This document shows positions 1 to 64,000 of a stretch of 64,000 bases of DNA, in pieces. This DNA is from Natrinema sp. HArc-T2. Lineage in GTDB: Archaea; Halobacteriota; Halobacteria; Halobacteriales; Natrialbaceae. The notes below the pieces were generated by a model, which saw nothing but the letters and a program-made list of their open reading frames with translations, had not been told where the DNA came from and searched no databases. The DNA is taken from assembly GCF_041821085.1 (NCBI RefSeq), contig NZ_JBGUAZ010000001.1:124001-188000 (forward strand), given 5' to 3'. Each line of letters begins with the position of its first letter. The stretch's first letter is position 1. The translations under genes were made by a program, and so were the position numbers.

Positions 1-958
1 CCTCCTCGAGCCACTTGCGCCCGCGTTCGATGCCTTTCCGGTTCAAATACTCCGAGGGGCCGGAGAGAACGAGCAGGGCGCGCTCGGTGCCTTCGATCTC
101 ACACGGCAGCGTGAGCCGGCCAAGCGCGGCCTTGCGGACGAGGCTCGTGATGCGGTTCGTGGTGTTGGCAGCGTCCAGTCCGTCGTCGCCACCGCCGCCG
201 TCGCCAGTAAACCGCGAGAGGAGGCCACCACCGGTATTCAACTCGACCTCTTCGCTCGCGAAGCCGACGGTCGAGACGCCGCCGCCCGAGAGTGTGTTGA
301 TGATCTCCGAAGAGTCGACGACGCTTTCTGCGACCTCCTGTCCGTCGCCAACCTCGCCGGCACCGAAGAGGATACCAAAGCGGCGGACGATCTCCTCGTT
401 GATCTGTTCGTAGCCGCCTTCGACGGACTCACCGGTCTGTCGCCAGGAGTCGTTGTCGAAGACGAGCAGGTTGTCGACCTCGCGGACGAACGTCTGGAAG
501 GATCGAGCCGCGTTGAGCGTGTAGATCCCACCCTCGTCCGTCCCCGGCAGGACGCCGAGTCCGTAGACGGGGATCGTGTAGATTCGCTTCAGATGTTTCG
601 CGAGGACTGGCGCACCACCCGAGCCGGTGCCGCCGCCCATGCCGGCGACGATCAGAAACGCGTCGACCTCGTGGGTCGGGATCTGGTCGATGGCGTTCTG
701 TACCTCGTCGATGTCCTCCTCGGCGACTTCCGCGCCGAGCTCGTTGTCAGCACCCACGCCGTGGCCCTTTACACGGGCCTGGCCGATGAGTACGCGATTC
801 TCCTGTGGAATATTGTCAAGACCGATGAGGTCCGCTTTCGCGGAGTTGACGGCAATCGCCGCGCGGACGATTCCGCTGTTCGTCCGATCGTCGTACTCGA
901 GGAATCGATCGACGATCTTGCCACCGGCCTGTCCGAATCCGATCATCGCCAGCTTCAT
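1..958 (-). CDS. cetZ: CetZ tubulin-superfamily cytoskeletal protein (3' end outside window)
   Basis: GTP-binding tubulin/FtsZ-superfamily protein of the archaeal CetZ branch; family members control cell shape and motility in haloarchaea. The ATG at 956-958 (complement) starts MKLAMIGFGQAGGKIVDRFL, a typical CetZ N-terminus with a glycine-rich nucleotide loop. The tubulin signature GGGTGSG (in AGMGGGTGSGGAP) follows around residues 106-112. About 319 residues are visible of a usual length near 390-400; the frame is open to base 1, so the C-terminal end is missing through the window edge, not through mutation. A TATA-like box lies about 45 nt upstream. Similarity is closest to the CetZ1-type sequences I know, but I cannot separate paralogues without alignment. 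Confidence 0.93.
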   Translation of the reverse strand, partial: MKLAMIGFGQAGGKIVDRFLEYDDRTNSGIVRAAIAVNSAKADLIGLDNIPQENRVLIGQARVKGHGVGADNELGAEVAEEDIDEVQNAIDQIPTHEVDAFLIVAGMGGGTGSGGAPVLAKHLKRIYTIPVYGLGVLPGTDEGGIYTLNAARSFQTFVREVDNLLVFDNDSWRQTGESVEGGYEQINEEIVRRFGILFGAGEVGDGQEVAESVVDSSEIINTLSGGGVSTVGFASEEVELNTGGGLLSRFTGDGGGGDDGLDAANTTNRITSLVRKAALGRLTLPCEIEGTERALLVLSGPSEYLNRKGIERGRKWLEE

Positions 959-1002
959 TGTTTGTCAGGGGGCTCCGTTGGATTGGTACCAGTGCAATGG
1001 AG

Positions 1003-1010
1003 GATATAAA
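1003..1010 (-). promoter_or_regulatory. TATA-like box of cetZ
   Basis: On the minus strand this reads TTTATATC, about 45 nt upstream of the cetZ ATG, with a purine-rich GGAG between it and the start. The gene is therefore probably expressed with a short 5' leader, unlike most genes in this window. Confidence 0.45.
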
Positions 1011-1073
1011 CCTTGTGCTAAGCTGAATTTCTCGAACGATTTACTATCTCGCTAAATAGAGAGAATGGGCGGG

Positions 1074-1133
1074 TCTCCCCCCGAAACGGGGAGAGAAACA
1101 CCACTGATTATGTCTATCGGTTGATCGGTGTTT
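1074..1133. other. Structured intergenic segment with two hairpins
   Basis: A perfect 7-bp stem TCTCCCC/GGGGAGA (1074-1080 with 1088-1094, loop CCGAAAC) is followed by AAACACC (1096-1102) pairing with GGTGTTT (1127-1133). The segment sits between the 3' end of the NmrA-like gene and the cetZ promoter, so it may end transcripts coming from the right. No gene is visible. Confidence 0.4.
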
Positions 1134-1155
1134 ATTACTGTAAGCGGTGTCGCCG

Positions 1156-1240
1156 TCAGACGGACTCCTGTCAGTGGGTGCCGGTGTACCCGTGACTGCC
1201 CTGCAGTCGGGCCGGTCGCTCGTGACAGCAGACCGTCTCA
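1156..1240 (-). repeat. Palindromic intergenic element, copy A
   Basis: 85-bp member of the element family described in the findings, in reverse orientation. The arm TGAGACGGTCTGCTGTCA starts on the TGA stop codon (complement of 1238-1240) of the NmrA-like gene, and the other arm ends at 1156. The inner part forms its own short hairpin (GACTGC/GCAGTC). Confidence 0.85.
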
Positions 1241-2158
1241 GGCCGTGCCAGCCGGTTTCGGCCGTCGTGTCGCCCCATCGAGCCCGAGGTACGACTCGAG
1301 CGTCGTCAGGTCTGCGGGCTTACGACCAAAGTCGGTTACGTCGTTGTCGGCGACGGTGTTGTCGAACGCGAGCGAGCGGGCCTGATCTGGACCGAAAGGC
1401 ACGAACGGCAGCGGGCCGACCGCCGAGAGCCCGACTTTTGCGAGTCCCATCGGGATCGGGACGATTGTGACGTCTTTCCCCTCGGCCTCGTAGGCCAGCT
1501 CCGTCACGTCCGCGAGTGTGAGGACCTGTGGGCCACCGATTTCGTAGATTTCACCGATGTGGGTGTCGTCTTCGAGCGCCTCGGCCAGTATCGGGACGAG
1601 ATCCCCGACCCAGATCGGCTGGAACCGGGTCTTCCCGCCGCCTGGCAATGCGGTCACGTACGGCGTCGTCAGGGTTTTCGTGAAGTCGACGAACTCGCCG
1701 CCGTCGCCGAAGACGACCGACGGGCGGACGATCGTCCATTCGAGACTCGAGTTCCGGACGACCCGCTCTGCGTTTCCCTTGGCACGGATATAGGCGGTGT
1801 CGCCGTTCGGGTCTGCTCCAAGTGCGCTCAGCTGCAGGAAGCGGTCGACATCGCCGTCCTCGGCCGCGCGAACGAGGTTCTCGGTACCGCCGAGGTGGAC
1901 TTCCTCGTGGCTCGTCCCGCCGGGGGGCTCGAACAGCGGCGACAGCGAGACGAGGTTGACGACGGCGTCGTGGTCCGCAACGGTCGTGGCGATCGAGTCG
2001 TAGGCGCTGACGTCGCCCATTGCCGTCTCGACGCCATCTGGCAGGCCGCTGCTGTCGGGTGATCGTGACAGTGCCGTTACCTCGTGGCCGCGCTCGGCCA
2101 GTTCCGCACACAAATTCCTGCCGATAAAGCCGGTTCCGCCGGCGACGAGGATCTTCAT
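1238..2158 (-). CDS. NmrA/SDR-a5-like NAD(P)-binding protein (complex I NDUFA9-type)
   Basis: Atypical short-chain dehydrogenase, 306 aa. The N-terminus MKILVAGGTGFIGRNL carries the GxxGxxG nucleotide loop at residues 7-13. The middle contains SALGADP, followed by YIRAKGNAE in place of the classical YxxxK, as in the NmrA/NDUFA9 branch that often binds NAD(P) without being an active dehydrogenase. The start is supported by a TATTTATC box 24-31 nt upstream, which suggests a leaderless mRNA. The stop codon is the first triplet of repeat copy A. It is divergent from the R2-like oxidase gene with about 130 bp between them. The substrate is unknown; quinone-related or regulatory roles are possible by family only. 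Confidence 0.8.
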   Translation of the reverse strand: MKILVAGGTGFIGRNLCAELAERGHEVTALSRSPDSSGLPDGVETAMGDVSAYDSIATTVADHDAVVNLVSLSPLFEPPGGTSHEEVHLGGTENLVRAAEDGDVDRFLQLSALGADPNGDTAYIRAKGNAERVVRNSSLEWTIVRPSVVFGDGGEFVDFTKTLTTPYVTALPGGGKTRFQPIWVGDLVPILAEALEDDTHIGEIYEIGGPQVLTLADVTELAYEAEGKDVTIVPIPMGLAKVGLSAVGPLPFVPFGPDQARSLAFDNTVADNDVTDFGRKPADLTTLESYLGLDGATRRPKPAGTA

Positions 2159-2181
2159 ACGTGAAATATGACCGTGGAGCG

Positions 2182-2189
2182 ATAAATAG
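2182..2189 (-). promoter_or_regulatory. TATA-like box of the NmrA-like gene
   Basis: TATTTATC on the minus strand, 24-31 nt before the ATG at 2158, as expected for a leaderless archaeal transcript. Confidence 0.5.
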
Positions 2190-2261
2190 ATGGACGGCTA
2201 CGTATGCAGCCAGTGGCGGGGCCGATCGCCACGTCACCATCGGCAGTTGGGATGGGCAGCC

Positions 2262-2269
2262 TTATTTTC
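2262..2269 (+). promoter_or_regulatory. TATA-like box of the R2-like oxidase gene
   Basis: TTATTTTC, 23-30 nt before the ATG at 2292. It probably drives the oxidase-MDR reductase pair. Confidence 0.45.
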
Positions 2270-2291
2270 GGATTGATTAAACAGGTCTGAC

Positions 2292-3140
2292 ATGCCGCCG
2301 GAAGCCCGGGAGACGACGGAGCGATACTTCAGACAGGCAGTCGAGCGCCACTGGGATCCGTACGCGATCGACCTGACGACCGACCGAGAGACGCTCACCG
2401 ACCTCAGCCGAAGCGCGTTTACGCAGTTGCGCGCGACACTTGCCATGTTCGGCGCGGGCGAGGAACACGTCACCGAGGATCTGGTGCCGGTCGCAGCAGT
2501 CGTCGACGACGACAGCGATCAGCGATTCGTCGCGAGCCACCTCTACGACGAGGCCAAACATGCCGCCTTCTTCGAGCGCTACTGGGCCGAGGCCGTCAGG
2601 CCCGCCACGGAGGCGCGCGGCCTCGAGCCGACCGCGCCGACGGCCGATCGCTGGTTCACCGACTCCTACGAGGAAATCTTCGATCGGACCGAAACGGCGA
2701 TGAATCGCCTGCTCGAGGCAGATACGCCCGAAAACCGGGCTCGAGCGTACTGTCACTACCACCTGACGGTCGAGGGCGTCTTCGGCCAGACTGGCTTTCA
2801 CGCCGTCGAGTCGACGTTCGGCCCGGAAACGGATGGGCCGTCGCTTCCGGGGCTGGTCGAGGGATTCAGCGGTATCCGCCGGGACGAGGGTCGCCACGTC
2901 GGCTACGGGATGGATCGACTCGCAGCCCTCCTTCGGCGTGGCGCGGTCGACCGCTCGCTCGTCGAGGAGACAGTCATGGACCTCGCCGAGCCGGTCGACG
3001 CCGTCGTCGAGCGGATGGGGTGGCGTCGCCTGCCCGGCCCCGACAGCGACGACCTCGTGGCGTTCGTCGCCCAGCAGCGTCGCAACCGACTACAGCAACT
3101 GCCCGGCGGAGCCGCCGCCGACACGGAGGGCGAGAACTGA
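2292..3140 (+). CDS. R2-like ligand-binding oxidase (ferritin-like di-metal protein)
   Basis: Ferritin-fold protein, 282 aa, of the R2lox group related to ribonucleotide reductase R2. The expected metal ligands are visible: Glu57 in GEEHV, Glu87/His90 in YDEAKHAAF, Glu161 in LTVEGVFG and Glu199/His202 in RRDEGRHVGYG. The two residues that form the ether cross-link in characterised R2lox proteins also appear conserved: Val60 (ligand Glu +3) and Tyr156 (ligand Glu -5). R2lox proteins bind a Mn/Fe centre and are known to bind a long-chain fatty acid at the metal site. The MDR reductase gene starts 2 nt after the stop, and an ACP-dependent synthesis operon follows. A link to lipid oxidation is therefore attractive, but it is inference. 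No RNR large subunit is nearby. Confidence 0.78.
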   Translation: MPPEARETTERYFRQAVERHWDPYAIDLTTDRETLTDLSRSAFTQLRATLAMFGAGEEHVTEDLVPVAAVVDDDSDQRFVASHLYDEAKHAAFFERYWAEAVRPATEARGLEPTAPTADRWFTDSYEEIFDRTETAMNRLLEADTPENRARAYCHYHLTVEGVFGQTGFHAVESTFGPETDGPSLPGLVEGFSGIRRDEGRHVGYGMDRLAALLRRGAVDRSLVEETVMDLAEPVDAVVERMGWRRLPGPDSDDLVAFVAQQRRNRLQQLPGGAAADTEGEN

Positions 3141-3142
3141 CC

Positions 3143-4114
3143 ATGCGAGCTGTCGAAGTACCTGAATACGGCGGCAGCGACGTCCTGACGGTCACCGACC
3201 GGGACGCACCTACGCCAAACGCGAATGAAGTCGCTATCGACGTCGCCGCCGCCGGCGTCAACTTCGCCGACCTCGAGCAACGTCGCGGGGTCTACCCCGA
3301 CAGTCCGTCGCCGCCGTTCGTCCCGGGGCTGGCCGTCGCCGGTACCGTCACGACCGCGCCGGCGACGAGTGACTTCGCGGTCGGCGATCGCGTCGCCGCG
3401 CTGTCGTCGACCGGCGGCTACGCGGCGGTTGCGACGGCACCCGTCGACCGAACCTTCGAAATCCCCGACTCGATTCCGTGGGCCGACGCGACTGCCCTGC
3501 CGGTCCAGGGGCTGACCGCCCACAACGTCCTCCACGAGTGGGGCGACCTCTCGGCCGACGACCGAGTCCTGATCCATGCTGGGGCAGGCGGCGTCGGCTC
3601 GCTTGCCGTCCAACTGGCCGCCGCGGCCGGAGCGACCGTCTTCGCCACCGCGAGCACCACAGCGAAACGCGAGCTGGCTCGAAAGCTCGGGGCCGACCAC
3701 ACCATCGACTACACCGACACCGACGTTGCAGACGCCGTCCACGAACGAACGGACGACCGTGGCGTCGACCTCGTCGTCGACGGGGTCGGCGGCGACGCCT
3801 TTGCTGCCAGCGTGGACGCGCTCGCGCCGGTCGGTCGCATCGTCTCGTTTGGGATGGCGAGCGGCTCCGTGCCGACCGTGGCGACCCCGCGGCTGTTTTT
3901 CGCGAACCAATCCGTCCGCGGCTACCACCTCGAGCACGCCCTCGAACACGTCCCCGAGCGCGTCCTCGGTGCGGTGCCGTCGCTGCTCGAGAGTGTTGCC
4001 ACCGGGCAGGTCGATGTCGTCGTCGACCGGACATTGGCGCTGGCGGACGCCACGCAGGCCCACGACGCGCTCGCCGCCCGCGAGACCGTTGGCACGATCG
4101 TCCTCGAATCATAA
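3143..4114 (+). CDS. MDR-family zinc-independent quinone/enoyl reductase-like protein
   Basis: Medium-chain dehydrogenase/reductase of the NADPH:quinone oxidoreductase type, 323 aa. The start MRAVEVPEYGGSDVL is 2 nt after the oxidase stop, so the two genes are almost certainly cotranscribed; an upstream in-frame ATG inside the oxidase gene is less likely. Features: the GroES-like entrance AAGVNFADLEQRRG, the segment LPVQGLTAHNVL, and the nucleotide loop HAGAGGVGSLAVQLA near residues 150-160. Structural and catalytic zinc cysteines are absent. This fold includes true quinone reductases and also enoyl-thioester reductases. With an ACP operon 51 nt downstream, enoyl reduction is a testable possibility. 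Sequence alone does not decide it. Confidence 0.82.
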   Translation: MRAVEVPEYGGSDVLTVTDRDAPTPNANEVAIDVAAAGVNFADLEQRRGVYPDSPSPPFVPGLAVAGTVTTAPATSDFAVGDRVAALSSTGGYAAVATAPVDRTFEIPDSIPWADATALPVQGLTAHNVLHEWGDLSADDRVLIHAGAGGVGSLAVQLAAAAGATVFATASTTAKRELARKLGADHTIDYTDTDVADAVHERTDDRGVDLVVDGVGGDAFAASVDALAPVGRIVSFGMASGSVPTVATPRLFFANQSVRGYHLEHALEHVPERVLGAVPSLLESVATGQVDVVVDRTLALADATQAHDALAARETVGTIVLES

Positions 4115-4136
4115 GGGCCGACGAGAACCGGGACGG

Positions 4137-4142
4137 TTTTAG
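4137..4142 (+). promoter_or_regulatory. TATA-like box of the ACP operon
   Basis: TTTTAG, 24-29 nt before the ACP ATG at 4166, giving the acyl-carrier operon its own leaderless promoter in addition to any read-through from the reductase gene. Confidence 0.45.
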
Positions 4143-4165
4143 CGGCGGTCACGGAACGACAGCAT

Positions 4166-4411
4166 ATGACAGCTACTGAGGGTGTACCCGACCGTGTCGA
4201 AGGGATCGTTGCTGACCGATTGCGTGTCGACGCGGACGCGTTCGACGATGACACGCCGTTCGACGGCGAGGCGCTCGACGCCGATTCGCTCGATCTGGTC
4301 GAAATAGCGGAGGCCATCGACGCAGAGGTCGGCGTCCACGTTCCTGATGATGATCTCGAGGACCTCGAGACAGTTGGTGACCTGACGACGTACGTTGCCG
4401 AGCGCGCCTGA
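4166..4411 (+). CDS. acpP: Acyl carrier protein
   Basis: 81-aa, strongly acidic carrier protein. The phosphopantetheine attachment motif is clear: DADSLDLVEIAEAID, with Ser41 as the site to be modified, in the usual D-S-L context before helix II. Length and predicted four-helix pattern match bacterial ACPs. The stop TGA is followed by one base and then the ATG of the ketoacyl synthase, so translation is coupled. ACP is rare in archaea, which build isoprenoid lipids. The immediate presence of a dedicated AcpS, a transacylase, a synthase and a reductase makes a genuine ACP role much more likely than a chance hit. Confidence 0.88.
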   Translation: MTATEGVPDRVEGIVADRLRVDADAFDDDTPFDGEALDADSLDLVEIAEAIDAEVGVHVPDDDLEDLETVGDLTTYVAERA

Positions 4412-4412
4412 G

Positions 4413-5636
4413 ATGAGCCGCGACGTGGTCGTGACCGGCCTCGGTCTGGTAACACCGCTCGGCGAGAGCGTCGACCGGACCTGGGACGGGTTGCTCGACG
4501 GTGCGAGCGGCGCGGGGCCGATCACTCGTTTCGACCCCGACGAGGCGGGGCTGCGGGCCTCGATCGCCTGTGAGGTGGAGACCGATCCAGCAGCCGTCGC
4601 GCCCGACGACCGTGTCGACGACCGGACGATGGGCCGGTACGCTCAGTTCGCCGTCGCCGCCACTGCCGGGGCACTGGCCGATGCCGGCTTCGACGCTGCC
4701 AGTCCCGACTGGAACGCCGAACGGGTGGGGACCAGTATCGGCTCCGGACTGGCCGGCCTGGCCGAAATCGAAGCTACGGCGGGCGAGCGCCCCTCGCCGT
4801 CGTTTCTCGTGAGCGCACTAACGAACCTCGCAGCCGGCCACGTCAGCATGACCATCGGTGCGAAGGGGCCGAACCGCGCGCCGGGCACGGCGTGTTCGGC
4901 GGGTACCCACGCCATCGCGGTCGCGACCGACGACATCCGACGCGGTCGGGCCGATATCGTCGTTGCTGGTGGCACCGACGCCGCGATCTCGCCGCTCGGC
5001 GTCGGCAGCTTCGACGCGATGCGGGCGCTCAGTACCCGTACCGACGACCCCGCGGCGGCGAGTCGCCCCTTCGACACCGACCGGGATGGGCTCGTTCTCT
5101 CGGAGGGCTGTGGCATCGTCGTCCTCGAGGCACGCGACCACGCCCGCGAGCGCGGGGCGACGCCGTACGCCGCGATCACCGGATCCGGTCGGTCGGCCGA
5201 CGCCCACCACCCCACGCGACCGGCTGAATCGGGCGACGGGCTTCGACGCTGTCTCGAGCAGGCGCTGTCCGATGCCGACAGGGAGCCGACCGCCGTCGAT
5301 CACGTCAACGCTCACGCGACGAGTACGCCGGTCGGTGACGCGCGTGAAGCCGACGCGCTCGCGACGGTGTTCGCCGAGACCGGCGTCCCGCCGACGACGA
5401 GTATCAAAGGCCACCTCGGGCACCCACTCGGCGCTGCCGGCGCGATCGAGGCTGCTGTCGTCGCCCGGACCATCGCCGAGGGGACGATCCCGCCGACGGC
5501 GAACTACGAGACGCCCGATCCGGCCTGTGAGCTGCCGGTGGTCACCGAGCCACACGAGACGACTGTCGATGTCGCCGTGAGTACGTCGGCTGGCTTCGGC
5601 GGGACCAACGGGGCGCTCGTGTTCGAGCGCCCGTAA
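4413..5636 (+). CDS. fabF: Beta-ketoacyl-ACP synthase II (FabF/KAS family)
   Basis: Condensing enzyme, 407 aa, close to the normal FabF length. It decarboxylates malonyl-ACP and extends an acyl chain by two carbons. All catalytic residues are present: Cys161 in APGTACSAGTHAI, His301 in VNAHATSTPVGD, Lys332 and His337 in SIKGHLGHPLGAAG, with the C-terminal GFGGTNG loop. It is therefore a true synthase, not a chain-length factor or thiolase. I take the ATG at 4413 (MSRDVVVTGLGLVTPLG) because KAS proteins begin just before VVVTGLG; the in-frame ATG at 4395 lies within the ACP gene. The AcpS gene follows after 2 nt. Both FAS II and iterative polyketide-like use are possible. Confidence 0.9.
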   Translation: MSRDVVVTGLGLVTPLGESVDRTWDGLLDGASGAGPITRFDPDEAGLRASIACEVETDPAAVAPDDRVDDRTMGRYAQFAVAATAGALADAGFDAASPDWNAERVGTSIGSGLAGLAEIEATAGERPSPSFLVSALTNLAAGHVSMTIGAKGPNRAPGTACSAGTHAIAVATDDIRRGRADIVVAGGTDAAISPLGVGSFDAMRALSTRTDDPAAASRPFDTDRDGLVLSEGCGIVVLEARDHARERGATPYAAITGSGRSADAHHPTRPAESGDGLRRCLEQALSDADREPTAVDHVNAHATSTPVGDAREADALATVFAETGVPPTTSIKGHLGHPLGAAGAIEAAVVARTIAEGTIPPTANYETPDPACELPVVTEPHETTVDVAVSTSAGFGGTNGALVFERP

Positions 5637-5638
5637 CG

Positions 5639-6085
5639 ATGGCCGACGACGGCGTTCCCCGTGACTCGGGTCCCATCGTCGCACACGGCGTCGACATCGT
5701 CGCCATTTCCCGTATCGCCGACCTCCTCTCCGAGTTCGATGACTCGTTTCGCAACCGCGTGTTCACGTCGACCGAACAGACCTATTGTGAGGCACAGGCC
5801 GATCCACCACAGCACTACGCCGCCCGCTGGGCGGCCAAGGAGGCGTTCCTGAAGACACTCGCCGGTGCGTCCCCCGGCGTGCCCACCGCCGCCATCGAAA
5901 TCGATCGCCAGGCCGACGGCCCCCACCTCTCGCTTGCTCCCGTCGCGACCGATGCGCTCGCTGTGACGCTCGAGGAACGTGGCAGTTCGCTCGCGATGGC
6001 CGACATCGACGTCAGCCTGAGCCACGATCAGACAGCAGGGTATGCCGTCGGCTCGGTCACTGTCGTGGGGACTCGACACCACTAA
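5639..6085 (+). CDS. acpS: Holo-ACP synthase (AcpS-type 4'-phosphopantetheinyl transferase)
   Basis: Transfers 4'-phosphopantetheine from CoA to the ACP serine. 148 aa, slightly longer than bacterial AcpS (about 120-126 aa) because of N- and C-terminal additions. The Mg-binding residues are visible: Asp19 in HGVDIVAISR and Glu68 in AARWAAKEAFLKTL. The preceding RVFTSTEQTYC and the C-terminal DVSLSHDQTAGYAV are standard AcpS motifs. It starts 2 nt after the ketoacyl synthase stop. A dedicated activating enzyme inside the operon is strong evidence that the ACP is modified and used. Confidence 0.87.
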   Translation: MADDGVPRDSGPIVAHGVDIVAISRIADLLSEFDDSFRNRVFTSTEQTYCEAQADPPQHYAARWAAKEAFLKTLAGASPGVPTAAIEIDRQADGPHLSLAPVATDALAVTLEERGSSLAMADIDVSLSHDQTAGYAVGSVTVVGTRHH

Positions 6086-6112
6086 GCGGATGGTCTGATT
6101 CACAGCACTGAT

Positions 6113-7060
6113 ATGACCACTGCCGAGTCCGCCACGACGCTCGACGGGACGGCGTTTCTCTTCCCCGGGCAGGGGAGCCAGACCGTCGGGATGGGACGGG
6201 CGTTCTACGACGACTGGCCCGAGACGCGAGCGATGTTCGATCGGCTGGACGATGCCCTCGAGATCGATCTCCCGGGGCTGTGCTTCGACGGGACCGCCGA
6301 GGCGATCCAGCGTCCAAGCAACACCCAGCCGCTGTTGTTGGCGACAGGGATCGCGGTCTATGAGGGGCTGACGGCTCGCTTCGATGTCGAGCCGGCAGCC
6401 GTCGCCGGCCACAGCCTCGGGCACTTCACAGCGCTAGCAGCCGCCGACGCGATGGAGCCCGCGACCACGGCCACACTCACCCACTGGCGAGGCAAGTGCA
6501 TGGAACGGGCGGCGACCGCCGACGGCCCGGGGACGATGGTCGCAGTGTTGCTGGCCGACCCGGACACGGTCGCCGAGGCCTGTGCCGCCCGCGATGATGT
6601 CGGTGTCGCCCTATATAACGCACCGAAACAGACTGTCATCAGTGGCACGACCGAGGGCGTGGCGACGGTCCAAGAAACGATCTCGGAGCGGACGACCGCC
6701 CGGTTTCGCGAACTCGAGGTCGGCGCGGCGTTCCATTCGCCGGTGATGGCGTCAGCCATCGACTGCGTCGAAACAGCGATGGCCGACGTGACGTTGCGTG
6801 AGGCCGAACTCCCCGTCGTCTCTGACGTGACCGGCGAGTGCTATACCGAGCCGACCGTCGCACGGCGAGACCTGACGGCCCAGATCACGTCGCCGGTCGA
6901 CTGGGTAGCTGTCATTGACACGCTCCGCACACAGGGTATCGAGCGGTTCGTCGCGTTCCCGCCGGCTGGTGTGTTGGCGGGACTCGTCGAGCGTATCGCG
7001 CCCGAAGCCGAGTGCTGGACGCTCGAGACGCCCGCGGACGCCCGGGAGGTATTCGCGTGA
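6113..7060 (+). CDS. fabD: Malonyl-CoA:ACP transacylase-like protein
   Basis: Acyltransferase of the FabD/AT family, 315 aa (FabD about 310), which loads the extender unit onto ACP. Visible motifs: FPGQGSQTVGMGRAFY near residues 17-32, nucleophile Ser101 in AGHSLGHFTAL, Arg126 in THWRGKCM (holds the malonyl carboxylate in FabD), and catalytic His208 in GAAFHSPVM. Retention of the arginine and of Phe before the His fits malonyl rather than a branched extender; this is family knowledge, not proof. It lies 27 nt after acpS. Its last bases overlap the GTG start of the ketoreductase (GTGA), so the two are translationally coupled. Confidence 0.88.
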   Translation: MTTAESATTLDGTAFLFPGQGSQTVGMGRAFYDDWPETRAMFDRLDDALEIDLPGLCFDGTAEAIQRPSNTQPLLLATGIAVYEGLTARFDVEPAAVAGHSLGHFTALAAADAMEPATTATLTHWRGKCMERAATADGPGTMVAVLLADPDTVAEACAARDDVGVALYNAPKQTVISGTTEGVATVQETISERTTARFRELEVGAAFHSPVMASAIDCVETAMADVTLREAELPVVSDVTGECYTEPTVARRDLTAQITSPVDWVAVIDTLRTQGIERFVAFPPAGVLAGLVERIAPEAECWTLETPADAREVFA

Positions 7061-7806
7061 TCGACTTCGACGGCGAGGTCGCGGTCATCACCGGCGGGAC
7101 ACGCGGCATCGGTCGCGCGGTGGCGACGCGACTGGCCGAGCAGGGAGCGACCGTCGTCGCGACCTATTACGAGGACGACGCGGCTGCCGACGAGACGGCG
7201 GCGGCGCTGGCGTCGTTCCCCGCCGAGACAGCGGTCGAACGGTTCGACGTCGCCGACTTCGACGCGGTAGCGGCGACGTTCGAGACCGTCGCCGAGCGGT
7301 ACGGTCCCCCGACGGTGCTGGTGAACAACGCCGGAACGATGGCCAACGGGCTGTTGGTTCGGATGTCTCCCGAGCAGTGGCAGCGGGTCATCGACGTTAA
7401 CCTCACAGGGACGTTCTACTGCACGCGGGAAGCGGCCAGACGCATGTTGGGCCGCGACGACGGGGGCGGTCGCATCGTCAACGTCGCCAGCGTCGCCGCT
7501 CAGCACGGCTGGGCCGGGCAAGCCAACTACGCCGCGAGCAAGGCCGGCGTCCTCGGCCTCACGCGTGTGGCGGCCCGCGAACTCGGGGGCAAGGGCATCC
7601 GCGTCAACGCCGTCGCACCCGGCTACACCGACACCGACCTGCTCGCGGATTCACGGGGCCACGAGTCGGCTGTCGAGACGGATACCGCAAGCGGTCGCGT
7701 CGCCACACCTGCGGAAGTCGCCGATGTGATCGCGTTTCTGGCCAGCGACGCCGCATCGTACGTCAACGGCGAGGTCGTGCGCGTCGACGACGGTCTCGCG
7801 GTGTAA
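7057..7806 (+). CDS. fabG: 3-oxoacyl-ACP reductase (FabG-type SDR)
   Basis: Short-chain dehydrogenase, 249 aa, expected to reduce the 3-ketoacyl-ACP made by the upstream synthase with NAD(P)H. Motifs: TGGTRGIG at about residues 12-19, NNAG at 90-93, and the catalytic triad Ser145, Tyr158 and Lys162 (YAASK) with the classical 13- and 4-residue spacing. The C-terminus SYVNGEVVRVDDGLAV is typical of FabG. I use the GTG at 7057, which overlaps the transacylase stop by 4 nt and gives the usual start MIDFDGEVAVITGG; an upstream ATG at 7012 would lengthen it into the transacylase gene. No dehydratase gene follows; thymidylate kinase comes next. Confidence 0.88.
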   Translation: MIDFDGEVAVITGGTRGIGRAVATRLAEQGATVVATYYEDDAAADETAAALASFPAETAVERFDVADFDAVAATFETVAERYGPPTVLVNNAGTMANGLLVRMSPEQWQRVIDVNLTGTFYCTREAARRMLGRDDGGGRIVNVASVAAQHGWAGQANYAASKAGVLGLTRVAARELGGKGIRVNAVAPGYTDTDLLADSRGHESAVETDTASGRVATPAEVADVIAFLASDAASYVNGEVVRVDDGLAV

Positions 7807-7871
7807 GTTCGGCTGTCGATGCGTCCAACCCTCTCGACAGATTGTAGTACCCATCACGACGAGGTGCGACC

Positions 7872-8474
7872 ATGCTCGTCACGCTCGAGGGGTTGGATGG
7901 CAGCGGCAAGACGACGGTCTGGGAGGCCTTACACGAGCGCTATCCCGACGCCGTGTTCACGCGGGAGCCGACGAACTCCTGGTACGGCGACGCCGTCTAC
8001 CGATCGATCGAAGACGACGACGCCGATCCGCTGGCGGAACTCTTTCTCTACACCGCCGACCACGCCGACCACCTCTCGCGGGTGATCGAACCTGCCCTCG
8101 AGCGCGGCGACCTCGTGATCTCCGATCGCTACTCCGACTCGCGCTTTGCCTATCAGGGCGCGACCCTCGAGGGAGCCGATGGCCACGGGCTTGCGGACCC
8201 TCTCGAGTACGTCGCCGACGTCCACCGACCGTTCTCGATCGAGCCGGACCTGACGATCTACCTCGATCTCGACCCCGAAACCGCCGCGGCCCGCGCGGGG
8301 ACGACGAACAAGTTCGAGCGCGCCGAGTACCTCGCGTCGGTGCGGGACAACTACGAACGGCTCCTCGAGCGTGACCCCGACCGTTTCGTCCGCGTCGACG
8401 CGACCCAATCGCCTGAGACAGTCCTCGAGGCGACGACCGACGTGTTGGCCGAGGCGCTCGGCGAGTCGCGCTAA
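7872..8474 (+). CDS. tmk: Thymidylate kinase
   Basis: Phosphorylates dTMP to dTDP for DNA synthesis; cytosolic. 200 aa. The P-loop GLDGSGKTT is at residues 8-16 and the DRY motif in [14 protein letters not shown] forms part of the dTMP site. The sequence then runs [21 protein letters not shown], as in archaeal Tmk. It sits 65 nt after the ketoreductase with no obvious shared function, so cotranscription is possible but biologically incidental. Start chosen at [15 protein letters not shown], where the kinase core begins directly. Confidence 0.92.
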
Positions 8475-8555
8475 GCTCGCCTCGACACCTCGTCGTCGAG
8501 CGCGATCGAAACTCGGGCAAAGGCTTTAGTCGTGTCATAGCGTACCACACTGGCG

Positions 8556-8786
8556 ATGGTCCATGCGTTCATCATGGTGAAGACCGCTGCCGGGAAATCC
8601 GAGGGCCTGCTCGCGGAGATCGGTGGGCTCGAGTTAGTCACCGACGCGCACATCGTCGCGGGCAACTACGACATCATCGCGGAGATCGACGCCCCGGAGG
8701 TCTACGACGTGCTCCAGACGGCTTCGTCGAAGATGCAGCAACTCGGCGGTGTCTCCGAGACGAAGACCTACATCGCGATGGGATGA
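8556..8786 (+). CDS. Stand-alone Lrp/AsnC ligand-binding (RAM) domain protein
   Basis: 76 aa consisting only of the effector-binding RAM domain of Lrp/AsnC regulators, without a DNA-binding helix-turn-helix. Key parts are VHAFIMVKTAAGKSEGL, VTDAHIVAGNYDIIAEI and the C-terminal ETKTYIAMG. Such proteins oligomerise and bind small ligands, often amino acids. A CTTTAG box about 27-32 nt upstream supports the start. The next gene is a TrkA-type potassium regulator, followed by a second, similar RAM protein, so this domain may sense a ligand for potassium transport. Confidence 0.85.
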   Translation: MVHAFIMVKTAAGKSEGLLAEIGGLELVTDAHIVAGNYDIIAEIDAPEVYDVLQTASSKMQQLGGVSETKTYIAMG

Positions 8787-8893
8787 CGGCCCGATCGCGG
8801 TTGTGACGGTATCGTCGTGTCGGCGTCGCCAAGCGCGTTCGTTTCTCCGATCACAGTCATCGTTCGACCACCGACCATGCTAGTCCGGGGCAA

Positions 8894-8900
8894 ACTTATT
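8894..8900 (+). promoter_or_regulatory. TATA-like box of the trkA-RAM operon
   Basis: ACTTATT, 26-32 nt before the ATG at 8926, as expected for a leaderless start. Confidence 0.45.
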
Positions 8901-8925
8901 CACAGGGGCGAGCGTACGCCTGTCT

Positions 8926-9672
8926 ATGCAGTTCGTCATTATTGGGGCCGGACGGGTCGGGCTGCGGACGGCGCGCGTCCTCCGCGATGAAGGCCACGAG
9001 ATAACGCTGGTCGAACGCGACGAATCACGGATCAAACGCGCCAAGAATCAGGACTTTCCCGTCATCGAGGGCGACGGCTCCCGCGAGGCCGTTCTCGAGG
9101 AAGCCGGTGTGATGGACGCCGATGCCGTCGGCGCGTTGACCAGCGACCTCAACGTCAATTTCACTGCCTGCATGATCGGGAACCATCACGGCTGTCGAAC
9201 CGTCATGCGGATCGACGAGGCCTACCGTGAGGGGATCTACCGCAAGTACGCCGATCAGGTCGACGAGATCATCCACCCCGAGCGGCTGGGCGCGATCGGT
9301 GCCAAAAACGCCCTGTTGGGCGGGACGATTCGCGCCATCGCCGACGTTGCACCCTCTTTGCAGGTCGTCGAACTGACGATCACCAACGGCGCGCCCGTCA
9401 ACGGCTATACGCTCAGCGAACTGCAGTTGCCAGCCAACGCGACCGTCCTCGCGTTCGGCAAGAACAACAGTCCCCTCGAGATCCCGAGCGAAGACAGTTC
9501 GCTCGAGGACGGCGACCGGCTCGTCGTCCTCGCGGACTTCGACGTCTTGAGCGAGGTCCGCCAACTGCTGGTCGGTGAGACGCCGATGCAGGCGGCTGCG
9601 AACGCGGGGTCGGGCTCGAGTTCGGTCTCGACGGATCGTGATACGAACAGCGACACTGGAGGTGTGAACTAA
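8926..9672 (+). CDS. TrkA-type potassium transport regulator (RCK N and C domains)
   Basis: Cytosolic gating/regulatory subunit of Trk-type K+ uptake, 248 aa. The N-terminal Rossmann domain begins MQFVIIGAGRVGLRTARVL with GxGxxG, and acidic ERDESRIKRA fits NAD(H) binding. The C-terminal TrkA-C domain covers about residues 145-220 (LQVVELTITNGAPVNGYTL and DGDRLVVLADFD). The tail is a Ser/Gly-rich low-complexity segment. The last base of its TAA stop is the A of the next ATG (TAATG), so it is translationally coupled to the following RAM-domain gene. No membrane TrkH subunit is in the window. Confidence 0.88.
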   Translation: MQFVIIGAGRVGLRTARVLRDEGHEITLVERDESRIKRAKNQDFPVIEGDGSREAVLEEAGVMDADAVGALTSDLNVNFTACMIGNHHGCRTVMRIDEAYREGIYRKYADQVDEIIHPERLGAIGAKNALLGGTIRAIADVAPSLQVVELTITNGAPVNGYTLSELQLPANATVLAFGKNNSPLEIPSEDSSLEDGDRLVVLADFDVLSEVRQLLVGETPMQAAANAGSGSSSVSTDRDTNSDTGGVN

Positions 9673-9902
9673 TGGTTACGGCATTCGTTATGATCAAGGC
9701 GAACACGGGCGAGGCGGATCGGCTCAGAGACAGCATCGAATCGATCGAGGGCGTGCAATCGGCGCACATCGTCGCCGGCGACGTCGACCTCATCGCGAAA
9801 GCACAGGTCGAGACACCGGCGGAAGTCAAAGAGATCGCAGCGACCCGCATTCAGGCGGTCGAGGGCATCGAGGATACACAGACGTACATCGCGATGGACT
9901 AG
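9672..9902 (+). CDS. Second stand-alone Lrp/AsnC ligand-binding (RAM) domain protein
   Basis: 76 aa, same size and architecture as the RAM protein upstream of trkA: VTAFVMIKANTGEADRL, VQSAHIVAGDVDLIAKA and terminal DTQTYIAMD. It overlaps the trkA stop by one base, so the two products are made together. Potassium homeostasis is central in salt-in haloarchaea, and a ligand sensor coupled to TrkA is a reasonable role, though this rests on context. A strong palindrome follows directly after its stop. Confidence 0.85.
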   Translation: MVTAFVMIKANTGEADRLRDSIESIEGVQSAHIVAGDVDLIAKAQVETPAEVKEIAATRIQAVEGIEDTQTYIAMD

Positions 9903-9905
9903 AAA

Positions 9906-9982
9906 CGAAATTTTACCCTGCGGTCTATCGGGCTGGCGGCAGCTACGCTGTCGCCAGTCCGATGCCCCTCGGCAAAATTTCG
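9906..9982. repeat. 77-bp palindromic hairpin element after the RAM gene
   Basis: Outer arms CGAAATTTT (9906-9914) and AAAATTTCG (9974-9982) pair perfectly. Inside, CGGGCTGGCGGCAG pairs with CTGTCGCCAGTCCG apart from two G-U type positions, with a 5-nt loop. It begins 4 nt after a stop codon and lies between convergent genes. It could act as a two-way transcript end or be a small palindromic mobile remnant. It is unrelated in sequence to the 11-copy family. Confidence 0.7.
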
Positions 9983-10162
9983 ATCAAAAGCACTCCTCCC
10001 CTCCGGGTCGGTCGTCGGCCCGCTCGCTCACCCGTCGGGTTCGCTCGCGGTCAGTAACAGGGTGAGTGCCTGCCCTTCCCCGGGTCGCATGGCTCTCGCA
10101 TCTGCTCGAGCCACGCTCCCGGCCATAGCTGTGAGCCTCACCCGGAAACAGCCGCCAGCGTA

Positions 10163-10693
10163 TTATAGAGGCATGCCGCCGCTGCCCCCGTTGTCGTCTG
10201 CGGCCTGCTGACCCTGTTGCTGGGCGTTTTCGAGTAACGTCGCCGCTGGCCCGCGGTACTCGTAGCCGGGGATGATCCCCTGTGCGTAGGTGCCTTCGAC
10301 GAACTCGAGGAGTGCTTTGGCGTCTTCGACGCCCTCGCTTGCGTCCCAGGCAGTGTACGCGAGGTGAACCCGAACCTCCTCGGCGTCGCGTTCGACGACC
10401 GGTTCGTCGTGGGTGCTCGTGTTGGCGACAGTGAAGACGTCCCCCAGGCGGCGCTCGAGCGTTTCGAACCAACCATCTTCGACGACGTCGGCGACGTGCT
10501 CACCGGCGACGGCGGCGTCGAGCGTCGGGAGAAAGACGGTAACGCGGAAACGACCGTCGCGCTTGCCGTCGGCGTCCTCGGCTGTAACGGTCGTCTCGAA
10601 GACGGTCGTCGTGAGGGCGTAGCCGTCGTCAGTTTGATCGAACGCGTCGTGGGCCTCGAGTGCGCGGTCGATGGGGGCCGGAAGATCGGTCAT
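10163..10693 (-). CDS. DUF5813-like haloarchaeal protein
   Basis: 176 aa, soluble and acidic, matching the haloarchaeal family I know as DUF5813: start MTDLPAPIDRALEAHDAF, then VFETTVTAEDADG and RFRVTVFLPTLDAAV, middle GDVFTVANTSTHDEPVV, and a low-complexity Gln/Gly-rich C-terminus ending GGSGGMPL. No catalytic motif, membrane segment or signal is visible. It converges with the trkA-RAM operon; nothing in the context indicates a function. Confidence 0.7.
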   Translation of the reverse strand: MTDLPAPIDRALEAHDAFDQTDDGYALTTTVFETTVTAEDADGKRDGRFRVTVFLPTLDAAVAGEHVADVVEDGWFETLERRLGDVFTVANTSTHDEPVVERDAEEVRVHLAYTAWDASEGVEDAKALLEFVEGTYAQGIIPGYEYRGPAATLLENAQQQGQQAADDNGGSGGMPL

Positions 10694-11052
10694 CGGTCAC
10701 CCAGAGGGGCGTGACGAAAAAGGGTGTTTTGGACTAGCTGACTCGCCGCTTCGGCGGCGACCGAACGATGGCCGTTTGGCGGTCGATATCGGATCGTTTC
10801 ACCGAGAAACGCCGCGTTGTGTCCGAAACGAATGCAGGGTACTTCCCGGCGTTCCGGCATCGCTCGACGGCATGACTCTCGATCGAAAAACTGCGGACCG
10901 TCGTCGATTCGCTCGCCTCCTCGGGACGGACAGGGACCGCGGCTCCGGCTTGCCGATCGTCGGGACCGATGCCGACAGCGAGGCAGCCGACGAAGACGAC
11001 CGTGACAGCACCACTGACGCCACGTCAGACCGCCGCACTCGCTCGTGACTCC
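10694..11052. other. Intergenic stretch without a confident gene
   Basis: Contains a possible 58-aa plus-strand frame (ATG 10872 to stop at 11048, MTLDRKTADRRRFARLLG) with acidic, low-complexity composition. I see no promoter, conserved motif or coding signal strong enough to call it, so it is only noted here. Confidence 0.3.
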
Positions 11053-12345
11053 TTACGCCTGTTCGATCGCCTGATCCAGATCCGCGATCACGTCGTCGAC
11101 GTCCTCGATGCCGACAGAGAGACGTACGAGGTCGTCGGTGACGCCGCCTGCCAGCTTCTCTTCCTCGGTGAGCTGCTGGTGGGTCGTGCTCGCGGGGTGG
11201 ATGATCAGCGTCTTCGCGTCGCCGACGTTCGCCAGCAGGCTCGTCAGGTCGACTTCGTTACAGACCGTTTCGGCGGCGTCGTAGCCACCCTCGAGTCCGA
11301 ACGTGATCATGCCGCCATAGCCGCCCTCGAGATACTTCGCGGCGTTCTCGTGGGTCTCGTGACTCTCGAGGCCGGGGTAGTTGACCCACGCCACGTCGGG
11401 GTGGTCCTCTAAGTACTCCGCGACGGCCATCGCGTTCTCACAGTGTTTCTCCATGCGCAGGGGCAGCGACTCGAGTTTCTGGAGCGTGACCCAGGCGTCG
11501 AACGGCGACTGCTGGTTGCCCAGATCTCGCAGGCCGCGGGTCCGAGCGGCGAACGCGAAGGCCGCGTCGCCGAACGTCTCGCGGAAGTTGACGCCGTGGT
11601 AGGCCGGGTTCGGCTCGGTGAGTTCGGGGAAGTCGCCGTCTTCCCAGGGGAACGAGCCGCCGTCGACCAAGATGCCGCCGACGGTCGAGCCCGCGCCGTG
11701 GATCCACTTGGTCGTCGAGTTCCAGACGAGGTCCGCGCCGTGCTCGAGCGGTCGGCACAGATACGGCGTCGCGAACGTGTTGTCGACGAACAGCGGCACG
11801 TTGTGCTCGTGAGCGATGTCGGCGATGCGCTCGATATCCGGGGTGACGAGCGCGGGGTTGCCGATCGTCTCGAGGTGGACGAACGCGGTGTCGTCGTCGA
11901 TGGCCTCGGCGTAGGCCTCGTAGTCGAGCGTGTCGACGAACTTCGTCTCGACACCGCGTTTCGCGACGGTGTGGGTGAGGTAGGTGTAGGTCCCGCCGTA
12001 CAGCGACGACGAGGAGACGATGTTGTCGCCGACGTCCGCGAGGATGAACGTCGCGAGGTCGAACGCGGCCATCCCCGAGGCGGTCGCGAGTGCGCCGACG
12101 CCGCCTTCCAGCGTCGCGATGCGTTCCTCGAGCATCGCGTTCGTCGGGTTCATGATCCGCGAGTAGATGTTGCCGAGCTCTTCTAAGCCGAACAGCGCGG
12201 CGGCGTGGTCGGTATCCTCGAACTCGTAGGACGTGGTCTGGTACAGCGGCGGTGCCCGGGCTCCCGTCGTCGGGTCGGACTCCTGGCCGGCGTGGATGCT
12301 GTTGGTTGCGAAGCGATGGCCGTTCGAATCGGATTCGTCACTCAT
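11053..12345 (-). CDS. metY: O-acetylhomoserine aminocarboxypropyltransferase / cysteine synthase family
   Basis: PLP enzyme of the Cys/Met metabolism family, 430 aa, making homocysteine from O-acetylhomoserine and sulfide (or a related gamma-replacement). Motifs: [18 protein letters not shown] at the N-terminus, [20 protein letters not shown], the PLP-stacking [27 protein letters not shown], and the Schiff-base lysine in [11 protein letters not shown] around residue 210. The C-terminal [24 protein letters not shown] is typical of MetY/MetZ rather than of cystathionine lyases. A TTTTAC box 26-31 nt upstream supports the start. No acetyltransferase neighbour is visible. Confidence 0.9.
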
Positions 12346-12447
12346 ACCAGAGCCGTTGCAGCCACTCTACGTAAAACCCCTCGCGTTTCCCTTGACGCCG
12401 GAATACGACCGAGATGCGGGCAGATATTACCGAGTACCGCATGGCAC

Positions 12448-12533
12448 TCATACGGTCTGCTGTACTGATGTCCCGGTGGGACCGCAGTGCGGGTCGCGGT
12501 CCCACCGGAACTGGCTGGCAGGAGTCTGTCTCA
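12448..12533 (+). repeat. Palindromic intergenic element, copy B
   Basis: 86-bp copy with the clearest inner stem: CCGGTGGGACCGC pairs perfectly with GCGGTCCCACCGG around a 10-nt loop. The right arm ends on 12531-12533, which is the TGA stop (complement) of the exchanger gene. Confidence 0.9.
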
Positions 12534-13544
12534 GACCTCGAGCACGGTGACGACGCGAAGGCTCTCTAAGAGCAGCCAGCAGACGAACGCGCCATAGAGT
12601 CCCAACAGCAGCCACGCCTCGCGTGTCGAGAGTCGCATTTCGGTTCGGGAAATCCCGAAGAAGACGATCGTCGCGAACACCAGAAAGGCCATCATCGGGA
12701 CGATGTGGGCGAAATTGATCGTCAGCGAGCCCGCGACGAGGACACCGACCGGGACGGCGACCAGCAGGTCAAAGGTGTTGCTCCCGAGGACGTTCGCCAG
12801 CGTCACCGTCGGTCGATCCGCCCGTGCGGCCGCGAGACTGACGAACGTATCGGGCAGGCTCGAGCCGGCGGCGACGACAGTCATTCCCCAGAGAAACGAG
12901 GGGGTCCCGAACGCGTCGCCGAGGCCGACAGCCGACCGGACGAGCCCCTCGACGCCGAGGACGATCGCCACCAGCCCGACGCCGAACTGCAACCAGGTCG
13001 GGAGCACGTCGACCGACGTGTCCGTCGTTGCGCCTTCGTCGGCGGCGTCGAGGTACTGGGTGAAGATGTAGAGGCCGTACAGCGCGACGGGAAACAGCGC
13101 GAGCGGGCGTGAGACGTTTCCTTGGATGAGCCGGCCACTGCCGGCAACCGGGTTGTAGATGACCGCCAGCGAGAACGTCAACAGTAGCGACGCGACCGCG
13201 AGCATGTAGAACAGTGACTCCTTGTAGACTAGCTCGCGCGACGTATCGATGCCGCCGCCGACCACCACGGCGAGGCCGGGGATCGCCAGCAGATTGAACA
13301 CTGCCGAGCCGACGATCGATCCCACGCCGAGTTCGAACTCGCCGTGAATCAGTGTCGCGAGCAACACGCTCACCAGCTCGGGCATGCTTGAGCCGACAGC
13401 GGCAATGACGGCTCCCTGGACGACCGCCGGCAGGCCGTACGCGGCCGCGAGGTCATTGGCTGCCTCCTCGAGTCTGGCGCTGCCGTACCAGAGTACGCCC
13501 GTTCCAACGGCAGCGAGGGCGATTAGCCCCGCGATCTCGATCAT
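12531..13544 (-). CDS. Sodium/calcium exchanger family membrane protein (CaCA)
   Basis: Cation antiporter of the YrbG-like CaCA family, 337 aa, with about ten transmembrane segments. Both internal alpha-repeats are visible: GSSMPELVSVLLATLIHG with GSIVGSAVFNLLAIPG in the first half, and GSSLPDTFVSLAAARAD with NVLGSNTFDLLVAVP in the second, which hold the ion-binding acidic residues. I choose MIEIAGLIALAAVGTG at 13544 because the first membrane helix starts there; a longer frame to 13892 adds a basic, non-family extension. The stop lies on the tip of repeat copy B. The start overlaps a tiny upstream frame by ATGA. Confidence 0.9.
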   Translation of the reverse strand: MIEIAGLIALAAVGTGVLWYGSARLEEAANDLAAAYGLPAVVQGAVIAAVGSSMPELVSVLLATLIHGEFELGVGSIVGSAVFNLLAIPGLAVVVGGGIDTSRELVYKESLFYMLAVASLLLTFSLAVIYNPVAGSGRLIQGNVSRPLALFPVALYGLYIFTQYLDAADEGATTDTSVDVLPTWLQFGVGLVAIVLGVEGLVRSAVGLGDAFGTPSFLWGMTVVAAGSSLPDTFVSLAAARADRPTVTLANVLGSNTFDLLVAVPVGVLVAGSLTINFAHIVPMMAFLVFATIVFFGISRTEMRLSTREAWLLLGLYGAFVCWLLLESLRVVTVLEV

Positions 13545-13660
13545 GACTGGGCCGCTGGTCGACGACCGACCGTCGATCCGTGCTGAGACGTTCGTGTGCG
13601 CTCGCCTCGTTGAGCGGTTGTCTCGCGCGTCTCCGCTTTCTCGGCGGCTTCCGCTTCCAT
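13541..13660 (-). CDS. Possible 39-aa leader frame coupled to the exchanger gene
   Basis: Frame MEAEAAEKAETRETTAQRGE followed by 19 more residues, ending in a TGA that overlaps the exchanger ATG by 4 nt (ATGA). That is a typical translational-coupling arrangement. There is no recognisable domain and the composition is low complexity, so it may be chance. Confidence 0.22.
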   Translation of the reverse strand: MEAEAAEKAETRETTAQRGERTRTSQHGSTVGRRPAAQS

Positions 13661-13953
13661 GTCTCGTCCTTCTCGCGCAGACGTGTAAAGATGGCAGACT
13701 CTCGCGGCGATGGGCGTTGCGATCGCCCCACTGCGGGGTGCTCGAGCGGCCATCGAGCCACGCGATGTGACGGACCCAATTTATCGACAGGGCTGGAGCG
13801 AGGGAGCGCTCTATACCGCTCGTGAGCGTTTCGTGGGCATTGGTACTGCTACTAGCAACGCTCATACGCACGGCGCCCGGCACTTGGTGCACGACGCGAC
13901 GGTACGTGCGGCGGACCGCCGTCCGAACCGCTGCCGAGCGATATCGATCACCT
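13661..13953. other. Intergenic stretch, nothing recognised
   Basis: Between the exchanger and the 13954 gene I see no repeat copy, RNA or convincing frame. Confidence 0.3.
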
Positions 13954-14382
13954 ATGTCCGAATCACCGCCACGGTCATCGAGCGACGATACAGAATCGGT
14001 CTACAACGACTACATACTGGACGTCCGAATTCTCGAGGTCGTGCCGCCAGACGCCGAGACACCGCAGTACCGGTTCGAGGCTCCCCAGCATACGCCGGTG
14101 ACGTTCGAGGATCCGGAGACGGCGACGCTGTACGCCGATATCTACTTCGACACGAACGGTTTCCAGGAAGCGGGTACCGGCGACCGGGGCGTTCCGCCGG
14201 AGGTCATTCAGGCCGGCCGGGATACGCTCGCGGCGTACTTCCTCACGATGCCAGGGACGGACGTGAACTGGGTGGCGTCGTTTTACGGGAAGACGCCACC
14301 AAAGATCGAGCGCTACGTCGCATCCGTCCGCGAGCGCGCCCAAGAGATCCGCACGAACGCCGCCGAACAGGGTCTCGAGTAG
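13954..14382 (+). CDS. Hypothetical acidic haloarchaeal protein
   Basis: 142 aa, soluble; I do not recognise the family. The start MSESPPRSSSDDTESVYNDY is preferred over an upstream in-frame ATG at 13822 because haloarchaeal proteins typically begin this way and the upstream extension is Arg/Thr-rich, unlike the rest. The core YILDVRILEVVPPDAETP and TLYADIYFDTNGFQEAGTG looks like a compact alpha/beta fold, followed by helices (PEVIQAGRDTLAAYFLTMPG; PPKIERYVASVRERAQEI). No membrane segment, signal peptide or catalytic motif is seen. It stands alone between divergent and unrelated genes. Confidence 0.6.
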   Translation: MSESPPRSSSDDTESVYNDYILDVRILEVVPPDAETPQYRFEAPQHTPVTFEDPETATLYADIYFDTNGFQEAGTGDRGVPPEVIQAGRDTLAAYFLTMPGTDVNWVASFYGKTPPKIERYVASVRERAQEIRTNAAEQGLE

Positions 14383-14634
14383 CTGACGCCGGCCTCGTCG
14401 GCACTGGCTCTGGACCCGTTCGTGAGCGGTGAGACGCATCTATTTTTGCCACGAGACACGGACGAGCACCGAGCTCGAGCGACTTATCGGATCACGATGT
14501 CGGATCGGAATCAGCGCAAGCACAGGTCGACGGTTGCCGGACCGGTCGCAACGTGAACGGAACGGAGACCTCCATAGCATTCTATACACTTTGTTCTGGA
14601 ATGGGCAGATAAATATTAGAAATATAAAGGTCCT

Positions 14635-14640
14635 ATAATC
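14635..14640 (+). promoter_or_regulatory. TATA-like box of the PhoX-like gene
   Basis: TATAAT, 22-27 nt before the ATG at 14662, within an unusually AT-rich stretch (about 14580-14660) for this genome. Confidence 0.5.
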
Positions 14641-14661
14641 GGATAATCCGTTACGGAACTG

Positions 14662-16833
14662 ATGGTCGATTTAACTCGACGAAACCTGATGGAAGCCTCG
14701 GTCGCCGCAGCGTTGGGTGCAAGCGTCACCGGCGTCGCGAGCGCCGCCGACCCTGACGATCCCGATACGCCGCTGGCACCGCACGTCGACGGAGAGTTAA
14801 AGCGGTTCTCCTCGACCGCGCTCGGCGCGGAAGTCACCGGACCGTTCGTGTTCGGTGATGGCTCGCTGCTCTACAGCCTCCAGCACCCGAGCCGCGACAA
14901 CCCCGCGCCGTACGACGAGGCAGGTATCGGTTACTTCAGCGGCTTCCAGTTCGAGCTCGACGGCAGCAACGACGATTTTGACGAACTGTCGACGCCCCAG
15001 ACGAACGCCGAACAGCAGACGGTTCGTGGCGCGGACGGCGAGTACACGTTCCTCGCACAGGCCCACGAGCCGATCAACGGGGGCACCGAAGAACTCGGCG
15101 TCGTCCAGACGCCCGACGGCGAGAATATCACGACCGACGCGTTCGCCGGCACACAGTACGGCGACGCCGCGTACAACCCTGACTGTAACCAGTTCGTCCC
15201 CACGACTGCGGACGGCACCGAGGGCTACCTCTTTACCAACTGGGAGAACAGCCCCGGCAACGTCTCTCGGATTCCGATCAGCCGGACCGACGATGGCGAG
15301 TGGGAGGCCGACCTCGAGAACGCGATCAATCTCGCCAACACCGAGCCGATGCGCGAACTCGGCGGGACGCGCATCAACTGTTACGGCGATCTGAGCCCGT
15401 GGGAGACGATGCTCTCCTCCGAGGAGAACTACGCGCACCCGCGCGTCTCGCTGGCCGCGACCGTCGGCGACATCGTCGAGGCGGGGACGGGCAAGGGACG
15501 CCGCGGCGCCCACGAGTTCTGGAACCGACCGAACCCCTCGGCGATTCAGAGCGCCATTGATGACTACTACGGCGACGAGTCCTGGGGTATTCAGGGCTAC
15601 TGGGCGATGACTGGCGTCGAGTTCCTCGCGTACTACCTCGGTTCCGACCCGGTCGATCAGGGCGCCGACGGGAACACGACCGAGCCGATCGACGACGTCT
15701 ATCCCAACCCCTACCGCTACGGCTACCACGTCGACGTCCGCGAGCCGACGGCTGACCCGCCACAGCCGGTCAAATACTACGTGATGGGACGGGCCGCCTG
15801 GGAAGCACCTGACATCCAGTCCGACAAAAAGACCGTCTACGGCTGCTCTGACGGCGACAGTAAAGGGATCTACAAGTTCGTTGCTGACGAGCCGATCGAC
15901 AGCTACGACGATCCCATGGATGTCGCCGGCACGCTCTACGCCCCCAAAGTGACCAACGAGGAAGCTGCTCGCGAACTGCCGCCGGCGGCAGTCAACCTCG
16001 AGCTCGAGTGGCTCGAGTTGGGCCACGCCACGAACCGGGAGGTCGAGGCGTGGATCGCCAAGTACGACGGTATCACCCAGACGGACTACCTCGAGACCCA
16101 CGCCGAGACCGACTGGGAAACGGACCTCGAAACCGCACTCGAGGAAGCTGACAGGGAGGTCGTCGAAAACGGCAATCAGGACTACATCACCGACGCGGAG
16201 ATCGTCCGCTGGGCCGACCAGTACGAGGCAAACGGTCCAGACGGCGTCGATCCGGCACTCCGTCGCGTGCCGTTCCTCGAGACGCGCGCGGCTGCCAAGG
16301 AGATCGGCGCGACCATCGAGTTCAACAAAGCCGAGGGCGTCGACAGCGTCGACGGGGCCGGTCCGGGCGACTACGTCTACTTCGCCATCTCGGAACTCAA
16401 CGACGACCTCTCTGCCGAGGAGGGCTACGAGGACGTTGGCGACGTCCAGCTCGAACGAGTCGACGGCGGCGTCGTCTATCGGGCGGAACTCGAGGCGGAT
16501 TTCAACGTCTCGGAGCTCGAGCCGGTCATCGTCGGGCCGGACGCGAGCGATCCGGCGGCCGTCGCGGACGACGCGCTCATCAACGTCGACAACGTGCTCG
16601 TGATGGACGACGGTCGCGTGCTCTGCTGTGAGGACGCCGATCAGTTCGGTCGCTCCTACAGCAACGACTGCCTCTACGTGTACGAACCGCCGGAAAACGA
16701 CTCCCCCGACCGTCCGACCGACCATCCGGGGCGTGGCCACGGCGGAGCCGGTGACGACGCCGCCGACGGCTTCCCAGGTCGTCCCACCGATCAGCCGGGA
16801 CGTGGTCGCGGACGAACGGACAACGACGACTGA
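14662..16833 (+). CDS. PhoX-like (DUF839) Tat-exported protein, putative phosphatase
   Basis: 723-aa secreted protein. The N-terminus has a twin-arginine signal (TRRNLMEASVAAALGASV, cleavage likely after ASA near residue 28). The family signature GTRINCYGDLSPWETMLSSE, followed by ENYAHPR, matches the PhoX/DUF839 motif with its metal-binding Glu in SSEEN; later parts include VYGCSDGDSKGIYKF and NVLVMDDGRVLCCEDADQFG. PhoX enzymes are Ca/Fe-dependent phosphomonoesterases, so an exported phosphatase is likely but not certain. It is longer than bacterial PhoX because of an acidic insertion near residues 460-560 and a tail with two Gly/Arg-rich units (RPTDHPGRGHGG, RPTDQPGRGRGR). The tail may attach to the surface; no PGF-CTERM is seen. 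Confidence 0.82.
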   Translation: MVDLTRRNLMEASVAAALGASVTGVASAADPDDPDTPLAPHVDGELKRFSSTALGAEVTGPFVFGDGSLLYSLQHPSRDNPAPYDEAGIGYFSGFQFELDGSNDDFDELSTPQTNAEQQTVRGADGEYTFLAQAHEPINGGTEELGVVQTPDGENITTDAFAGTQYGDAAYNPDCNQFVPTTADGTEGYLFTNWENSPGNVSRIPISRTDDGEWEADLENAINLANTEPMRELGGTRINCYGDLSPWETMLSSEENYAHPRVSLAATVGDIVEAGTGKGRRGAHEFWNRPNPSAIQSAIDDYYGDESWGIQGYWAMTGVEFLAYYLGSDPVDQGADGNTTEPIDDVYPNPYRYGYHVDVREPTADPPQPVKYYVMGRAAWEAPDIQSDKKTVYGCSDGDSKGIYKFVADEPIDSYDDPMDVAGTLYAPKVTNEEAARELPPAAVNLELEWLELGHATNREVEAWIAKYDGITQTDYLETHAETDWETDLETALEEADREVVENGNQDYITDAEIVRWADQYEANGPDGVDPALRRVPFLETRAAAKEIGATIEFNKAEGVDSVDGAGPGDYVYFAISELNDDLSAEEGYEDVGDVQLERVDGGVVYRAELEADFNVSELEPVIVGPDASDPAAVADDALINVDNVLVMDDGRVLCCEDADQFGRSYSNDCLYVYEPPENDSPDRPTDHPGRGHGGAGDDAADGFPGRPTDQPGRGRGRTDNDD

Positions 16834-16985
16834 CGGAGCGCCGTCCGTCGGCAAACACTGTGGCTATCGATTCGACGACGAACACGGACGGTGACGAGTG
16901 TGCCATCTCCTGTCCGTTTCGAGGAACGTAACTGCTGAATGCTTCTGTCAGTCCGTCGTCGCACCGCGGTCGACCCACGACGCGC

Positions 16986-18506
16986 TCACTCGAGCAGCGA
17001 CTCGCCGGTCATCTCGGGTGGCTGGTCGAGGTCGATGGCCTCGAGCATCGTCGGCGCGATATCGGCGAGCGTGCCGCCCTCGCGGACGGTGCGACCGCCG
17101 TCGGAGCCGTCGGGAGCGAGATAGACCAGCGGCACCTCGTTGTACGTGTGTGCCGTGTGGGGATCGTCTTCGGTCCCCATGTCGTCGGCGTTGCCGTGAT
17201 CTGCGGTGATAAGGACATGTGCGTCGGCGGCCTCGAGTCGGTCGACGAGTCGCCCGAGCTGTTCGTCGACGGCTTCGACGGCCTCGATGGCTGCCTCGTA
17301 GTCGCCGGTGTGGCCGACCATGTCCGGGTTGGCGTAGTTGAGCACGAGGACGTCTGGATCGTCGGAATCGATGGTGTCGATCGCGGTGTCGGTCACCTCG
17401 GGCGCGCTCATTTCGGGCTGCTGGTCGTAGGTCGGCACGTCGGGACTCTTGACGATCTTTCGGCTCTCGCCGTCGAACTCGACCTCGCGGCCACCATTGA
17501 GGAAGTAGGTGACGTGAGCGTATTTTTCGGATTCGGCGATCCGCAACTGCGTCTTCCCGGCGTCGGCAAGCACCTCGCCGAGCACCTGTTCGGGCTGGTT
17601 CGGCGGGTAAGCTACGGGGAGGTCGAACGTCTTGTCGTACTGAGTCATCATCACGACCTCGGCATCCGGTGGGTTGGTTGCGAACTCATCGACCCAGTCG
17701 TCGGGTCGGATGTCCGCGAGCATCCGGGTGAGCTGTCGCGCTCGATCGGAGCGGAAGTTGAACCAGACGACTGCGTCGCCGTCCTCGAGCGCCGGCTGAT
17801 CCGAAATGAGTGTCGGCTTGACGAACTCGTCGGTCTCACCGCAGTCGTACGATTCTTCGACCGCGTCGACGGCTGACTCGGCGGTCCACTCCGCGTCGCG
17901 GTTGGCGATGGCGTCGTACGCTCGTTTGGTCCGCTCCCAGTTCTGATCGCGGTCCATCGCGTAGTACCGGCCCGAGACCGTCGCCACGTCGCCGGTGCCG
18001 TGCTCGGCGATCACGTCCTCGAGCGTGCCGAGGTAGTCTCGGCCCCCGGTCGGCGAGGTATCCCGACCGTCGGTGATCGCGTGGGTGACGGCCTCGACGT
18101 CACGGTCTGCCGCCAACTCGATCAGTGCGTGGAGGTGTTCCTGATCGGAGTGGACGCCTCCGTCGCTGACGAGGCCGACGAAGTGGACCCGACCGTCGTT
18201 GTCACGCGCTCGGTCGAACGCCCCGTTGATCGCGTCGTTCTCCCGGAAGGAGCCGTCCGCGATGGAGTCCGAAATGCGGGTGTACTCCTGATAGACGACC
18301 CGACCGGCACCGATGTTCAGGTGGCCGACCTCGCTGTTGCCCATCTGTCCCTCGGGGAGGCCGACGCGTCGACCGGCGACCTCGAGTCGTCCGTACGCGC
18401 CCGATTCTGCCAGGCGGTCGAAAACCGGCGTTTCGGCCGCGTCGACCGCGTCCCTGCCGCCGTCACCGAGTCCCCAGCCGTCGAGGACGATCAGCGCAGC
18501 TTCCAT
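16986..18506 (-). CDS. gpmI: 2,3-bisphosphoglycerate-independent phosphoglycerate mutase
   Basis: Interconverts 3- and 2-phosphoglycerate in glycolysis/gluconeogenesis. 506 aa, full length. The alkaline-phosphatase fold starts MEAALIVLDGWGLGD with a metal-binding Asp; the phosphorylated Ser58 sits in GQMGNSEVGHLNIGAGR; further metal ligands are in FVGLVSDGGVHSDQEHLHAL, TDGRDTSPTGG and VLITADHGNADDM, and in DDPHTAHTYNEVPL. This is the bacterial/BPG-independent GpmI form, not the shorter archaeal ApgM. It is monocistronic here. Confidence 0.95.
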   Translation of the reverse strand: MEAALIVLDGWGLGDGGRDAVDAAETPVFDRLAESGAYGRLEVAGRRVGLPEGQMGNSEVGHLNIGAGRVVYQEYTRISDSIADGSFRENDAINGAFDRARDNDGRVHFVGLVSDGGVHSDQEHLHALIELAADRDVEAVTHAITDGRDTSPTGGRDYLGTLEDVIAEHGTGDVATVSGRYYAMDRDQNWERTKRAYDAIANRDAEWTAESAVDAVEESYDCGETDEFVKPTLISDQPALEDGDAVVWFNFRSDRARQLTRMLADIRPDDWVDEFATNPPDAEVVMMTQYDKTFDLPVAYPPNQPEQVLGEVLADAGKTQLRIAESEKYAHVTYFLNGGREVEFDGESRKIVKSPDVPTYDQQPEMSAPEVTDTAIDTIDSDDPDVLVLNYANPDMVGHTGDYEAAIEAVEAVDEQLGRLVDRLEAADAHVLITADHGNADDMGTEDDPHTAHTYNEVPLVYLAPDGSDGGRTVREGGTLADIAPTMLEAIDLDQPPEMTGESLLE

Positions 18507-18689
18507 ATCAGACGGGAAATCGGCATGTCGTAACTAGCTGTCGTTGTCGTCGTCAGCGGCGGCCGGCTGCAGGCACCGTTCGTCACAAACGTATCAGTAC
18601 TGGGATCACTCTGTGGTCCGACTCGAGCGACCGGTTCCAGCGCCCGACTGTGTCGCACAGACGAGCCGACTCGAGCCAGTGTCGCGTGG

Positions 18690-18774
18690 TCATACGGGCT
18701 GCTGGTACTGGGCCCTGTGACATCACAAGGCGAGCTATGGGTTCGCCAGCATTGACTGACAGTAGTCCGTCTCA
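18690..18774 (+). repeat. Palindromic intergenic element, copy C (diverged core)
   Basis: 85 bp. The outer arms are conserved, but the core is replaced by two small hairpins (around CCTGTGA/TCACAAGG and GGCGAG/TTCGCC). The right tip 18772-18774 is the TGA stop (complement) of the zinc-ribbon gene. Confidence 0.75.
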
Positions 18775-19035
18775 GTCGTTCTGTGGGTGATCGAACGTCG
18801 TCCCGCAGTCGCCACAGACGGTCGCGTTGCCGGGCGTACTCCGCTGTGCGAAGACGGCACCGCACTCGTCACAGATCATAAAGAGGCGATGTTCCGGCGG
18901 GACGCCGGCTTCGAAGTCGGCCCGGATCCAGGCGTCGGGGTTCCCCTCTTCGTAGATGGTGACCCCGGACCCGTTCTGTCGCCAGTTGATCGCACGCTCG
19001 TCGGAGGTAACGGTCGCCGATTCTCGCTCGGACAT
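18772..19035 (-). CDS. Small zinc-ribbon protein
   Basis: 87 aa from MSERESATVTSDERAIN. The C-terminal half carries a four-cysteine zinc ribbon, CDECGAVFAQR with VCGDCGTTFDH, two CxxC knuckles 16 residues apart. The N-terminal part has GVTIYEEGNPDAWIRADF. An in-frame ATG 33 nt upstream would add MYGRLETGDIW; I favour the shorter start because a TATA-like box falls about 27-35 nt before it, but this is close. The stop codon is the tip of repeat copy C. Function is unknown; such mini zinc proteins are numerous in haloarchaea and often regulatory. Confidence 0.72.
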   Translation of the reverse strand: MSERESATVTSDERAINWRQNGSGVTIYEEGNPDAWIRADFEAGVPPEHRLFMICDECGAVFAQRSTPGNATVCGDCGTTFDHPQND

Positions 19036-19161
19036 CCAGATATCTCCAGTCTCGAGCCGTCCATACATACGTTTTCTGATAGTAATTTACACGGCACCGA
19101 GTCAACATCTCCGTCGTTCACGACCACTGGCTTTTTGCGGGTTGGGCGGGAGCCCCCTGTC

Positions 19162-20439
19162 ATGACGCTCGATCCGGTCCACTTCGACGGTATCGCGCGA
19201 CTCGCGAGGCGGATCGACCACGGGACCGACGAGCGCGACCGTCGCGCCTTCGCCGAGACCGTCTGGGAGGAGTTTCTCGATCCCTTGCTCGACGATGGCC
19301 GGCGAGTCCTCGAGCCGGTCGACGAGCAGGCGCGGCGGCTGGTCGACTGCGAAGCCGTTGCCCTGCGCGACCGCGAGTTCCCGACCGAACACGGCCTCGA
19401 CGCGGGGACGATCAACCCGACGACGTTCAAAAACGGGCTCGTCATCGACATCGCGCAGGCGGCGATGAGCGCGACGCCGAGCGACCTCGACCTCCACCGG
19501 TCGCGGACGACCGTGATGACGGTCCACTCGAACGACGAGACGATGACCGTCGACGAGACGTGGGGCAAGTTCGACGAGGGTTACAGCCGGAGCCGCGCGG
19601 TCAAGATCCCACCGCTACCGCGGTTCGCCGAAGGCGTCGTCCACGCACTGGCGCTGTACCTCGCCGAGAGCACCCACGCCCGTGATCACGCCGACGACGT
19701 TTCTGATCTCCTCGTCCTCGACGGGCCGCTGTATCCACGTGGCCTGCTGCGCTGGGCCGACCAGCACCCCGATCTGGCCGACTTCCTGCTCGACGACCCG
19801 CGGCCCACGACCGTCCTCGAGAACTACGTCCGGCTGGTCGAGACGTTCGTCGACCGGGACGTGCCACTCGTCGGCTTCGTCAAAAACCCCGCGACGCGCG
19901 TCGTCACGCGGACGCTGAAATCGAACCGGGAGATCGACGTTAGCGTCCCGTGGGCAGACGATTCGGCGCTGTTTACCCGGCTGCTCGAGCGCGGCGAGTA
20001 CGTCGACGACGTCGACGGCGAGCGCTGGGAGCGGGACATGTCGGCGCTGACCTATACGAACTGGTTCCGCTCACGCGGTGGCGTCGATCAGCCGCTGTCA
20101 GCGGAGGGCGATGCACTCGGCGTCGACCGTCGCCTCGAGCGGTCGGCTTACGAAGTCACGTTTTTCGTCGTCTACGATCCGCGTGACGATCTGCTGTATC
20201 GGATCGAGGCACCCTACGCGTTCACGAAAGACCAAGACATGCGCGAGCGACTGACGATGCAGGTGTTACAGGACGTCGCCGTCGCACACGGCCCGCCGAC
20301 GATCGTCGAAAAAGCCGATGAACTCGCTCGGATCAGCAACGCGGAGAAGGCCTCGCTTCGCGAGACGCTTGAGGAGCAGTTCGACGCGGTTCAGGACCGG
20401 ACCTACGACGATCACCGCTGGAACGACCAGCCGTACTGA
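19162..20439 (+). CDS. nurA: DNA double-strand-break repair nuclease NurA
   Basis: 5'-3' exo/endonuclease that works with the HerA translocase in end resection. 425 aa. The N-terminal MTLDPVHFDGIARLARRI, LLVLDGPLYPRGLL (motif with a catalytic Asp) and LVGFVKNPATRVVTRTLK are characteristic of haloarchaeal NurA; the C-terminus has APYAFTKDQDMRERL. The start at 19162 is chosen because the much longer upstream extension overlaps the oppositely oriented zinc-ribbon gene. In many archaea nurA sits beside herA. Here herA is 2.4 kb downstream on the same strand, separated by three genes. Confidence 0.9.
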   Translation: MTLDPVHFDGIARLARRIDHGTDERDRRAFAETVWEEFLDPLLDDGRRVLEPVDEQARRLVDCEAVALRDREFPTEHGLDAGTINPTTFKNGLVIDIAQAAMSATPSDLDLHRSRTTVMTVHSNDETMTVDETWGKFDEGYSRSRAVKIPPLPRFAEGVVHALALYLAESTHARDHADDVSDLLVLDGPLYPRGLLRWADQHPDLADFLLDDPRPTTVLENYVRLVETFVDRDVPLVGFVKNPATRVVTRTLKSNREIDVSVPWADDSALFTRLLERGEYVDDVDGERWERDMSALTYTNWFRSRGGVDQPLSAEGDALGVDRRLERSAYEVTFFVVYDPRDDLLYRIEAPYAFTKDQDMRERLTMQVLQDVAVAHGPPTIVEKADELARISNAEKASLRETLEEQFDAVQDRTYDDHRWNDQPY

Positions 20440-20462
20440 CCGGGTCAGTCGCGCCGATCCGG

Positions 20463-20798
20463 TCACTCGGCGTCGTTTTTCTCCACCTCGAGGTCGACAT
20501 CGTCTGGATCGACCCCGATGCGGGCGAACTGCGTTCTGACGTGTTCTTTGGCTCCCTCGAGTGCCTGGTCGCGGGTGTCGAAGCCCCGCGGCATCGGCGA
20601 CTCGAAGGCGAGGTTAACCTCGCGACCGTCGACGAGCTGGGTCGTCCCCCCGCTATCGACCTCGTAGAACTCGTCACAAACCCAGACGTACGCGGCGTCT
20701 TCGTCCGGTGCGCCGCGGAACGAGGGGGCTCGTTCACCTCGCTCGTACAGTGTGCCGGTGAGTTCCGTCCCGCCAGCACGACCGCGTACCTGAAGCAT
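20463..20798 (-). CDS. Haloarchaeal conserved protein (DUF7113-like)
   Basis: 111 aa, convergent with nurA. MLQVRGRAGGTELTGTLYER and DAAYVWVCDEFYEVDSGGTT correspond to a small haloarchaeal family I recall as DUF7113; the name should be checked. The C-terminus is acidic (DPDDVDLEVEKNDAE). A TATTTTTG box 25-32 nt upstream supports the start MLQVRG over the longer open frame. No motif suggests a function. Confidence 0.72.
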   Translation of the reverse strand: MLQVRGRAGGTELTGTLYERGERAPSFRGAPDEDAAYVWVCDEFYEVDSGGTTQLVDGREVNLAFESPMPRGFDTRDQALEGAKEHVRTQFARIGVDPDDVDLEVEKNDAE

Positions 20799-20959
20799 AG
20801 GGAATGATACGCCTCGTGGACGCAAAAATACAGCGCTCACGACACCGAGCCGACCCGCTCGAGCGATCGTAATAAGAGTGTATGAGCTGATGGAGTGAGT
20901 AGCATCTTCTTTGCGAGTCAGTAATAGTGTTCTACCGACTCTCGTAGGCACCTGTCGAT

Positions 20960-21025
20960 CAGTGTGGGCGACTCCACGATTCGCCATGCGGACCCGACGG
21001 GACCCAGTGACAGCGGCCCGTCTCA
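20960..21025 (-). repeat. Palindromic intergenic element, copy D (one arm eroded)
   Basis: Read on the minus strand, TGAGACGGGCCGCTGTCAC (21007-21025) is a clear arm, and an inner stem GGGTCCCGTCGGGTCC follows. The opposite arm is degenerate, so the left boundary is approximate. Confidence 0.55.
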
Positions 21026-21174
21026 GTGCTCGGTGAGACGGACTGCGTTCGAATCTCGCCACCACATTCCCAACGGTAATTCCCATCAACTGCAGTTTGT
21101 GAGCGATTCAGCATGTTACTCGTCGGATACAGGAGTAATCGCATCTTCACGAGCCAAATCGTTTTGGAACGGGT

Positions 21175-21181
21175 CTTATAA
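21175..21181 (+). promoter_or_regulatory. TATA-like box of the double-HTH gene
   Basis: CTTATAA, 25-31 nt before the ATG at 21206. It decides the start, since the in-frame ATG at 21185 would be only a few bases away. Confidence 0.5.
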
Positions 21182-21205
21182 TCCATGGATGGCTTACTAG
21201 TGCTA

Positions 21206-21835
21206 ATGACTTCGGACGCTCATATCGGCGACGACACCACCCCCGGGCCGCTCGTCAACGTCCCGTCGGAGTGTTACGAACTCTTTCGCCATCCGCGCCG
21301 ACTTCGCGTCATCGAGATTCTCGGACGCCAGCACACACGACTTCCGCTGGCGGAACTGACGACGGCACTGATCGACCGGATGGACGCAGATCACCTGACC
21401 GGACAAGCACGACACGACGTGCGGACCAGCCTCGTTCACAATCACTTGCCACGACTCGAGGACGCAGCGATCGTCGACTGGACTGACACCGGCGTCGCAC
21501 TCGTCGACGAACCGCCGGTCCGTCCTGCGGACCTCTCGATCTTTCTCGAGGTCTGTGAGGACGAAAACGCCGACGAACTGCTCCAGCAACTCGTCGATCC
21601 CGTCCGGATGCGCATTCTCTCCGTGCTCGAAGCGAGCGACCAACCGCTCTCACTCGAGCAACTCGCGGCTCGACTCAGTGCACGTGCCGGCGGGCCGTTT
21701 TGCGACGCTGACCGCGCGGCGGTCGCACTGCACCACTCTCACCTGCCTGCGATGGCCGATGTCGGCGTCATCAGCTACGATCACGACTCGAAGCTGATCA
21801 CGCGATACGACGACAGCATCTCGATCGTCCAGTAG
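21206..21835 (+). CDS. Regulator with two tandem winged-helix-like (DUF7344-type) domains
   Basis: 209 aa, cytosolic. Two homologous halves each look like a DUF7344/winged-helix unit: residues about 16-90 (SECYELFRHPRRLRVIEILG, LPLAELTTALID) and about 120-205 (LLQQLVDPVRMRILSVLEAS, LSLEQLAARLS), both followed by a conserved HNHLP/HSHLP motif. Most such haloarchaeal proteins have one copy. The duplication suggests a single chain that mimics a dimer. DNA targets are unknown. It is divergent from the DUF7113-like gene and has its own promoter. Confidence 0.75.
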   Translation: MTSDAHIGDDTTPGPLVNVPSECYELFRHPRRLRVIEILGRQHTRLPLAELTTALIDRMDADHLTGQARHDVRTSLVHNHLPRLEDAAIVDWTDTGVALVDEPPVRPADLSIFLEVCEDENADELLQQLVDPVRMRILSVLEASDQPLSLEQLAARLSARAGGPFCDADRAAVALHHSHLPAMADVGVISYDHDSKLITRYDDSISIVQ

Positions 21836-21970
21836 TCGCCGCCAGCGTCCGAACGTCTCCCGTTCTCGCGCCGATGGCGCGTTCGCCTATCCCAGTGGTC
21901 GTCTCCTGTCGGGCGTCGTGTCGGAAACGACAAGAGTGTTCTCGGTGAGCATCGTACGCACGAGACAGGC

Positions 21971-22756
21971 ATGACGGTGCCACGCGCAGCCGCTGGTCGC
22001 GGTGGTGTGACGAGCGACGCCAGCAGGGCCGCCATCGTCATTGGGACTGCCGTCTTGCTCGCACTGTCGCTGGCTGGCATCGCGGGAACGGTCGTCGCGA
22101 TCGATCAGGTCGCGATCCTCTCGCCTGATCGGACGACGATCGAGGCGACGCCCGGCGAGACGCTCGAGATCGACGTCACGCTCCAGAGTCAGGGCGGCCA
22201 CGGCGGCGAGGGCGTTACGAACGTGTCGCTGGTCGCCCAGTACCACCCCGACTATCTCGAGGTGACCGACATCGAACGGGGGCCGTGGCTCGAGGGCGAG
22301 GACACCGAGGTCCAGACGGCGACGGCGATCGGCAACGACCAAGGAACCGCGATCATCGAGCAGCGCCGCGAGCCGGCGGCTGGGGGAACCGCCGGGACGG
22401 GAACGATCGCGACGCTGACGGTCCGCGTTGCTGCGGACGCGCCGCCCGGTACGACGCCGATCTCGTTCGACGACAGCAACGTGGCACTCACCGGTGACTG
22501 GCCGATCGCTGTCGTCGACGAATCCGTGACCGTTGCGACCGACGGCGGTGCCGAGTCGCTCGGCACCTTCGAACATCCTGATCCCGACACGTTAACGCTC
22601 GAGAGCGGGGGAGCGACAGCGAACGACTCGATCGACGACGGGACGGCAGAACACGACGGTGGACTGGCGGTCCCCGGCTTCACGGCTTTGCTTGCGCTGA
22701 TAGCCGTGTCTGTCATCGCGGGAGCGCTGTGGGTCAGTCGGGAGCGTCGGCGTTGA
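21971..22756 (+). CDS. Cohesin-like surface protein with PGF-CTERM anchor
   Basis: 261 aa. There is an N-terminal signal/membrane segment (AAIVIGTAVLLALSLAGIAG, residues about 17-36). Then comes a beta-rich domain of about 130 residues resembling cohesin type I (VAILSPDRTTIEATPGETLE; LVAQYHPDYLEVTDIERG; GTIATLTVRVAADAPPGTT), an acidic Thr/Asp linker, and a C-terminal VPGFTALLALIAVSVIAG + WVSRERRR. The last part fits the PGF-CTERM signal processed by archaeosortase A and lipid-anchored at the cell surface. Cohesins bind dockerins, but no dockerin partner is in the window, so the domain may serve general adhesion. Confidence 0.78.
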   Translation: MTVPRAAAGRGGVTSDASRAAIVIGTAVLLALSLAGIAGTVVAIDQVAILSPDRTTIEATPGETLEIDVTLQSQGGHGGEGVTNVSLVAQYHPDYLEVTDIERGPWLEGEDTEVQTATAIGNDQGTAIIEQRREPAAGGTAGTGTIATLTVRVAADAPPGTTPISFDDSNVALTGDWPIAVVDESVTVATDGGAESLGTFEHPDPDTLTLESGGATANDSIDDGTAEHDGGLAVPGFTALLALIAVSVIAGALWVSRERRR

Positions 22757-22787
22757 GAGACAGTCCATCCGGCTGGAGGGAAACGCG

Positions 22788-22794
22788 TTTTAGG
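22788..22794 (+). promoter_or_regulatory. TATA-like box of herA
   Basis: TTTTAGG, 22-28 nt before the ATG at 22816. It supports that ATG over the in-frame one at 22729 inside the preceding gene. Confidence 0.45.
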
Positions 22795-22815
22795 GATGGG
22801 CCGGATGAAACCCAT

Positions 22816-24669
22816 ATGACTGACCTGGGAGACTTCGGCGATTTCGACGCCGGTGCCGATGCCGATGCGGAGTCGGCAGCCGACGCAGCCGATTCGTCGA
22901 CGGCAGCGGCAGGATCCGACGAGCCGGCGACTGCGAGTTCGACGACCGACGGCGCGAACGACGCGTTCGAGCCGACGCCGGTCGAACCCAGCGGTGACGA
23001 TGTCGGCATCGGTGCGCTCTGTGTCTCCCAGGGACTTCGGATCGCCGAGGACGGCGACGACACGACCCTGCAGGCCTACATCACCCGCGGCAACCGCTCG
23101 TCGATCCGCATCGGGAGCTACCTGCTCGCACCCTATCCCGACGGCGAGACGTTGTTCTGTCGGATTACGGGACTCGAGTACGCCCAGCAGTACCACGCCG
23201 ACGACGCGACGGAGATCCACGCCCGGCGGGCGATGCGCTCCGACGGGATCGACGAGTCCGACTACAAGTTCGTTGCGACGCTCGAGCCGGTTGCGGTGCT
23301 CTACGATGATGACGGCGACCTCAAACGCCGGATGACCGACCGCGTGCCGAAACCGCAGACCGTGATCCGGCAGGCCGACGACACCGAGGCGATCAAGACC
23401 GGGTTGAAGATGCCCGACGACGGCGTCTTTCTGGGCCATCTCTCGGTCGGCGGTGAGAAAGTCCGGACGGCAGCCACCCCGCCGACGATCGATTACCGGT
23501 TGAAAGACGACTACGATGCGGGCGATCCGCTCGTTTTCCGGCACACGCTGATCGCCGGCGGGACGGGCTCGGGGAAGACCCACGGCGCGAAGAACATCCT
23601 GCGACAGTATCTCGCCGACGAGCGCACGTATCCGATGGCCGACGGTCGCGCGGTCCAGCCCGCGGTCGTTCAGTTCGACCCACAGGACGAGTACGCTCAG
23701 ATGCACGACGACAATCCCGAGTTGGACGGCGACTTCGCGCGTCGGCTCGAGCGCGAGGGGATCGCCTACGGCGGTGTCTCCGATACGACCGCCTTCGTCC
23801 CGAAAGTCGGGTCGGCGTCGTACGCTGCGGGCCATCACCGTGCGAAGCAGGTCGAATTCACCATTCCGTTCTCGATGGTCCACGATAATCCGTGGCTGGT
23901 CGCAGGCAGCGGGTTAAACGACAACCAGTACGGCGCGCTCGTCAGCGTGCTCCTGCAGCGATTCCGGAACCAGTACGGCGAGGATGGCACGTACGAGGAG
24001 TTTACGACGTTCCTCGACGATCCCGCGCTGCGCGAGGAACTCGACGAGTCCGGTCGCGTCCACGAAGCGACCTTCGACGCGGTCCGCCGGCGCGTGCTCG
24101 GCTTCGGCCACGTCTTCGATCAGGACGCTCGACCGATCACCGATCTGGTCCACGAGTTCGTCCGCCCCGGCGGGCTCACCGTGGTGCCGACCTACCACAT
24201 CAACGACACGCGAGCGACCGAAACCGTCGTGCTCGCGGTCTCGTCGCTGTTGATCGACCAGAAGCTCTCGAACGATCCGACCTACGACCGAATCAAGGAG
24301 ACGCCGCTCGTGCTGGGCATGGACGAGGCACACAACTTCCTGACCGACGCCGACAGCGTGCAGGCCGGGAAAGTCATCACCAAGTTCACCGAGGCCGCCA
24401 AACAGGGCCGCAAGGAACGACTCGGTCTCTTCTTGATCACGCAGGACCCCCAGGACATCCACGACGCCGTCTTCAAACAGATCAACACGACCATCGTGTT
24501 GAATCTCGGCGACGAGGACGCGATCAAGAGTGTGAACATCCCGAGCAACCTCGAGTCGAAGGTTCCCTACATGGAGAAAGGGCAGATGGTCGTCTATTCG
24601 CCCGACAATTCGGAGCCGGTCGAGCTGATCGGGCTGCCGAAATGTCTGACTCGACACGGGCGGGATTGA
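22816..24669 (+). CDS. herA: HerA DNA translocase/helicase
   Basis: Hexameric FtsK/HerA-type ATPase, 617 aa, which pairs with NurA to resect DNA ends. The first ~65 residues are a disordered Ala/Asp/Ser-rich extension. The HAS-barrel-like N-domain begins at VGIGALCVSQGLRIAEDGDD. Walker A GGTGSGKTHG spans residues 248-257. Walker B is in PLVLGMDEAHNFL, with LGLFLITQDPQDIHDAVFKQ downstream, and a C-terminal clamp contains MEKGQMVVYSP. Its nuclease partner nurA is 2.4 kb upstream. Confidence 0.92.
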   Translation: MTDLGDFGDFDAGADADAESAADAADSSTAAAGSDEPATASSTTDGANDAFEPTPVEPSGDDVGIGALCVSQGLRIAEDGDDTTLQAYITRGNRSSIRIGSYLLAPYPDGETLFCRITGLEYAQQYHADDATEIHARRAMRSDGIDESDYKFVATLEPVAVLYDDDGDLKRRMTDRVPKPQTVIRQADDTEAIKTGLKMPDDGVFLGHLSVGGEKVRTAATPPTIDYRLKDDYDAGDPLVFRHTLIAGGTGSGKTHGAKNILRQYLADERTYPMADGRAVQPAVVQFDPQDEYAQMHDDNPELDGDFARRLEREGIAYGGVSDTTAFVPKVGSASYAAGHHRAKQVEFTIPFSMVHDNPWLVAGSGLNDNQYGALVSVLLQRFRNQYGEDGTYEEFTTFLDDPALREELDESGRVHEATFDAVRRRVLGFGHVFDQDARPITDLVHEFVRPGGLTVVPTYHINDTRATETVVLAVSSLLIDQKLSNDPTYDRIKETPLVLGMDEAHNFLTDADSVQAGKVITKFTEAAKQGRKERLGLFLITQDPQDIHDAVFKQINTTIVLNLGDEDAIKSVNIPSNLESKVPYMEKGQMVVYSPDNSEPVELIGLPKCLTRHGRD

Positions 24670-24855
24670 GGCGGGCGGGACTTAGACGCGAGTCGCCAGT
24701 CGGTGTTACAGCCGGCACGTTGTCGTGACGTGCCGTCGGCTCGCGGCCGATTCAAGAGAGAAAAGAACAAATCGTCAGGGACGGCTACGGCGGGCCACGA
24801 CATCGTCGCGACCCGGTCGGGAGCCGTCCACACCGTCAGGGAGCGCTCGTTTTCG

Positions 24856-26469
24856 TTATCCCTGCCCGACCATCGACTCTTCTTCGTCCCACTCCTGTTC
24901 CTGCAGCTCGTATTTCTGGATCTTGCCCGTTGCCGTCTTCGGGAGGGTGTTGACGAACTCGACGCGGTGAACGACCTTGTAGCCCGCGAGGCGCTCGCGC
25001 GTGAACTCCGTCAGCTCGTCCTCGGTGACTGGCGGGTTCTGTGGGTCGTCGTTCGACGGCACGACGAATGCCTTCGGCGTTTCGCCCCACTTCTCGCTGG
25101 GCGAGGGGATCACGGCCACGTCGGCGACTGCCTCGTGGTCGAACAGCGTGTCCTCGAGCTCGATGCTCGAGATGTTCTCCCCGCCGGAGATGATGATGTC
25201 TTTCTCGCGGTCCTGAATTGCGAGCATCCCCTTCTCGTTGACGACGGCGAGGTCACCGGTGTGGAACCAGCCCTCGCGCTTGTCGTTGAACGCTTCCTCG
25301 GTCTCCTCGGGTTTCTCCCAGTAGCCTTCCATGACCTGGTTGCCGCGGACGAGGATCTCGCCGATCGACTCGTCGTCCCACGGGACCTCGTTGCCGTCGT
25401 CGTCGACGACTTCAATCTCGGTGGCCAGCGGGGCGATGCCCTGGCGCTTTTTGAGGCCGAAGCGCTCCTCGCTGTCCTCGTCGATCAGGCGACGGGTCGC
25501 GGAGGTGCCGATCAGCGGGCCGGTCTCGGTCGCACCGTAGAGCTGGCGGAAGTGCCAGCCGAACGTCTCTTCGACGGTTCGGATGACGCTTTCCGGCGGC
25601 GCGGCACCGGCGGCGGTGACGCGCATCGGATTGTCGCCCTCGGTGGAGACGTCGTTCTCCTCGTAGTACTCGTCGAGCATGCTGAGCACGGTCGGTGCAC
25701 AGCAGAGGAACGAGACGTCCTCGTCGTTGATCTGCTGGAAGATCTCCTCGGCGTCGACGCCGCGGGTACAGACGTGTTTCGCGCCCATGCCCGTGATGGA
25801 GTAAATGTGGCCCCAGCCGTTGACGTGGAACATCGGCAGCGTCCACAGGTAGACGTCGTCGTCGGTGATCTCGTGGTGGATCGTCACGAGCTGGGCGTGC
25901 AGCGACTCGGTGCGGTGGGTCCGCATGACACCTTTCGGATCGCCGGTCGTCCCTGAGGTGTAGTTGATCGTGATGATGTCGTCTTCGCTCATCTCGGGGC
26001 GCTCGTAGTCGGGCTCGACGTCTGCGATGAGGTCGTCGAAGTCCTCCCAGTCGCCCTCGACGGCGTCGGCGTCGTTCGTGATGAAGATCTCCGTCGGGAC
26101 TTCGTCACGGATTTCTTCGATCTTGTCGGCGTACTCGTAGTCGGCGATGATCGCTTTCGTCTCGGAGTCGTTGAGAAGGTACTCGTAGTCCTCGGGGGTC
26201 AGCCGGTAGTTCAGCGGCGTGTGGACGGCACCAAGCTGCATGATCCCGTAGGCGGACTCGAGCTGGTAGTGTGTGTTGGGGTCGAGAACGGCCACGCGGT
26301 CGCCTTTCTCGATTCCGCGGTCCTGCAGGACCGTCGAGAGGCGGTCGGCTCGGTCGCCGAACTCCTCGTACGTGAACCGCTCACCCGTCGTCGCGACGAT
26401 CGCTTCTTCGTCGCCGTAGTACTTGCGCGCTCGGTCGAGGAAATCGGTCACCAACAGTGGGACTTCCAT
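24856..26469 (-). CDS. Long-chain acyl-CoA ligase (AMP-binding family)
   Basis: Activates a fatty or other carboxylic acid to the CoA thioester through an acyl-adenylate. 537 aa. The P-loop-like YTSGTTGDPKGVMRTH is near residues 182-197, with QLYGATETGPLIGTS (A5), EGWFHTGDLAVVNEKG (A7), REKDIIISGGENISS (A8) and the catalytic lysine region LPKTATGKIQKYEL (A10). I use MEVPLLVTDFLDRA at 26469, since a TATTATAA box lies 23-30 nt upstream of that ATG and only 11-18 nt before the alternative at 26481. Typical of haloarchaeal fatty-acid/aromatic acid catabolism; specificity is not readable. Confidence 0.9.
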   Translation of the reverse strand: MEVPLLVTDFLDRARKYYGDEEAIVATTGERFTYEEFGDRADRLSTVLQDRGIEKGDRVAVLDPNTHYQLESAYGIMQLGAVHTPLNYRLTPEDYEYLLNDSETKAIIADYEYADKIEEIRDEVPTEIFITNDADAVEGDWEDFDDLIADVEPDYERPEMSEDDIITINYTSGTTGDPKGVMRTHRTESLHAQLVTIHHEITDDDVYLWTLPMFHVNGWGHIYSITGMGAKHVCTRGVDAEEIFQQINDEDVSFLCCAPTVLSMLDEYYEENDVSTEGDNPMRVTAAGAAPPESVIRTVEETFGWHFRQLYGATETGPLIGTSATRRLIDEDSEERFGLKKRQGIAPLATEIEVVDDDGNEVPWDDESIGEILVRGNQVMEGYWEKPEETEEAFNDKREGWFHTGDLAVVNEKGMLAIQDREKDIIISGGENISSIELEDTLFDHEAVADVAVIPSPSEKWGETPKAFVVPSNDDPQNPPVTEDELTEFTRERLAGYKVVHRVEFVNTLPKTATGKIQKYELQEQEWDEEESMVGQG

Positions 26470-26491
26470 ATACCCGGTCATCGAACATTGA

Positions 26492-26499
26492 TTATAATA
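26492..26499 (-). promoter_or_regulatory. TATA-like box of the acyl-CoA ligase
   Basis: TATTATAA on the minus strand. Its distance selects the ATG at 26469 as the start of a leaderless mRNA. Confidence 0.55.
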
Positions 26500-26648
26500 T
26501 TCTTTATGGAGTCATCCCGTGTTTCAGTACAGCAGTTTGATGCGTACCAATTACTGTAATTTTTGTCTGACATCTTTTTCTGTTCCCAACACGTCGTCTC
26601 GAGACCGATCGAGACGCGTAGCGGTCGTCTGTGACTGTCTCGGTCGTG

Positions 26649-27254
26649 CTACGCCGACTCGAGCAACGTTGTCTCGAAAAATGCCCGGATCGCCCTCGCG
26701 ATGTCGTCGGTCGCGCCGAGGAAGAAGTGATCGGCCGACAGGGCGGTAGTTTCGTCGCCGCGACCTCGCGCGCGCTCGATGATCGGCTCCCAGTCGGCGG
26801 TCGTATCTCGCGTGCCATACAAGATGTTGAGGGGTGCCTCGAGCGAGTCGAGGGCCTCGAGCGCGTCAAGATCGGCGGCCAGCCGTGCGGTCGGGGCGAG
26901 GGCGGCGACCGCATCGGGCTCGACCTCGGCTGCCGCGAGCAGTGTCAGCGTCGCGCCGAAGCTGTAGCCGAAGACGCCGACCAGACCGTCGTACGCATTG
27001 CGCGCCCATCGGATGGCGTTCCGTACGTCTCCCCGTTCGCCGTAGCCGTCGTCCCACGGACCGTAATCGAAGCGCAAACAGGCGATGCCGGCGTCACGCA
27101 GGGCGTCGCTAACGGCGACGAGGCGCTGATCACTCCGCGTGCCACCGTGTTGGGGATGTGGCGGGCAGGCGACGACGATCGCACGCGGATTGTCCTCCGG
27201 TTCCTCGAGCGTCCCGCGCACGTCGCGGCTGCCGGGAAGCACTACGTTCGTCAT
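26649..27254 (-). CDS. Alpha/beta hydrolase, dienelactone-hydrolase-like
   Basis: Small cytosolic serine hydrolase, 201 aa from MTNVVLPGSRDVRGTLEEPE. The nucleophile elbow is GVFGYSFGATLTL (GxSxG), the acid is probably Asp in YGTRDTTADWE, and the histidine lies in SADHFFLGATDDIA; CPPHPQHGGTRSDQRL contributes the oxyanion-hole region. This matches a broad archaeal family with unknown natural substrate. The longer frame to 27335 would overlap the promoter zone of pspA on the opposite strand and adds no family sequence. Confidence 0.82.
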   Translation of the reverse strand: MTNVVLPGSRDVRGTLEEPEDNPRAIVVACPPHPQHGGTRSDQRLVAVSDALRDAGIACLRFDYGPWDDGYGERGDVRNAIRWARNAYDGLVGVFGYSFGATLTLLAAAEVEPDAVAALAPTARLAADLDALEALDSLEAPLNILYGTRDTTADWEPIIERARGRGDETTALSADHFFLGATDDIARAIRAFFETTLLESA

Positions 27255-27334
27255 GGGTGGGCCATCACGACGCTCGGTAATCAACCCGACGCGCCGGGAC
27301 AGCCGGTTCGACATGGAATATTCCCGAAGTGACA

Positions 27335-27342
27335 TTTTTAAG
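27335..27342 (+). promoter_or_regulatory. TATA-like box of pspA
   Basis: TTTTTAAG, 25-32 nt before the ATG at 27367. It supports a leaderless start there rather than the far upstream in-frame ATG. Confidence 0.55.
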
Positions 27343-27366
27343 GGTCAGGAGCGATACGTTGCGAGT

Positions 27367-28191
27367 ATGGGCATCCTCTCTCGGGCTTCCTACGTCATCC
27401 GGTCGAAACTCAACTCGGTACTCAACCGAGCCGAGGACCCGACCGAAACGCTGGACTACTCTTACGAGCAGATGCGCGACCAACTCCAGCAGGTCAAACG
27501 GGGCATCGCCGATCTCACCACGCAGAAAAAGCGCCTCGAGATGCAGAAACGCCGGCTCGAGGACAACGTCGAGAAACACAACGAGCAGGCCCGGACGGCG
27601 GTTCAGCAAAACCGCGAGGATCTGGCACGCCGCGCCTTGGAGAAGAAAAAGACGAAAATGAACCAGATCGAGGATCTCGAGCGCCAGATCTCGGACCTGC
27701 AGGGCCAGCAAGACCGGCTGGTCGAACAGAAAGACGAACTCCAGCGCCGCATCGAGGAGTTCCGCACAAAAAAGGAGACGATGAAAGCCCGCCACGAGGC
27801 CGCAAAGGCCAGCACGACGGTCTCGGAGGCGATGACGTCTACCGGCGAGGAGTTCGAGGACGTCGGTCGCGCTATCGAACGCGCCGAAGAACAGACCGAG
27901 GACATGGAAGCCCGGGCTGCCGCCCTCGACGAACTCCACGAATCCGGCGCATTCGAGGACGTCATGTCCGACAAGGACACCATCGACCGCGAACTCGAGC
28001 AGCTGTCGACCGACAGCGGCGTCGACGCCGAACTCGAGACGCTCAAATCCGAGGTCGGTGAGGGCGAATCCGAGCCGGCAGCCGATGCTGCGAGCGAGGT
28101 CGACGAGGAGGAGCTCACGGAGCTCGAAACTGGCGATCAGGAAGACGTCGAGGCCGAACTCGCGGAGCTACAGGACGACGAGCAATCCTGA
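27367..28191 (+). CDS. pspA: PspA/IM30 (ESCRT-III-like) membrane stress protein
   Basis: 274 aa. The first ~20 residues MGILSRASYVIRSKLNSVLN form the amphipathic helix that binds membranes. They are followed by the signature ETLDYSYEQMRDQLQQVKRG and a long coiled coil to about residue 190 (many Glu/Lys/Gln heptads). PspA proteins coat and repair stressed membranes; in haloarchaea they are abundant at low salt. The acidic C-terminal tail (about residues 215-274) is a halophilic extension. It is transcribed alone from its own promoter. Confidence 0.92.
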   Translation: MGILSRASYVIRSKLNSVLNRAEDPTETLDYSYEQMRDQLQQVKRGIADLTTQKKRLEMQKRRLEDNVEKHNEQARTAVQQNREDLARRALEKKKTKMNQIEDLERQISDLQGQQDRLVEQKDELQRRIEEFRTKKETMKARHEAAKASTTVSEAMTSTGEEFEDVGRAIERAEEQTEDMEARAAALDELHESGAFEDVMSDKDTIDRELEQLSTDSGVDAELETLKSEVGEGESEPAADAASEVDEEELTELETGDQEDVEAELAELQDDEQS

Positions 28192-28322
28192 GCCTGATAC
28201 TGCCGTTCCTAATATGAGGTCGCATACGCCAGTGTCTTTGTCGCTGTTTTCGTCCGGGGACCGTGGTTCTCTCGGTGGGATTTGGGGCAACGGTTACCAT
28301 TGTCCATGAATAAGAGTTACAT

Positions 28323-28670
28323 ATGAGTGACGAGTCACAGTTTGAGTCAATCTCACTGATGAATCAGGCGGTCTTGCTCACCGTCGCCGAACTCGCCCGC
28401 CAGGACGAAACGCCAGTCCAGACACATGACCTCCGGAAACGCTGCCAGGAACAACTCGCCGATGTCGACACGGAGGTCGTCGGTACGATTTCCGAAGCCG
28501 ACATCATCCGCTCGCTGTACCGACTCGAGGACGAAGACCTCGTCGACGAGATTCACCAGTCGGAGACGTCGCCGACGGGAAAGGGGCGACCAGCGTACAC
28601 GCTTGCCGTCCCCGAAACAGCGGTCTACGACGGTGTCGACGAGGAACTGCACGAAACCATCGTCGAGTAG
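28323..28670 (+). CDS. Small winged-helix transcriptional regulator
   Basis: 115 aa with a winged-helix fold: ISLMNQAVLLTVAELARQDE (helix 1), VQTHDLRKRCQEQ (helix 2), ISEADIIRSLYRLEDEDLVD (recognition region), and a wing with GKGRPAYTLAVPE. The GRPxYxL wing is common in PadR/MarR-like haloarchaeal regulators. It follows pspA by 131 nt on the same strand but has AT-rich sequence before its start, so it is probably separately transcribed. Target genes are unknown; regulation of pspA is possible. Confidence 0.75.
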   Translation: MSDESQFESISLMNQAVLLTVAELARQDETPVQTHDLRKRCQEQLADVDTEVVGTISEADIIRSLYRLEDEDLVDEIHQSETSPTGKGRPAYTLAVPETAVYDGVDEELHETIVE

Positions 28671-28712
28671 TCCGACTACGCCATCGGCTGTCCGCCACAG
28701 TCGATCCCGCTG

Positions 28713-29222
28713 TCACGACGGGGTGCCGAGAACGGCGATATCGTAGCTGGCGACAGCTGTCGGTGACTCGAGGACGATCACCTGAAACTCCCAGGTCGAC
28801 CCGCTGTTGAGATCGCCGGTGCTGGCGAGATAGCGGCCGAGCATGGTTCCCTCGTCGTCGTAGAGACGTGTCCGCACTTCGGCGACTACCAGTCGGTTGC
28901 CGCCCGTGTTTTCGACGGTCCCTTGGATGGTCGAGCCGAGATAGCCACTCTCGACGACGAACTCGTGGTCACGGAGCGCAAGCGAGTCAAGCGGCGTCAC
29001 CGAGTTGCTGGGTTGCTGTTGGGCGAGTGCGGCGGCCGCGGACAGCTGCGTTGCCGACCGGTTGGAGACGTTGCTGGCGTTGATCCCACTGACGGTTCCT
29101 TCCTCGTAGGTCGGCTGTCCGCCGAGACTATTGCTGCCGAGACAGCCGGCGGCTGCGGCTGCGATACCTGTTCCCAGTGTCGCAAGGACACGTCGTCGAC
29201 TCGTCGACTGCCGTCGGCTCAT
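28713..29222 (-). CDS. Tat lipoprotein with FxLYD-like domain
   Basis: 169 aa. The signal has a twin arginine (TSRRRVLATLGTG) and a lipobox AAAGC, so the mature protein should be lipid-anchored at Cys27 on the outside of the membrane. The C-terminal ~100 residues form a beta-sandwich of the FxLYD type (STIQGTVENTGGNRLVVAEV, LYDDEGTMLGRYLAS, GSTWEFQVIVL). Such domains are common on haloarchaeal surface lipoproteins with unknown ligands. It converges with the winged-helix gene. Confidence 0.8.
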   Translation of the reverse strand: MSRRQSTSRRRVLATLGTGIAAAAAGCLGSNSLGGQPTYEEGTVSGINASNVSNRSATQLSAAAALAQQQPSNSVTPLDSLALRDHEFVVESGYLGSTIQGTVENTGGNRLVVAEVRTRLYDDEGTMLGRYLASTGDLNSGSTWEFQVIVLESPTAVASYDIAVLGTPS

Positions 29223-29451
29223 CGCCGTCGAGCGGTCGTCTGCGAGGTGACTCCATCACGGTACATGTGTCGGGTCAACACCGCGGATCCATTTCAGTGT
29301 CGGCCTTGAAACCGCTGTTCTCGTCCGCCGGCGACCGTCTCGGTCGTCCCTGTCGGCACGACTCGCTCGAGCGCTGTACCCGTTCGTCAGCGCCGGCGTG
29401 TGGCAGTGTGCAACGCAGTCCCTTATTGTCGGGTCGGTGGAACGTGTCGCT

Positions 29452-30501
29452 ATGGAATCCGCCGAGACCGACGAAACGCTCGAGTCTTACGGGGCCGACA
29501 TCGGTACCCACGAGGGGCTGGTGACGCGGTTCCAAGAGTGGGTCCTGGTCGACGGAAACCGGTTATCCGTCGCCGCCATCATCTTGCTCGTCGTCTTCGC
29601 GGTGGTCGCCGCGTTGTACGAACTCGGCGTCATTACCTTCGTCAACCCGGGTGCCGTGACGAGCGTGGCAAGCGGTCTGATCGCGGGGACGTTCTCGCTC
29701 GTGACGCTCGTCGTCTCTGTCAACCAGCTCATCCTCTCTCAGGAGTTCAGCGCGGCTGGCAGGGCCCGCGACCGGCTCGAGGACGTCATCGAGTTCCGTC
29801 AGACCGTCGCGGACGACGCGGCCGTCCCTGCGAGCCCGGCAGTGCCGACGCGAGTCCTCGGACTGATCCTCGAATCGATCCATCACGACGCCACCGCGCT
29901 CGCCGATGCGGTCGGGGATCACGACGACGAGCCCTCGGAGATCGTCATTCGATACACGAACAGCGTTCGAGAGCGGACGGAGCGGATCGACGACCGTATC
30001 GGGCAGTCCGGTTCCGACGCGTTCACCGCCGTGTCGGCGGCGATTACGTACGACGAGTCCTGGCACCTGTACGTCGGCACTCACCTGCGCGGCGAGTACG
30101 CCGACTCGCTGTCGCCGGCTGCTGCCGAGCGACTCGACGGACTGATCGACTCGCTCAAGCTGTTTCACGTGGCCCGCGAGCAGTTCAAGACGACGTACCT
30201 GCAGCAGGAACTCACGCGCTTCTCGCAGCTCACGGTCTACTGTGGCGTACCATCGATCCTGTCGGCGATCCTCATCGGATTGTTGTATGCTGACTTCACT
30301 GGGCCGAGCGTCAGCGCCGCCGTGCTCCCGGCCGTCGTGAGCGTGCTGTTTCTCGTCGTCCTCTCGCCGCTCGCGCTGCTTGCCTCCTACATCCTGCGAA
30401 CCGCAACCATCACGCGCCGAACCGCGTCGGTCGGCCCAATGGTCCCCCAGAAAGACCCCGAAGCGGGCCCGTTCGACGTGAGCGTCGGGGACGATCGGTG
30501 A
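29452..30501 (+). CDS. Four-helix haloarchaeal membrane protein
   Basis: 349 aa. There are two N-terminal transmembrane helices (LSVAAIILLVVFAVVAALYE; SGLIAGTFSLVTLVVSVNQL), a large soluble middle domain of about 190 residues, then two more (GVPSILSAILIGLLYADFTG; VVSVLFLVVLSPLALLASYI). The helical pair with a TFSLVTLVVSVNQLILSQEF motif is reminiscent of the start of DUF2254 proteins, but I am not confident of that assignment. A CTTATTG box 24-30 nt upstream supports the start. No transport signature is visible. Confidence 0.7.
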   Translation: MESAETDETLESYGADIGTHEGLVTRFQEWVLVDGNRLSVAAIILLVVFAVVAALYELGVITFVNPGAVTSVASGLIAGTFSLVTLVVSVNQLILSQEFSAAGRARDRLEDVIEFRQTVADDAAVPASPAVPTRVLGLILESIHHDATALADAVGDHDDEPSEIVIRYTNSVRERTERIDDRIGQSGSDAFTAVSAAITYDESWHLYVGTHLRGEYADSLSPAAAERLDGLIDSLKLFHVAREQFKTTYLQQELTRFSQLTVYCGVPSILSAILIGLLYADFTGPSVSAAVLPAVVSVLFLVVLSPLALLASYILRTATITRRTASVGPMVPQKDPEAGPFDVSVGDDR

Positions 30502-30633
30502 TCGCGTCCGCACCTGCTCGAGCGTGACATCGTGGCTGTTCGCAGAACGAACACGTCGTTCGAGCGACGCCGGAACCCACCCTCCCGATTCCGGATCGAC
30601 TCATTCGTATGGCCGTGGCCACTATCGACGGCT

Positions 30634-31116
30634 GTGATCGTCATCTGCGGGCCACCGGGTGCCGGGAAAACCACCATCGCGACCCGCGTCCGTGACCGAC
30701 TCACGGAGCGGGACGTTCCGGTTCGACTTTCCCACTCTGATGACTTCTCGAGTCGGACCTACGAACAACTGGCCGAGCAGGCCGGTTCGGCCCCTACGGC
30801 CGGCGTTACGCTCGTCGACGGGACGTTTTACCGTCGGAAATGGCAGACGCAGTTTCGCGCCCTCGGCGACGTGCGGTTCGTCCACGTGACAGCGAGCCTC
30901 GAGACCTGTCTCGAGCGCAATCGGGCCCGGGCGGATTCGATCGCGGAACAGGGCGTCAACGTCGTCTATCGGGAGTTCGAGGCCCCCGACGCCGATCTCG
31001 TGATCGATACCGACCGGTGTGAGCCCGCCGCCGCTGCCGAGCGAATACTGACTGCGATCGAGACGTGGGACGAGCACAACGCGGTGCCATCGGTCGACGA
31101 CACGCTCTGCTACTGA
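30634..31116 (+). CDS. P-loop kinase-like ATPase
   Basis: About 160 aa from a GTG at 30634 giving MIVICGPPGAGKTTIATRV; the Walker A GPPGAGKT sits directly at the N-terminus as in small nucleotide/adenylylsulfate-kinase-like proteins. An in-frame ATG at 30532 would add 34 basic residues before the first strand and seems unlikely. Further parts: LSHSDDFSSRTYEQLAE, VTLVDGTFYRRKWQTQF, VHVTASLETCLERNRAR and VIDTDRCEP, the last typical of the kinase lid and adenine region. The substrate is unknown; it could be an RNA/protein-modifying or metabolite kinase. Confidence 0.7.
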   Translation: MIVICGPPGAGKTTIATRVRDRLTERDVPVRLSHSDDFSSRTYEQLAEQAGSAPTAGVTLVDGTFYRRKWQTQFRALGDVRFVHVTASLETCLERNRARADSIAEQGVNVVYREFEAPDADLVIDTDRCEPAAAAERILTAIETWDEHNAVPSVDDTLCY

Positions 31117-31182
31117 ATCCCGAGAGCGATTGCCGCCGTCGAGACAGTCAGGCGACGGGTACGACGCCGGGAATGGCCCTCG

Positions 31183-31620
31183 TCAGGCAGTGAATACGGG
31201 GACATCGAGCGAGCCGATGACCCGGTTGGTGATCGAACCCAAAAGCGGTTTGTCCGGATCCGAGCGCCCGCGTTTCCCCATCACGACGAGGTCGATATCG
31301 TGTTCGTCGACGTACTCGGTGATGGCTTCGACCGGCGTGTTCGCCTTGACAGCCGTGACGCAAGAGACGTCGGCGTCGTCGGCGAAGGCTTCGATTTCGC
31401 TGACGAACTGCTGGCCCTTCTTCTCTAAGCGGTTCCGCGTCTGCCTGATATCGCTCGGCACCGCGACGTAGTCGGCGTCGCCCATGTCCATCGCATACAG
31501 GACGTGCAGCGTCGCGTCGTTTCGCTGTGCGAACTTGATCGCCTGTTTCGCTCCGTTGCGAGCAGCGTTGCTGCCGTCGGTCGGCACGAGAATGTCGTCG
31601 AAATCGTGTGGCTCGTCCAT
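31183..31620 (-). CDS. Universal stress protein (UspA family)
   Basis: 145 aa, single Usp domain. It begins MDEPHDFDDILVPTDGSNAA, ends with the ATP-binding loop VVMGKRGRSDPDKPLLGSIT followed by NRVIGSLDVPVFTA (G-2x-G-9x-G-S/T type), so nucleotide binding is expected. Earlier in-frame ATGs (31659, 31749) extend into the repeat-E region and are not family sequence. Typical haloarchaeal stand-alone Usp with an unspecified stress role. Confidence 0.88.
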   Translation of the reverse strand: MDEPHDFDDILVPTDGSNAARNGAKQAIKFAQRNDATLHVLYAMDMGDADYVAVPSDIRQTRNRLEKKGQQFVSEIEAFADDADVSCVTAVKANTPVEAITEYVDEHDIDLVVMGKRGRSDPDKPLLGSITNRVIGSLDVPVFTA

Positions 31621-31672
31621 ACATCCCACACGACGCCGAAATGGGTAATCCTTGCCCATGTAGGACAGCCAC

Positions 31673-31758
31673 TGAGACCGTCTGCTGGCACTGGAGACTG
31701 CCACATTCGCATAACAGAGGTCGGGTGCGCCGGTAACTCGGTACAGCACCTCGTCTCA
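31673..31758 (+). repeat. Palindromic intergenic element, copy E (decayed)
   Basis: Exactly 86 bp between tips TGAGACCGTCTGCTGGCAC and the arm ending CGTCTCA, with a diverged core that keeps the CGCCGGTAACT-like segment. It lies between uspA and the UPF0058 gene, 27 nt beyond the latter's stop codon. Confidence 0.65.
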
Positions 31759-31785
31759 ATCGAACCCGTGGACGGCTATCCGGCG

Positions 31786-32064
31786 TCACGAAACCGGCGC
31801 GTGATCCGGTTGCAGACGTATTCGGGCAGACTGGCCGAGTCCATCCCGGAGCAGGTCGATCGCGTGTTCGTGTTCGTGTTTCGGGCGGTGGATGTGCGTT
31901 GGGCGAACCGGTTGTGTCTCGTAAGCATCAAACGCATCTGCAGGTACGTCTCCGTCCCGCTCGAAATGAATCCGCAATTCGAACAGCAATGCGTGGACAT
32001 GGACGAGTTCTTGGGCGTTCACGCAGCAATCCACACGAGCCATTTCCTTAATCCTCTTTGTCAT
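31786..32064 (-). CDS. UPF0058 family protein
   Basis: 92 aa. The core ELVHVHALLFELRIHFERDG, then DVPADAFDAYETQPVRP, THIHRPKHEHEHAIDLLRDG matches the small archaeal UPF0058 family, whose conserved His/Glu residues suggest metal binding. The family usually starts close to ELVHLH, so the ATG at 32043 (MARVDCCVNAQ) is an alternative start; both are open. Function is unknown. Confidence 0.8.
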   Translation of the reverse strand: MTKRIKEMARVDCCVNAQELVHVHALLFELRIHFERDGDVPADAFDAYETQPVRPTHIHRPKHEHEHAIDLLRDGLGQSARIRLQPDHAPVS

Positions 32065-32153
32065 TTCTCCCGAGTGTCAGCCTGATTGTACCTGTTTGAT
32101 AGCCTCACGCACGATTTGGGCACTGTGTGTCTCGGTCAGACCGCAGCCGCTAC

Positions 32154-33014
32154 CTAGTCGAGATACTCGCCAGCCAGCAACTCGACACGCTCTCTGGTTT
32201 CGTCGGGAATCGCCTCCGGCGGCGTGTTGATCGCCCCCTCGAGCGCGTTCCAGGCCGGACTTTCGAAGTCCTCGGGCATCGTCCGGATCGCGCGTTCGAC
32301 GACTGCGTTGATCGCGTCGCGGTTGGCCACGGCGTTTTCGCGGACCTCCTCGAGCGAGACCTCGTTATCCGTCTTCCAGACGTCGTAGTCGGTAACGCCG
32401 GCGACGGTGGCGTAACTCAGCTCGGCCTCACGGGCGAGTTTAGCCTCGGGGATGGCGGTCATACCGATGATATCCCACCCTTGATCGCGGTAGAACTCGC
32501 TTTCGGCTTTCGTCGAGAACTGTGGGCCTTCGATGCAGACGTAGGTACCGCCTTCCTCGGTCTTCGTCTCGGCGGCAGTCGCCTCGCGGGCCGATTCGGC
32601 CAGGTGGGCGGCCAGTGCCGGACAGTAGGGTTCGGCAAACCCCATGTGGACGACCATCCCGTCGCCGAAGAACGTCGGCGAGCGGTGTTTGGTCCGGTCG
32701 AAGATTTGGTCGGGGACGACCAGCGTCCGGGGCGGCAGGTCCTCGCGGAGGCTCCCGACCGCGTTCGTCGAGATCACGCGATCGACGCCGATCGACTTGA
32801 GCGCGTAGATGTTCGCCCGATAGGACGCGTCGGTCGGCGGATGCCGGTGGTCTTCGCCATGACGCGGCAGAAACGCGACCTCCCGACCGGCGAGTTCGCC
32901 GATCGTGACCGCGTCGCTTGGCTCGCCGTATGGCGTCGAGACGTGCTCGCGACGGATGTTCTCGAGTGGCAGTGCCTCGTAGATGCCGCTTCCACCGATA
33001 ACGCCGATTGTCAT
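32154..33014 (-). CDS. mtnP: S-methyl-5'-thioadenosine phosphorylase
   Basis: Cleaves methylthioadenosine to adenine and methylthioribose-1-phosphate in methionine salvage. 286 aa. Typical parts: MTIGVIGGSGIYEALPLEN with the phosphate loop GGSGIY, PRHGEDHRHPPTDASYRANI, STNAVGSLREDLPPRTLVVP, GTYVCIEGPQFSTKAES (ribose/phosphate site) and IGMTAIPEAKLAREAELSYA with DYDVWK. Length and motifs are those of MTAP rather than of general purine phosphorylase. A TATA-like ATTAGG box lies about 26-33 nt upstream. Confidence 0.93.
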   Translation of the reverse strand: MTIGVIGGSGIYEALPLENIRREHVSTPYGEPSDAVTIGELAGREVAFLPRHGEDHRHPPTDASYRANIYALKSIGVDRVISTNAVGSLREDLPPRTLVVPDQIFDRTKHRSPTFFGDGMVVHMGFAEPYCPALAAHLAESAREATAAETKTEEGGTYVCIEGPQFSTKAESEFYRDQGWDIIGMTAIPEAKLAREAELSYATVAGVTDYDVWKTDNEVSLEEVRENAVANRDAINAVVERAIRTMPEDFESPAWNALEGAINTPPEAIPDETRERVELLAGEYLD

Positions 33015-33089
33015 ACGGACACGTGGGCGGACGAGCCTCCTAATACTGCCGGACGAACCGATTTACACATCGATCGAGCGTTCGGCAGC

Positions 33090-33818
33090 TCAACAGTTCC
33101 GTTCGATCACCGTTCGCAGCCGCCGCTCGATGTCGCCCTCCTCGCCGGGCATGAGCGACAGTCGCTCGTACTGCTCGTCGAGGTCGAACTGCTCCGCCAG
33201 CAAGCCGCCACGACGGTCGACCTCGAGCAGTAGGTCGAAGCCGTCGCCTTCGGGGAGCGTGACGACCTCGAGTTCGTCCAGTTCGCCCGCGAACGGCCCC
33301 GATCGGGGGACAAACTCGAGTTCCTGGACGAATCGATGGTCGGCGAACAGCGACTCCGTGGCCTCGCACGTGGCCGATCGGAGCGTAAAGCCAAGCGACT
33401 CGAGGGCGTCGAACAGCGCCTGCCGGAGCGGATCGGGCTCGATTTCGACAGGGTCGCGGTCGTCGGGGTCGATCGCCCAGTCGATGTCGAGCCCGGTGTC
33501 GAGCCAGACCTCCGTTTTCCCCAGCGTCACGGGCGTGTGGTACGGGACGTCGACCGAGACGGTAACGCTTCGCTCCTCGTCGGGCTCGATCGTAAACGAG
33601 TCCGCGAGACGGAACGTGTCGACCTTCGCCGTTCCCGTGCCGTCGTCAGTCTCGTAGCGCGTCTCGAGTGCGAAGTAGATCCCGTCGACCTCCTGGCTGT
33701 CGTTACCGCCGGTGATGTCGACGCGTGCGTCGACGGATTCGCCGGCCGTGAGCGTCGTCGGGAGAACCGTATCGACTGTCGCTGCACCGATACCGAGACT
33801 CGTAAGAACTCGTTTCAT
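33090..33818 (-). CDS. Spo0M family (arrestin-like) protein
   Basis: 242 aa. MKRVLTSLGIGAATVDTVLP, VDITGGNDSQEVDGIYFALE and DVPYHTPVTLGKTEVWLDTG are the signature of Spo0M-like proteins, beta-sandwich arrestin-fold proteins that bind partners in the cytosol. In Bacillus they influence sporulation; haloarchaea do not sporulate, so the role here is unknown. A TATTTATA box 26-33 nt upstream supports the start. Confidence 0.88.
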   Translation of the reverse strand: MKRVLTSLGIGAATVDTVLPTTLTAGESVDARVDITGGNDSQEVDGIYFALETRYETDDGTGTAKVDTFRLADSFTIEPDEERSVTVSVDVPYHTPVTLGKTEVWLDTGLDIDWAIDPDDRDPVEIEPDPLRQALFDALESLGFTLRSATCEATESLFADHRFVQELEFVPRSGPFAGELDELEVVTLPEGDGFDLLLEVDRRGGLLAEQFDLDEQYERLSLMPGEEGDIERRLRTVIERNC

Positions 33819-33843
33819 ACGTCGAGAACAGTCACAGCCAGCC

Positions 33844-33851
33844 TATAAATA
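33844..33851 (-). promoter_or_regulatory. TATA-like box of the Spo0M gene
   Basis: TATTTATA on the minus strand, 26-33 nt before the ATG at 33818. Confidence 0.55.
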
Positions 33852-33983
33852 ATGTCCTGCCGACACTCTCGGCGGACCGACTATCGCTCACGCGATCCTC
33901 ACGACACCGGGCGAGTATCTATCAGATACTATGGCTATTGGCTGTTGATCGCCAGTATCGCATCCGACAGAATCGGCCTGTGA
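33852..33983 (+). CDS. Doubtful 43-aa frame ending on repeat copy F
   Basis: Frame starting MSCRHSRRTDYRS with one short hydrophobic run (YYGYWLLIASIA). It is noted because its TGA at 33981-33983 is exactly the left tip of copy F, as in confirmed cases. It has no suitably placed promoter and no known relatives, so it may be chance. Confidence 0.2.
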   Translation: MSCRHSRRTDYRSRDPHDTGRVSIRYYGYWLLIASIASDRIGL

Positions 33984-34065
33984 GATGGTCTGCGGTACCG
34001 ATGTCCCGGTGTAACCGAATGGCGGTCACGGTCCTCCTGGATCCTACTGACAGGAGTCCGTATGA
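33981..34065 (+). repeat. Palindromic intergenic element, copy F
   Basis: 85 bp with both outer arms (TGAGATGGTCTGCGGTA on the left, TGACAGGAGTCCGTATGA on the right) and a partly decayed inner stem. The right tip is 11 nt from the phosphoribosyltransferase stop. Confidence 0.8.
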
Positions 34066-34076
34066 GCCAGGTCCGG

Positions 34077-34784
34077 CTACGAGACCGACTCGCCTGCGAG
34101 CGTCCACCCGTCGACCCCAGTCGACTCGAGCACCTCGCGTCGTTCCATCTCGGCGAGGACTTCTGGCAGCCGGTCGGGTTGGGCGATCTCCATCTCCATG
34201 CGGTCGATCCCGTGGAACGCCGCGAGGAAGTGGCGGATCTCCTCGCTCGTGAACGTCTCCTGGTCGGCCTTCTCCATGGCGCTCGAGATCAGATCGATCA
34301 TATCCTCGATGAAGTTCCACGGGTAGACGACCCAGGTCCACTCCTCGAGTTGTTCGCCGACGTAGTCGGGCTGGAACTCACTGGTGCCAAGCAGTTGCAG
34401 CGTCGCGGTGCGGACCTCGCTGGCCTCGCGATCCATGACGTACTCGTAAGCGCGGCTGATCGAGCCGCCGGTGTCGGCGATGTCGTCGATAATGAGGACG
34501 TCCTTGCCTTCGACGCTGCCTTCCGGCATCGGATAGCGAACGGTCGGTTCGTCGGCCTTCTCGGCGGTGCCGACGTAGTGTTCCATCTTCAGACTTGTCA
34601 GGTCATCCAGACCGAGGAAGTCACAGAGACACCGACCCGCGAACCAGCCACCGCGGGCCAGCGCAACGACGACGTCCGGTTCGAACGCGTCGTCGCGCAC
34701 GTCGTCGGCCACGTCTCGGCACAGGCCGTAAATGTACTCCCAGTTGGTTATGGTACAGTCGAAATCGTCCGGTAGATCGGACAT
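34077..34784 (-). CDS. Phosphoribosyltransferase (purine PRTase-like)
   Basis: 235 aa from MSDLPDDFDCTITNWEYIYG; the longer frame adds 21 residues not found in the family. The PRPP-binding motif KDVLIIDDIADTGGSISRA near residues 93-111 is diagnostic, with VVVALARGGWFAGRCLCDFL (PPi loop) before it. The first ~160 residues resemble haloarchaeal Gpt/HGPRT-like enzymes; the C-terminal ~75 residues (FTSEEIRHFLAAFHGIDRME, VLAEMERREVLES) look like a winged-helix extension. That layout suggests a purine-salvage enzyme with a regulatory tail. The substrate base cannot be read. Confidence 0.82.
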   Translation of the reverse strand: MSDLPDDFDCTITNWEYIYGLCRDVADDVRDDAFEPDVVVALARGGWFAGRCLCDFLGLDDLTSLKMEHYVGTAEKADEPTVRYPMPEGSVEGKDVLIIDDIADTGGSISRAYEYVMDREASEVRTATLQLLGTSEFQPDYVGEQLEEWTWVVYPWNFIEDMIDLISSAMEKADQETFTSEEIRHFLAAFHGIDRMEMEIAQPDRLPEVLAEMERREVLESTGVDGWTLAGESVS

Positions 34785-34892
34785 CTGATGGCCACCTACC
34801 CGGTGTCTCGGTCGCGGTCCCCTTAAGTTGGCTGAAACGGGCTTCAATCACGAACCCCAGGTGACCGTGTCGTTCACAGTCGTAGATAGTTA

Positions 34893-34899
34893 TTTATAA
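34893..34899 (+). promoter_or_regulatory. TATA-like box and palindrome upstream of thiC
   Basis: TTTATAA lies 25-31 nt before the thiC ATG and is embedded in the inverted repeat AGTTATTTATAACT (34888-34901), which could be an operator over the TATA box. There is no room for a TPP riboswitch in a leaderless transcript. Confidence 0.45.
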
Positions 34900-34923
34900 C
34901 TCGCTAATACAACCTAGTTATCG

Positions 34924-36369
34924 ATGGCGCAGACACAGCTGCAGGCCGCCCGTGACGGGACGATAACGTCCGCAATGGAACGCATCGCCGAGCGAGAGAA
35001 CCGCGATCCCGAGTTCGTTCGCGAGCAGGTCGCCGACGGACAGGCCGTGATCCCGGCTAACCGACACCACGACGCGCTCGATCCGATGATCATCGGCCGC
35101 GAGTTCGCGACCAAGATCAACGCCAACATCGGCAACAGCGAGACGACGAGCGACCTCGAGACGGAACTCGAGAAACTCCACACCGCGGTCCACTACGGCG
35201 CGGATACGGTGATGGACTTAGGCACCGGCAGCGATCTAGACGAGATCCGCGAGGCCCACGTCGAACACTCGCCGGTGCCACTCGGGACGGTCCCACTGTA
35301 CGAAGCGGTCAAACAGGCCGGCAGTCCCGAGGACATCACGACGGAGTTGCTACTCGAGATCATCGAAAAGCAGGCCGAACAGGGCGTCGACTACATGACG
35401 ATCCACGCGGGGATCGTAGCCGAACACCTGCCGTTGACGGACGGCCGAAAGACGGGGATCGTCTCGCGGGGCGGCTCGATCATGGCCTCGTGGATGGAAG
35501 CACACGGCGAGCAGAACCCGCTGTATCAGGTGTTCCCCGAAATATGTGAAATCTTCGCCGAACACGACGTGACGTTCAGCCTCGGGGACAGCCTCCGGCC
35601 CGGTTGTCTGGCCGACGCCTGCGACGAGGCCCAGTACGCCGAACTCGACACGCTGGGCGAACTCACGCGCGTCGGCTGGGACCACGGCGTGCAGGTGATG
35701 GTCGAGGGGCCGGGCCACGTCCCGATGCACAAGGTCGCCGAAAACGTCGAGCGCCAGCAGGAGGTCTGTGATGGCGCGCCGTTCTACGTCCTCGGCCCGC
35801 TGGTGACCGACATCGCGCCGGGCTACGACCACATCACCAGCGCCATCGGGGCCGCGATGGCGGCACAAGCGGGTGCCGCGATGTTGTGTTACGTCACGCC
35901 GAAAGAACACCTCGGGCTTCCCGAGGAGGATGACGTCCGCGACGGACTGGCGGCCTACCGGATCGCCGCCCACGCCGCCGACGTGGGGACCGAACGGCCC
36001 GGCGCGCGCGACTGGGACGACGCCCTCTCGGAGGCCCGCTACGCGTTCGACTGGCGCGAGCAGTTCGAACTCGCGCTCGATCCCGATCGTGCTCGGTCGT
36101 TCCACGACCAGACGCTGCCTGGCGATAACTACAAGGACGCCCGCTTCTGCTCGATGTGTGGCGCTGAGTTCTGTTCGATGCGGATCGACCAGGATGCGCG
36201 CGAAACCGGGGAAATGGAATCGCTCGCGACAGACGATGGTACCGATCTCGAGACCTCGCCCGCAGCCGAGGTCAATCGACCGCCAGTCGGCACCCACGCC
36301 GCCGGCGACCTGCCGCCGATGGCCGACCACGAAGCTGTCGACGCGCTCGAGGAAGCCGGCGACGACTGA
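34924..36369 (+). CDS. thiC: Phosphomethylpyrimidine synthase ThiC
   Basis: Radical SAM-type enzyme that rearranges aminoimidazole ribotide into the thiamine pyrimidine (HMP-P). 481 aa. Motifs: [93 protein letters not shown], and the C-terminal [4Fe-4S] motif [12 protein letters not shown]. The C-terminal acidic tail of about 60 residues after the cluster is a haloarchaeal addition. The stop TGA (36367-36369) is the tip of repeat copy G. No other thiamine genes lie near. Confidence 0.95.
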
Positions 36370-36452
36370 GACGGGCTACTGTACCGAGTTGCCGGTGTAC
36401 CCGCAGTGCGGGTCGCGGTCCCACCGGTACTGACTGACAGAAATCCGTGCGA
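36367..36452 (+). repeat. Palindromic intergenic element, copy G
   Basis: 86 bp starting on the thiC stop codon. The inner loop AGTGCGGGTC and right half-stem GCGGTCCCACCGG are identical to copies B, H and K, but the left half-stem carries three changes. Confidence 0.88.
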
Positions 36453-36558
36453 ACTGGTCCCGCTCGCGGACGGTTTCACAGTTGTATATCAAAATCGAAT
36501 ACAGTCACAGAGAATCGACCTCGTCTTTATCCGATATACTGTGGACGATCCGACAACG

Positions 36559-37902
36559 ATGGCTCCCCGACGGCGGACCGTACTCGCGGCAGTATCGACG
36601 GCGACAGCGTCGGCAGCGGCCGGCTGTACGGACCTGTTCACCGAGCAGACGAGCGACGAAACCGGCGGCTCGACTCCGACTGATGTCGCGACAGCACTGG
36701 TCAACGACCTCGCAAGCGAGGCGTTCGAGCGGGCCAGCGATCGGTTCGTCGAACAGGAACGTGACAGACGTGGCGATCCCGCCCGCCTCGAGCGCCTCTG
36801 GATGGGATACGGCGCGGTCGGCGGCTCGTTCGGCGAAATCGTCGACACGAGCACGACGACGAGGGGAGACTACACGGCGGTCGACCTGACGCTGGCGTTC
36901 AGCCGCGGCGATCATAGCTGTCGTGTCATCGTCGACGGCCAGTCACGGCCCGTCGATTGTGGGATCGCCGACGAGTACGAGCGACCGTCGTACGTCGATC
37001 GGAGCGCGATCGTCACACAGGACGTGTCGCTTTCGGTTACGGGCTGTTCGCTGCCGGGGACCATCACGACGCCCGACGGGAGCACCGGAGACGCCGTCCC
37101 CGGCGTCGTCCTCGTGCACGACGCTGGTGCAGGAACCAGGAACAACGATCGCGGCGGCACGAAGACGTTCATGGATCTGGGGGAGGGACTGGCCTCGAAG
37201 GGCATCGCGACGCTTCGCTACGACAAGCGCATCCCGGCCTGTGAGGTTCAGCCGGGATCGCACACCCTCGACCACGTCACCGTCGACGATGCGCTGGTCG
37301 CCGTCGAGCGGCTCCGAGCCGTCGAGGGCGTCGATCCCGATCGGATCGTCGTCGTCGGGCACGGCCTTGGTGGTCGCGCGACACCGCGGATCGCTGCCCG
37401 AGACGGAACCCTCGCCGGCGTCGCCGGATTGGCCGCGCCGGCACGACCGTATCACGACCTGACGCTCGAGCAACTGGAGTACAAGGTGTCGGTCGGCAGC
37501 CAGACGTGGGACGATCTGGCGACGATCGCCGACCGGTGGGCCGACGAGATCGAGCGAGTTCGAGCGGGGGAGTACGACGCGAGCGAGCAACTGCTCGGGA
37601 AACCCGGCGCGTTCTGGGACAGCCTCGCGGCGTACGACCACCTCGCGACTGCAGCCGAAACCGACGTGCCGATGTACTTCGCACAAGGCGAGCGCGACTT
37701 TCAGGTCACCACGAGCGACGACCTTGAGCGGTGGCGGACCGAACTCGAGGGCAGATCTGTGACGACATTCGAGACGTACGACGGTCTCAACCACCTGTTC
37801 ATGCCGGGCGAGGGGCCGTCGGTAGAGTTCGCCTACGCCGCTCGGAACAACGTCGCCGAGCAGGTCGTCGCCGATCTCGCAGACTGGGTCACAGACCGGT
37901 AG
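36559..37902 (+). CDS. Tat lipoprotein with alpha/beta-hydrolase fold, nucleophile Ser replaced by Gly
   Basis: 447 aa from MAPRRRTVLAAVSTATASAA; twin-arginine signal and lipobox AAAGC (Cys21) predict a lipid-anchored exported protein. An N-terminal DUF3887-like domain (about residues 45-150) precedes a hydrolase domain (PGTITTPDGSTGDAVPGVVL, VVLVHDAGAGTRNNDRGGT). The nucleophile elbow reads VVVGHGLGGRATP: residue 269 is Gly where relatives have Ser (GHSLGG). The other triad parts look intact (Asp in FAQGERDFQV, His in DGLNHLFMPG). It may be an inactive binding protein, or the family assignment of activity does not apply. Start chosen for the signal peptide; the frame is open further upstream into copy G. 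Confidence 0.82.
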   Translation: MAPRRRTVLAAVSTATASAAAGCTDLFTEQTSDETGGSTPTDVATALVNDLASEAFERASDRFVEQERDRRGDPARLERLWMGYGAVGGSFGEIVDTSTTTRGDYTAVDLTLAFSRGDHSCRVIVDGQSRPVDCGIADEYERPSYVDRSAIVTQDVSLSVTGCSLPGTITTPDGSTGDAVPGVVLVHDAGAGTRNNDRGGTKTFMDLGEGLASKGIATLRYDKRIPACEVQPGSHTLDHVTVDDALVAVERLRAVEGVDPDRIVVVGHGLGGRATPRIAARDGTLAGVAGLAAPARPYHDLTLEQLEYKVSVGSQTWDDLATIADRWADEIERVRAGEYDASEQLLGKPGAFWDSLAAYDHLATAAETDVPMYFAQGERDFQVTTSDDLERWRTELEGRSVTTFETYDGLNHLFMPGEGPSVEFAYAARNNVAEQVVADLADWVTDR

Positions 37903-37975
37903 CTGACGGTTCGCGGCTCCGCCAGTCCAGTCGGTCGACCGAGGATTGATACGCCGGTCGACCGACCCACGTCGT

Positions 37976-38875
37976 ATGGAGACGATTCGAGTCTTGCAGG
38001 TCGATGCGTTTACCGATGAACCGCTGACTGGCAATCCGGCGGGCGTCGTGCCGGACGCCGACGGACTCTCGAACGCGCAGATGCAGGCGATCGCCGCCGA
38101 AATGGCCGTCAGCGAGACGGCGTTTCTCCGCTCGAGCGAGCGCGCCGACCACCGGATTCGCTACTTCACCCCCACGCAGGAAGTCGATCTCTGCGGCCAC
38201 GCGACCATCGGAACCTTCGCTCACCTCCGCGATGAGGGACTCGAGCCCGGGACGACGACCCTCGAGACGAACGTCGGCGTCCTCGATATCGAGATTGACG
38301 CCGACGGCACGGTGTGGATGACACAGGACGAGTCGACGATCCGCGAGGTCGATGTCGGCTACGACCGCGTCGCCGACGCGCTGGGCGTCGACCGAGCCGC
38401 GCTCGAGGGCGCGAGCGCTGATCTCCCGCTGGCAGTGGCTTCGACCGGCCTGCCGTTTCTGATCGTCCCGATTACGTATCTCTCGGACGTCGGCAGCGCC
38501 GAGCCGGACATGGCCGCGATCGAAGCGCTGACCGACGCGGTCGACGCGACCGGGATCTATCTCTTTACGTTCGATGCACTCGAGCGCGAATCGACGCTGC
38601 ACGGTCGGATGTTCGCGCCGGGCGCTGGCGTGCCGGAAGACCCCGTCACCGGCACCGCAAGCGGGGCCGTCAGCGCGTACCTCGACCGCTTCGGCGCGTT
38701 CGACGGCGACCTGCCCGAGGAATGCCGCCTCGAGCAGGGCCACTACGTCGATCGACCGGGGACGGTCCGTGTCCGCCTCGGCGACACGGTGCGGGTCGGT
38801 GGCCGCGGGGTGACCGTCCTCGATGGCTCGCTGGCCGTTCCCGACGAGGACGAGGACGATATTCTCGAGGCCTGA
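37976..38875 (+). CDS. PhzF family isomerase-like protein
   Basis: 299 aa, full length, diaminopimelate-epimerase fold with two similar halves. METIRVLQVDAFTDEPLTGN then PAGVV, the catalytic Glu in MAVSETAFLRSS, FTPTQEVDLCGHATIGTFAH, and MFAPGAGVPEDPVTGTASGA in the second half. PhzF-like proteins isomerise or hydrate small cyclic acids; the substrate of archaeal members is unknown. The stop TGA at 38873-38875 is the tip of repeat copy H. Confidence 0.9.
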   Translation: METIRVLQVDAFTDEPLTGNPAGVVPDADGLSNAQMQAIAAEMAVSETAFLRSSERADHRIRYFTPTQEVDLCGHATIGTFAHLRDEGLEPGTTTLETNVGVLDIEIDADGTVWMTQDESTIREVDVGYDRVADALGVDRAALEGASADLPLAVASTGLPFLIVPITYLSDVGSAEPDMAAIEALTDAVDATGIYLFTFDALERESTLHGRMFAPGAGVPEDPVTGTASGAVSAYLDRFGAFDGDLPEECRLEQGHYVDRPGTVRVRLGDTVRVGGRGVTVLDGSLAVPDEDEDDILEA

Positions 38876-38959
38876 GACCGGCTGCTGTCATGGTGTCCCG
38901 GTAGGCCCGCAGTGCGGGTCGCGGTCCCACCGGCACCCACTGACAGAGGGTCCGTATGA
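38873..38959 (+). repeat. Palindromic intergenic element, copy H
   Basis: 87 bp, starting on the PhzF-like gene's stop codon. It shares the loop AGTGCGGGTC with copies B, G and K and has one extra base in the right arm. Confidence 0.88.
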
Positions 38960-39293
38960 TTCCGGACCACACGGACGATCGGTCGGGACCGGTGTTGCCG
39001 ACACAGACGAGCACCCCGACTGTGACCACAGCGGTTCACACTCGCTGTTCTGACTGTGCTCGTTCGGTGGCCGCCCGTCCGCGTGAGCCCGTATCAAACC
39101 ATTCATATCCCTGAGAGTACTCGAGATTGTACACTCACGATAGCTCGCTCGTTTGTGGCGACAGATCGCGGAAATGGCTGCGCTGGCCTCGCTCGACGGC
39201 CAGCTGGCGTCGATCCTCGTTCGCGCTCGAGTTTCGACTCCGAGCGGCTGTTCGCAACCTTCTTTATGCGGTCCACTGTCACTCTCAATAGAG
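38960..39293. other. Upstream region of ppsA
   Basis: No gene. Near 39114-39135 there is a GAGTACTC palindrome followed by TACTCGAGATTGTAC, weakly similar to the TACT-spacer-AGTA sites of the haloarchaeal sugar regulator TrmB, but about 140 bp from the TATA box. Otherwise nothing recognised. Confidence 0.3.
39263..39268 (+). promoter_or_regulatory. TATA-like box of ppsA
   Basis: TTTATG, 26-31 nt before the ATG at 39294. It supports that start over the in-frame ATG at 39153. Confidence 0.5.
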
Positions 39294-41624
39294 ATGGCTG
39301 TACTCTGGCTGGACGAGATCGGTGCCGGCGACCTCGAGAAGGTCGGCGGGAAAGGTGCCTCCCTGGGCGAGCTTACGGGTGCGGGGCTACCCGTTCCACC
39401 GGGATTCGTCGTAACCGCCGGGACTTATCGTTCGTTTATCGAAGAAGCCGAAATCGACGAGGAACTGTTCGCAGCCGTCGACGTCGACGTCGATGACTCG
39501 GCCGCGCTGGCTGACGCTGCAGACCGCGCACAGGAACTCATCCTCGAGACGCCGTTCCCCGACGACCTTCGCGAGGAAATCGTCGAGAGCTACCGCGAGG
39601 TCGGCAACGGCGAGGCGTTCGTCGCCGTTCGATCGTCGGCGACCGCCGAAGACCTGCCCGATGCATCGTTCGCGGGCCAGCAGGAGACCTTCCTCAACGT
39701 CACCGAGGACGAGCTCCTGAAGCGCGTTCGCGAGTGCTGGGCGTCGCTGTTCACCCAGCGGGCGATCTACTACCGACAGGAACAGGGCTTCGACCACTCC
39801 GTCGTCAACATCGCGGTCGTCGTCCAGCAGATGGTCGACGCCGAGAAGTCGGGCGTGATGTTCACGAGCCACCCCTCGACCGGCGATCCAACGATGATCA
39901 TCGAGGCCGCGTGGGGACTCGGCGAAGCCGTCGTCTCCGGTGCCGTCTCGCCGGACAATTACATCATCGATCGCTCGGACCGGTCGATGGACGTCACCGT
40001 CGCCGAGAAGAAGGTGATGCACGAAAAAGACGAGGAGACCGGCCAGACCGTCGAGCGCGAGGTCCCCGAGGACAAGCGAACGGCACGGGTTCTCGACGCC
40101 GAGGAGATCGACGAGCTCATGGATCTCGGCGAGCGCGTCGAGGATCACTACGGCGAGCCACAGGACGTCGAGTGGGCGATCGTCGATGGCGACGTGTACA
40201 TGCTGCAGTCGCGACCGATCACGACGATCGATGAGGCCGACACCGACGCCGCGGCAACCGCCGACGCCTCGAAAGGCGTGACCGACGGCAGCGGTAGCGT
40301 TCAGGCCGCTGAGGCTAGCGACACTGACGCTGCTGAGGCGGGTGGCTCCGGCGACGTGCTTGTCGACGGACTCGGCTCGAGTCCCGGCACCGTCAGCGGT
40401 CCCGCGCGGATCGTTACCAAACTTGACGACCTCGCGAAGGTCGGCGAAGGCGACGTGATCGTCACCGAGATGACGATGCCCGATATGGTGCCCGCGATGA
40501 AACGCGCCTCGGGGATCATCACCGACGAGGGTGGCATGACCAGCCACGCCGCCATCGTCTCCCGCGAACTGGGCGTCCCCGCCATCGTCGGGACGACCAA
40601 CGCGACGACCACCTTGGAAGACGGGCAGGTCGTCACGCTCGACGGAGACAAGGGTGCCGTCCTCGAGGGCTCGACGGTCGAACCCGACGAGGAGACCGAG
40701 CCGGTCGAGGAGGTCCGGCCGCAGTCGCCGGTCAAGCCGATGACCGCGACGGAGGTCAAAGTCAACGTCTCCATTCCTGAAGCCGCCGAACGCGCGGCCG
40801 CGACGGGTGCCGACGGCGTCGGCCTGCTGCGGACCGAGCACATGATCCTCTCGCTGAACCAGACCCCCGAGAAGTTCATCGAGGAAAACGGCACGGACGC
40901 CTACATCACGGAACTCGTCGAAGGCATCCGCGGCGTCGCCGACGAGTTCTATCCGCGCCCCGTCCGCGTGCGCACGCTCGACGCACCAACCGACGAGTTC
41001 CGCCAGCTCGAGGGCGGCACGGACGAACCCGAGGAACACAACCCGATGCTGGGTTACCGGGGCATCCGCCGCTCGCTCGACCGGACCGATATCTTCGCCC
41101 ACGAACTCGAGGCCTTTTGCCGGCTCTACGAGCTGGGCTACGACAACGTCGAGATCATGTTCCCGCTGGTCAACGACGCCGAGGACGTCTATCAGGCCAA
41201 AGCGTGCATGAAAGAGGCCGGCATCGACCCCGAGAAGCGCCGCTGGGGAGCGATGATCGAGACGCCTGCCGCCGCGCTGTCAGTCGAGGAGATGGCCGAG
41301 GCGGGCATCGACTTCGCCTCCTTCGGGACCAACGACCTGACTCAGTATACGCTCGCGGTCGACCGGAACAACGAGAACGTCGCCGACCGCTTCGACGAAC
41401 TCCACCCTTCCGTGTTGCGCCTGATCGGGAACGTCATCGAAACCTGCCGCGAACACGACATCGACACGAGCATCTGCGGGCAGGCAGGCTCCAAACCCCA
41501 GATGGTCCAGTACCTCGTCAACGAGGGAATCAGCTCCATCTCCGCGAACATCGACGCCGTCCGCGACGTCCAACACGAGGTCAAACGCGTCGAACAGAAG
41601 CTGTTGCTCGATTCGGTCCGTTAA
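39294..41624 (+). CDS. ppsA: Phosphoenolpyruvate synthase
   Basis: Pyruvate, water dikinase: makes PEP from pyruvate with ATP, the entry to gluconeogenesis. 776 aa. The ATP-grasp domain comes first (GGKGASLGELTGAGLPVPPG; VRSSATAEDLPDASFAGQQE), then the swivelling phosphohistidine domain with GGMTSHAAIVSRELGVPAIV (His about residue 418), and the C-terminal PEP-utilising barrel (GADGVGLLRTEHMIL; NPMLGYRGIRRSL; SFGTNDLTQYTLAVDRNNEN; ICGQAGSK). A linker rich in Ala/Asp/Ser precedes the His domain. It has its own promoter, and no regulatory partner gene is adjacent. Confidence 0.95.
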   Translation: MAVLWLDEIGAGDLEKVGGKGASLGELTGAGLPVPPGFVVTAGTYRSFIEEAEIDEELFAAVDVDVDDSAALADAADRAQELILETPFPDDLREEIVESYREVGNGEAFVAVRSSATAEDLPDASFAGQQETFLNVTEDELLKRVRECWASLFTQRAIYYRQEQGFDHSVVNIAVVVQQMVDAEKSGVMFTSHPSTGDPTMIIEAAWGLGEAVVSGAVSPDNYIIDRSDRSMDVTVAEKKVMHEKDEETGQTVEREVPEDKRTARVLDAEEIDELMDLGERVEDHYGEPQDVEWAIVDGDVYMLQSRPITTIDEADTDAAATADASKGVTDGSGSVQAAEASDTDAAEAGGSGDVLVDGLGSSPGTVSGPARIVTKLDDLAKVGEGDVIVTEMTMPDMVPAMKRASGIITDEGGMTSHAAIVSRELGVPAIVGTTNATTTLEDGQVVTLDGDKGAVLEGSTVEPDEETEPVEEVRPQSPVKPMTATEVKVNVSIPEAAERAAATGADGVGLLRTEHMILSLNQTPEKFIEENGTDAYITELVEGIRGVADEFYPRPVRVRTLDAPTDEFRQLEGGTDEPEEHNPMLGYRGIRRSLDRTDIFAHELEAFCRLYELGYDNVEIMFPLVNDAEDVYQAKACMKEAGIDPEKRRWGAMIETPAAALSVEEMAEAGIDFASFGTNDLTQYTLAVDRNNENVADRFDELHPSVLRLIGNVIETCREHDIDTSICGQAGSKPQMVQYLVNEGISSISANIDAVRDVQHEVKRVEQKLLLDSVR

Positions 41625-41741
41625 CAGGACAGTACTGTTTCGGCTGCTGATTTTCGACCGGTGCTGGTGTGATCGCTCGAGTGCGACAGCTCTCGAGCGA
41701 GCGGGGAAAAGCCCATCACGTCGGCCACCCTCCGTTCAGCC

Positions 41742-42362
41742 ATGAGCGACCGCTCGGACGAGGTGACCGAGAGCCGGCGGGAGACCGCCACTGACGACCT
41801 CCTCGAGGAGACGGATCGTCTGCTCTCGGAGTCGGATCTCGACGTTGATAACGGATCGTCCGAGTCCGTGGGGGAATCACCGAGCGCGTCGAGCGACGAC
41901 ACGGGCCTGGATTCGCTCACTGGGTTCGATCGCGAGCCGGATGCCGAACCCGCTGGGTCCTCGGACACCGACTCGTCTCGCTCGTGGCTCTCGCCGCTGA
42001 CGTCACGACTCTCACCCGGGCGCTACTTCTCGCCGAAGGAGTACATCGCGCTCGTGCTCTTGCTCGGTGCCGGGTTACTAGCCGGGGCAACCGTGCTGCC
42101 GATCGCCGGGCGTGTGATCGGCACGTTCCTCACCGCCTTTTCCATCGGGCTGGTCGCGTCGAAGCGGCGCTATCTCGAGATGACGACCGCTGGCGTCTCC
42201 GTCGGTGCGGTTGCAGCCGTCCTCAACAATGCGATCCTCACCGTGGCCGGCTCCGGCCAGACGCTCGTCACCATCGGCGCGACCGTGGGGGTTCTCGCCG
42301 CGGTCGGGGGCTACTACTTCGGTCGCGATCTGCGTGACGGACTGGGCCGCGATCTCGAGTGA
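41742..42362 (+). CDS. Haloarchaeal membrane protein with acidic N-terminal domain
   Basis: 206 aa. The first ~95 residues are a Ser/Asp/Glu-rich, probably disordered cytosolic segment. Then come about four hydrophobic segments: YIALVLLLGAGLLAGATVLP, VIGTFLTAFSIGLVASKRRY, GVSVGAVAAVLNNAILTVAG and TIGATVGVLAAVGGYYFGRD. I do not recognise a transport or enzymatic signature. It is followed by a convergent ArsR-type regulator. Confidence 0.7.
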   Translation: MSDRSDEVTESRRETATDDLLEETDRLLSESDLDVDNGSSESVGESPSASSDDTGLDSLTGFDREPDAEPAGSSDTDSSRSWLSPLTSRLSPGRYFSPKEYIALVLLLGAGLLAGATVLPIAGRVIGTFLTAFSIGLVASKRRYLEMTTAGVSVGAVAAVLNNAILTVAGSGQTLVTIGATVGVLAAVGGYYFGRDLRDGLGRDLE

Positions 42363-42387
42363 TTGGGGCCGGAACCCGACCTGCACG

Positions 42388-43059
42388 TCACTCGCTGTTG
42401 TACCCGTTCGTCGTCAGCTCCCAACCCTGTTCGGTCCGGCGAACGACACCGTTGTCGGCCATTACCTCGAGTAAGTCGGCGACGACCTCGCGTGGTGCGC
42501 CGAGGTCCTCACTGAGCTCGCCGACCGATTTGGGCTCTGTCCGAATACTCGCAAGCAGGTCGGCGTAGATCCGGCTTTCCGAGCCGGCTCCGACGGTCTC
42601 GGAGATGCGATCGAGCACGTCGGACAGTCGGCCTTGCACCCACCGCTGGGCCAGCGAGAGTTCGTTTTCGAGTTGCTCGAGCTCTTCGAGGACGGCGAGT
42701 AAGTCGTCGAGATCGTCCGTCTCGTCCCAGGCGACGTCGAGCGAGAGGTGTCGGCAGGCCGTGATATCGAAACTGTTGTTGGCCGGATAGGCGCTCTTGC
42801 TCGCGAAGCCATAGGGAGAGACGGTCACCTCGAGTCTGACGTTACGGGCGATGTGAAAGTACTTCCGTCGCTGGTCGTCGACGTGGCTCTCGATCAGCCC
42901 CGCTTCCTCGAGTTTCCGCAGGTGTTCGATGACCGCCTTGGGACTCACGCCGAGGTAATCAGATATTTCGGTGACGTAACACGGCTTGCGGGCGAGCAAC
43001 CGAAGGATTCGTCTTCGGTTTTCGTTCCCGAGTAAATCCAACAGCGCGGCGGAGTCCAT
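42388..43059 (-). CDS. ArsR-type winged-helix regulator with C-terminal second HTH
   Basis: 223 aa. The N-terminal DNA-binding domain MDSAALLDLLGNENRRRILR, LLARKPCYVTEISDYLGVSP and KAVIEHLRKLEEAGLIES is typical of ArsR-like haloarchaeal regulators. Next is an effector-like middle (FHIARNVRLEVTVSPYGF), a helical stretch (residues about 115-165), and a C-terminal unit that looks like a second winged helix (PKSVGELSEDLGAPREVVAD, LLEVMADNGVVRRTEQGWEL). The ligand and target genes are unknown. It may regulate one of the neighbouring membrane proteins. Confidence 0.85.
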   Translation of the reverse strand: MDSAALLDLLGNENRRRILRLLARKPCYVTEISDYLGVSPKAVIEHLRKLEEAGLIESHVDDQRRKYFHIARNVRLEVTVSPYGFASKSAYPANNSFDITACRHLSLDVAWDETDDLDDLLAVLEELEQLENELSLAQRWVQGRLSDVLDRISETVGAGSESRIYADLLASIRTEPKSVGELSEDLGAPREVVADLLEVMADNGVVRRTEQGWELTTNGYNSE

Positions 43060-43159
43060 TACGCGAGCGTTAGTGATTGGCGCTGAAAAGCGTGTCTGCT
43101 CGAAATACGACCGGGGGTGCGATGGTACGGGACACAGTATCGCGGCTCAAGCCCGTGGC

Positions 43160-43945
43160 TTACTTGCTGGCGTCAGCGCCGCGCGAGTCCCCGGATCCGG
43201 TGGCTGAGCGACTGCCACTGTTCGACTTGTCCATCGATGAATCGGCTGGTGTCGCTGCGGGGCGGTCTGACGACTGATCACTGGATCCGGTCTCCGACGG
43301 GCGGTTATCGTGGCCGTTTCCCGGCGACTGCGTGGTGTCGGGGCTGCGTTCGTCCGGCGGTCCCGCGGGGACGTCGGACGGGGCGTTGCCCGCCACTCCT
43401 CGAGCAACCGTTGCGACGCCGGGACCGGCTTGCTTCGAGGTGTTTTGCCGGACCATCGTCACGTCTTGCTGGAGCGTCGCGAGTCGAGCCTCCGCGACGC
43501 CGACCGCCTCGGCACGGCGCTCGGTTCGTTCGATAGACCGCTCGAGGCCGGCGAGCTGTACTGTCAGTCTGGACAGCTGCGATCGGTAGGCGCCTTCCGA
43601 GAGCTGCTCGCGGTTCGCTTCGAGTGTGGCGCGTTCGGCCTCGAGGGCGGCGACCTTTGCCTCGAGTTCGGCTGTGCGGTCACTGACAAGCGTTGCCTTG
43701 CTCTCGTTGTCGGCACGCTCGTATGCCGTCTCGAACAGCTCGGTTTCGATCCCGTTGCTCGCATCGGCTGCGCTGGCTTGCATGAGCGTGCCGACGGACG
43801 CGTTCGTCGAGGCCGACTGAGCCCCGTTGGGGCCGGTCGCGGTGAACGAGCTCGCAACGACACCGCTCGTGACCGGCGCGACCGTGAGTGAGAGGCCGAC
43901 GATAGCGAGGGTCACCAGGAGGGCGACAGACCGCGTGGTTCTCAT
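43160..43945 (-). CDS. Secreted coiled-coil protein, function unknown
   Basis: 261 aa. A Sec-type signal or N-terminal anchor (SVALLVTLAIVGLSLTVAPV) is followed by a helical domain with heptads (residues about 85-160: TAELEAKVAALEAERATLEA and following) and a low-complexity Pro/Ser/Asp/Gly-rich tail of about 90 residues. The layout resembles the N-terminal part of the DUF7096-like protein at 55.0-56.7 kb (signal, then ALEAxxxxLE coiled coil), suggesting a related surface family. A CTTTTTAGG box about 25-32 nt upstream supports the start. Confidence 0.7.
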   Translation of the reverse strand: MRTTRSVALLVTLAIVGLSLTVAPVTSGVVASSFTATGPNGAQSASTNASVGTLMQASAADASNGIETELFETAYERADNESKATLVSDRTAELEAKVAALEAERATLEANREQLSEGAYRSQLSRLTVQLAGLERSIERTERRAEAVGVAEARLATLQQDVTMVRQNTSKQAGPGVATVARGVAGNAPSDVPAGPPDERSPDTTQSPGNGHDNRPSETGSSDQSSDRPAATPADSSMDKSNSGSRSATGSGDSRGADASK

Positions 43946-44267
43946 CGGTCGTAGTGTCGTTCAGGATATCCTAAAAAGACAGACCTTCGTTCGAACCGTT
44001 CACTCGCGCTGCTCGACCGCTGAAATCCGTTTTGAGCGTTCACAACGGGTTGTGGGGGCGTAATTGATCGCGTGCGACTACCTGGAGTGACGCTGGTGTC
44101 TCGGTGGCTGACTGACTGTTCACACCGTTTCATCACGGTTCGTGGCAATCAGCCACGCCCTCTCTGCGATCGGGTGGGTGGTGTCGGGTAGCTACTGCTC
44201 TGATAGCGCGTCGTTGTAATCGTGTCCGAAAACAGTTATCCCGCTTGGCCCCTTGGTACTAGCTAGC
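43946..44267. other. Intergenic region with nested inverted repeat
   Basis: GTGGCTGA (44104-44111) pairs with TCAGCCAC (44149-44156), and inside it ACCGT (44124-44128) pairs with ACGGT (44135-44139). A TATA-like AGTTATCC precedes the next gene by about 26-32 nt. No gene seen. Confidence 0.45.
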
Positions 44268-44606
44268 ATGTTCGAGGTGTTCTCTCGAGGCTACTATCTC
44301 GGACGGCTCTACGTGACCCCGACCGACGGGGACCGCGCACTCATGCACAGCGAGCAACACGAGCGGATCAACGAGGAGGTGTACGCGACCGGTGACGGAC
44401 TCGAGCGACTCGATACCCCACTGGTGATGAAACTCGAGACGCGCCATTTCCCGGTTCACGGCGCCGACGACGTCCCGACGAACACGCTCGCATTACCAGA
44501 ATCGATGCTCGAGGGAACCAGCGTTCGGAATCCCCCCTCGCTTCAGGAGGTGTTTCTGGCCCGGCGCGAACGCGCCCGTCAGTTGCTCGCGCTTGCCGGA
44601 ACCTAA
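44268..44606 (+). CDS. DUF5802 family protein
   Basis: 112 aa from MFEVFSRGYYLGRLYVTPTD, the characteristic start of the haloarchaeal DUF5802 family; further HSEQHERINEEVYATGDGLE and PLVMKLETRHFPVHGADDVP. Soluble, no known function. A TATA-like box fits this ATG rather than the in-frame one at 44253. The Vms1-like gene follows 29 nt later with its own CTAAAAG box. Confidence 0.85.
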   Translation: MFEVFSRGYYLGRLYVTPTDGDRALMHSEQHERINEEVYATGDGLERLDTPLVMKLETRHFPVHGADDVPTNTLALPESMLEGTSVRNPPSLQEVFLARRERARQLLALAGT

Positions 44607-44635
44607 AAGTAGTCTCGCTTCCCGATTTCGCCCGC

Positions 44636-45565
44636 ATGCTCGACGAGTTGCTCGGTCGCGCGTCGCTCAAGCAGCGTATCGACGAGCTCGAGGCGGAAAC
44701 CGAGCGGTTGCGAAAGCGCTACCAGGCTGAGGCCGAACGCCGGGCTGAGGCTGCCACCGCCCGACAGGAGGTCGAAGAGCGTAACAATCGGCTCGAGGAC
44801 CGCATCGCCCAACTCGAGGGTGAACTCGAGCGCCTCGAAGCCGACGAAACGGGACTCGATGTCCGACGCCGCGAGCAGCTCCGCGGAGCCCGGCTCAAGG
44901 ACGTCCTCGACCGACTGGCGTCGGTTCGAACGGGGCCAGAGGGGGCGCTGACCCTCGGCGTCGACGACGGAGTACCCGACGCCGTCCGCGACGACCTCGC
45001 GGACGTCCTCGGCGAGCGACTCGCGCTCATCGACGAGGCCGCGCCGTGTCTCTGCTGTGTCGACGATGCCGGTCTGCTCGCGGTGACGCTCGACCCGCCG
45101 CTCTCCCCCGATGTCGATGCCACGTGGCGCGATCGATTCGAACTCGAGCGCGACTGGTTCCTGCCGACCGGTCGCCACGCGGTCGCGTTAGTCCGGACCG
45201 ACCTGTTCGCCTTCGGCGTCTACGAGGGCGACGAACGGATCGACTACCGCGGCTTCGAAAGCGACGTCAAAGGAAGCCACTCGAAGGGCGGCTTCTCACA
45301 GGCACGCTTCGAGCGGCTCCGCGACGGGCAGATCGACGATCACCTCGAGCGCTGCCGCGACGCACTGTCAGCGTACGAAGCCGGCGGTGAACGCGCCGAG
45401 ACGCCGCTCGTACTCGTGGGCCAGCGTGGGATCGTCGACACGCTCGTCGACGAATCGGGACTCGAGCCGACCGCGACGACCGCCGTCGATGCGACCGGTG
45501 ACCCGGAGCCGGCGCTTGCTGATGCCGTCCGCTCGTTCTGGACGACGGAGTTGCAGGTCCTGTGA
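44636..45565 (+). CDS. Archaeal Vms1/eRF1-like (VLRF1) protein
   Basis: 309 aa. The N-terminal coiled coil (about residues 8-70) is followed by a VLRF1-type domain with KGSHSKGGFSQARFERLRDG (about residues 211-230). That is the loop which in Vms1/ANKZF1 carries the GxxQ-type peptidyl-tRNA cleavage motif (here GFSQ). A role in releasing stalled nascent chains from the 50S subunit is the family expectation. The C-terminal ETPLVLVGQRGIVDTLVDES completes the eRF1-like fold. The stop TGA is the left tip of repeat copy I. Confidence 0.8.
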   Translation: MLDELLGRASLKQRIDELEAETERLRKRYQAEAERRAEAATARQEVEERNNRLEDRIAQLEGELERLEADETGLDVRRREQLRGARLKDVLDRLASVRTGPEGALTLGVDDGVPDAVRDDLADVLGERLALIDEAAPCLCCVDDAGLLAVTLDPPLSPDVDATWRDRFELERDWFLPTGRHAVALVRTDLFAFGVYEGDERIDYRGFESDVKGSHSKGGFSQARFERLRDGQIDDHLERCRDALSAYEAGGERAETPLVLVGQRGIVDTLVDESGLEPTATTAVDATGDPEPALADAVRSFWTTELQVL

Positions 45566-45648
45566 GATGGTCTGCTGTCACGATGTCGCGGTGCAATCGC
45601 AGGACGAGCCGCGGTTGCACCGGCACTGACTGACAGGAGTCCGTCTCA
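45563..45648. repeat. Palindromic intergenic element, copy I (both tips are stop codons)
   Basis: 86 bp. The left tip is the stop of the Vms1-like gene, and the right tip is the stop (complement of 45646-45648) of the convergent small zinc protein. The inner stem CGGTGCAATCGC pairs with GCGGTTGCACCG apart from one G-U type position, a different sequence from copy B. Confidence 0.92.
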
Positions 45649-45840
45649 GTAGCCGCTGCCGTCGGCAAAACAGCGACCGCATTTGGTCACGTCCGCATCG
45701 GAGACTGCTCGCTCGATAGCGACCAGCCGGAGATGATCGTGGGCGACGTGGGTGGTTGCCCCACAGGTCGTTTGGAAGTCAGACCGACTGGTCTCGTGTC
45801 TGTGAATCTTGTTCGTCGTTTCGTTTAGGACCCCATTCAT
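45646..45840 (-). CDS. Small cysteine-containing haloarchaeal protein
   Basis: 64 aa from MNGVLNETTNKIHRHETSRS. It contains TTCGATTHVAHDHLRLVAIE and ends VTKCGRCFADGSGY: a CxxC pair plus another Cys and several His, so a small metal site is likely. A CTTATTG box 26-32 nt upstream picks this ATG over the upstream in-frame ones (45855, 45948). It ends exactly on the right tip of repeat copy I. Function unknown. Confidence 0.72.
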   Translation of the reverse strand: MNGVLNETTNKIHRHETSRSDFQTTCGATTHVAHDHLRLVAIERAVSDADVTKCGRCFADGSGY

Positions 45841-45864
45841 GGCCTGCGTTGTCATCCCACACGG

Positions 45865-45872
45865 CAATAAGC
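45865..45872 (-). promoter_or_regulatory. TATA-like box of the small zinc-type protein
   Basis: GCTTATTG on the minus strand, 25-32 nt before the ATG at 45840, in a position that decides the start. Confidence 0.45.
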
Positions 45873-45995
45873 GCACCGACCGTTGCAGCCGCGATGGGAT
45901 GCAACTGGCTGCGATCGGGATCGAGGCGTGTTTGCTGCTCCCTGCCACCTCGGCGGTTCACGTAGTTCAAGTACTCCCTCGTCCATCTCCCACGT

Positions 45996-47015
45996 ATGCG
46001 TGTTGCAATTCTCGCCCACGAGAAGTTCCCCGACAACGCGAAAACCGCACTCGGTATCCTCCGCTATGCTGACCACGATGTCGTCTCAGTCCTCGATCGG
46101 ACGGCCGACGGCCACCGCGTCTCCGATTTCGTCCCCGACGTACAGGATGCACCGATCGTCGCCGGGATGGATGCCATAGAGCCCGACGACATCGATGCCT
46201 TGGTGATCGGCATCGCACCGATCGGCGGCGGCTTTGACGAGAGCTGGCGCGACGACGTTCGAACGGCACTCGAGTACGGCTGTGACGTGATCTCGGGACT
46301 GCACTACTTCCTCGAAGACGACGAGGAGTTCGCCCAACTGGCTGCCGAGAACGACTGCGAGCTCTGGGACGTGCGGAACCCACCCGAAGACCTCACAGTC
46401 GCCGAGGGTGTGGCCGACGAGGTCGACGCCGAGGTCATCCTCACCGTCGGCACCGACTGCTCGACCGGCAAGATGACGACGACGATGGAACTGGCTCGCG
46501 ATGCTCGCGCGGCCGGCCACGACGCCGCCGTGATCCCGACCGGCCAGACGGGCATCATGATCGAAGGCTGGGGGAACCCGATCGACCGCGTCGTCAGCGA
46601 CTTCACTGCGGGTGCGGTCGAGGAGATGATCACAGAGAAAGGCGACGAGCACGACTACCTGTTCGTCGAGGGGCAGGGCAGCATCGTCCACCCGGCGTAC
46701 TCGGCGGTCACGCTCGGCATCCTCCACGGGTCGATGGCCGACAAACTCGTGCTCTGTCACAACGCCGGCCAAGAGGCGATCCATGGCTACGAGTCGTTCG
46801 AGCTGCCGTCGATTTCGACGTACGTCGACCTCTACGAGAACGTCGCCGCCCCGGTCGCGGACAGTGACGTCGTCGCCGGCGCGCTGAACACGTCCGCCCT
46901 CGAGGACGACGAGGCAGCCCGCGACGCCGTCGACGAGTATGCCGATCGGCTCGATGCGCCCGCGACTGACGTGATCCGCTTTGGAACCGACGAGCTCCTC
47001 GACGAACTCCTATGA
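45996..47015 (+). CDS. dgcN: DgcN-type (DUF1611) N-acetyltransferase-like ATPase
   Basis: 339 aa. An N-terminal Rossmann-like domain (MRVAILAHEKFPDNAKTALG) is followed by a P-loop domain with TVGTDCSTGKMTTTMELARD (about residues 150-168) and IPTGQTGIMIEGWG, then EGQGSIVHPAYSAVTLGILH. These are hallmarks of DUF1611, now known as DgcN, which acetylates D-glutamate in marine bacteria. The dipeptide-epimerase-family gene downstream overlaps it by ATGA and corresponds to DgcA, the N-acetyl-D-glutamate racemase. The pair matches the bacterial dgcN-dgcA operon, which supports the role; activity in this archaeon is inferred. Confidence 0.75.
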   Translation: MRVAILAHEKFPDNAKTALGILRYADHDVVSVLDRTADGHRVSDFVPDVQDAPIVAGMDAIEPDDIDALVIGIAPIGGGFDESWRDDVRTALEYGCDVISGLHYFLEDDEEFAQLAAENDCELWDVRNPPEDLTVAEGVADEVDAEVILTVGTDCSTGKMTTTMELARDARAAGHDAAVIPTGQTGIMIEGWGNPIDRVVSDFTAGAVEEMITEKGDEHDYLFVEGQGSIVHPAYSAVTLGILHGSMADKLVLCHNAGQEAIHGYESFELPSISTYVDLYENVAAPVADSDVVAGALNTSALEDDEAARDAVDEYADRLDAPATDVIRFGTDELLDELL

Positions 47016-48064
47016 GCCTCGAGACCGCGTTCGAACAGCGCTCGCTGCCCCTCGAGTACCCGTTCGGCATCGCTCGCGGCACGACGACTGAGTCCGAAGC
47101 CGTCTTCGTCCGAATCGAAGACGACGAGGGCCGAGTCGGCACCGGCGCTGGCACACCGTCGTCACACTACGGCGAGACCACAGCGACCGTCACTGCCGTC
47201 TTACCCGACCTGCTGTCGGTCGTCGAGGACGTCGGTGATCCCCACCAGCTCGAGCGGATCGAGCGCCGCATGCGCGAGACGGTCCGCAAGAATCCGGCTG
47301 CTCGGACCGCGGTGAGTATCGCGCTCCACGATCTCGTCGCCAAACGGCTCGAAGTTCCGCTCTACCGCTACTGGGGGCTCGACCCCGACCGGACCCTCGA
47401 GACGTCCTACACCATCGGAATCGATGACACGGAGACGATGCGCGAGAAGACGGAAACGGCGCTCGAACGTGGCTACTCAACGCTGAAGGTCAAACTGGGC
47501 ACTGATCGCGACCTCGAGATCATCGAGACGATCCGGTCGGTCGCCACCGACGTTCGGCTGTTCGTCGACGCGAACGAGGCCTGGACGCCCCGCGAAGCCG
47601 TCGCCAAGATCGAGCGGTTGGCAGACTACGACCTGGCGTTCGTCGAACAGCCGGTTCCCGCCGAGGACCCGGAGGGGTTGCAGTTCGTCTCCGAACGGTC
47701 ACCGCTGCCGATCGCCGCCGACGAATCCTGTGTCACGCTCGCGGACATCCCACAGATCGCGGATCGCTGTGACATCGCGAACCTGAAGCTGATGAAATGC
47801 GGCGGCCTGCTCGAGGCCAAGCGGATGATCCACACTGCCCGCGCTCACGGCCTCGAAGTGATGTGTGGTTGTATGACCGAGTCGAACGCCTCGATCGCGG
47901 CGGCCTGTCATCTCGCGCCGCTGCTGGACTACGCCGACCTCGACGGTCCGCTGCTGTTGGCCGACGATCCCGCAGACGGTGTCCCGATGCCCGACGGTCG
48001 GATCGACCTCGCCGGCCTCGAGCGCCCCGGAACCGGTGCCGTCCTTGGGTCTGCATTCGACTGA
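47012..48064 (+). CDS. dgcA: Enolase-superfamily racemase (DgcA / dipeptide epimerase-like)
   Basis: 350 aa, mandelate-racemase/MLE-type barrel. The catalytic set is complete: Lys pair in TLKVKLGTD (KxK), metal ligands Asp in FVDANEAW, Glu in FVEQPVPAED and Asp in ADESCVTL, and the opposite-face Lys in LKLMKCGGLLEA. The active-site lid SLPLEYPFGIARGTTTESE is typical of the Ala-Glu epimerase group. Because archaea lack peptidoglycan, the N-acetyl-D-glutamate racemase role (DgcA) with the overlapping dgcN is more plausible than murein recycling. Start codon overlaps the dgcN stop by 4 nt. Confidence 0.78.
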   Translation: MSLETAFEQRSLPLEYPFGIARGTTTESEAVFVRIEDDEGRVGTGAGTPSSHYGETTATVTAVLPDLLSVVEDVGDPHQLERIERRMRETVRKNPAARTAVSIALHDLVAKRLEVPLYRYWGLDPDRTLETSYTIGIDDTETMREKTETALERGYSTLKVKLGTDRDLEIIETIRSVATDVRLFVDANEAWTPREAVAKIERLADYDLAFVEQPVPAEDPEGLQFVSERSPLPIAADESCVTLADIPQIADRCDIANLKLMKCGGLLEAKRMIHTARAHGLEVMCGCMTESNASIAAACHLAPLLDYADLDGPLLLADDPADGVPMPDGRIDLAGLERPGTGAVLGSAFD

Positions 48065-48162
48065 CCGGCCCACATCGAAGCTGGCCGAATAAAGCCCACA
48101 GTGACTGTCAGTACAACCGGCAACGGGGTTTCATACCGGTCGTCGGTGTGTGACGTGCCGGT

Positions 48163-49038
48163 ATGTACGACAGTGACGACGATCGACCCGTCTCCCGTCG
48201 GACGCTGTTACGGGTGTCGGTCGGGACGGTTGCACTTTCTGCCGTCGGCAGCGTGCGAGCCGACGACGGCGGCGGTAGCGACGGAAGCGTTCCGTGGCTC
48301 GACCGGAACTGTCCGGACGCGACCGTCGAGCCCGGAATGACGTCCTGTGAGGGTGCGAGTACGGAGGGCTGTGCGGACGACCATCCGGCGACGACCGAGC
48401 TTCGATCGGCGGTCAAGGAGTTCCTCGAGACGCAGCTTCCCGACGTCGACGCGCTGATCGACGCGGGGTTCAAGCCGTACTTCGACGCCCTCGAGGGCGG
48501 GGACGGCAGCTGGTCACACTGGCTCCATCCGGCGTTCATTGGCGACGACGGAGTGTTAGATCCCGAACGACCCGAATCGGTCCTCGTCGACAACGAGTCG
48601 TGGCGGTCGATGGGTGTCATGTTCATCGCGACGCGCGGCGGGGAGCGGGTCGAGCCGCCGGCAGTGTATGGCGAGGACGACGCCGAGGAACGGTGTTCGC
48701 CGTGGCACGCTCACACCGGACTCCCCGGCCGGTTCGCGTGGTGGTACTACCAGCAGGTGTACGGTGAAGCGACAACGGATGCCCTCGAGTTTCCCTGCCG
48801 GACTCCCTGTATGCTCCACGTCTGGACTGTCGACCACCCCGAGGCCGTCTATGCACACGACGCACCACCACAGGAGCACCGCGAGCTCTCGCCCGCTAGC
48901 GATCCCAGTTTCGAGACCGACGCGGTCCCCGGCGAGGACGAACTCGAATGGGACGTGTTGCCGAACGAGCTCGTTCCCGAGCAACCGCCCGACGAGTTCG
49001 CCGTGCCCGACTCCGTCGGGGTCGATCTCGGGTTATAA
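48163..49038 (+). CDS. Tat-exported haloarchaeal protein, function unknown
   Basis: 291 aa. The Tat signal DRPVSRRTLLRVSVGTVALS is followed by no lipobox, so it is probably released or loosely held outside. Several cysteines (CPDATVEPGMTSCEGASTEG then C; CRTPCMLHVW) and a His/Trp-rich middle (SWSHWLHPAFIGDD; CSPWHAHTGLPGRFAWWYYQ) suggest disulfides or a metal site. I do not recognise the family. It is convergent with scpA. Confidence 0.65.
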   Translation: MYDSDDDRPVSRRTLLRVSVGTVALSAVGSVRADDGGGSDGSVPWLDRNCPDATVEPGMTSCEGASTEGCADDHPATTELRSAVKEFLETQLPDVDALIDAGFKPYFDALEGGDGSWSHWLHPAFIGDDGVLDPERPESVLVDNESWRSMGVMFIATRGGERVEPPAVYGEDDAEERCSPWHAHTGLPGRFAWWYYQQVYGEATTDALEFPCRTPCMLHVWTVDHPEAVYAHDAPPQEHRELSPASDPSFETDAVPGEDELEWDVLPNELVPEQPPDEFAVPDSVGVDLGL

Positions 49039-49092
49039 ACGGGGTGGTGCGCAGTCGAACGATAGCTGTATTTGCAGCGACCCGACAATTGA

Positions 49093-50067
49093 TCAGTCAG
49101 CGATCGCTTCGCCCGCATCCGACTCCACCGTCGCCTCTTTCACCCAGAGGTCGCCGAACAGGTCGTCCTGCTCGAGGGTCACCCGACCCCGATGAGCCAA
49201 AAAGAGCAATGCGAGATACGTCATCACACGCGAGCCACCGGCGGCGTCGATCTCGGCGTACAGCACTTCGTCGCGGCCCCGCTCGTAGTGGGCCTCGAGT
49301 TCGGCCTCGACGTCGTCGATGACCGCTTCGATGTCCTCCTCGTGAGTCGTGTGGGTGACGTCGTCGCTGGTTGGCTCGTCGTCGACTCGGAAATCGTCGC
49401 CCGAGTGGTAGTTCAACTCCTGGACGCCCCGGTCGTACCCCGACGGGGAGTCGCTCGTGTCGTAACTGCGGGATTCCTTCCACCGGCTGTCGCGTTCTGC
49501 AGTCCGGAGCTCGCGCACGAGTTCGTCCAGCGTCTCCGGCTTGCCGCGGGCGTGCTTGCGCTCGAGACGGCGTTCCATCTCGTCCTCGAGGTTCTCGACG
49601 GGGTCGAACCCCGGCGGGTGGCTCTGGTCGCTGCCCTCGGCGTCCATCGGCCCGTCGTCGGCGAAAGGGGCTTCCCACGGCGGGAGCTCCTCCTCGTCGG
49701 GCTCGTCGGTCGCGAACAGCTCGTCGCTTTTCATCCGCAGGAGGACGCTCGCGTAGAACAGTGCTCGTCCCGACGTCCGCAGGTCGACCTCGTCGATCGC
49801 CTCGAGGAACTTGTCCGTGACACGGACGACGTCGATATCCCACGGGTCGATCTCGCCGTCTTCCGCGAGTTGAACGAGCAGTTCGACCGGCTCGACCGTT
49901 TCTTCGTCCTCGTCTCCCTCGTCCGTTGCCCCAGTTTCGCCATCAGTGAACTCGAGGACCGCGTCGTCCGCCTCGTCCGCGCTGTTCGCGTCGGATCGCG
50001 GCGACTCGCCGGGGCGGTCGCGCTCCTCGTGGCCTGTGATGTTCAGCGGAATCTCGTCGTCAGTCAT
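49093..50067 (-). CDS. scpA: Segregation/condensation protein A (kleisin)
   Basis: 324 aa, kleisin that links the two Smc heads in chromosome organisation. After a long acidic N-terminus (about 65 residues), the conserved ScpA core begins PVELLVQLAEDGEIDPWDID, then VVRVTDKFLEAIDEVD and LRTSGRALFYASVLLRMKSD. The C-terminal winged helix includes VMTYLALLFLAHRGRVTLEQ and DDLFGDLWV. Its start overlaps the smc stop by 8 nt, so smc and scpA are translated from one mRNA. No scpB is present nearby. Confidence 0.93.
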   Translation of the reverse strand: MTDDEIPLNITGHEERDRPGESPRSDANSADEADDAVLEFTDGETGATDEGDEDEETVEPVELLVQLAEDGEIDPWDIDVVRVTDKFLEAIDEVDLRTSGRALFYASVLLRMKSDELFATDEPDEEELPPWEAPFADDGPMDAEGSDQSHPPGFDPVENLEDEMERRLERKHARGKPETLDELVRELRTAERDSRWKESRSYDTSDSPSGYDRGVQELNYHSGDDFRVDDEPTSDDVTHTTHEEDIEAVIDDVEAELEAHYERGRDEVLYAEIDAAGGSRVMTYLALLFLAHRGRVTLEQDDLFGDLWVKEATVESDAGEAIAD

Positions 50068-53000
50068 CGGCCGGCACCTCGCCGCTGCTCAGGTCGATGC
50101 CAGTCACCGCGCTGACGTTGTCCTGTTGCATCGTCACACCGATCGCCCGCTCGGAGCGATCGAGCATCGCAGAACGATGGGAGACGACGACGAACTGGGC
50201 CTCCTCGGAGAGTTCGTCGACCATCTCGCCGATCCGCTCGGCGTTGACGGCGTCGAGGAAGGCGTCGACCTCGTCTAACGCGTAGAACGGGGCCGGGTTG
50301 TGCCGCTGAATCGCGAAAATGAACGCCAGCGCCGTCAGCGACTTCTCGCCGCCAGACATAGCATCCAGCCGCTGAATCGGCTTGTCGCCCGGCTGGGCCT
50401 TCATCGTCAGGCCGCCGTCGAACGGATTGTCCTCGTTCTCGAGGTGCAACGTCCCCGTCCCTTCCGAAAGCTTCTCGAAGATTTCCGTGAAGTGGGCGGC
50501 GATCGCGTCGTAGGCGCCCATGAACGTCTGTTTCTTCTGGGTTTCGTACTGCTCGATTCGGTCGCGGATGCCGTCCGCTTCCTCGACTAACGTCGCCTTG
50601 CCGTCCTCGAGTTCCTCGAGATCCTCGCGGACGTCGTCGTACTCGTCGATCGCGAGCATGTTGACCGGCTCCATCGCCTCCATGTCCGCGGTCAGCAGGT
50701 CGATCATCTCGAGGACAGTGTCGTGATCGGGGACGGTCTCGGGATCGTAGTCGCCAACCTCGGACTCGAGCGATTCGATCTCCCACTCGAGGTCGCTCGC
50801 GCGTTCGCGGGCGTCCTCGAGCTTGCTTTCGACGGCGTTGACCCGGTCTTGTTGCTGGTCGCGGTTCGTCCGGGCCGTCGATACCTCCTCTTTGAGGTCG
50901 CTGCGCTCGGCTTTCAGCTCCGTGAGTTCGTCCTCGAGTTCCGCAACGGCCTCGCGTTTCTCGTCGAGTTCGTCGCGTTTCGCGTCGATCTCTGCCTCGT
51001 ACTGCTCGATCCGATCTTCGTGCTCGGCTTTGCGATTCTGTGCGGCCTCGATGTCGTCGTGGAGGTCCTCGATGGCGTCCTCGGCGTACTCCTTCTCGAG
51101 GGAGAGTTCGTTGAGATCGCCGTCGATGTTCTGGATTCGGTCCTCGCGCTCGTCGATCTCGGCCTCGAGCGCTTCGATCTGGTCGGTCAACTCGGGGATC
51201 TTCGAATCGGCGAGTTCGGTCTCGAGGTCGTCGATTTCGGCCTCGAGGTCGTCGACCGTCGCCGTCTTCGCCTCGATCTCGTCGGCGATCTCGTTCATCC
51301 GCTCGTCGACGGATTCGCGCTCCTCGCGGAGTTCCTCGAGGTCGGCCTCCAGTTCCTCGATTTCCGTCTCGATGCGCTCGCGTTTCTCGTCGAGTCCCTC
51401 GAGTTCGGCCTCGATCGACCGGACTTCGTCGGCTGCGTCGCTCTTGCGGTCGCGGGCGTCGTCGAGTCGCCCTTCGACGCCTCGGATCTCCTCGCGAAGC
51501 GCGTCGCGTTCCTCCTGCAGGTCGGTGATCTGTTTGGCGACGCGCTCGAGTTGGCCCTCGCCGCCGCCGGTAAAGGAGTACCGGGAGCCGCCGCCGGAGC
51601 CGCCGGTCATCGCGCCGCTCTTTTCGACTAAGTCACCGTCGAGCGTGACCATCCGGTAGTCGCCCATGTACGAGCGGGCGGTCTCGATGTCCTCGACGAC
51701 CAGTGTATCCCCGAGAACATAGGAGAAGACCCCTGCGTATTCGCTGTCGAAATCGACCAGGTTGTACGCGAAGTCGACGATACCTGGATCGCTCGGTGCC
51801 GACGGGAGCCGGCGCTGGCTCATATCAGTCAGCGGTAGGAACGTCGCCCGACCCGCGTTGCGCGACTTGAGGTGTTCGATACACTGCTGGCCGATGACGT
51901 CGTCGTCGACGACCACGTTCGCCAGCCGACCGCCGGCAGCGGTTTCGCAGGCGGTCGCGTACTCGCCGGGAACGGTCCCCAGCTGGGCGACCGCGCCGTG
52001 GACGCCGTCGATCCCCGAATTGAGAATCGTCGTCACCGCACGACCGAAGGAGGAGTCGCCGCTCTGGCCGGCGTTGGCCTCGAGTTCGGCGTACTCCTGT
52101 TGTTTGGCCTGGATCTCGTCGTCTAAGTCGTCGAGGTCCGACTGAAGCCGGCGCTTCTCGGCTTTCAGATCGTCGACGACCTCGGCGATATTTTGACGGT
52201 TCCGTTCGGCTTTCTCGAGTTCCCGCTCGAGGTCGCTTCGCTCGCTTTCGAGCTCGGGGAGCTGTTCGCGTTTGGCCTCGATCGTGTCCTCTTTCTCGCT
52301 GATGGCGTTCGAGCGTCGCCGGGCCTCGTCGAGCAAGCGGTCCTGTTCGCGCTGCAGGTCATTTTTCTCGGTCTTGGCCGCCTCGAGCTCGTCTTTGCGC
52401 TCGGCGAGGTCGGCCTTGAGTTCGTCGAACTCGGTGTCGACGGCCTCGATCTCGGCCTCGAGCTCGTCGCGTTCGGCCTCGCGTTCTTGAATCTCGCTCT
52501 TGATCGAGGCTTTCTCGAGTTTGTGCTCGCGGATCTCGGACTCGAGGTCGTCGATCGTCTCCTGTTTGCGATCGATCTGGACGAAGGCGTCGCGGCGCGT
52601 CGATTCGGCGTCCTCGATCGCTTCCTCGCTGGCCTCGATCTTGTCCTCGAGCCGCGAGATGTCGCCTTTGAGCTCCTCGATCTCGCTTTTGATCCGGAGC
52701 TGTTCATCCTCGCCCTTGCGTTCGATTTCGGCATTGAGGTCCTCAAGGTCTTCCTCTAAGCGGACGACTTTGCCTTCGCGTTCGTCGAGTTCGCGCTGCA
52801 GGTCGCGGAGTTCGTCCGCGAGGTCGTCGGACTCGGCTTCGACCGACGCGAGTTCCGTGCGTTTCTCCTCGAGTTCGCTGGCTTTCTTGTAGCCTTCGTA
52901 CTCCTCTTTTTCGCGCCGGAGCCGGCGGTAGCGCATGGCTTCCCGGCGTTCGTCCGCGAGCTGCTCGATGCGGTCGCGTTTCTCCTCGATGCGGAGTTCG

Positions 53001-53632
53001 GCCTCGTCGATCCGTTCCTGGACCGTCTCGAGTTCCGCAAACGCGTCTTCCTTTTTCGCGTCGAACTCGGCGACGCCCGCGATTTCGTCGATGATCTCCC
53101 GGCGAGCGTGGGGCGTCATGTTGATGATCTCGGTGACGTCGCCTTGCATGACGACGTTGTATCCTTCGGGAGTGATGCCGGCCTGGGCAAGCAGGTCCTG
53201 AATGTCCGAGAGGTTGACAGAGCGGTCGTTGAGATAGTAGTAGGAGTAGTAGTTGTCCTCGGTCTCTTTGACTCGGCGTCGGATGCGAATCTCGTCGACG
53301 TCGCCGACGTCCTCGCTGCCCGCGGCGTTGACGACCTGCGAGCGCTCTAAGGTGTTATCCGAGTTGTCGAGGACGACCTCGACGGTGGCCTCGCGAGGGC
53401 CACTAGACGTGTCGCCGTCCTCGTGGCCGGGGTTGTAGATGAGGTCAGTCAGCTTCTCGGCGCGGATCCCGCGGGTCCGGGCCAGTCCGAGCGCGAAGAG
53501 GACGGCGTCGATGATGTTCGACTTCCCGGAGCCGTTCGGGCCCGTCACCACCGTAAAGTCCTCGTAAAACGGGATCTTGGTCTTTCTCCCGAAGCTCTTG
53601 AAATCGTCGAGGATGATCGCCTTGATATACAT
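50060..53632 (-). CDS. smc: Chromosome segregation ATPase Smc
   Basis: 1190 aa, full-length Smc. Head N-lobe: MYIKAIILDDFKSFGRKTKI and Walker A VTGPNGSGKSNIIDAVLFAL. It is followed by a coiled coil (about 170-500), a hinge (about 515-670: GQSGDSSFGRAVTTILNSGI; GEYATACETAAGGRLANVVV; MTGGSGGGSRY) and a returning coil to about 1020. Head C-lobe: ABC signature AMSGGEKSLTALAFIFAIQ and Walker B PAPFYALDEVDAFLDAVN. It lies in an operon with scpA downstream and a small coiled-coil protein 89 nt upstream. Confidence 0.96.
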   Translation of the reverse strand: MYIKAIILDDFKSFGRKTKIPFYEDFTVVTGPNGSGKSNIIDAVLFALGLARTRGIRAEKLTDLIYNPGHEDGDTSSGPREATVEVVLDNSDNTLERSQVVNAAGSEDVGDVDEIRIRRRVKETEDNYYSYYYLNDRSVNLSDIQDLLAQAGITPEGYNVVMQGDVTEIINMTPHARREIIDEIAGVAEFDAKKEDAFAELETVQERIDEAELRIEEKRDRIEQLADERREAMRYRRLRREKEEYEGYKKASELEEKRTELASVEAESDDLADELRDLQRELDEREGKVVRLEEDLEDLNAEIERKGEDEQLRIKSEIEELKGDISRLEDKIEASEEAIEDAESTRRDAFVQIDRKQETIDDLESEIREHKLEKASIKSEIQEREAERDELEAEIEAVDTEFDELKADLAERKDELEAAKTEKNDLQREQDRLLDEARRRSNAISEKEDTIEAKREQLPELESERSDLERELEKAERNRQNIAEVVDDLKAEKRRLQSDLDDLDDEIQAKQQEYAELEANAGQSGDSSFGRAVTTILNSGIDGVHGAVAQLGTVPGEYATACETAAGGRLANVVVDDDVIGQQCIEHLKSRNAGRATFLPLTDMSQRRLPSAPSDPGIVDFAYNLVDFDSEYAGVFSYVLGDTLVVEDIETARSYMGDYRMVTLDGDLVEKSGAMTGGSGGGSRYSFTGGGEGQLERVAKQITDLQEERDALREEIRGVEGRLDDARDRKSDAADEVRSIEAELEGLDEKRERIETEIEELEADLEELREERESVDERMNEIADEIEAKTATVDDLEAEIDDLETELADSKIPELTDQIEALEAEIDEREDRIQNIDGDLNELSLEKEYAEDAIEDLHDDIEAAQNRKAEHEDRIEQYEAEIDAKRDELDEKREAVAELEDELTELKAERSDLKEEVSTARTNRDQQQDRVNAVESKLEDARERASDLEWEIESLESEVGDYDPETVPDHDTVLEMIDLLTADMEAMEPVNMLAIDEYDDVREDLEELEDGKATLVEEADGIRDRIEQYETQKKQTFMGAYDAIAAHFTEIFEKLSEGTGTLHLENEDNPFDGGLTMKAQPGDKPIQRLDAMSGGEKSLTALAFIFAIQRHNPAPFYALDEVDAFLDAVNAERIGEMVDELSEEAQFVVVSHRSAMLDRSERAIGVTMQQDNVSAVTGIDLSSGEVPADD

Positions 53633-53721
53633 TCTCGTTGCGCGGCCTCCGTGCCGTCGAACGCCGTCGATCGTGGGTGCTCGTCACGGCGCTGCCCCCC
53701 GTCCCACGGCGTCGTCTGCAG

Positions 53722-54021
53722 TTATGCTACGATAATGTCGTCGCTACCTGAGTCTTCCGTTTCGTCACCGGTCGCATCCGCCTCTCCGTCGGCGTCGGCT
53801 GCCGCTTCGGCGACGTCGTCAGGTTCGGCTTCCGGCGTCTCGTCTTCGTCGGTTGGCTGTGCCCGTCGCTCGGGGACGCGCGTCGGTGTGTCGGCGTCGA
53901 GTTCGGCCTCGAGAACTCGAATCCGCTCTTTCGCCTCGATCAATTCCTCCGTCAGACCCGTTACCGTCGACTCGAGTTCCGCAACCGTCGATTCGAGCTG
54001 CTCGACACGGTTGTTCGACAT
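53722..54021 (-). CDS. Small coiled-coil protein upstream of smc (DUF7518-like)
   Basis: 99 aa from MSNNRVEQLESTVAELESTV. A leucine-heptad coiled coil covers residues about 5-42, followed by a disordered Asp/Glu/Ala-rich tail ending GSDDIIVA. It corresponds to a small haloarchaeal family I recall as DUF7518; name uncertain. It is first in an apparent operon with smc and scpA. A GTTTATGTG box lies 25-32 nt upstream and may serve all three genes. A role as an Smc-associated factor is suggested only by position. Confidence 0.72.
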   Translation of the reverse strand: MSNNRVEQLESTVAELESTVTGLTEELIEAKERIRVLEAELDADTPTRVPERRAQPTDEDETPEAEPDDVAEAAADADGEADATGDETEDSGSDDIIVA

Positions 54022-54268
54022 ATCAGCTAGGGGTCCGTCAGGCCACATAAACGTACGTCAGACGATCATAAGCTGACTTACAGATCGCGATGTGACGACG
54101 TATGGCTCCGAATCTGGCAGCGATTCGCCGTCCCTGTCGCCGATCGCGAGTGCCCGATCTCCATCTCACCGCGGGATCGAGATCAGAAGTCGCGACCCAT
54201 GCCACTGGCGTGCAAACCGATAAAAAGCCGTCTGCTTGCCAGACCGGCGGTGGTCGCGGAAACCGCGC
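54022..54268. other. Short intergenic stretch
   Basis: Between the convergent ends of nothing recognisable and the smc-operon promoter; no gene or repeat copy is seen. Confidence 0.25.
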
Positions 54269-55021
54269 TCACCGCTGGCGACGGAGCCAGGCAGCCGCAG
54301 CGACTGTCACTGCCGTCGCGCCGAGACCGAACCCTGGCTGTGCGTCACCGCTCTCCGCCTCGGTGTCGGATGGAACGACGACGGCCTCGTAGCCCTCGAG
54401 CGACGTGTTCGCACCCCAGGTGATTCGGGTATCCGTTCGGTCCGCTGGTGCTGGCGTCGACTCCGCGAGCGTGTATCCGTCGGGAAGCGTCAGGACGACG
54501 GGTTGCTCCGCGATGAACCCGCTGGCGAACGGCTTGGAGAGGCGCAATCGGTCGTCGTCGGTCGCCGCGAGTTCGGTCCAGGTCGCCGAAACGGACACGA
54601 TACCACGGTCGTTTTGATCGACTGTCTCGAACGAGACGCGAGGGTTTTCGATCGTCATCTCGCGCCCCGTCTCGTTAGCCGTGCTGGCTGCAACCGTTCG
54701 GAACCGCTTTTCGGTACGTGCTTCGAGTTGCTCTCGTTTCGTTTCGTTCGTCTGAAGCGCGTTGAACGCGGTTCGGTCCGCTTCGTCGGTCAGGTCGAAA
54801 CTGACGGTGATCGAGACGTTCGCGTCGCCGTCGTCCTCGAGTGCGACCACGAACGCCGAGTCAGTCTGCTGCGACTGGGCGTCGATTTCGGTCGAGCTGT
54901 CACCAGTTGCGACGACGCTTCCGGTCACGAGGAGCGCAACGAGTACGATAGTCAGGAGCCGCGATACATGTGCCCCAGCTCGCAGCGATCGGCGCTGGTC
55001 GGTGTCAGGCGCTCGGCTCAT
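54269..55021 (-). CDS. PGF-CTERM surface protein with DUF7345-like ectodomain
   Basis: 250 aa. An N-terminal signal/anchor (LLTIVLVALLVTGSVVA) precedes a beta-rich ectodomain: NVSITVSFDLTDEADRTAFN, ETGREMTIENPRVSF, VSATWTEL, VLTLPDGYTLAESTPAPADR. Then comes a C-terminal QPGFGLGATAVTVAAAAW-LRRQR, a PGF-CTERM signal for archaeosortase. The ectodomain is homologous to that of the membrane-bound regulator at 56864-58039 (same ATGR.M, sWT.l and P.GYT.AE.TP blocks). The start overlaps the stop of the upstream DUF7096-like gene by 4 nt, so they form an operon. Confidence 0.78.
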   Translation of the reverse strand: MSRAPDTDQRRSLRAGAHVSRLLTIVLVALLVTGSVVATGDSSTEIDAQSQQTDSAFVVALEDDGDANVSITVSFDLTDEADRTAFNALQTNETKREQLEARTEKRFRTVAASTANETGREMTIENPRVSFETVDQNDRGIVSVSATWTELAATDDDRLRLSKPFASGFIAEQPVVLTLPDGYTLAESTPAPADRTDTRITWGANTSLEGYEAVVVPSDTEAESGDAQPGFGLGATAVTVAAAAWLRRQR

Positions 55022-56694
55022 CGATCGTCGTCTGTTTCGAGGTCGTCGTCCTCAGCAGGCTCGTCTTCGTCCGTTTCCTCATCATCGTTGTCATCGTCGT
55101 TATCCTCTTCTTCGTCGGTATCGCCTTCTTCATCACTTTCCTCATCTTCTTCGTCGTCAGCGCCTTCTTCGTCGTCTTCAGCTGCTTCCTCGTCAGCTTC
55201 GGCATTGCCATCCCCCTCAGTTTCGAGATCGATCTCGAGTTCGGTCTCGAGTTCACCGCGGACCACCTCGACCTCGAGTTCGTCCGTTCCGTTAGGGGTG
55301 GCAAACGAAACCGTTCCTGCGTCACCGGTGTGGCCAACCGTCTCGTCGTTTGCAATAACGGCTGCATCGGAGACTGGGCTCCCGTTGAACGTCACGGACA
55401 CGGTCACGGTTCCGTTGTCGATGGCAGCGTCGGCGTTGAGCTGTGATGCAGTGTCTCTCTCGTCGTCCGAATCGTCCGTCTCGTCGTCGAACTCGAACTC
55501 GAACTCGAGTTCGCCCTCGGCGTCACCGTTGTCGGCCTCAATCTCGACTTCGTCGCGTGGCAGCGTGACGGTGAGCGTTCCGTTGGCGTCCGTCTCACCG
55601 ACAGTTCGATCGTTGACGGTGATCGCCACGTCGGTTGCCGGCTGTCCGTTCGCGAGTAGTTGCAGCGTCACCTGCTCACCCGGTCCGGGCGAGCCGTCCG
55701 CGACGAGAAACACGAGCGATTCAGTATCGTTCGCGTCCGTCGCTTCGTCGTCTTCCGCAGCTTCCTCGTCGATATCTTCGTCGTTCGCGCGACGTTCGAT
55801 CGCTTCTTCGAGTTCGAAGACGGTCCCCGTTTCTCCGTCGACGCTGACTTCGGCCTCACCAGTTTCGGCTCCGGTCAACACGAATTCGAACTCGTAGACG
55901 CCATCCTCGGCGTCCCGCTCGGCTTCGGAAACCGTCCAACTGCTGTTGTTGCTCGTCGCAGAGAGGGCGGCGGTGGCTGTGGCAAGCGCGTCCGTTTGAG
56001 AGATCGACAGCGATCCGTTTCCGTCGCGCGGTCGCTCGTACTCACGGCTTCGCTCGCCGTCGTCGCTTTCGACCTCGATCGACATGCCGCCGTCGAGGTC
56101 GATTTCTACGTTCCCGCTCGCTTCGCCGGTGAACTGTCGGGTCAGTGCGTTGGTTCCTGCGCTCGTGAGCTCGGCCACTGCCGTGCGCTCGTCGGCGAGA
56201 TCGGACAGCGTCACGCCGGCAGCACGAAGCTCAACCGTCTCGACTGACTCGGCGCGCTCCTCGAGGCGCTCGTAGCTCGAGACTACGTTCCGTGCCCGTG
56301 TGTTCAGCGATGCGAGCCGCTGTGCGTACGCTGATTCCTCGAGATCGCCGCCCTCGTAGGCAGCGGTTGCGCGCTCGTACTCAGCCTGAAGCGCTATCGA
56401 TCGGTTCTCGAGGACTGCCGCTCGACCGGCGATCGCGGCTGCGCGGGCGCTATCGTTGCCCTGTTCCATGCGTTCGTCGAACGCCGTGTCCTCGAAGTCA
56501 CTACGCACGTCGTCGCTCGTCGCGGTAACGACGGTCGACAGCTGTGCACCGGTTGTGACGGTCACACCGTTTTCAGTCTGTACGTCTGGATTCGATTCAC
56601 TCTGGGTCGTCGCGCCAGCGACGACCGCAGGGCCGAGCATGCTCGTACAGAGCAGGACGGCCAGTGAGACGATCAGTAATCGTCGGTTCAACAT
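55018..56694 (-). CDS. DUF7096-like surface protein with poly-acidic tail
   Basis: 558 aa. A signal sequence (LLIVSLAVLLCTSMLGPAVV) is followed by a helical/coiled-coil domain (residues about 55-150), then PepSY-like and beta-sandwich parts (YEFEFVLTGAETGEAEVSVD; GQPATDVAITVNDRTVGETD; GSPVSDAAVIANDETVGHTG, two Ig-like repeats of a carboxypeptidase-regulatory type). The last ~70 residues are nearly all Asp/Glu. It is first of two genes whose stop/start overlap. A TTTTAT box about 27-32 nt upstream supports the start. Probably a cell-surface protein; no ligand is known. Confidence 0.75.
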   Translation of the reverse strand: MLNRRLLIVSLAVLLCTSMLGPAVVAGATTQSESNPDVQTENGVTVTTGAQLSTVVTATSDDVRSDFEDTAFDERMEQGNDSARAAAIAGRAAVLENRSIALQAEYERATAAYEGGDLEESAYAQRLASLNTRARNVVSSYERLEERAESVETVELRAAGVTLSDLADERTAVAELTSAGTNALTRQFTGEASGNVEIDLDGGMSIEVESDDGERSREYERPRDGNGSLSISQTDALATATAALSATSNNSSWTVSEAERDAEDGVYEFEFVLTGAETGEAEVSVDGETGTVFELEEAIERRANDEDIDEEAAEDDEATDANDTESLVFLVADGSPGPGEQVTLQLLANGQPATDVAITVNDRTVGETDANGTLTVTLPRDEVEIEADNGDAEGELEFEFEFDDETDDSDDERDTASQLNADAAIDNGTVTVSVTFNGSPVSDAAVIANDETVGHTGDAGTVSFATPNGTDELEVEVVRGELETELEIDLETEGDGNAEADEEAAEDDEEGADDEEDEESDEEGDTDEEEDNDDDNDDEETDEDEPAEDDDLETDDDR

Positions 56695-56779
56695 CGATCA
56701 CGTCTCGGAACGGACTTCTGATAAAACGGATCGGTCGTGGGACCGGTTTTCACCGATTTGCACGAGTCGATTCCGCTGC

Positions 56780-56815
56780 TTGCGGTAGTTTGCAGCGAGT
56801 TGCAGTGCATTGCAG
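56780..56815 (+). promoter_or_regulatory. Four-fold 10-bp-phased direct repeat (operator candidate)
   Basis: TTGCGG at 56780, then TTGCAG at 56790, 56800 and 56810: four hexamers spaced exactly 10 bp, about one DNA turn. The last ends 17 bp before the TATA-like box of the regulator gene. The spacing would place a multimeric regulator on one face of the DNA. Confidence 0.6.
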
Positions 56816-56832
56816 CTACCGAGACAGTATGC

Positions 56833-56837
56833 TTATA
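56833..56837 (+). promoter_or_regulatory. TATA-like box of the membrane-bound regulator
   Basis: TTATA, 27-31 nt before the GTG at 56864. It supports a leaderless GTG start instead of the in-frame ATG at 56810, which lies within the phased repeats. Confidence 0.5.
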
Positions 56838-56863
56838 CGATCCGTCTCGAAAACCTAGCGACC

Positions 56864-58039
56864 GTGAACCCGTCACTCCGTCGCGTCCTCGTCACTGTTC
56901 TCATCGCCCTCTCGCTTGGGATCGTTCCCATCGGAGCCGTGGCGATCGGGCAGCCCGATGAGGCGGGTGCCGGCGATATGCCTTCGATCGGGACGGCAGC
57001 GGTTCCCGAGCCGGATACGACAGTGACGCGCATTACGATCGACGAGAACGGGACTGCTCACTGGTCGGTGACGATTCGAACGCGCCTCGCCAACGAATCC
57101 GATGTCGCCGACTACGAAGCCTTTGAAGAGCGGTTCAACGCCGATCGAAACACCTCCGTCGAGCAGTTCGAGCGGCGAATGACCGGCGTCGTCTCGAGTG
57201 CGGAAGCGGCGACCGGTCGTTCGATGTCCGCGTCGAACTTCCGGGCCGAGAGCTCGATTCAGGAGGTACCCAGACGCTGGGGCACCGTCACGTACTCATT
57301 CCGATGGACGAATTTCAGTACGCGAGCCGGGACTGCCCTCGTCGTCGGTGACGTGTTCGAAGGTGGCCTCTATCTCGACGAGGACGATCGCCTACAGATC
57401 GTCCCGCCCACTGGATACACCGCAGCGGAGACGACACCCCCACCCGACGAAACTGATGGCGAAACGCCGGTCTGGGTCGGCCCGAAGAACTTCGCCGACC
57501 GACAGCCGACGGTTCGCTTCGAACCAGCCGAACCCGAGGTCGGCAGTGATCGCAACAGCAGCCACTCGTGGACCGGATCACCCCTCGTGCTCGCGGGCGC
57601 TACTGTCGTCCTTGTGGGTCTCGGAATCGCCGTTTCCGTCATGTCCGACCGCGAGTTGCTCCGTCAGGTGCGCTCGAGCGTCCCGCTCCCTGTCGGGACG
57701 ACACCCGACGCAACCGAACAGGCTGCGACCGACTCGGACGATGCTCTCAATGGGGTGAACAACGACACGAACGACCGGAAAAGCGCCGGTGAGACGGCGG
57801 ATACGGCGGCAACCGCCGCCAACCCTCCGTCTCCCGACCTCGTCACCGACGAGGACCACGTCCGCGCGCTCATAGAGCAACACGGCGGGCGGATGCGCCA
57901 GGCCGCGATTGCCGAAGAACTCGAGTGGTCGGCGTCGAAAACCTCGCGGGTCGTCTCCGGAATGGCTGAGGAGGATGTCGTCGAAAAGCTTCGGGTCGGT
58001 CGCGAAAACGTGATCGATCTCGTCGACGACACGGAATAA
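56864..58039 (+). CDS. Membrane-bound winged-helix regulator with DUF7345-like ectodomain
   Basis: 391 aa from a GTG. Order of parts: signal/anchor helix (VLVTVLIALSLGIVPIGAVA), extracellular beta-rich DUF7345-like domain (residues about 50-220; ATGRSMSASNFRAES, TYSFRWTNF, PPTGYTAAETTPPPDETDGE), transmembrane helix (LVLAGATVVLVGLGIAVSVM, about 248-267), acidic linker, and a cytosolic winged helix of the DUF7343 type (VRALIEQHGGRMRQAAIAEE; LEWSASKTSRVVSGMAEEDV). The layout fits a one-component sensor that reads an outside signal and binds DNA inside. The oppositely oriented operon at 54.3-56.7 kb encodes a secreted protein with the same ectodomain. Confidence 0.8.
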   Translation: MNPSLRRVLVTVLIALSLGIVPIGAVAIGQPDEAGAGDMPSIGTAAVPEPDTTVTRITIDENGTAHWSVTIRTRLANESDVADYEAFEERFNADRNTSVEQFERRMTGVVSSAEAATGRSMSASNFRAESSIQEVPRRWGTVTYSFRWTNFSTRAGTALVVGDVFEGGLYLDEDDRLQIVPPTGYTAAETTPPPDETDGETPVWVGPKNFADRQPTVRFEPAEPEVGSDRNSSHSWTGSPLVLAGATVVLVGLGIAVSVMSDRELLRQVRSSVPLPVGTTPDATEQAATDSDDALNGVNNDTNDRKSAGETADTAATAANPPSPDLVTDEDHVRALIEQHGGRMRQAAIAEELEWSASKTSRVVSGMAEEDVVEKLRVGRENVIDLVDDTE

Positions 58040-58094
58040 GAGACGGCATCGCCAGTCGTTACGCTTTACCCCCACCAGCCCGAATCGAGGCGCA

Positions 58095-59591
58095 ATGACT
58101 GCCCAGACCGTCCAGCAGGGCGACCTCGTGACCGTCATCGGGCTCGAGGTCCACGTTCAGCTGGAGACCGACACGAAGATTTTCTGTGGGTGTTCGACCG
58201 ACCAGACCGACGACCCCAACGAGAACGTCTGCCCGGTCTGTCTCGGCCTGCCGGGGGCGCTGCCAGTGTTAAACGAGGCTGCCGTCGAGGCCGCCGTCAA
58301 GATCGGCAAGGCGATCGACGCCGACATCCCCGAGGAGACCCGTTTCCACCGGAAGAACTACTACTACCCCGACCTGCCCAAGAACTTCCAGATCACCCAG
58401 TACGACGAGCCGATCTGTGCCGACGGCGAACTCGAGGTGTCCGTCGAGGGCCAGCGGCGCACGATCGCGATCGAGCGCGCCCACTTAGAGGAGGACCCGG
58501 GCAGCCTCCAGCACGTCGGCGGCGGTGGCGGTATCGATTCAGCCGAGTACACCCTCGTCGACTACAACCGCGCCGGCACGCCGCTGATGGAGATCGTCAC
58601 AGCACCCGACTTCCGCAGCCCCAGCGAGGTGCGAGCGTTCCTCGCCGAACTCGAGGAAGTGCTCGAGTATCTGAGCGTCTTCGACGCCGAGCGCGACGGC
58701 AGCCTGCGGATCGACGCTAACCTCTCGATCATCCCTGAGGAGGAGATCGACGGCGACGGCATCGACGAGATCAGTGAGGAAGCGCTGGCTGCGGCCAACC
58801 GGACAGAGGTCAAGAACATCTCGAGTCACAAGGGCGCTGAAAAAGCTCTGGCGTACGAAGAAACGCGTCAGAAAAACGCCATTCAGCGCGGGCGCGCGGT
58901 CGAACAGGAGACCCGCCACTGGGACGAGAGTCGGGGCATCACGGTCTCGATGCGCTCGAAAGAAGAGGAGAAAGACTATCGCTACTTCGAGGAGGCTGAC
59001 CTGCCGCCGCTGCGCGTCTCGGGCTGGAAAGACGAGATCGCGATCCCGGAACTGCCCTCGGCCCGCCGCGAGCGGTTCCAAGCGGAGTACGGCCTGAACG
59101 AGGAGGCCGCCTCGAAGCTTACCTCCACCAAGCAAGTCGCGGACTTCTACGAGAACGTCGCCGGCGAGTTCGACCCCGACCTCGCCGCCACGTGGGTCGC
59201 GGACAACCTGCTAGGCGAACTCAACTACCGTGACATCGAGATCACCGAAATCGAGGGCCGACTCGAGGAAGTCACCCGCCTGGTCGAACTCGTCGCCGAG
59301 GACGAGATCACGGCGAAAAACGCCCGTGAGACGGTGCTGCGCTCGATGCTCGACGACGGTCGCACGCCGGACGAGGTCGTCGCCGAGGAAGGCTTAGGCA
59401 AGACCGGCGAAGACGAGGTCCAGCAGGCCGTCGTCGAGGCGATCGACGAGAATCCAGATGCCGTCGACGACTACGAGTCGGGTGACGACGGTGCGATCAA
59501 TTTCCTCGTGGGCCAGGTCATGCAGAAGACCGGCGGCAGCGCGGACCCGGGCGACGTGAATCAGTTGTTGCGGGCCGAACTCGAGGCCTAG
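58095..59591 (+). CDS. gatB: Asp-tRNA(Asn)/Glu-tRNA(Gln) amidotransferase subunit B
   Basis: Subunit B of the GatCAB enzyme that converts mischarged Glu-tRNA(Gln)/Asp-tRNA(Asn). 498 aa. Signature GLEVHVQLETDTKIFCGCST, zinc-site C..CPVCLGLPGALPVLN, YYYPDLPKNFQITQYDEPIC, REPEATED-type cradle motif EDPGSLQHVGGGGGIDSAEY and DYNRAGTPLMEIVTAPD. The C-terminal YqeY-like tail ends KTGGSADPGDVNQLLRAELE. A CTTTACC box 25-31 nt upstream supports the start. The 3' end overlaps that of the convergent lactonase-like gene by 4 nt. gatA and gatC are not in the window. Confidence 0.95.
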   Translation: MTAQTVQQGDLVTVIGLEVHVQLETDTKIFCGCSTDQTDDPNENVCPVCLGLPGALPVLNEAAVEAAVKIGKAIDADIPEETRFHRKNYYYPDLPKNFQITQYDEPICADGELEVSVEGQRRTIAIERAHLEEDPGSLQHVGGGGGIDSAEYTLVDYNRAGTPLMEIVTAPDFRSPSEVRAFLAELEEVLEYLSVFDAERDGSLRIDANLSIIPEEEIDGDGIDEISEEALAAANRTEVKNISSHKGAEKALAYEETRQKNAIQRGRAVEQETRHWDESRGITVSMRSKEEEKDYRYFEEADLPPLRVSGWKDEIAIPELPSARRERFQAEYGLNEEAASKLTSTKQVADFYENVAGEFDPDLAATWVADNLLGELNYRDIEITEIEGRLEEVTRLVELVAEDEITAKNARETVLRSMLDDGRTPDEVVAEEGLGKTGEDEVQQAVVEAIDENPDAVDDYESGDDGAINFLVGQVMQKTGGSADPGDVNQLLRAELEA

Positions 59592-60391
59592 TCAGCCTGT
59601 AGGTCGTCCTGTAGTGCCTCGAGATCCTCCCTGGCGTGTCCACAGAGGACCCGCGCGTCGTGGCGGCGCTCGAGATCTTTGAGCGTCCGGAGACTCTCGC
59701 GCCAGTCGCGTTTGCTCCAGAGGAGTCCCCCGCCCATCGGGAGCCCCTGATCGTAGTTCTCGCGGGTGTAAGCCTGATCGCCCGCGAGGATTACCGTGCC
59801 GGCGTCGTCGAGTTCGAGCACCACGCCGAGGAGGCCGGGCGTGTGGCCGGGCAAGTGGATGAGTTCGAGACCGTCGACGACCTGTCTGCGGTCGCGGTGG
59901 ATGATCTCCCAGTGCAGGTCGCGGTCGAAGTCGCCGGCGAGATAGGCCACGTCGCCGGCATCGGTTTTGGCGCTGTAGTAGGCGTACTTGAGCTCTTCTT
60001 CGTGGACGACGATCGGCGTCTCGGTGCCCTCGAACGCGTAGAGCCCGCCGGCGTGGTCGAGGTGTAGATGCGTCTGGAGCACCATGTCGATGTCGTCGAC
60101 TGCGTAGCCGGCGTCGGCCAGATCGTCCTCGAGCGGGCGGAGGTCGGTGTGTTCGAAGGCTGCATAGAGGTCAGCAGGCCAGTGGCCATCGGCGGCGTCG
60201 GGATGGGTGCCGGTATCCCAGAGGATCGTCGCCTCGGGATGGTCGATGACGACGTTGTAGACCGGCGCGTCGTCCATGACTGTCTCGGGATTTGGTTCGT
60301 CGGTCGTTCCGAGAGCGGCCCCCTCGATGATGTTGTTGCGATCGGCGGTGATCGTCCCGCGATCGATCGGTGTGAGTGTCGCGTCGACCAT
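59588..60391 (-). CDS. Metallo-beta-lactamase-fold hydrolase, N-acyl homoserine lactonase-like
   Basis: 267 aa. The di-zinc motif THLHLDHAGG (HxHxDH, about residues 110-119) is followed by His in LIHLPGHTPG, Asp in VILAGDQAYT and a C-terminal His in VLCGHAREDLE, the full set for the fold. Spacing and the ILWDTGTHPDA and HWPADLYAAFEH segments resemble AHL lactonases (AiiA/AttM group). Related archaeal enzymes hydrolyse various lactones, so quorum quenching is possible but unproven. A CTTATGC-type box about 24-30 nt upstream supports the start. Confidence 0.85.
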   Translation of the reverse strand: MVDATLTPIDRGTITADRNNIIEGAALGTTDEPNPETVMDDAPVYNVVIDHPEATILWDTGTHPDAADGHWPADLYAAFEHTDLRPLEDDLADAGYAVDDIDMVLQTHLHLDHAGGLYAFEGTETPIVVHEEELKYAYYSAKTDAGDVAYLAGDFDRDLHWEIIHRDRRQVVDGLELIHLPGHTPGLLGVVLELDDAGTVILAGDQAYTRENYDQGLPMGGGLLWSKRDWRESLRTLKDLERRHDARVLCGHAREDLEALQDDLQAD

Positions 60392-60544
60392 ACTCTCAGC
60401 ACGCGCGGCGCGCGCTTATGCGTGCGGAATCGATAACAATCTCGGCGCGGTTGGCTACTCGGAGCGATTCTGTCCTGTCTCCCGCTCCGATCTCGTTGTC
60501 AATGCCTGCCGTGATTCTTCCTGTCGTCGGGGCGTCGTGTCCAC

Positions 60545-60679
60545 ATGGTCAGAGCTTCGACGATCGTGCTCGTCGTCGGTGTTGGATTGCTGTTCGTCCC
60601 GATTCCACCCGTAGCGACGGTCCTCGGTGCGATCGTAATTCTCGTCGGGGCAGCGCTCAGAATCCTAACCGATCACTGA
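60545..60679 (+). CDS. Small two-helix membrane protein
   Basis: 44 aa: MVRASTIVLVVGVGLLFVPI followed by PPVATVLGAIVILVGAALRI and LTDH. Two hydrophobic stretches are separated by PIPP, a clean helical hairpin. The frame has no internal oddity, and its TGA is exactly the left tip of repeat copy J, the same arrangement as for known genes, which supports its being real. Similar tiny membrane proteins are common but uncharacterised in haloarchaea. Confidence 0.65.
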   Translation: MVRASTIVLVVGVGLLFVPIPPVATVLGAIVILVGAALRILTDH

Positions 60680-60755
60680 GACGGTCTGCTGTCAGTCAGT
60701 GCACCCGCGACCGTCCTGGGGGTGCACCGGTAATCAGTGACAGTAAACCGTGTGA
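60677..60755 (+). repeat. Palindromic intergenic element, copy J (short)
   Basis: 79 bp, starting on the stop of the small membrane protein gene. The inner stem is GTGCACCC/GGGTGCAC (8 bp, perfect), a third independent stem sequence in the family. Confidence 0.85.
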
Positions 60756-60851
60756 CTTGTCCACGATTGCCACTGGATTTGCGCTGGATCGGTTCGCACA
60801 CGTTGCATCGTTAGGTTCACGGTTTTATTGACTGTCGTTCAATCAGTACGT

Positions 60852-62198
60852 ATGGCTTCACCCCCTCACGTGCTCGTCGCTGGCGGTGGTCTCGCTGGAC
60901 TCGTTGCCGCCCGCCACCTCGCTGGCGGCGGCCTCGACGTGACGCTCCTCGAGCGCCACGACACGGTCGGCGGTCGCGTCCGCACCGTCGAGCGCGACGG
61001 CTATCGATTCGACCGCGGCTTTCAGGTGCTGTTTACGGCTTATCCCGCAGTGCAACGGGAACTCGATCTCGAGGCACTCGACCTCTGCCGGTTTGCCCCG
61101 GGTGCGACCATCGCAGGCCCCGATGGCCGCACGACGCTCGCGGACCCGCTTCGGGAACCCGGCACCATCCCGATGACGCTCTCGAATCCGTCCATCTCCG
61201 TCGGTGACGCGCTCCGGATCGCCCGGCTTTGGTGGGACCTCCGCCGAACCGACCCGAACGCACTGCTCGAGGCGGGACCCGACGAGACGATCCGAGCGTA
61301 TCTCGACGAACGCGGGTTCTCCGACCGGTTCATCGATGAGTTCGTCGCACCTTTCTACGGCGGGATCACGCTCGATCGCTCGCTGTCTACCTCTCGTCGC
61401 GTGTTCGAGTACACGTTTCGAACCCTCGCAGCGGGCGAGATCGCTGTCCCCGCCGCGGGAATGGGCGCGATTCCAACCCAACTCGCCGATCGCGTCCGCG
61501 AAGTCGGCGGCACCATCGAGACCGGCGTCAGGGTCGAGTCGGTTACAGCGAGCGACGGCGACTCGAGGGGGACTGCCACAGTTGAGACCGGTGCCGAATC
61601 GATCGCAGTCGACGCGGTCGTCGTCGCGACCGATCCGCCGACCGCACGCGAGCTGACCGGCGTCGACGCGATTCCCACCGACGCACGCGGCTGTGTCACC
61701 CAGTATTACACGTTGCCGGCTGATGTCGACCTCGAGACCGACCGCCGACTCCTGTTGAACGCGACCGAAGCGGGGCCGAACCACGTCGTTCCGCATAGCG
61801 CGGTCGCGCCGACGTATGCCCCCGACGGCACGACGCTCATCAGCGCGACGTATCTCGGCGGCGAGGGCCATAGACACTCGAGGCGAAGCGGCGCGAGCCG
61901 CGGAGCGGCGGACCCCGACGGCGAACTATCCGAGCTGACGCGACGAACGCTCGAGTCGTGGTACCCCGACCAGCGGTTCGACGGACTCGAGGTCCGTCAC
62001 ACCGAGCGCGTGCCGTTCGCCCAGTTCGCTCAGCCGCCGGGCTTTCGCGAGCGGCTGCCCGACGTACGCGAGCCAGCGGGCCCGGTCTATCTGGCAGGCG
62101 ACTACATGCGGTGGTCGTCGATTCAGGGCGCGATGGAGAGCGGTCGACAGGTGGCGAAGGCGGTCATCGACGATCTCTCGCGGTCTCGCCGCCGCTGA
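60852..62198 (+). CDS. FAD-dependent amine-oxidase/phytoene-desaturase-like oxidoreductase
   Basis: 448 aa from MASPPHVLVAGGGLAGLVAA, with the FAD-binding GxGxxG at residues 10-15 (AGGGLAG), GG-rich motif ERHDTVGGRVRTVERDGYRF and DRGFQVLF. C-terminal FAD motif GPVYLAGDYMRWSSIQGAME (residues about 410-430). It belongs to the flavin amine oxidase/protoporphyrinogen oxidase/carotenoid desaturase superfamily; the substrate is not readable, and haloarchaeal carotenoid or haem roles are both possible. A TTTTATTG box 23-29 nt upstream supports the start. The stop TGA is the left tip of copy K. Confidence 0.85.
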   Translation: MASPPHVLVAGGGLAGLVAARHLAGGGLDVTLLERHDTVGGRVRTVERDGYRFDRGFQVLFTAYPAVQRELDLEALDLCRFAPGATIAGPDGRTTLADPLREPGTIPMTLSNPSISVGDALRIARLWWDLRRTDPNALLEAGPDETIRAYLDERGFSDRFIDEFVAPFYGGITLDRSLSTSRRVFEYTFRTLAAGEIAVPAAGMGAIPTQLADRVREVGGTIETGVRVESVTASDGDSRGTATVETGAESIAVDAVVVATDPPTARELTGVDAIPTDARGCVTQYYTLPADVDLETDRRLLLNATEAGPNHVVPHSAVAPTYAPDGTTLISATYLGGEGHRHSRRSGASRGAADPDGELSELTRRTLESWYPDQRFDGLEVRHTERVPFAQFAQPPGFRERLPDVREPAGPVYLAGDYMRWSSIQGAMESGRQVAKAVIDDLSRSRRR

Positions 62199-62281
62199 TA
62201 CGGTCTGCTGTCACGATGTCCCGGTGGGTCCGCAGTGCGGGTCGCGGTCCCACCGGCACTGACTGACAGGAGTCCGTATGA
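62196..62281 (+). repeat. Palindromic intergenic element, copy K
   Basis: 86 bp, starting on the stop codon of the FAD oxidoreductase. It is nearly identical to copy B in the core, with one mismatch in the inner stem. The next gene begins 58 nt downstream on the same strand, so the element also occurs between co-directional genes. Confidence 0.92.
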
Positions 62282-62339
62282 GGACCTGATTACCAATCGT
62301 TAAATCGCTGGACACCGACTTTCCAGTCTGATTTCTCGC

Positions 62340-63194
62340 ATGAAGCTACTCGTACTCGGAGACCTCCATCTCGGCGAGGACGGCTACACCGCTCGTCCGC
62401 ATCCGTCGTGGGAGCGGTTCGACGCCGTCCTCACCGTCGGCGACGTCGCTCACTCCCGCGTGAGCGTCGCAAACGGGACGTTGCAGCAAGAGGAACTGGT
62501 CGGGCTCGAGGAGGCGACGGCCTTCTTCGAGCGGCTGGACGACCTCGGTATCCCGCTCCTGACGGTTCCCGGCAATCACGACTACCAGCGACACGACGAG
62601 ATCATCGACGGCGCGACAGGCGCTCAAAACCTGCATCGAGCGACGACCGACCTCGGCAGGTACAACGTGTTCGGCTTCGGGAGCGAATTGCTCGACGACG
62701 GCCCGGAAGTGCGATACGATCCCGAAAACGTGACCGAAATCGACGATCCCGACGCCTGGCTCGCGCGAACCCTTGACCGTGCCGCAGGCGACGAAACGGA
62801 AGCCGCCGCGTTGCGCGACAGACTCGAGGGGGTCGACCAGCAGGTTGCAACTTACACTGATGGATACGAGACGCTGACATCGCTGGCGACGGCGGAGGCG
62901 GGAGCCCTCGGGACGATCGCGCTCACACACGTCCCACCGTTTAACACCACGCTCGATCGGGTCGCCGACTCCGTTCCTCGCATCGGCGGTCGCCACTGGG
63001 GGTCGATCGCACTGACGAACCTGCTTGCCGAACACGACATCTCGTTCGTCGCGTGTGGCCACATCCACGAGGCAGAAGGCGTCGAACCAGTTGCCGGCAC
63101 GCCCTGTCTCAACGCTGGCTACCGGAGTGCCTACGACGTGACACTCGAGAACGGCGACGTCTCGATCACCGACGCCGAACCACCGGTCGAGTGA
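62340..63194 (+). CDS. Calcineurin-like metallophosphoesterase
   Basis: 284 aa. Complete di-metal motifs: GDLHLGEDG (D, H), TVGDVAHS (D), VPGNHDYQRH (N, H), LTHVPPFNTT (H) and ACGHIHEAEG (H, H). It starts directly with MKLLVLGDLHLG. The insertion at about residues 115-175 (ELLDDGPEVRYDPENVTEID and following) is acidic and probably a lid. The substrate is unknown; archaeal relatives include nucleotide and phosphodiester hydrolases. It faces the second metallophosphoesterase gene convergently. Confidence 0.9.
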   Translation: MKLLVLGDLHLGEDGYTARPHPSWERFDAVLTVGDVAHSRVSVANGTLQQEELVGLEEATAFFERLDDLGIPLLTVPGNHDYQRHDEIIDGATGAQNLHRATTDLGRYNVFGFGSELLDDGPEVRYDPENVTEIDDPDAWLARTLDRAAGDETEAAALRDRLEGVDQQVATYTDGYETLTSLATAEAGALGTIALTHVPPFNTTLDRVADSVPRIGGRHWGSIALTNLLAEHDISFVACGHIHEAEGVEPVAGTPCLNAGYRSAYDVTLENGDVSITDAEPPVE

Positions 63195-63232
63195 GCGCGT
63201 CCGCGCGCAGCCGACGTGCGCTCACAGTCAGT

Positions 63233-63952
63233 TCACAGCAGTTTTCGCAGCTTTTCGAGCGGCGGAAACCACAGCGCCTCGCCGCTCGAGTCGTCCCAAA
63301 CGGCTGGATAGAACCCGTCGGAAAGTCGGACGAGCGGCGTCTGAAAGTCGCGACCGGCCAGCTGGTTGACGGTCGTGCCGGCGGCCAGCCGGGTAAACGC
63401 TGGGAGGACGAGCACGTCCGCGCCCTCGTAGGTGTCAGGGCCGTAGAGGACACACGGTCGTTTGCGACCCTCGATCGACAGCGCGGGATGATCGTGGCCG
63501 ACGATGTACCGGTCGGCTGTCGTCTTCGGTCGCTCGTGGCCGTGACAGGCCACCGTCTCGCCGTCGGCCAGTTCGTACTCGAGTGCTGTCTCGCCGTCGA
63601 AGGCCGTCTCGAGAATCGTGTCGTGGTTGCCCGGCGTGACGACTACCTCCGCCCCAGCCGCGTCGACGGTTTCGAGTAGTCGATCGAGATCGTGTTCGAC
63701 GCCGCGTGGCAGGCGGGCAAACGAGTGCAGTAGGTCGCCAGCGATGACGACAGTCTTCGGATCGGTCTCCGTGAGGAGTCTCTCGAGTCGCTCACGGATG
63801 TCGGCACCATCGTCGATCGGGGCGTCGACGCTCGAGGCGGCAGCCTTCCCGAGATGGACATCTGCAAGGACGAGCGTCTCGGCGGCGGGGACGAAAACAG
63901 CGCGGTCGTGGACGGCAAACGGAACGTCGATCTCGACGCCGCGGTCAGTCAT
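63233..63952 (-). CDS. Metallophosphoesterase of the PdeM/Lhr-associated type
   Basis: 239 aa. Motifs: LVLADVHLGKAAASSVD, VVIAGDLLHSF, VVTPGNHDTILE, VACHGHERPK and YIVGHDHPALSIEG. The LVLADVHLGK start, following a short beta-strand region, is typical of the DNA-repair-associated phosphoesterases found beside Lhr helicase or DNA ligase genes. Its ATG overlaps by 4 nt the stop of an upstream gene that enters from the window edge, consistent with such an operon. Distinct in sequence from the 62340 gene. Confidence 0.88.
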   Translation of the reverse strand: MTDRGVEIDVPFAVHDRAVFVPAAETLVLADVHLGKAAASSVDAPIDDGADIRERLERLLTETDPKTVVIAGDLLHSFARLPRGVEHDLDRLLETVDAAGAEVVVTPGNHDTILETAFDGETALEYELADGETVACHGHERPKTTADRYIVGHDHPALSIEGRKRPCVLYGPDTYEGADVLVLPAFTRLAAGTTVNQLAGRDFQTPLVRLSDGFYPAVWDDSSGEALWFPPLEKLRKLL

Positions 63953-64000
63953 CGCCCGTCTTGGAGCGTGCTGTGCGTGCTGCCGTGTCGGTCTCTCCCT
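63949..64000 (-). CDS. 3' end of a gene upstream of the metallophosphoesterase (possibly lhr helicase)
   Basis: An open frame enters from the right edge, reads GRDRHGSTHSTLQDGR and stops at a TGA overlapping the phosphoesterase ATG (ATGA). Only 16 residues are visible, so the product cannot be identified; an Lhr-type helicase is suggested only because this phosphoesterase type commonly follows lhr. Confidence 0.4.
   Translation of the reverse strand, partial: GRDRHGSTHSTLQDGR

Follow-up and report, generated by a model that had tools for sequence, protein, structure and literature searches.

An R2lox-type oxidase gene heads a conserved acyl carrier protein operon in haloarchaea

The window, a stretch of 64,000 nucleotides from Natrinema sp. 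HArc-T2, carries a gene for an R2lox-type oxidase at the head of a seven-gene unit that also encodes an acyl carrier protein (ACP) and chain-building enzymes, and the same seven-gene order was found in ten further haloarchaeal genomes. From the sequences, we consider it probable that the seven genes form one functional unit, in which R2lox would oxidise an acyl chain that the neighbouring enzymes assemble on ACP. To our knowledge, the physiological substrate and the pathway of R2lox have been open since its discovery, and ACP is missing from most archaea. An operon that makes an acyl chain and encodes R2lox provides a defined, testable candidate substrate, and would also show how ACP is used in the few archaea that have it. 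One of the carriers, Haloferax mediterranei, is genetically tractable.

The region from 2292 to 4114 contains two open reading frames, at 2292–3140 (+ strand, 282 aa) and 3143–4114 (+ strand, 323 aa), both real genes and separated by a gap of 2 bp. The first product matched the NCBIfam R2lox models best (117 bits, E 8.5e-34) and the RNR R2 model with 19 bits only. Its 117 bits are below the NCBIfam R2lox equivalog cut-off of 194 bits, which is a threshold for naming and not a trait that defines the family, and other haloarchaeal R2lox members likewise fall under it; on this account the haloarchaeal protein is filed as a divergent R2lox subfamily. The top PDB match by sequence was GkR2lox (E 2.9e-20; profile E 5e-31). 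In an alignment using GkR2lox letters taken from the PDB search output, metal ligands E57, E87, H90, E161, E199 and H202 corresponded in exact register to GkR2lox E69, E102, H105, E167, E202 and H205, and the cross-link residues V60/Y156 to V72/Y162. The sequence-only reading had recognised these eight residues, correctly as it turned out: the six ligands (four Glu and two His, the first being Glu and not Asp) and the Val/Tyr pair were invariant in all 119 haloarchaeal homologues examined (119/119), and the match to GkR2lox is therefore not due to chance. An AF2 model of the protein (pLDDT 92) was searched with Foldseek, and the best 33 matches were all R2lox, the first being the GkR2lox Y175F variant (6qk1, E 6.5e-11). 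It is on the residues and the predicted fold that the protein is assigned to R2lox.

The protein could instead be read as the small subunit of an RNR that serves dNTP synthesis, since superfamily and fold are the same; RefSeq calls many haloarchaeal homologues RNR beta, and a dTMP kinase (TMK) gene follows the operon at 7872–8474. R2c-type RNR R2 proteins are without the radical Tyr. Against such a function, which we regard as extremely improbable and have rejected, stand the Phe (F94) at the radical-tyrosine position, the presence of the Val/Tyr pair and the gap between 117 bits for the R2lox models and 19 for RNR; the TMK gene is only a flank of the Natrinema insertion site described below. 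The tunnel position, A171 in GkR2lox and usually Ala in the family, is Gly (G165) in our protein, where RNR R2 has Phe (PMC6399176), a further point against RNR. A171 lines the tunnel that holds a long-chain fatty acid in R2lox of solved structure (PMC6399176), and in characterised R2lox a long-chain fatty acid is bound at the metal site (PMC6060897, PMC6399176).

All genes of the unit lie on the + strand, in the order R2lox, MDR, ACP, FabF-like ketoacyl-ACP synthase (KAS), AcpS, FabD-like malonyl transferase (MAT) and FabG. The MDR (3143–4114) belongs to the PIG3/quinone oxidoreductase family, resembles PKS enoyl-reductase domains and is a probable enoyl reductase. ACP (4166–4411) has a DSL motif, and the KAS (4413–5636) has intact Cys-His-His motifs; the AcpS phosphopantetheinyl transferase (5639–6085), the MAT (6113–7060) and the FabG-like ketoacyl-ACP reductase (7057–7806) complete the series. 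The ACP operon (4166–7806) is real, its catalytic motifs are intact, and its predicted products amount to a type II chain-building system that is close to complete. Within the operon we found neither a dehydratase nor a thioesterase, and no obvious protein of electron transfer. An ORF about 17 kb away (24856–26481, - strand) may encode an AMP-binding acyl-CoA ligase, to go by its N-terminal sequence alone.

A TATA-like box (2257–2270, + strand), which precedes the R2lox ATG by about 26 nt and is kept in most carriers, is of the leaderless promoter type. The second (4130–4142, + strand) lies upstream of ACP and is kept in the carriers examined and in genome G090, which has a cassette with MDR and without R2lox. 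Since TATA-like boxes are conserved upstream of both R2lox and ACP, two leaderless transcripts are suggested, R2lox-MDR and ACP-FabG. At both promoters a GAAC(C)G-like motif was seen 5' of the TATA-like box in several carriers (2240–2291 and 4126–4165 in the window, and equivalents), which may be a BRE or the site of a shared regulator.

The extent of the unit was indicated by six other Natrinema genomes without the operon; there the epimerase and TMK genes, its neighbours in the window, are divergently oriented with about 100 bp between them. In the alignment with these genomes homology runs to about 2202 and resumes at about 7831, leaving a single block of about 5.6 kb (2203–7830, + strand, boundaries approximate) opposite the empty site. 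Because homology breaks at these two points, the block that was inserted or lost comprises exactly the seven genes, R2lox included. TMK and CetZ were dismissed as pathway partners, being merely flanks of the Natrinema insertion site.

The occurrence of the two parts was counted in 392 haloarchaeal genomes, one per species, with E <= 1e-40 as the threshold for R2lox homologues and AcpS as the marker of the ACP cassette. R2lox homologues were present in 139 of the 392 genomes and AcpS in 19. The nearest named relatives of the window genome are Haloterrigena sp. H1, Natrinema hispanicum and N. limicola. The further carriers of the seven-gene order comprise four more Natrinema-group genomes, Haloferax mediterranei (on plasmid pHME505), Natronorubrum bangense, Natronolimnohabitans sp. 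A-GB9, Haloarcula pellucida, Halomicroarcula rubra and Haloarcula amylovorans, and the intact operons occur in about six distinct, unrelated flanking contexts. The link of R2lox to the MDR and the ACP operon, proposed earlier from the window's sequence, is thus conserved across genera and in different genomic surroundings. R2lox proteins at least about 62% identical to that of the window are encoded at the head of the seven-gene operon; loci below about 56% identity have no ACP cassette nearby, a small second group excepted. Its members are Haloterrigena turkmenica, Haloterrigena sp. KLK7 and Natrinema sp. SYSU A 869 (the last with a frameshifted R2lox), where R2lox-MDR-ACP stands with a cassette that is complete or partial, and G083, in which the R2lox-MDR pair lies about 224 kb from the ACP cassette in the one genome. 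Decayed members were also found: Halostella pelagica retains R2lox, MDR and a FabG tail fused in frame to the MDR, with ACP to MAT deleted, and G313 has kept R2lox and MAT. Wherever the R2lox-MDR pair was found, an ACP cassette was adjacent or in the same genome, save in Halostella pelagica with its internal deletion. The opposite pattern, a pair mainly in genomes lacking the operon, had been named by the sequence-only reading as grounds for rejecting its proposal, and is not what was seen.

Several loci showed features of their own. The chimera of MDR and C-terminal FabG in Halostella pelagica is located at 10841–12050 of locus L101. On pHTUR01 of Haloterrigena turkmenica (L093, 9830–11030) a separately annotated KAS remnant of 73 aa separates ACP from FabG, next to a divergent ACP-KAS-AcpS-MAT set. 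On pHME505 (L091, 6303–8003) a phaC polyhydroxyalkanoate synthase gene precedes the R2lox operon by about 2 kb; none was seen at the other annotated carriers. The chromosome and a plasmid of Natronorubrum bangense (L105, L106) contain identical stretches of 20,816 bp bearing the operon, which would reflect a recent duplication, an integration or an assembly effect. In the Natrinema group, the five operon carriers (the window genome, G011, G016, G019 and G024) have a single R2lox homologue each, and most other genomes of the genus have three to four, belonging to other clades; the two kinds of R2lox look mutually exclusive in the genus. Additional partners near other cassettes (IclR, threonine ammonia-lyase and GcvT/GcvH by the Haloterrigena and Halomicroarcula rubra copies, an amino-acid permease near the G090 cassette) were discarded, none being general. 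A 2Fe-2S protein upstream of the N. bangense R2lox, considered as electron donor, was likewise set aside, as it was not seen beside R2lox in the H. mediterranei, Haloterrigena and Natrinema records.

In an R2lox tree made by a quick method and without bootstrap, the operon-linked proteins formed one clade of 13 rows (SH-aLRT 99), or of 16 rows with G083, G253 and G267 (98); about 100 other haloarchaeal R2lox rows fell outside the operon clade and lie away from any ACP operon. Among the 392 genomes sampled, AcpS was present in 8 of the 9 that have an R2lox of the 16-row clade, against 11 of the 383 others (Fisher p 5e-11, a value that is too optimistic since the genomes are related), and other R2lox showed no association with AcpS (5/130 vs 6/253). 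In the KAS tree the R2lox-bearing cassettes fell in one group of 16 rows (93/82), which also includes that of G090 without R2lox, and in the MDR tree a well-supported clade unites the operon MDR with that of G090.

R2lox and the ACP cassette might also have travelled as passengers on one mobile segment, on plasmids and chromosomes, while serving unrelated processes. Several copies on megaplasmids, the two identical 20.8 kb copies in N. bangense and the patchy distribution of the unit fit passive co-transfer of this kind. We nevertheless judge it quite unlikely, as the gene order is constant although the R2lox proteins diverge to about 62% identity and the flanks differ, the block contains no other passenger genes, and G083 has both parts although they are unlinked. 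The joint presence of R2lox-MDR and the cassette in that genome, about 224 kb apart, goes beyond what linkage by itself accounts for.

The operon clade is also marked by residues close to the metal site. The position of GkR2lox Y175, which in GkR2lox hydrogen-bonds the Mn-bound water (PMC6060897), is Phe in 13/13 members of the operon clade and in 0/103 others. Position 83 (F98 in GkR2lox), one turn before the bridging ligand E87, is His in 13/13 against 1/103, and position 78 is Arg in 12/13 of the clade. At the tunnel position Gly was found in 11 and Ala in 2 members of the operon clade and Ala in 103/103 others, and the Phe of RNR in none; the ligand-channel residue, on whose conservation the sequence-only reading had made its proposal depend, is in this sense retained. 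As far as can be told from the alignments, the second-shell changes suggest a specialised substrate and fit an altered substrate or reaction.

In the pathway that we favour, AcpS would activate ACP and MAT would load malonyl onto it, the FabF-like KAS would extend the chain and FabG would reduce the 3-keto group. A dehydratase from elsewhere, probably a MaoC-type hydratase, would act next, and the MDR would close the cycle as enoyl reductase. R2lox, as a dimetal oxidase, would then carry out an O2-dependent two-electron oxidation of the acyl chain (hydroxylation, desaturation or head-group chemistry), either while the chain is on ACP or after its release. Three parts of this model are inferred: that the acyl chain is the substrate, what the MDR does, and in which order the steps run. 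A dehydratase inside the operon was ruled out: FabA/FabZ family members were found in 0/15 genomes searched, carriers and controls, and MaoC-type hydratases in 15/15, none of them in the operon. Because FabA/FabZ are absent and MaoC is unlinked, either an enzyme encoded elsewhere supplies the dehydration step or reduction of the chain stops short of completion.

A single functional unit is supported by the retained gene order, by a block that is present or replaced by an empty site with R2lox inside it, by the single clade, by the co-occurrence with AcpS, by the two unlinked parts in G083 and by the grouping of the R2lox-bearing cassettes in the KAS tree; the tunnel, which stays open with Gly or Ala at the A171 position, and the fatty acid bound by characterised R2lox support an acyl substrate. 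Counting against the unit are the R2lox-MDR promoter, separate from that of ACP-FabG, an operon with no gene for a dehydratase, a thioesterase or an evident electron carrier, the R2lox and MDR-FabG chimera without ACP in Halostella pelagica, the G090 cassette without R2lox, and the other haloarchaeal R2lox, which function, whatever their role, without an ACP cassette. Since each has its own promoter, R2lox-MDR and ACP-FabG can be expressed separately.

The reductase had been linked to the oxidase in the earlier reading. The linkage itself is conserved; the role had to be modified, as the MDR is more likely, on sequence grounds, the enoyl reductase of chain synthesis than the electron donor of R2lox, because it resembles enoyl-reductase domains and accompanies the cassette of G090, where R2lox is missing. 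Two loci argue the opposite, as the MDR has remained with R2lox in G083 and Halostella. We know of no flavin or Fe-S centre in MDR enzymes that would suit one-electron donation, which counts against the MDR as R2lox donor. It could still be argued that the MDR is a redox partner or product-modifying reductase of R2lox, with exogenous lipids or alkanes as substrates of the pair and no involvement of the ACP cassette: the two genes have a 2-bp gap and a common promoter, the pair persists without adjacent ACP in G083 and Halostella, and alkane degradation has been reported for GkR2loxI (PMC10867098). We find this unlikely, given that in G090 the MDR stands beside the cassette without R2lox and that most R2lox outside the operon clade have no adjacent MDR. 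The claim that GkR2loxI is an alkane monooxygenase came from crude-lysate tests with partial alkane loss, and mutating a ligand cost the protein only some of its activity there (PMC10867098); because this mutant kept most activity in crude lysates, these tests do not settle the natural substrate of R2lox.

To return to the favoured pathway, a more specific version, in which the dedicated R2lox clade acts directly on ACP-borne acyl chains to give an oxidised product of an archaeal ACP-dependent pathway, is put forward tentatively, as a possibility somewhat short of even chances. If true, R2lox would be assigned to a pathway for the first time, and would stand as a Mn/Fe counterpart to the acyl-ACP desaturases and hydroxylases.

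R2lox and ACP-bearing archaea were each already known; in the literature searched (open-licence papers) no description of R2lox in a haloarchaeal ACP operon was found. According to excerpts of a review (PMC3533463), Lombard et al. described a few unrelated archaea with ACP, AcpS and MAT, probably transferred from bacteria, and these excerpts do not mention a link of such archaea to R2lox.

Compared with characterised R2lox (GkR2loxI, PDB 4hr0; M. tuberculosis Rv0233, 3ee4), the protein at 2292–3140 has the same fold, six ligands, Val/Tyr pair, Phe at the radical position and open tunnel position, and differs in its identity of about 25%, a natural Phe at Y175, His for F98 and Gly for A171. The gene for GkR2loxI is found in a beta-oxidation-type cluster (PMC10867098), whereas ours lies within an ACP operon. 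With bacterial type II FAS this operon shares the ACP, FabF, AcpS, FabD and FabG components, one gene each and with intact motifs. It differs in having no FabZ/FabA (15 genomes searched), in an MDR that takes the place of a FabI-type reductase in the cluster, in its archaeal host and in the inclusion of R2lox.
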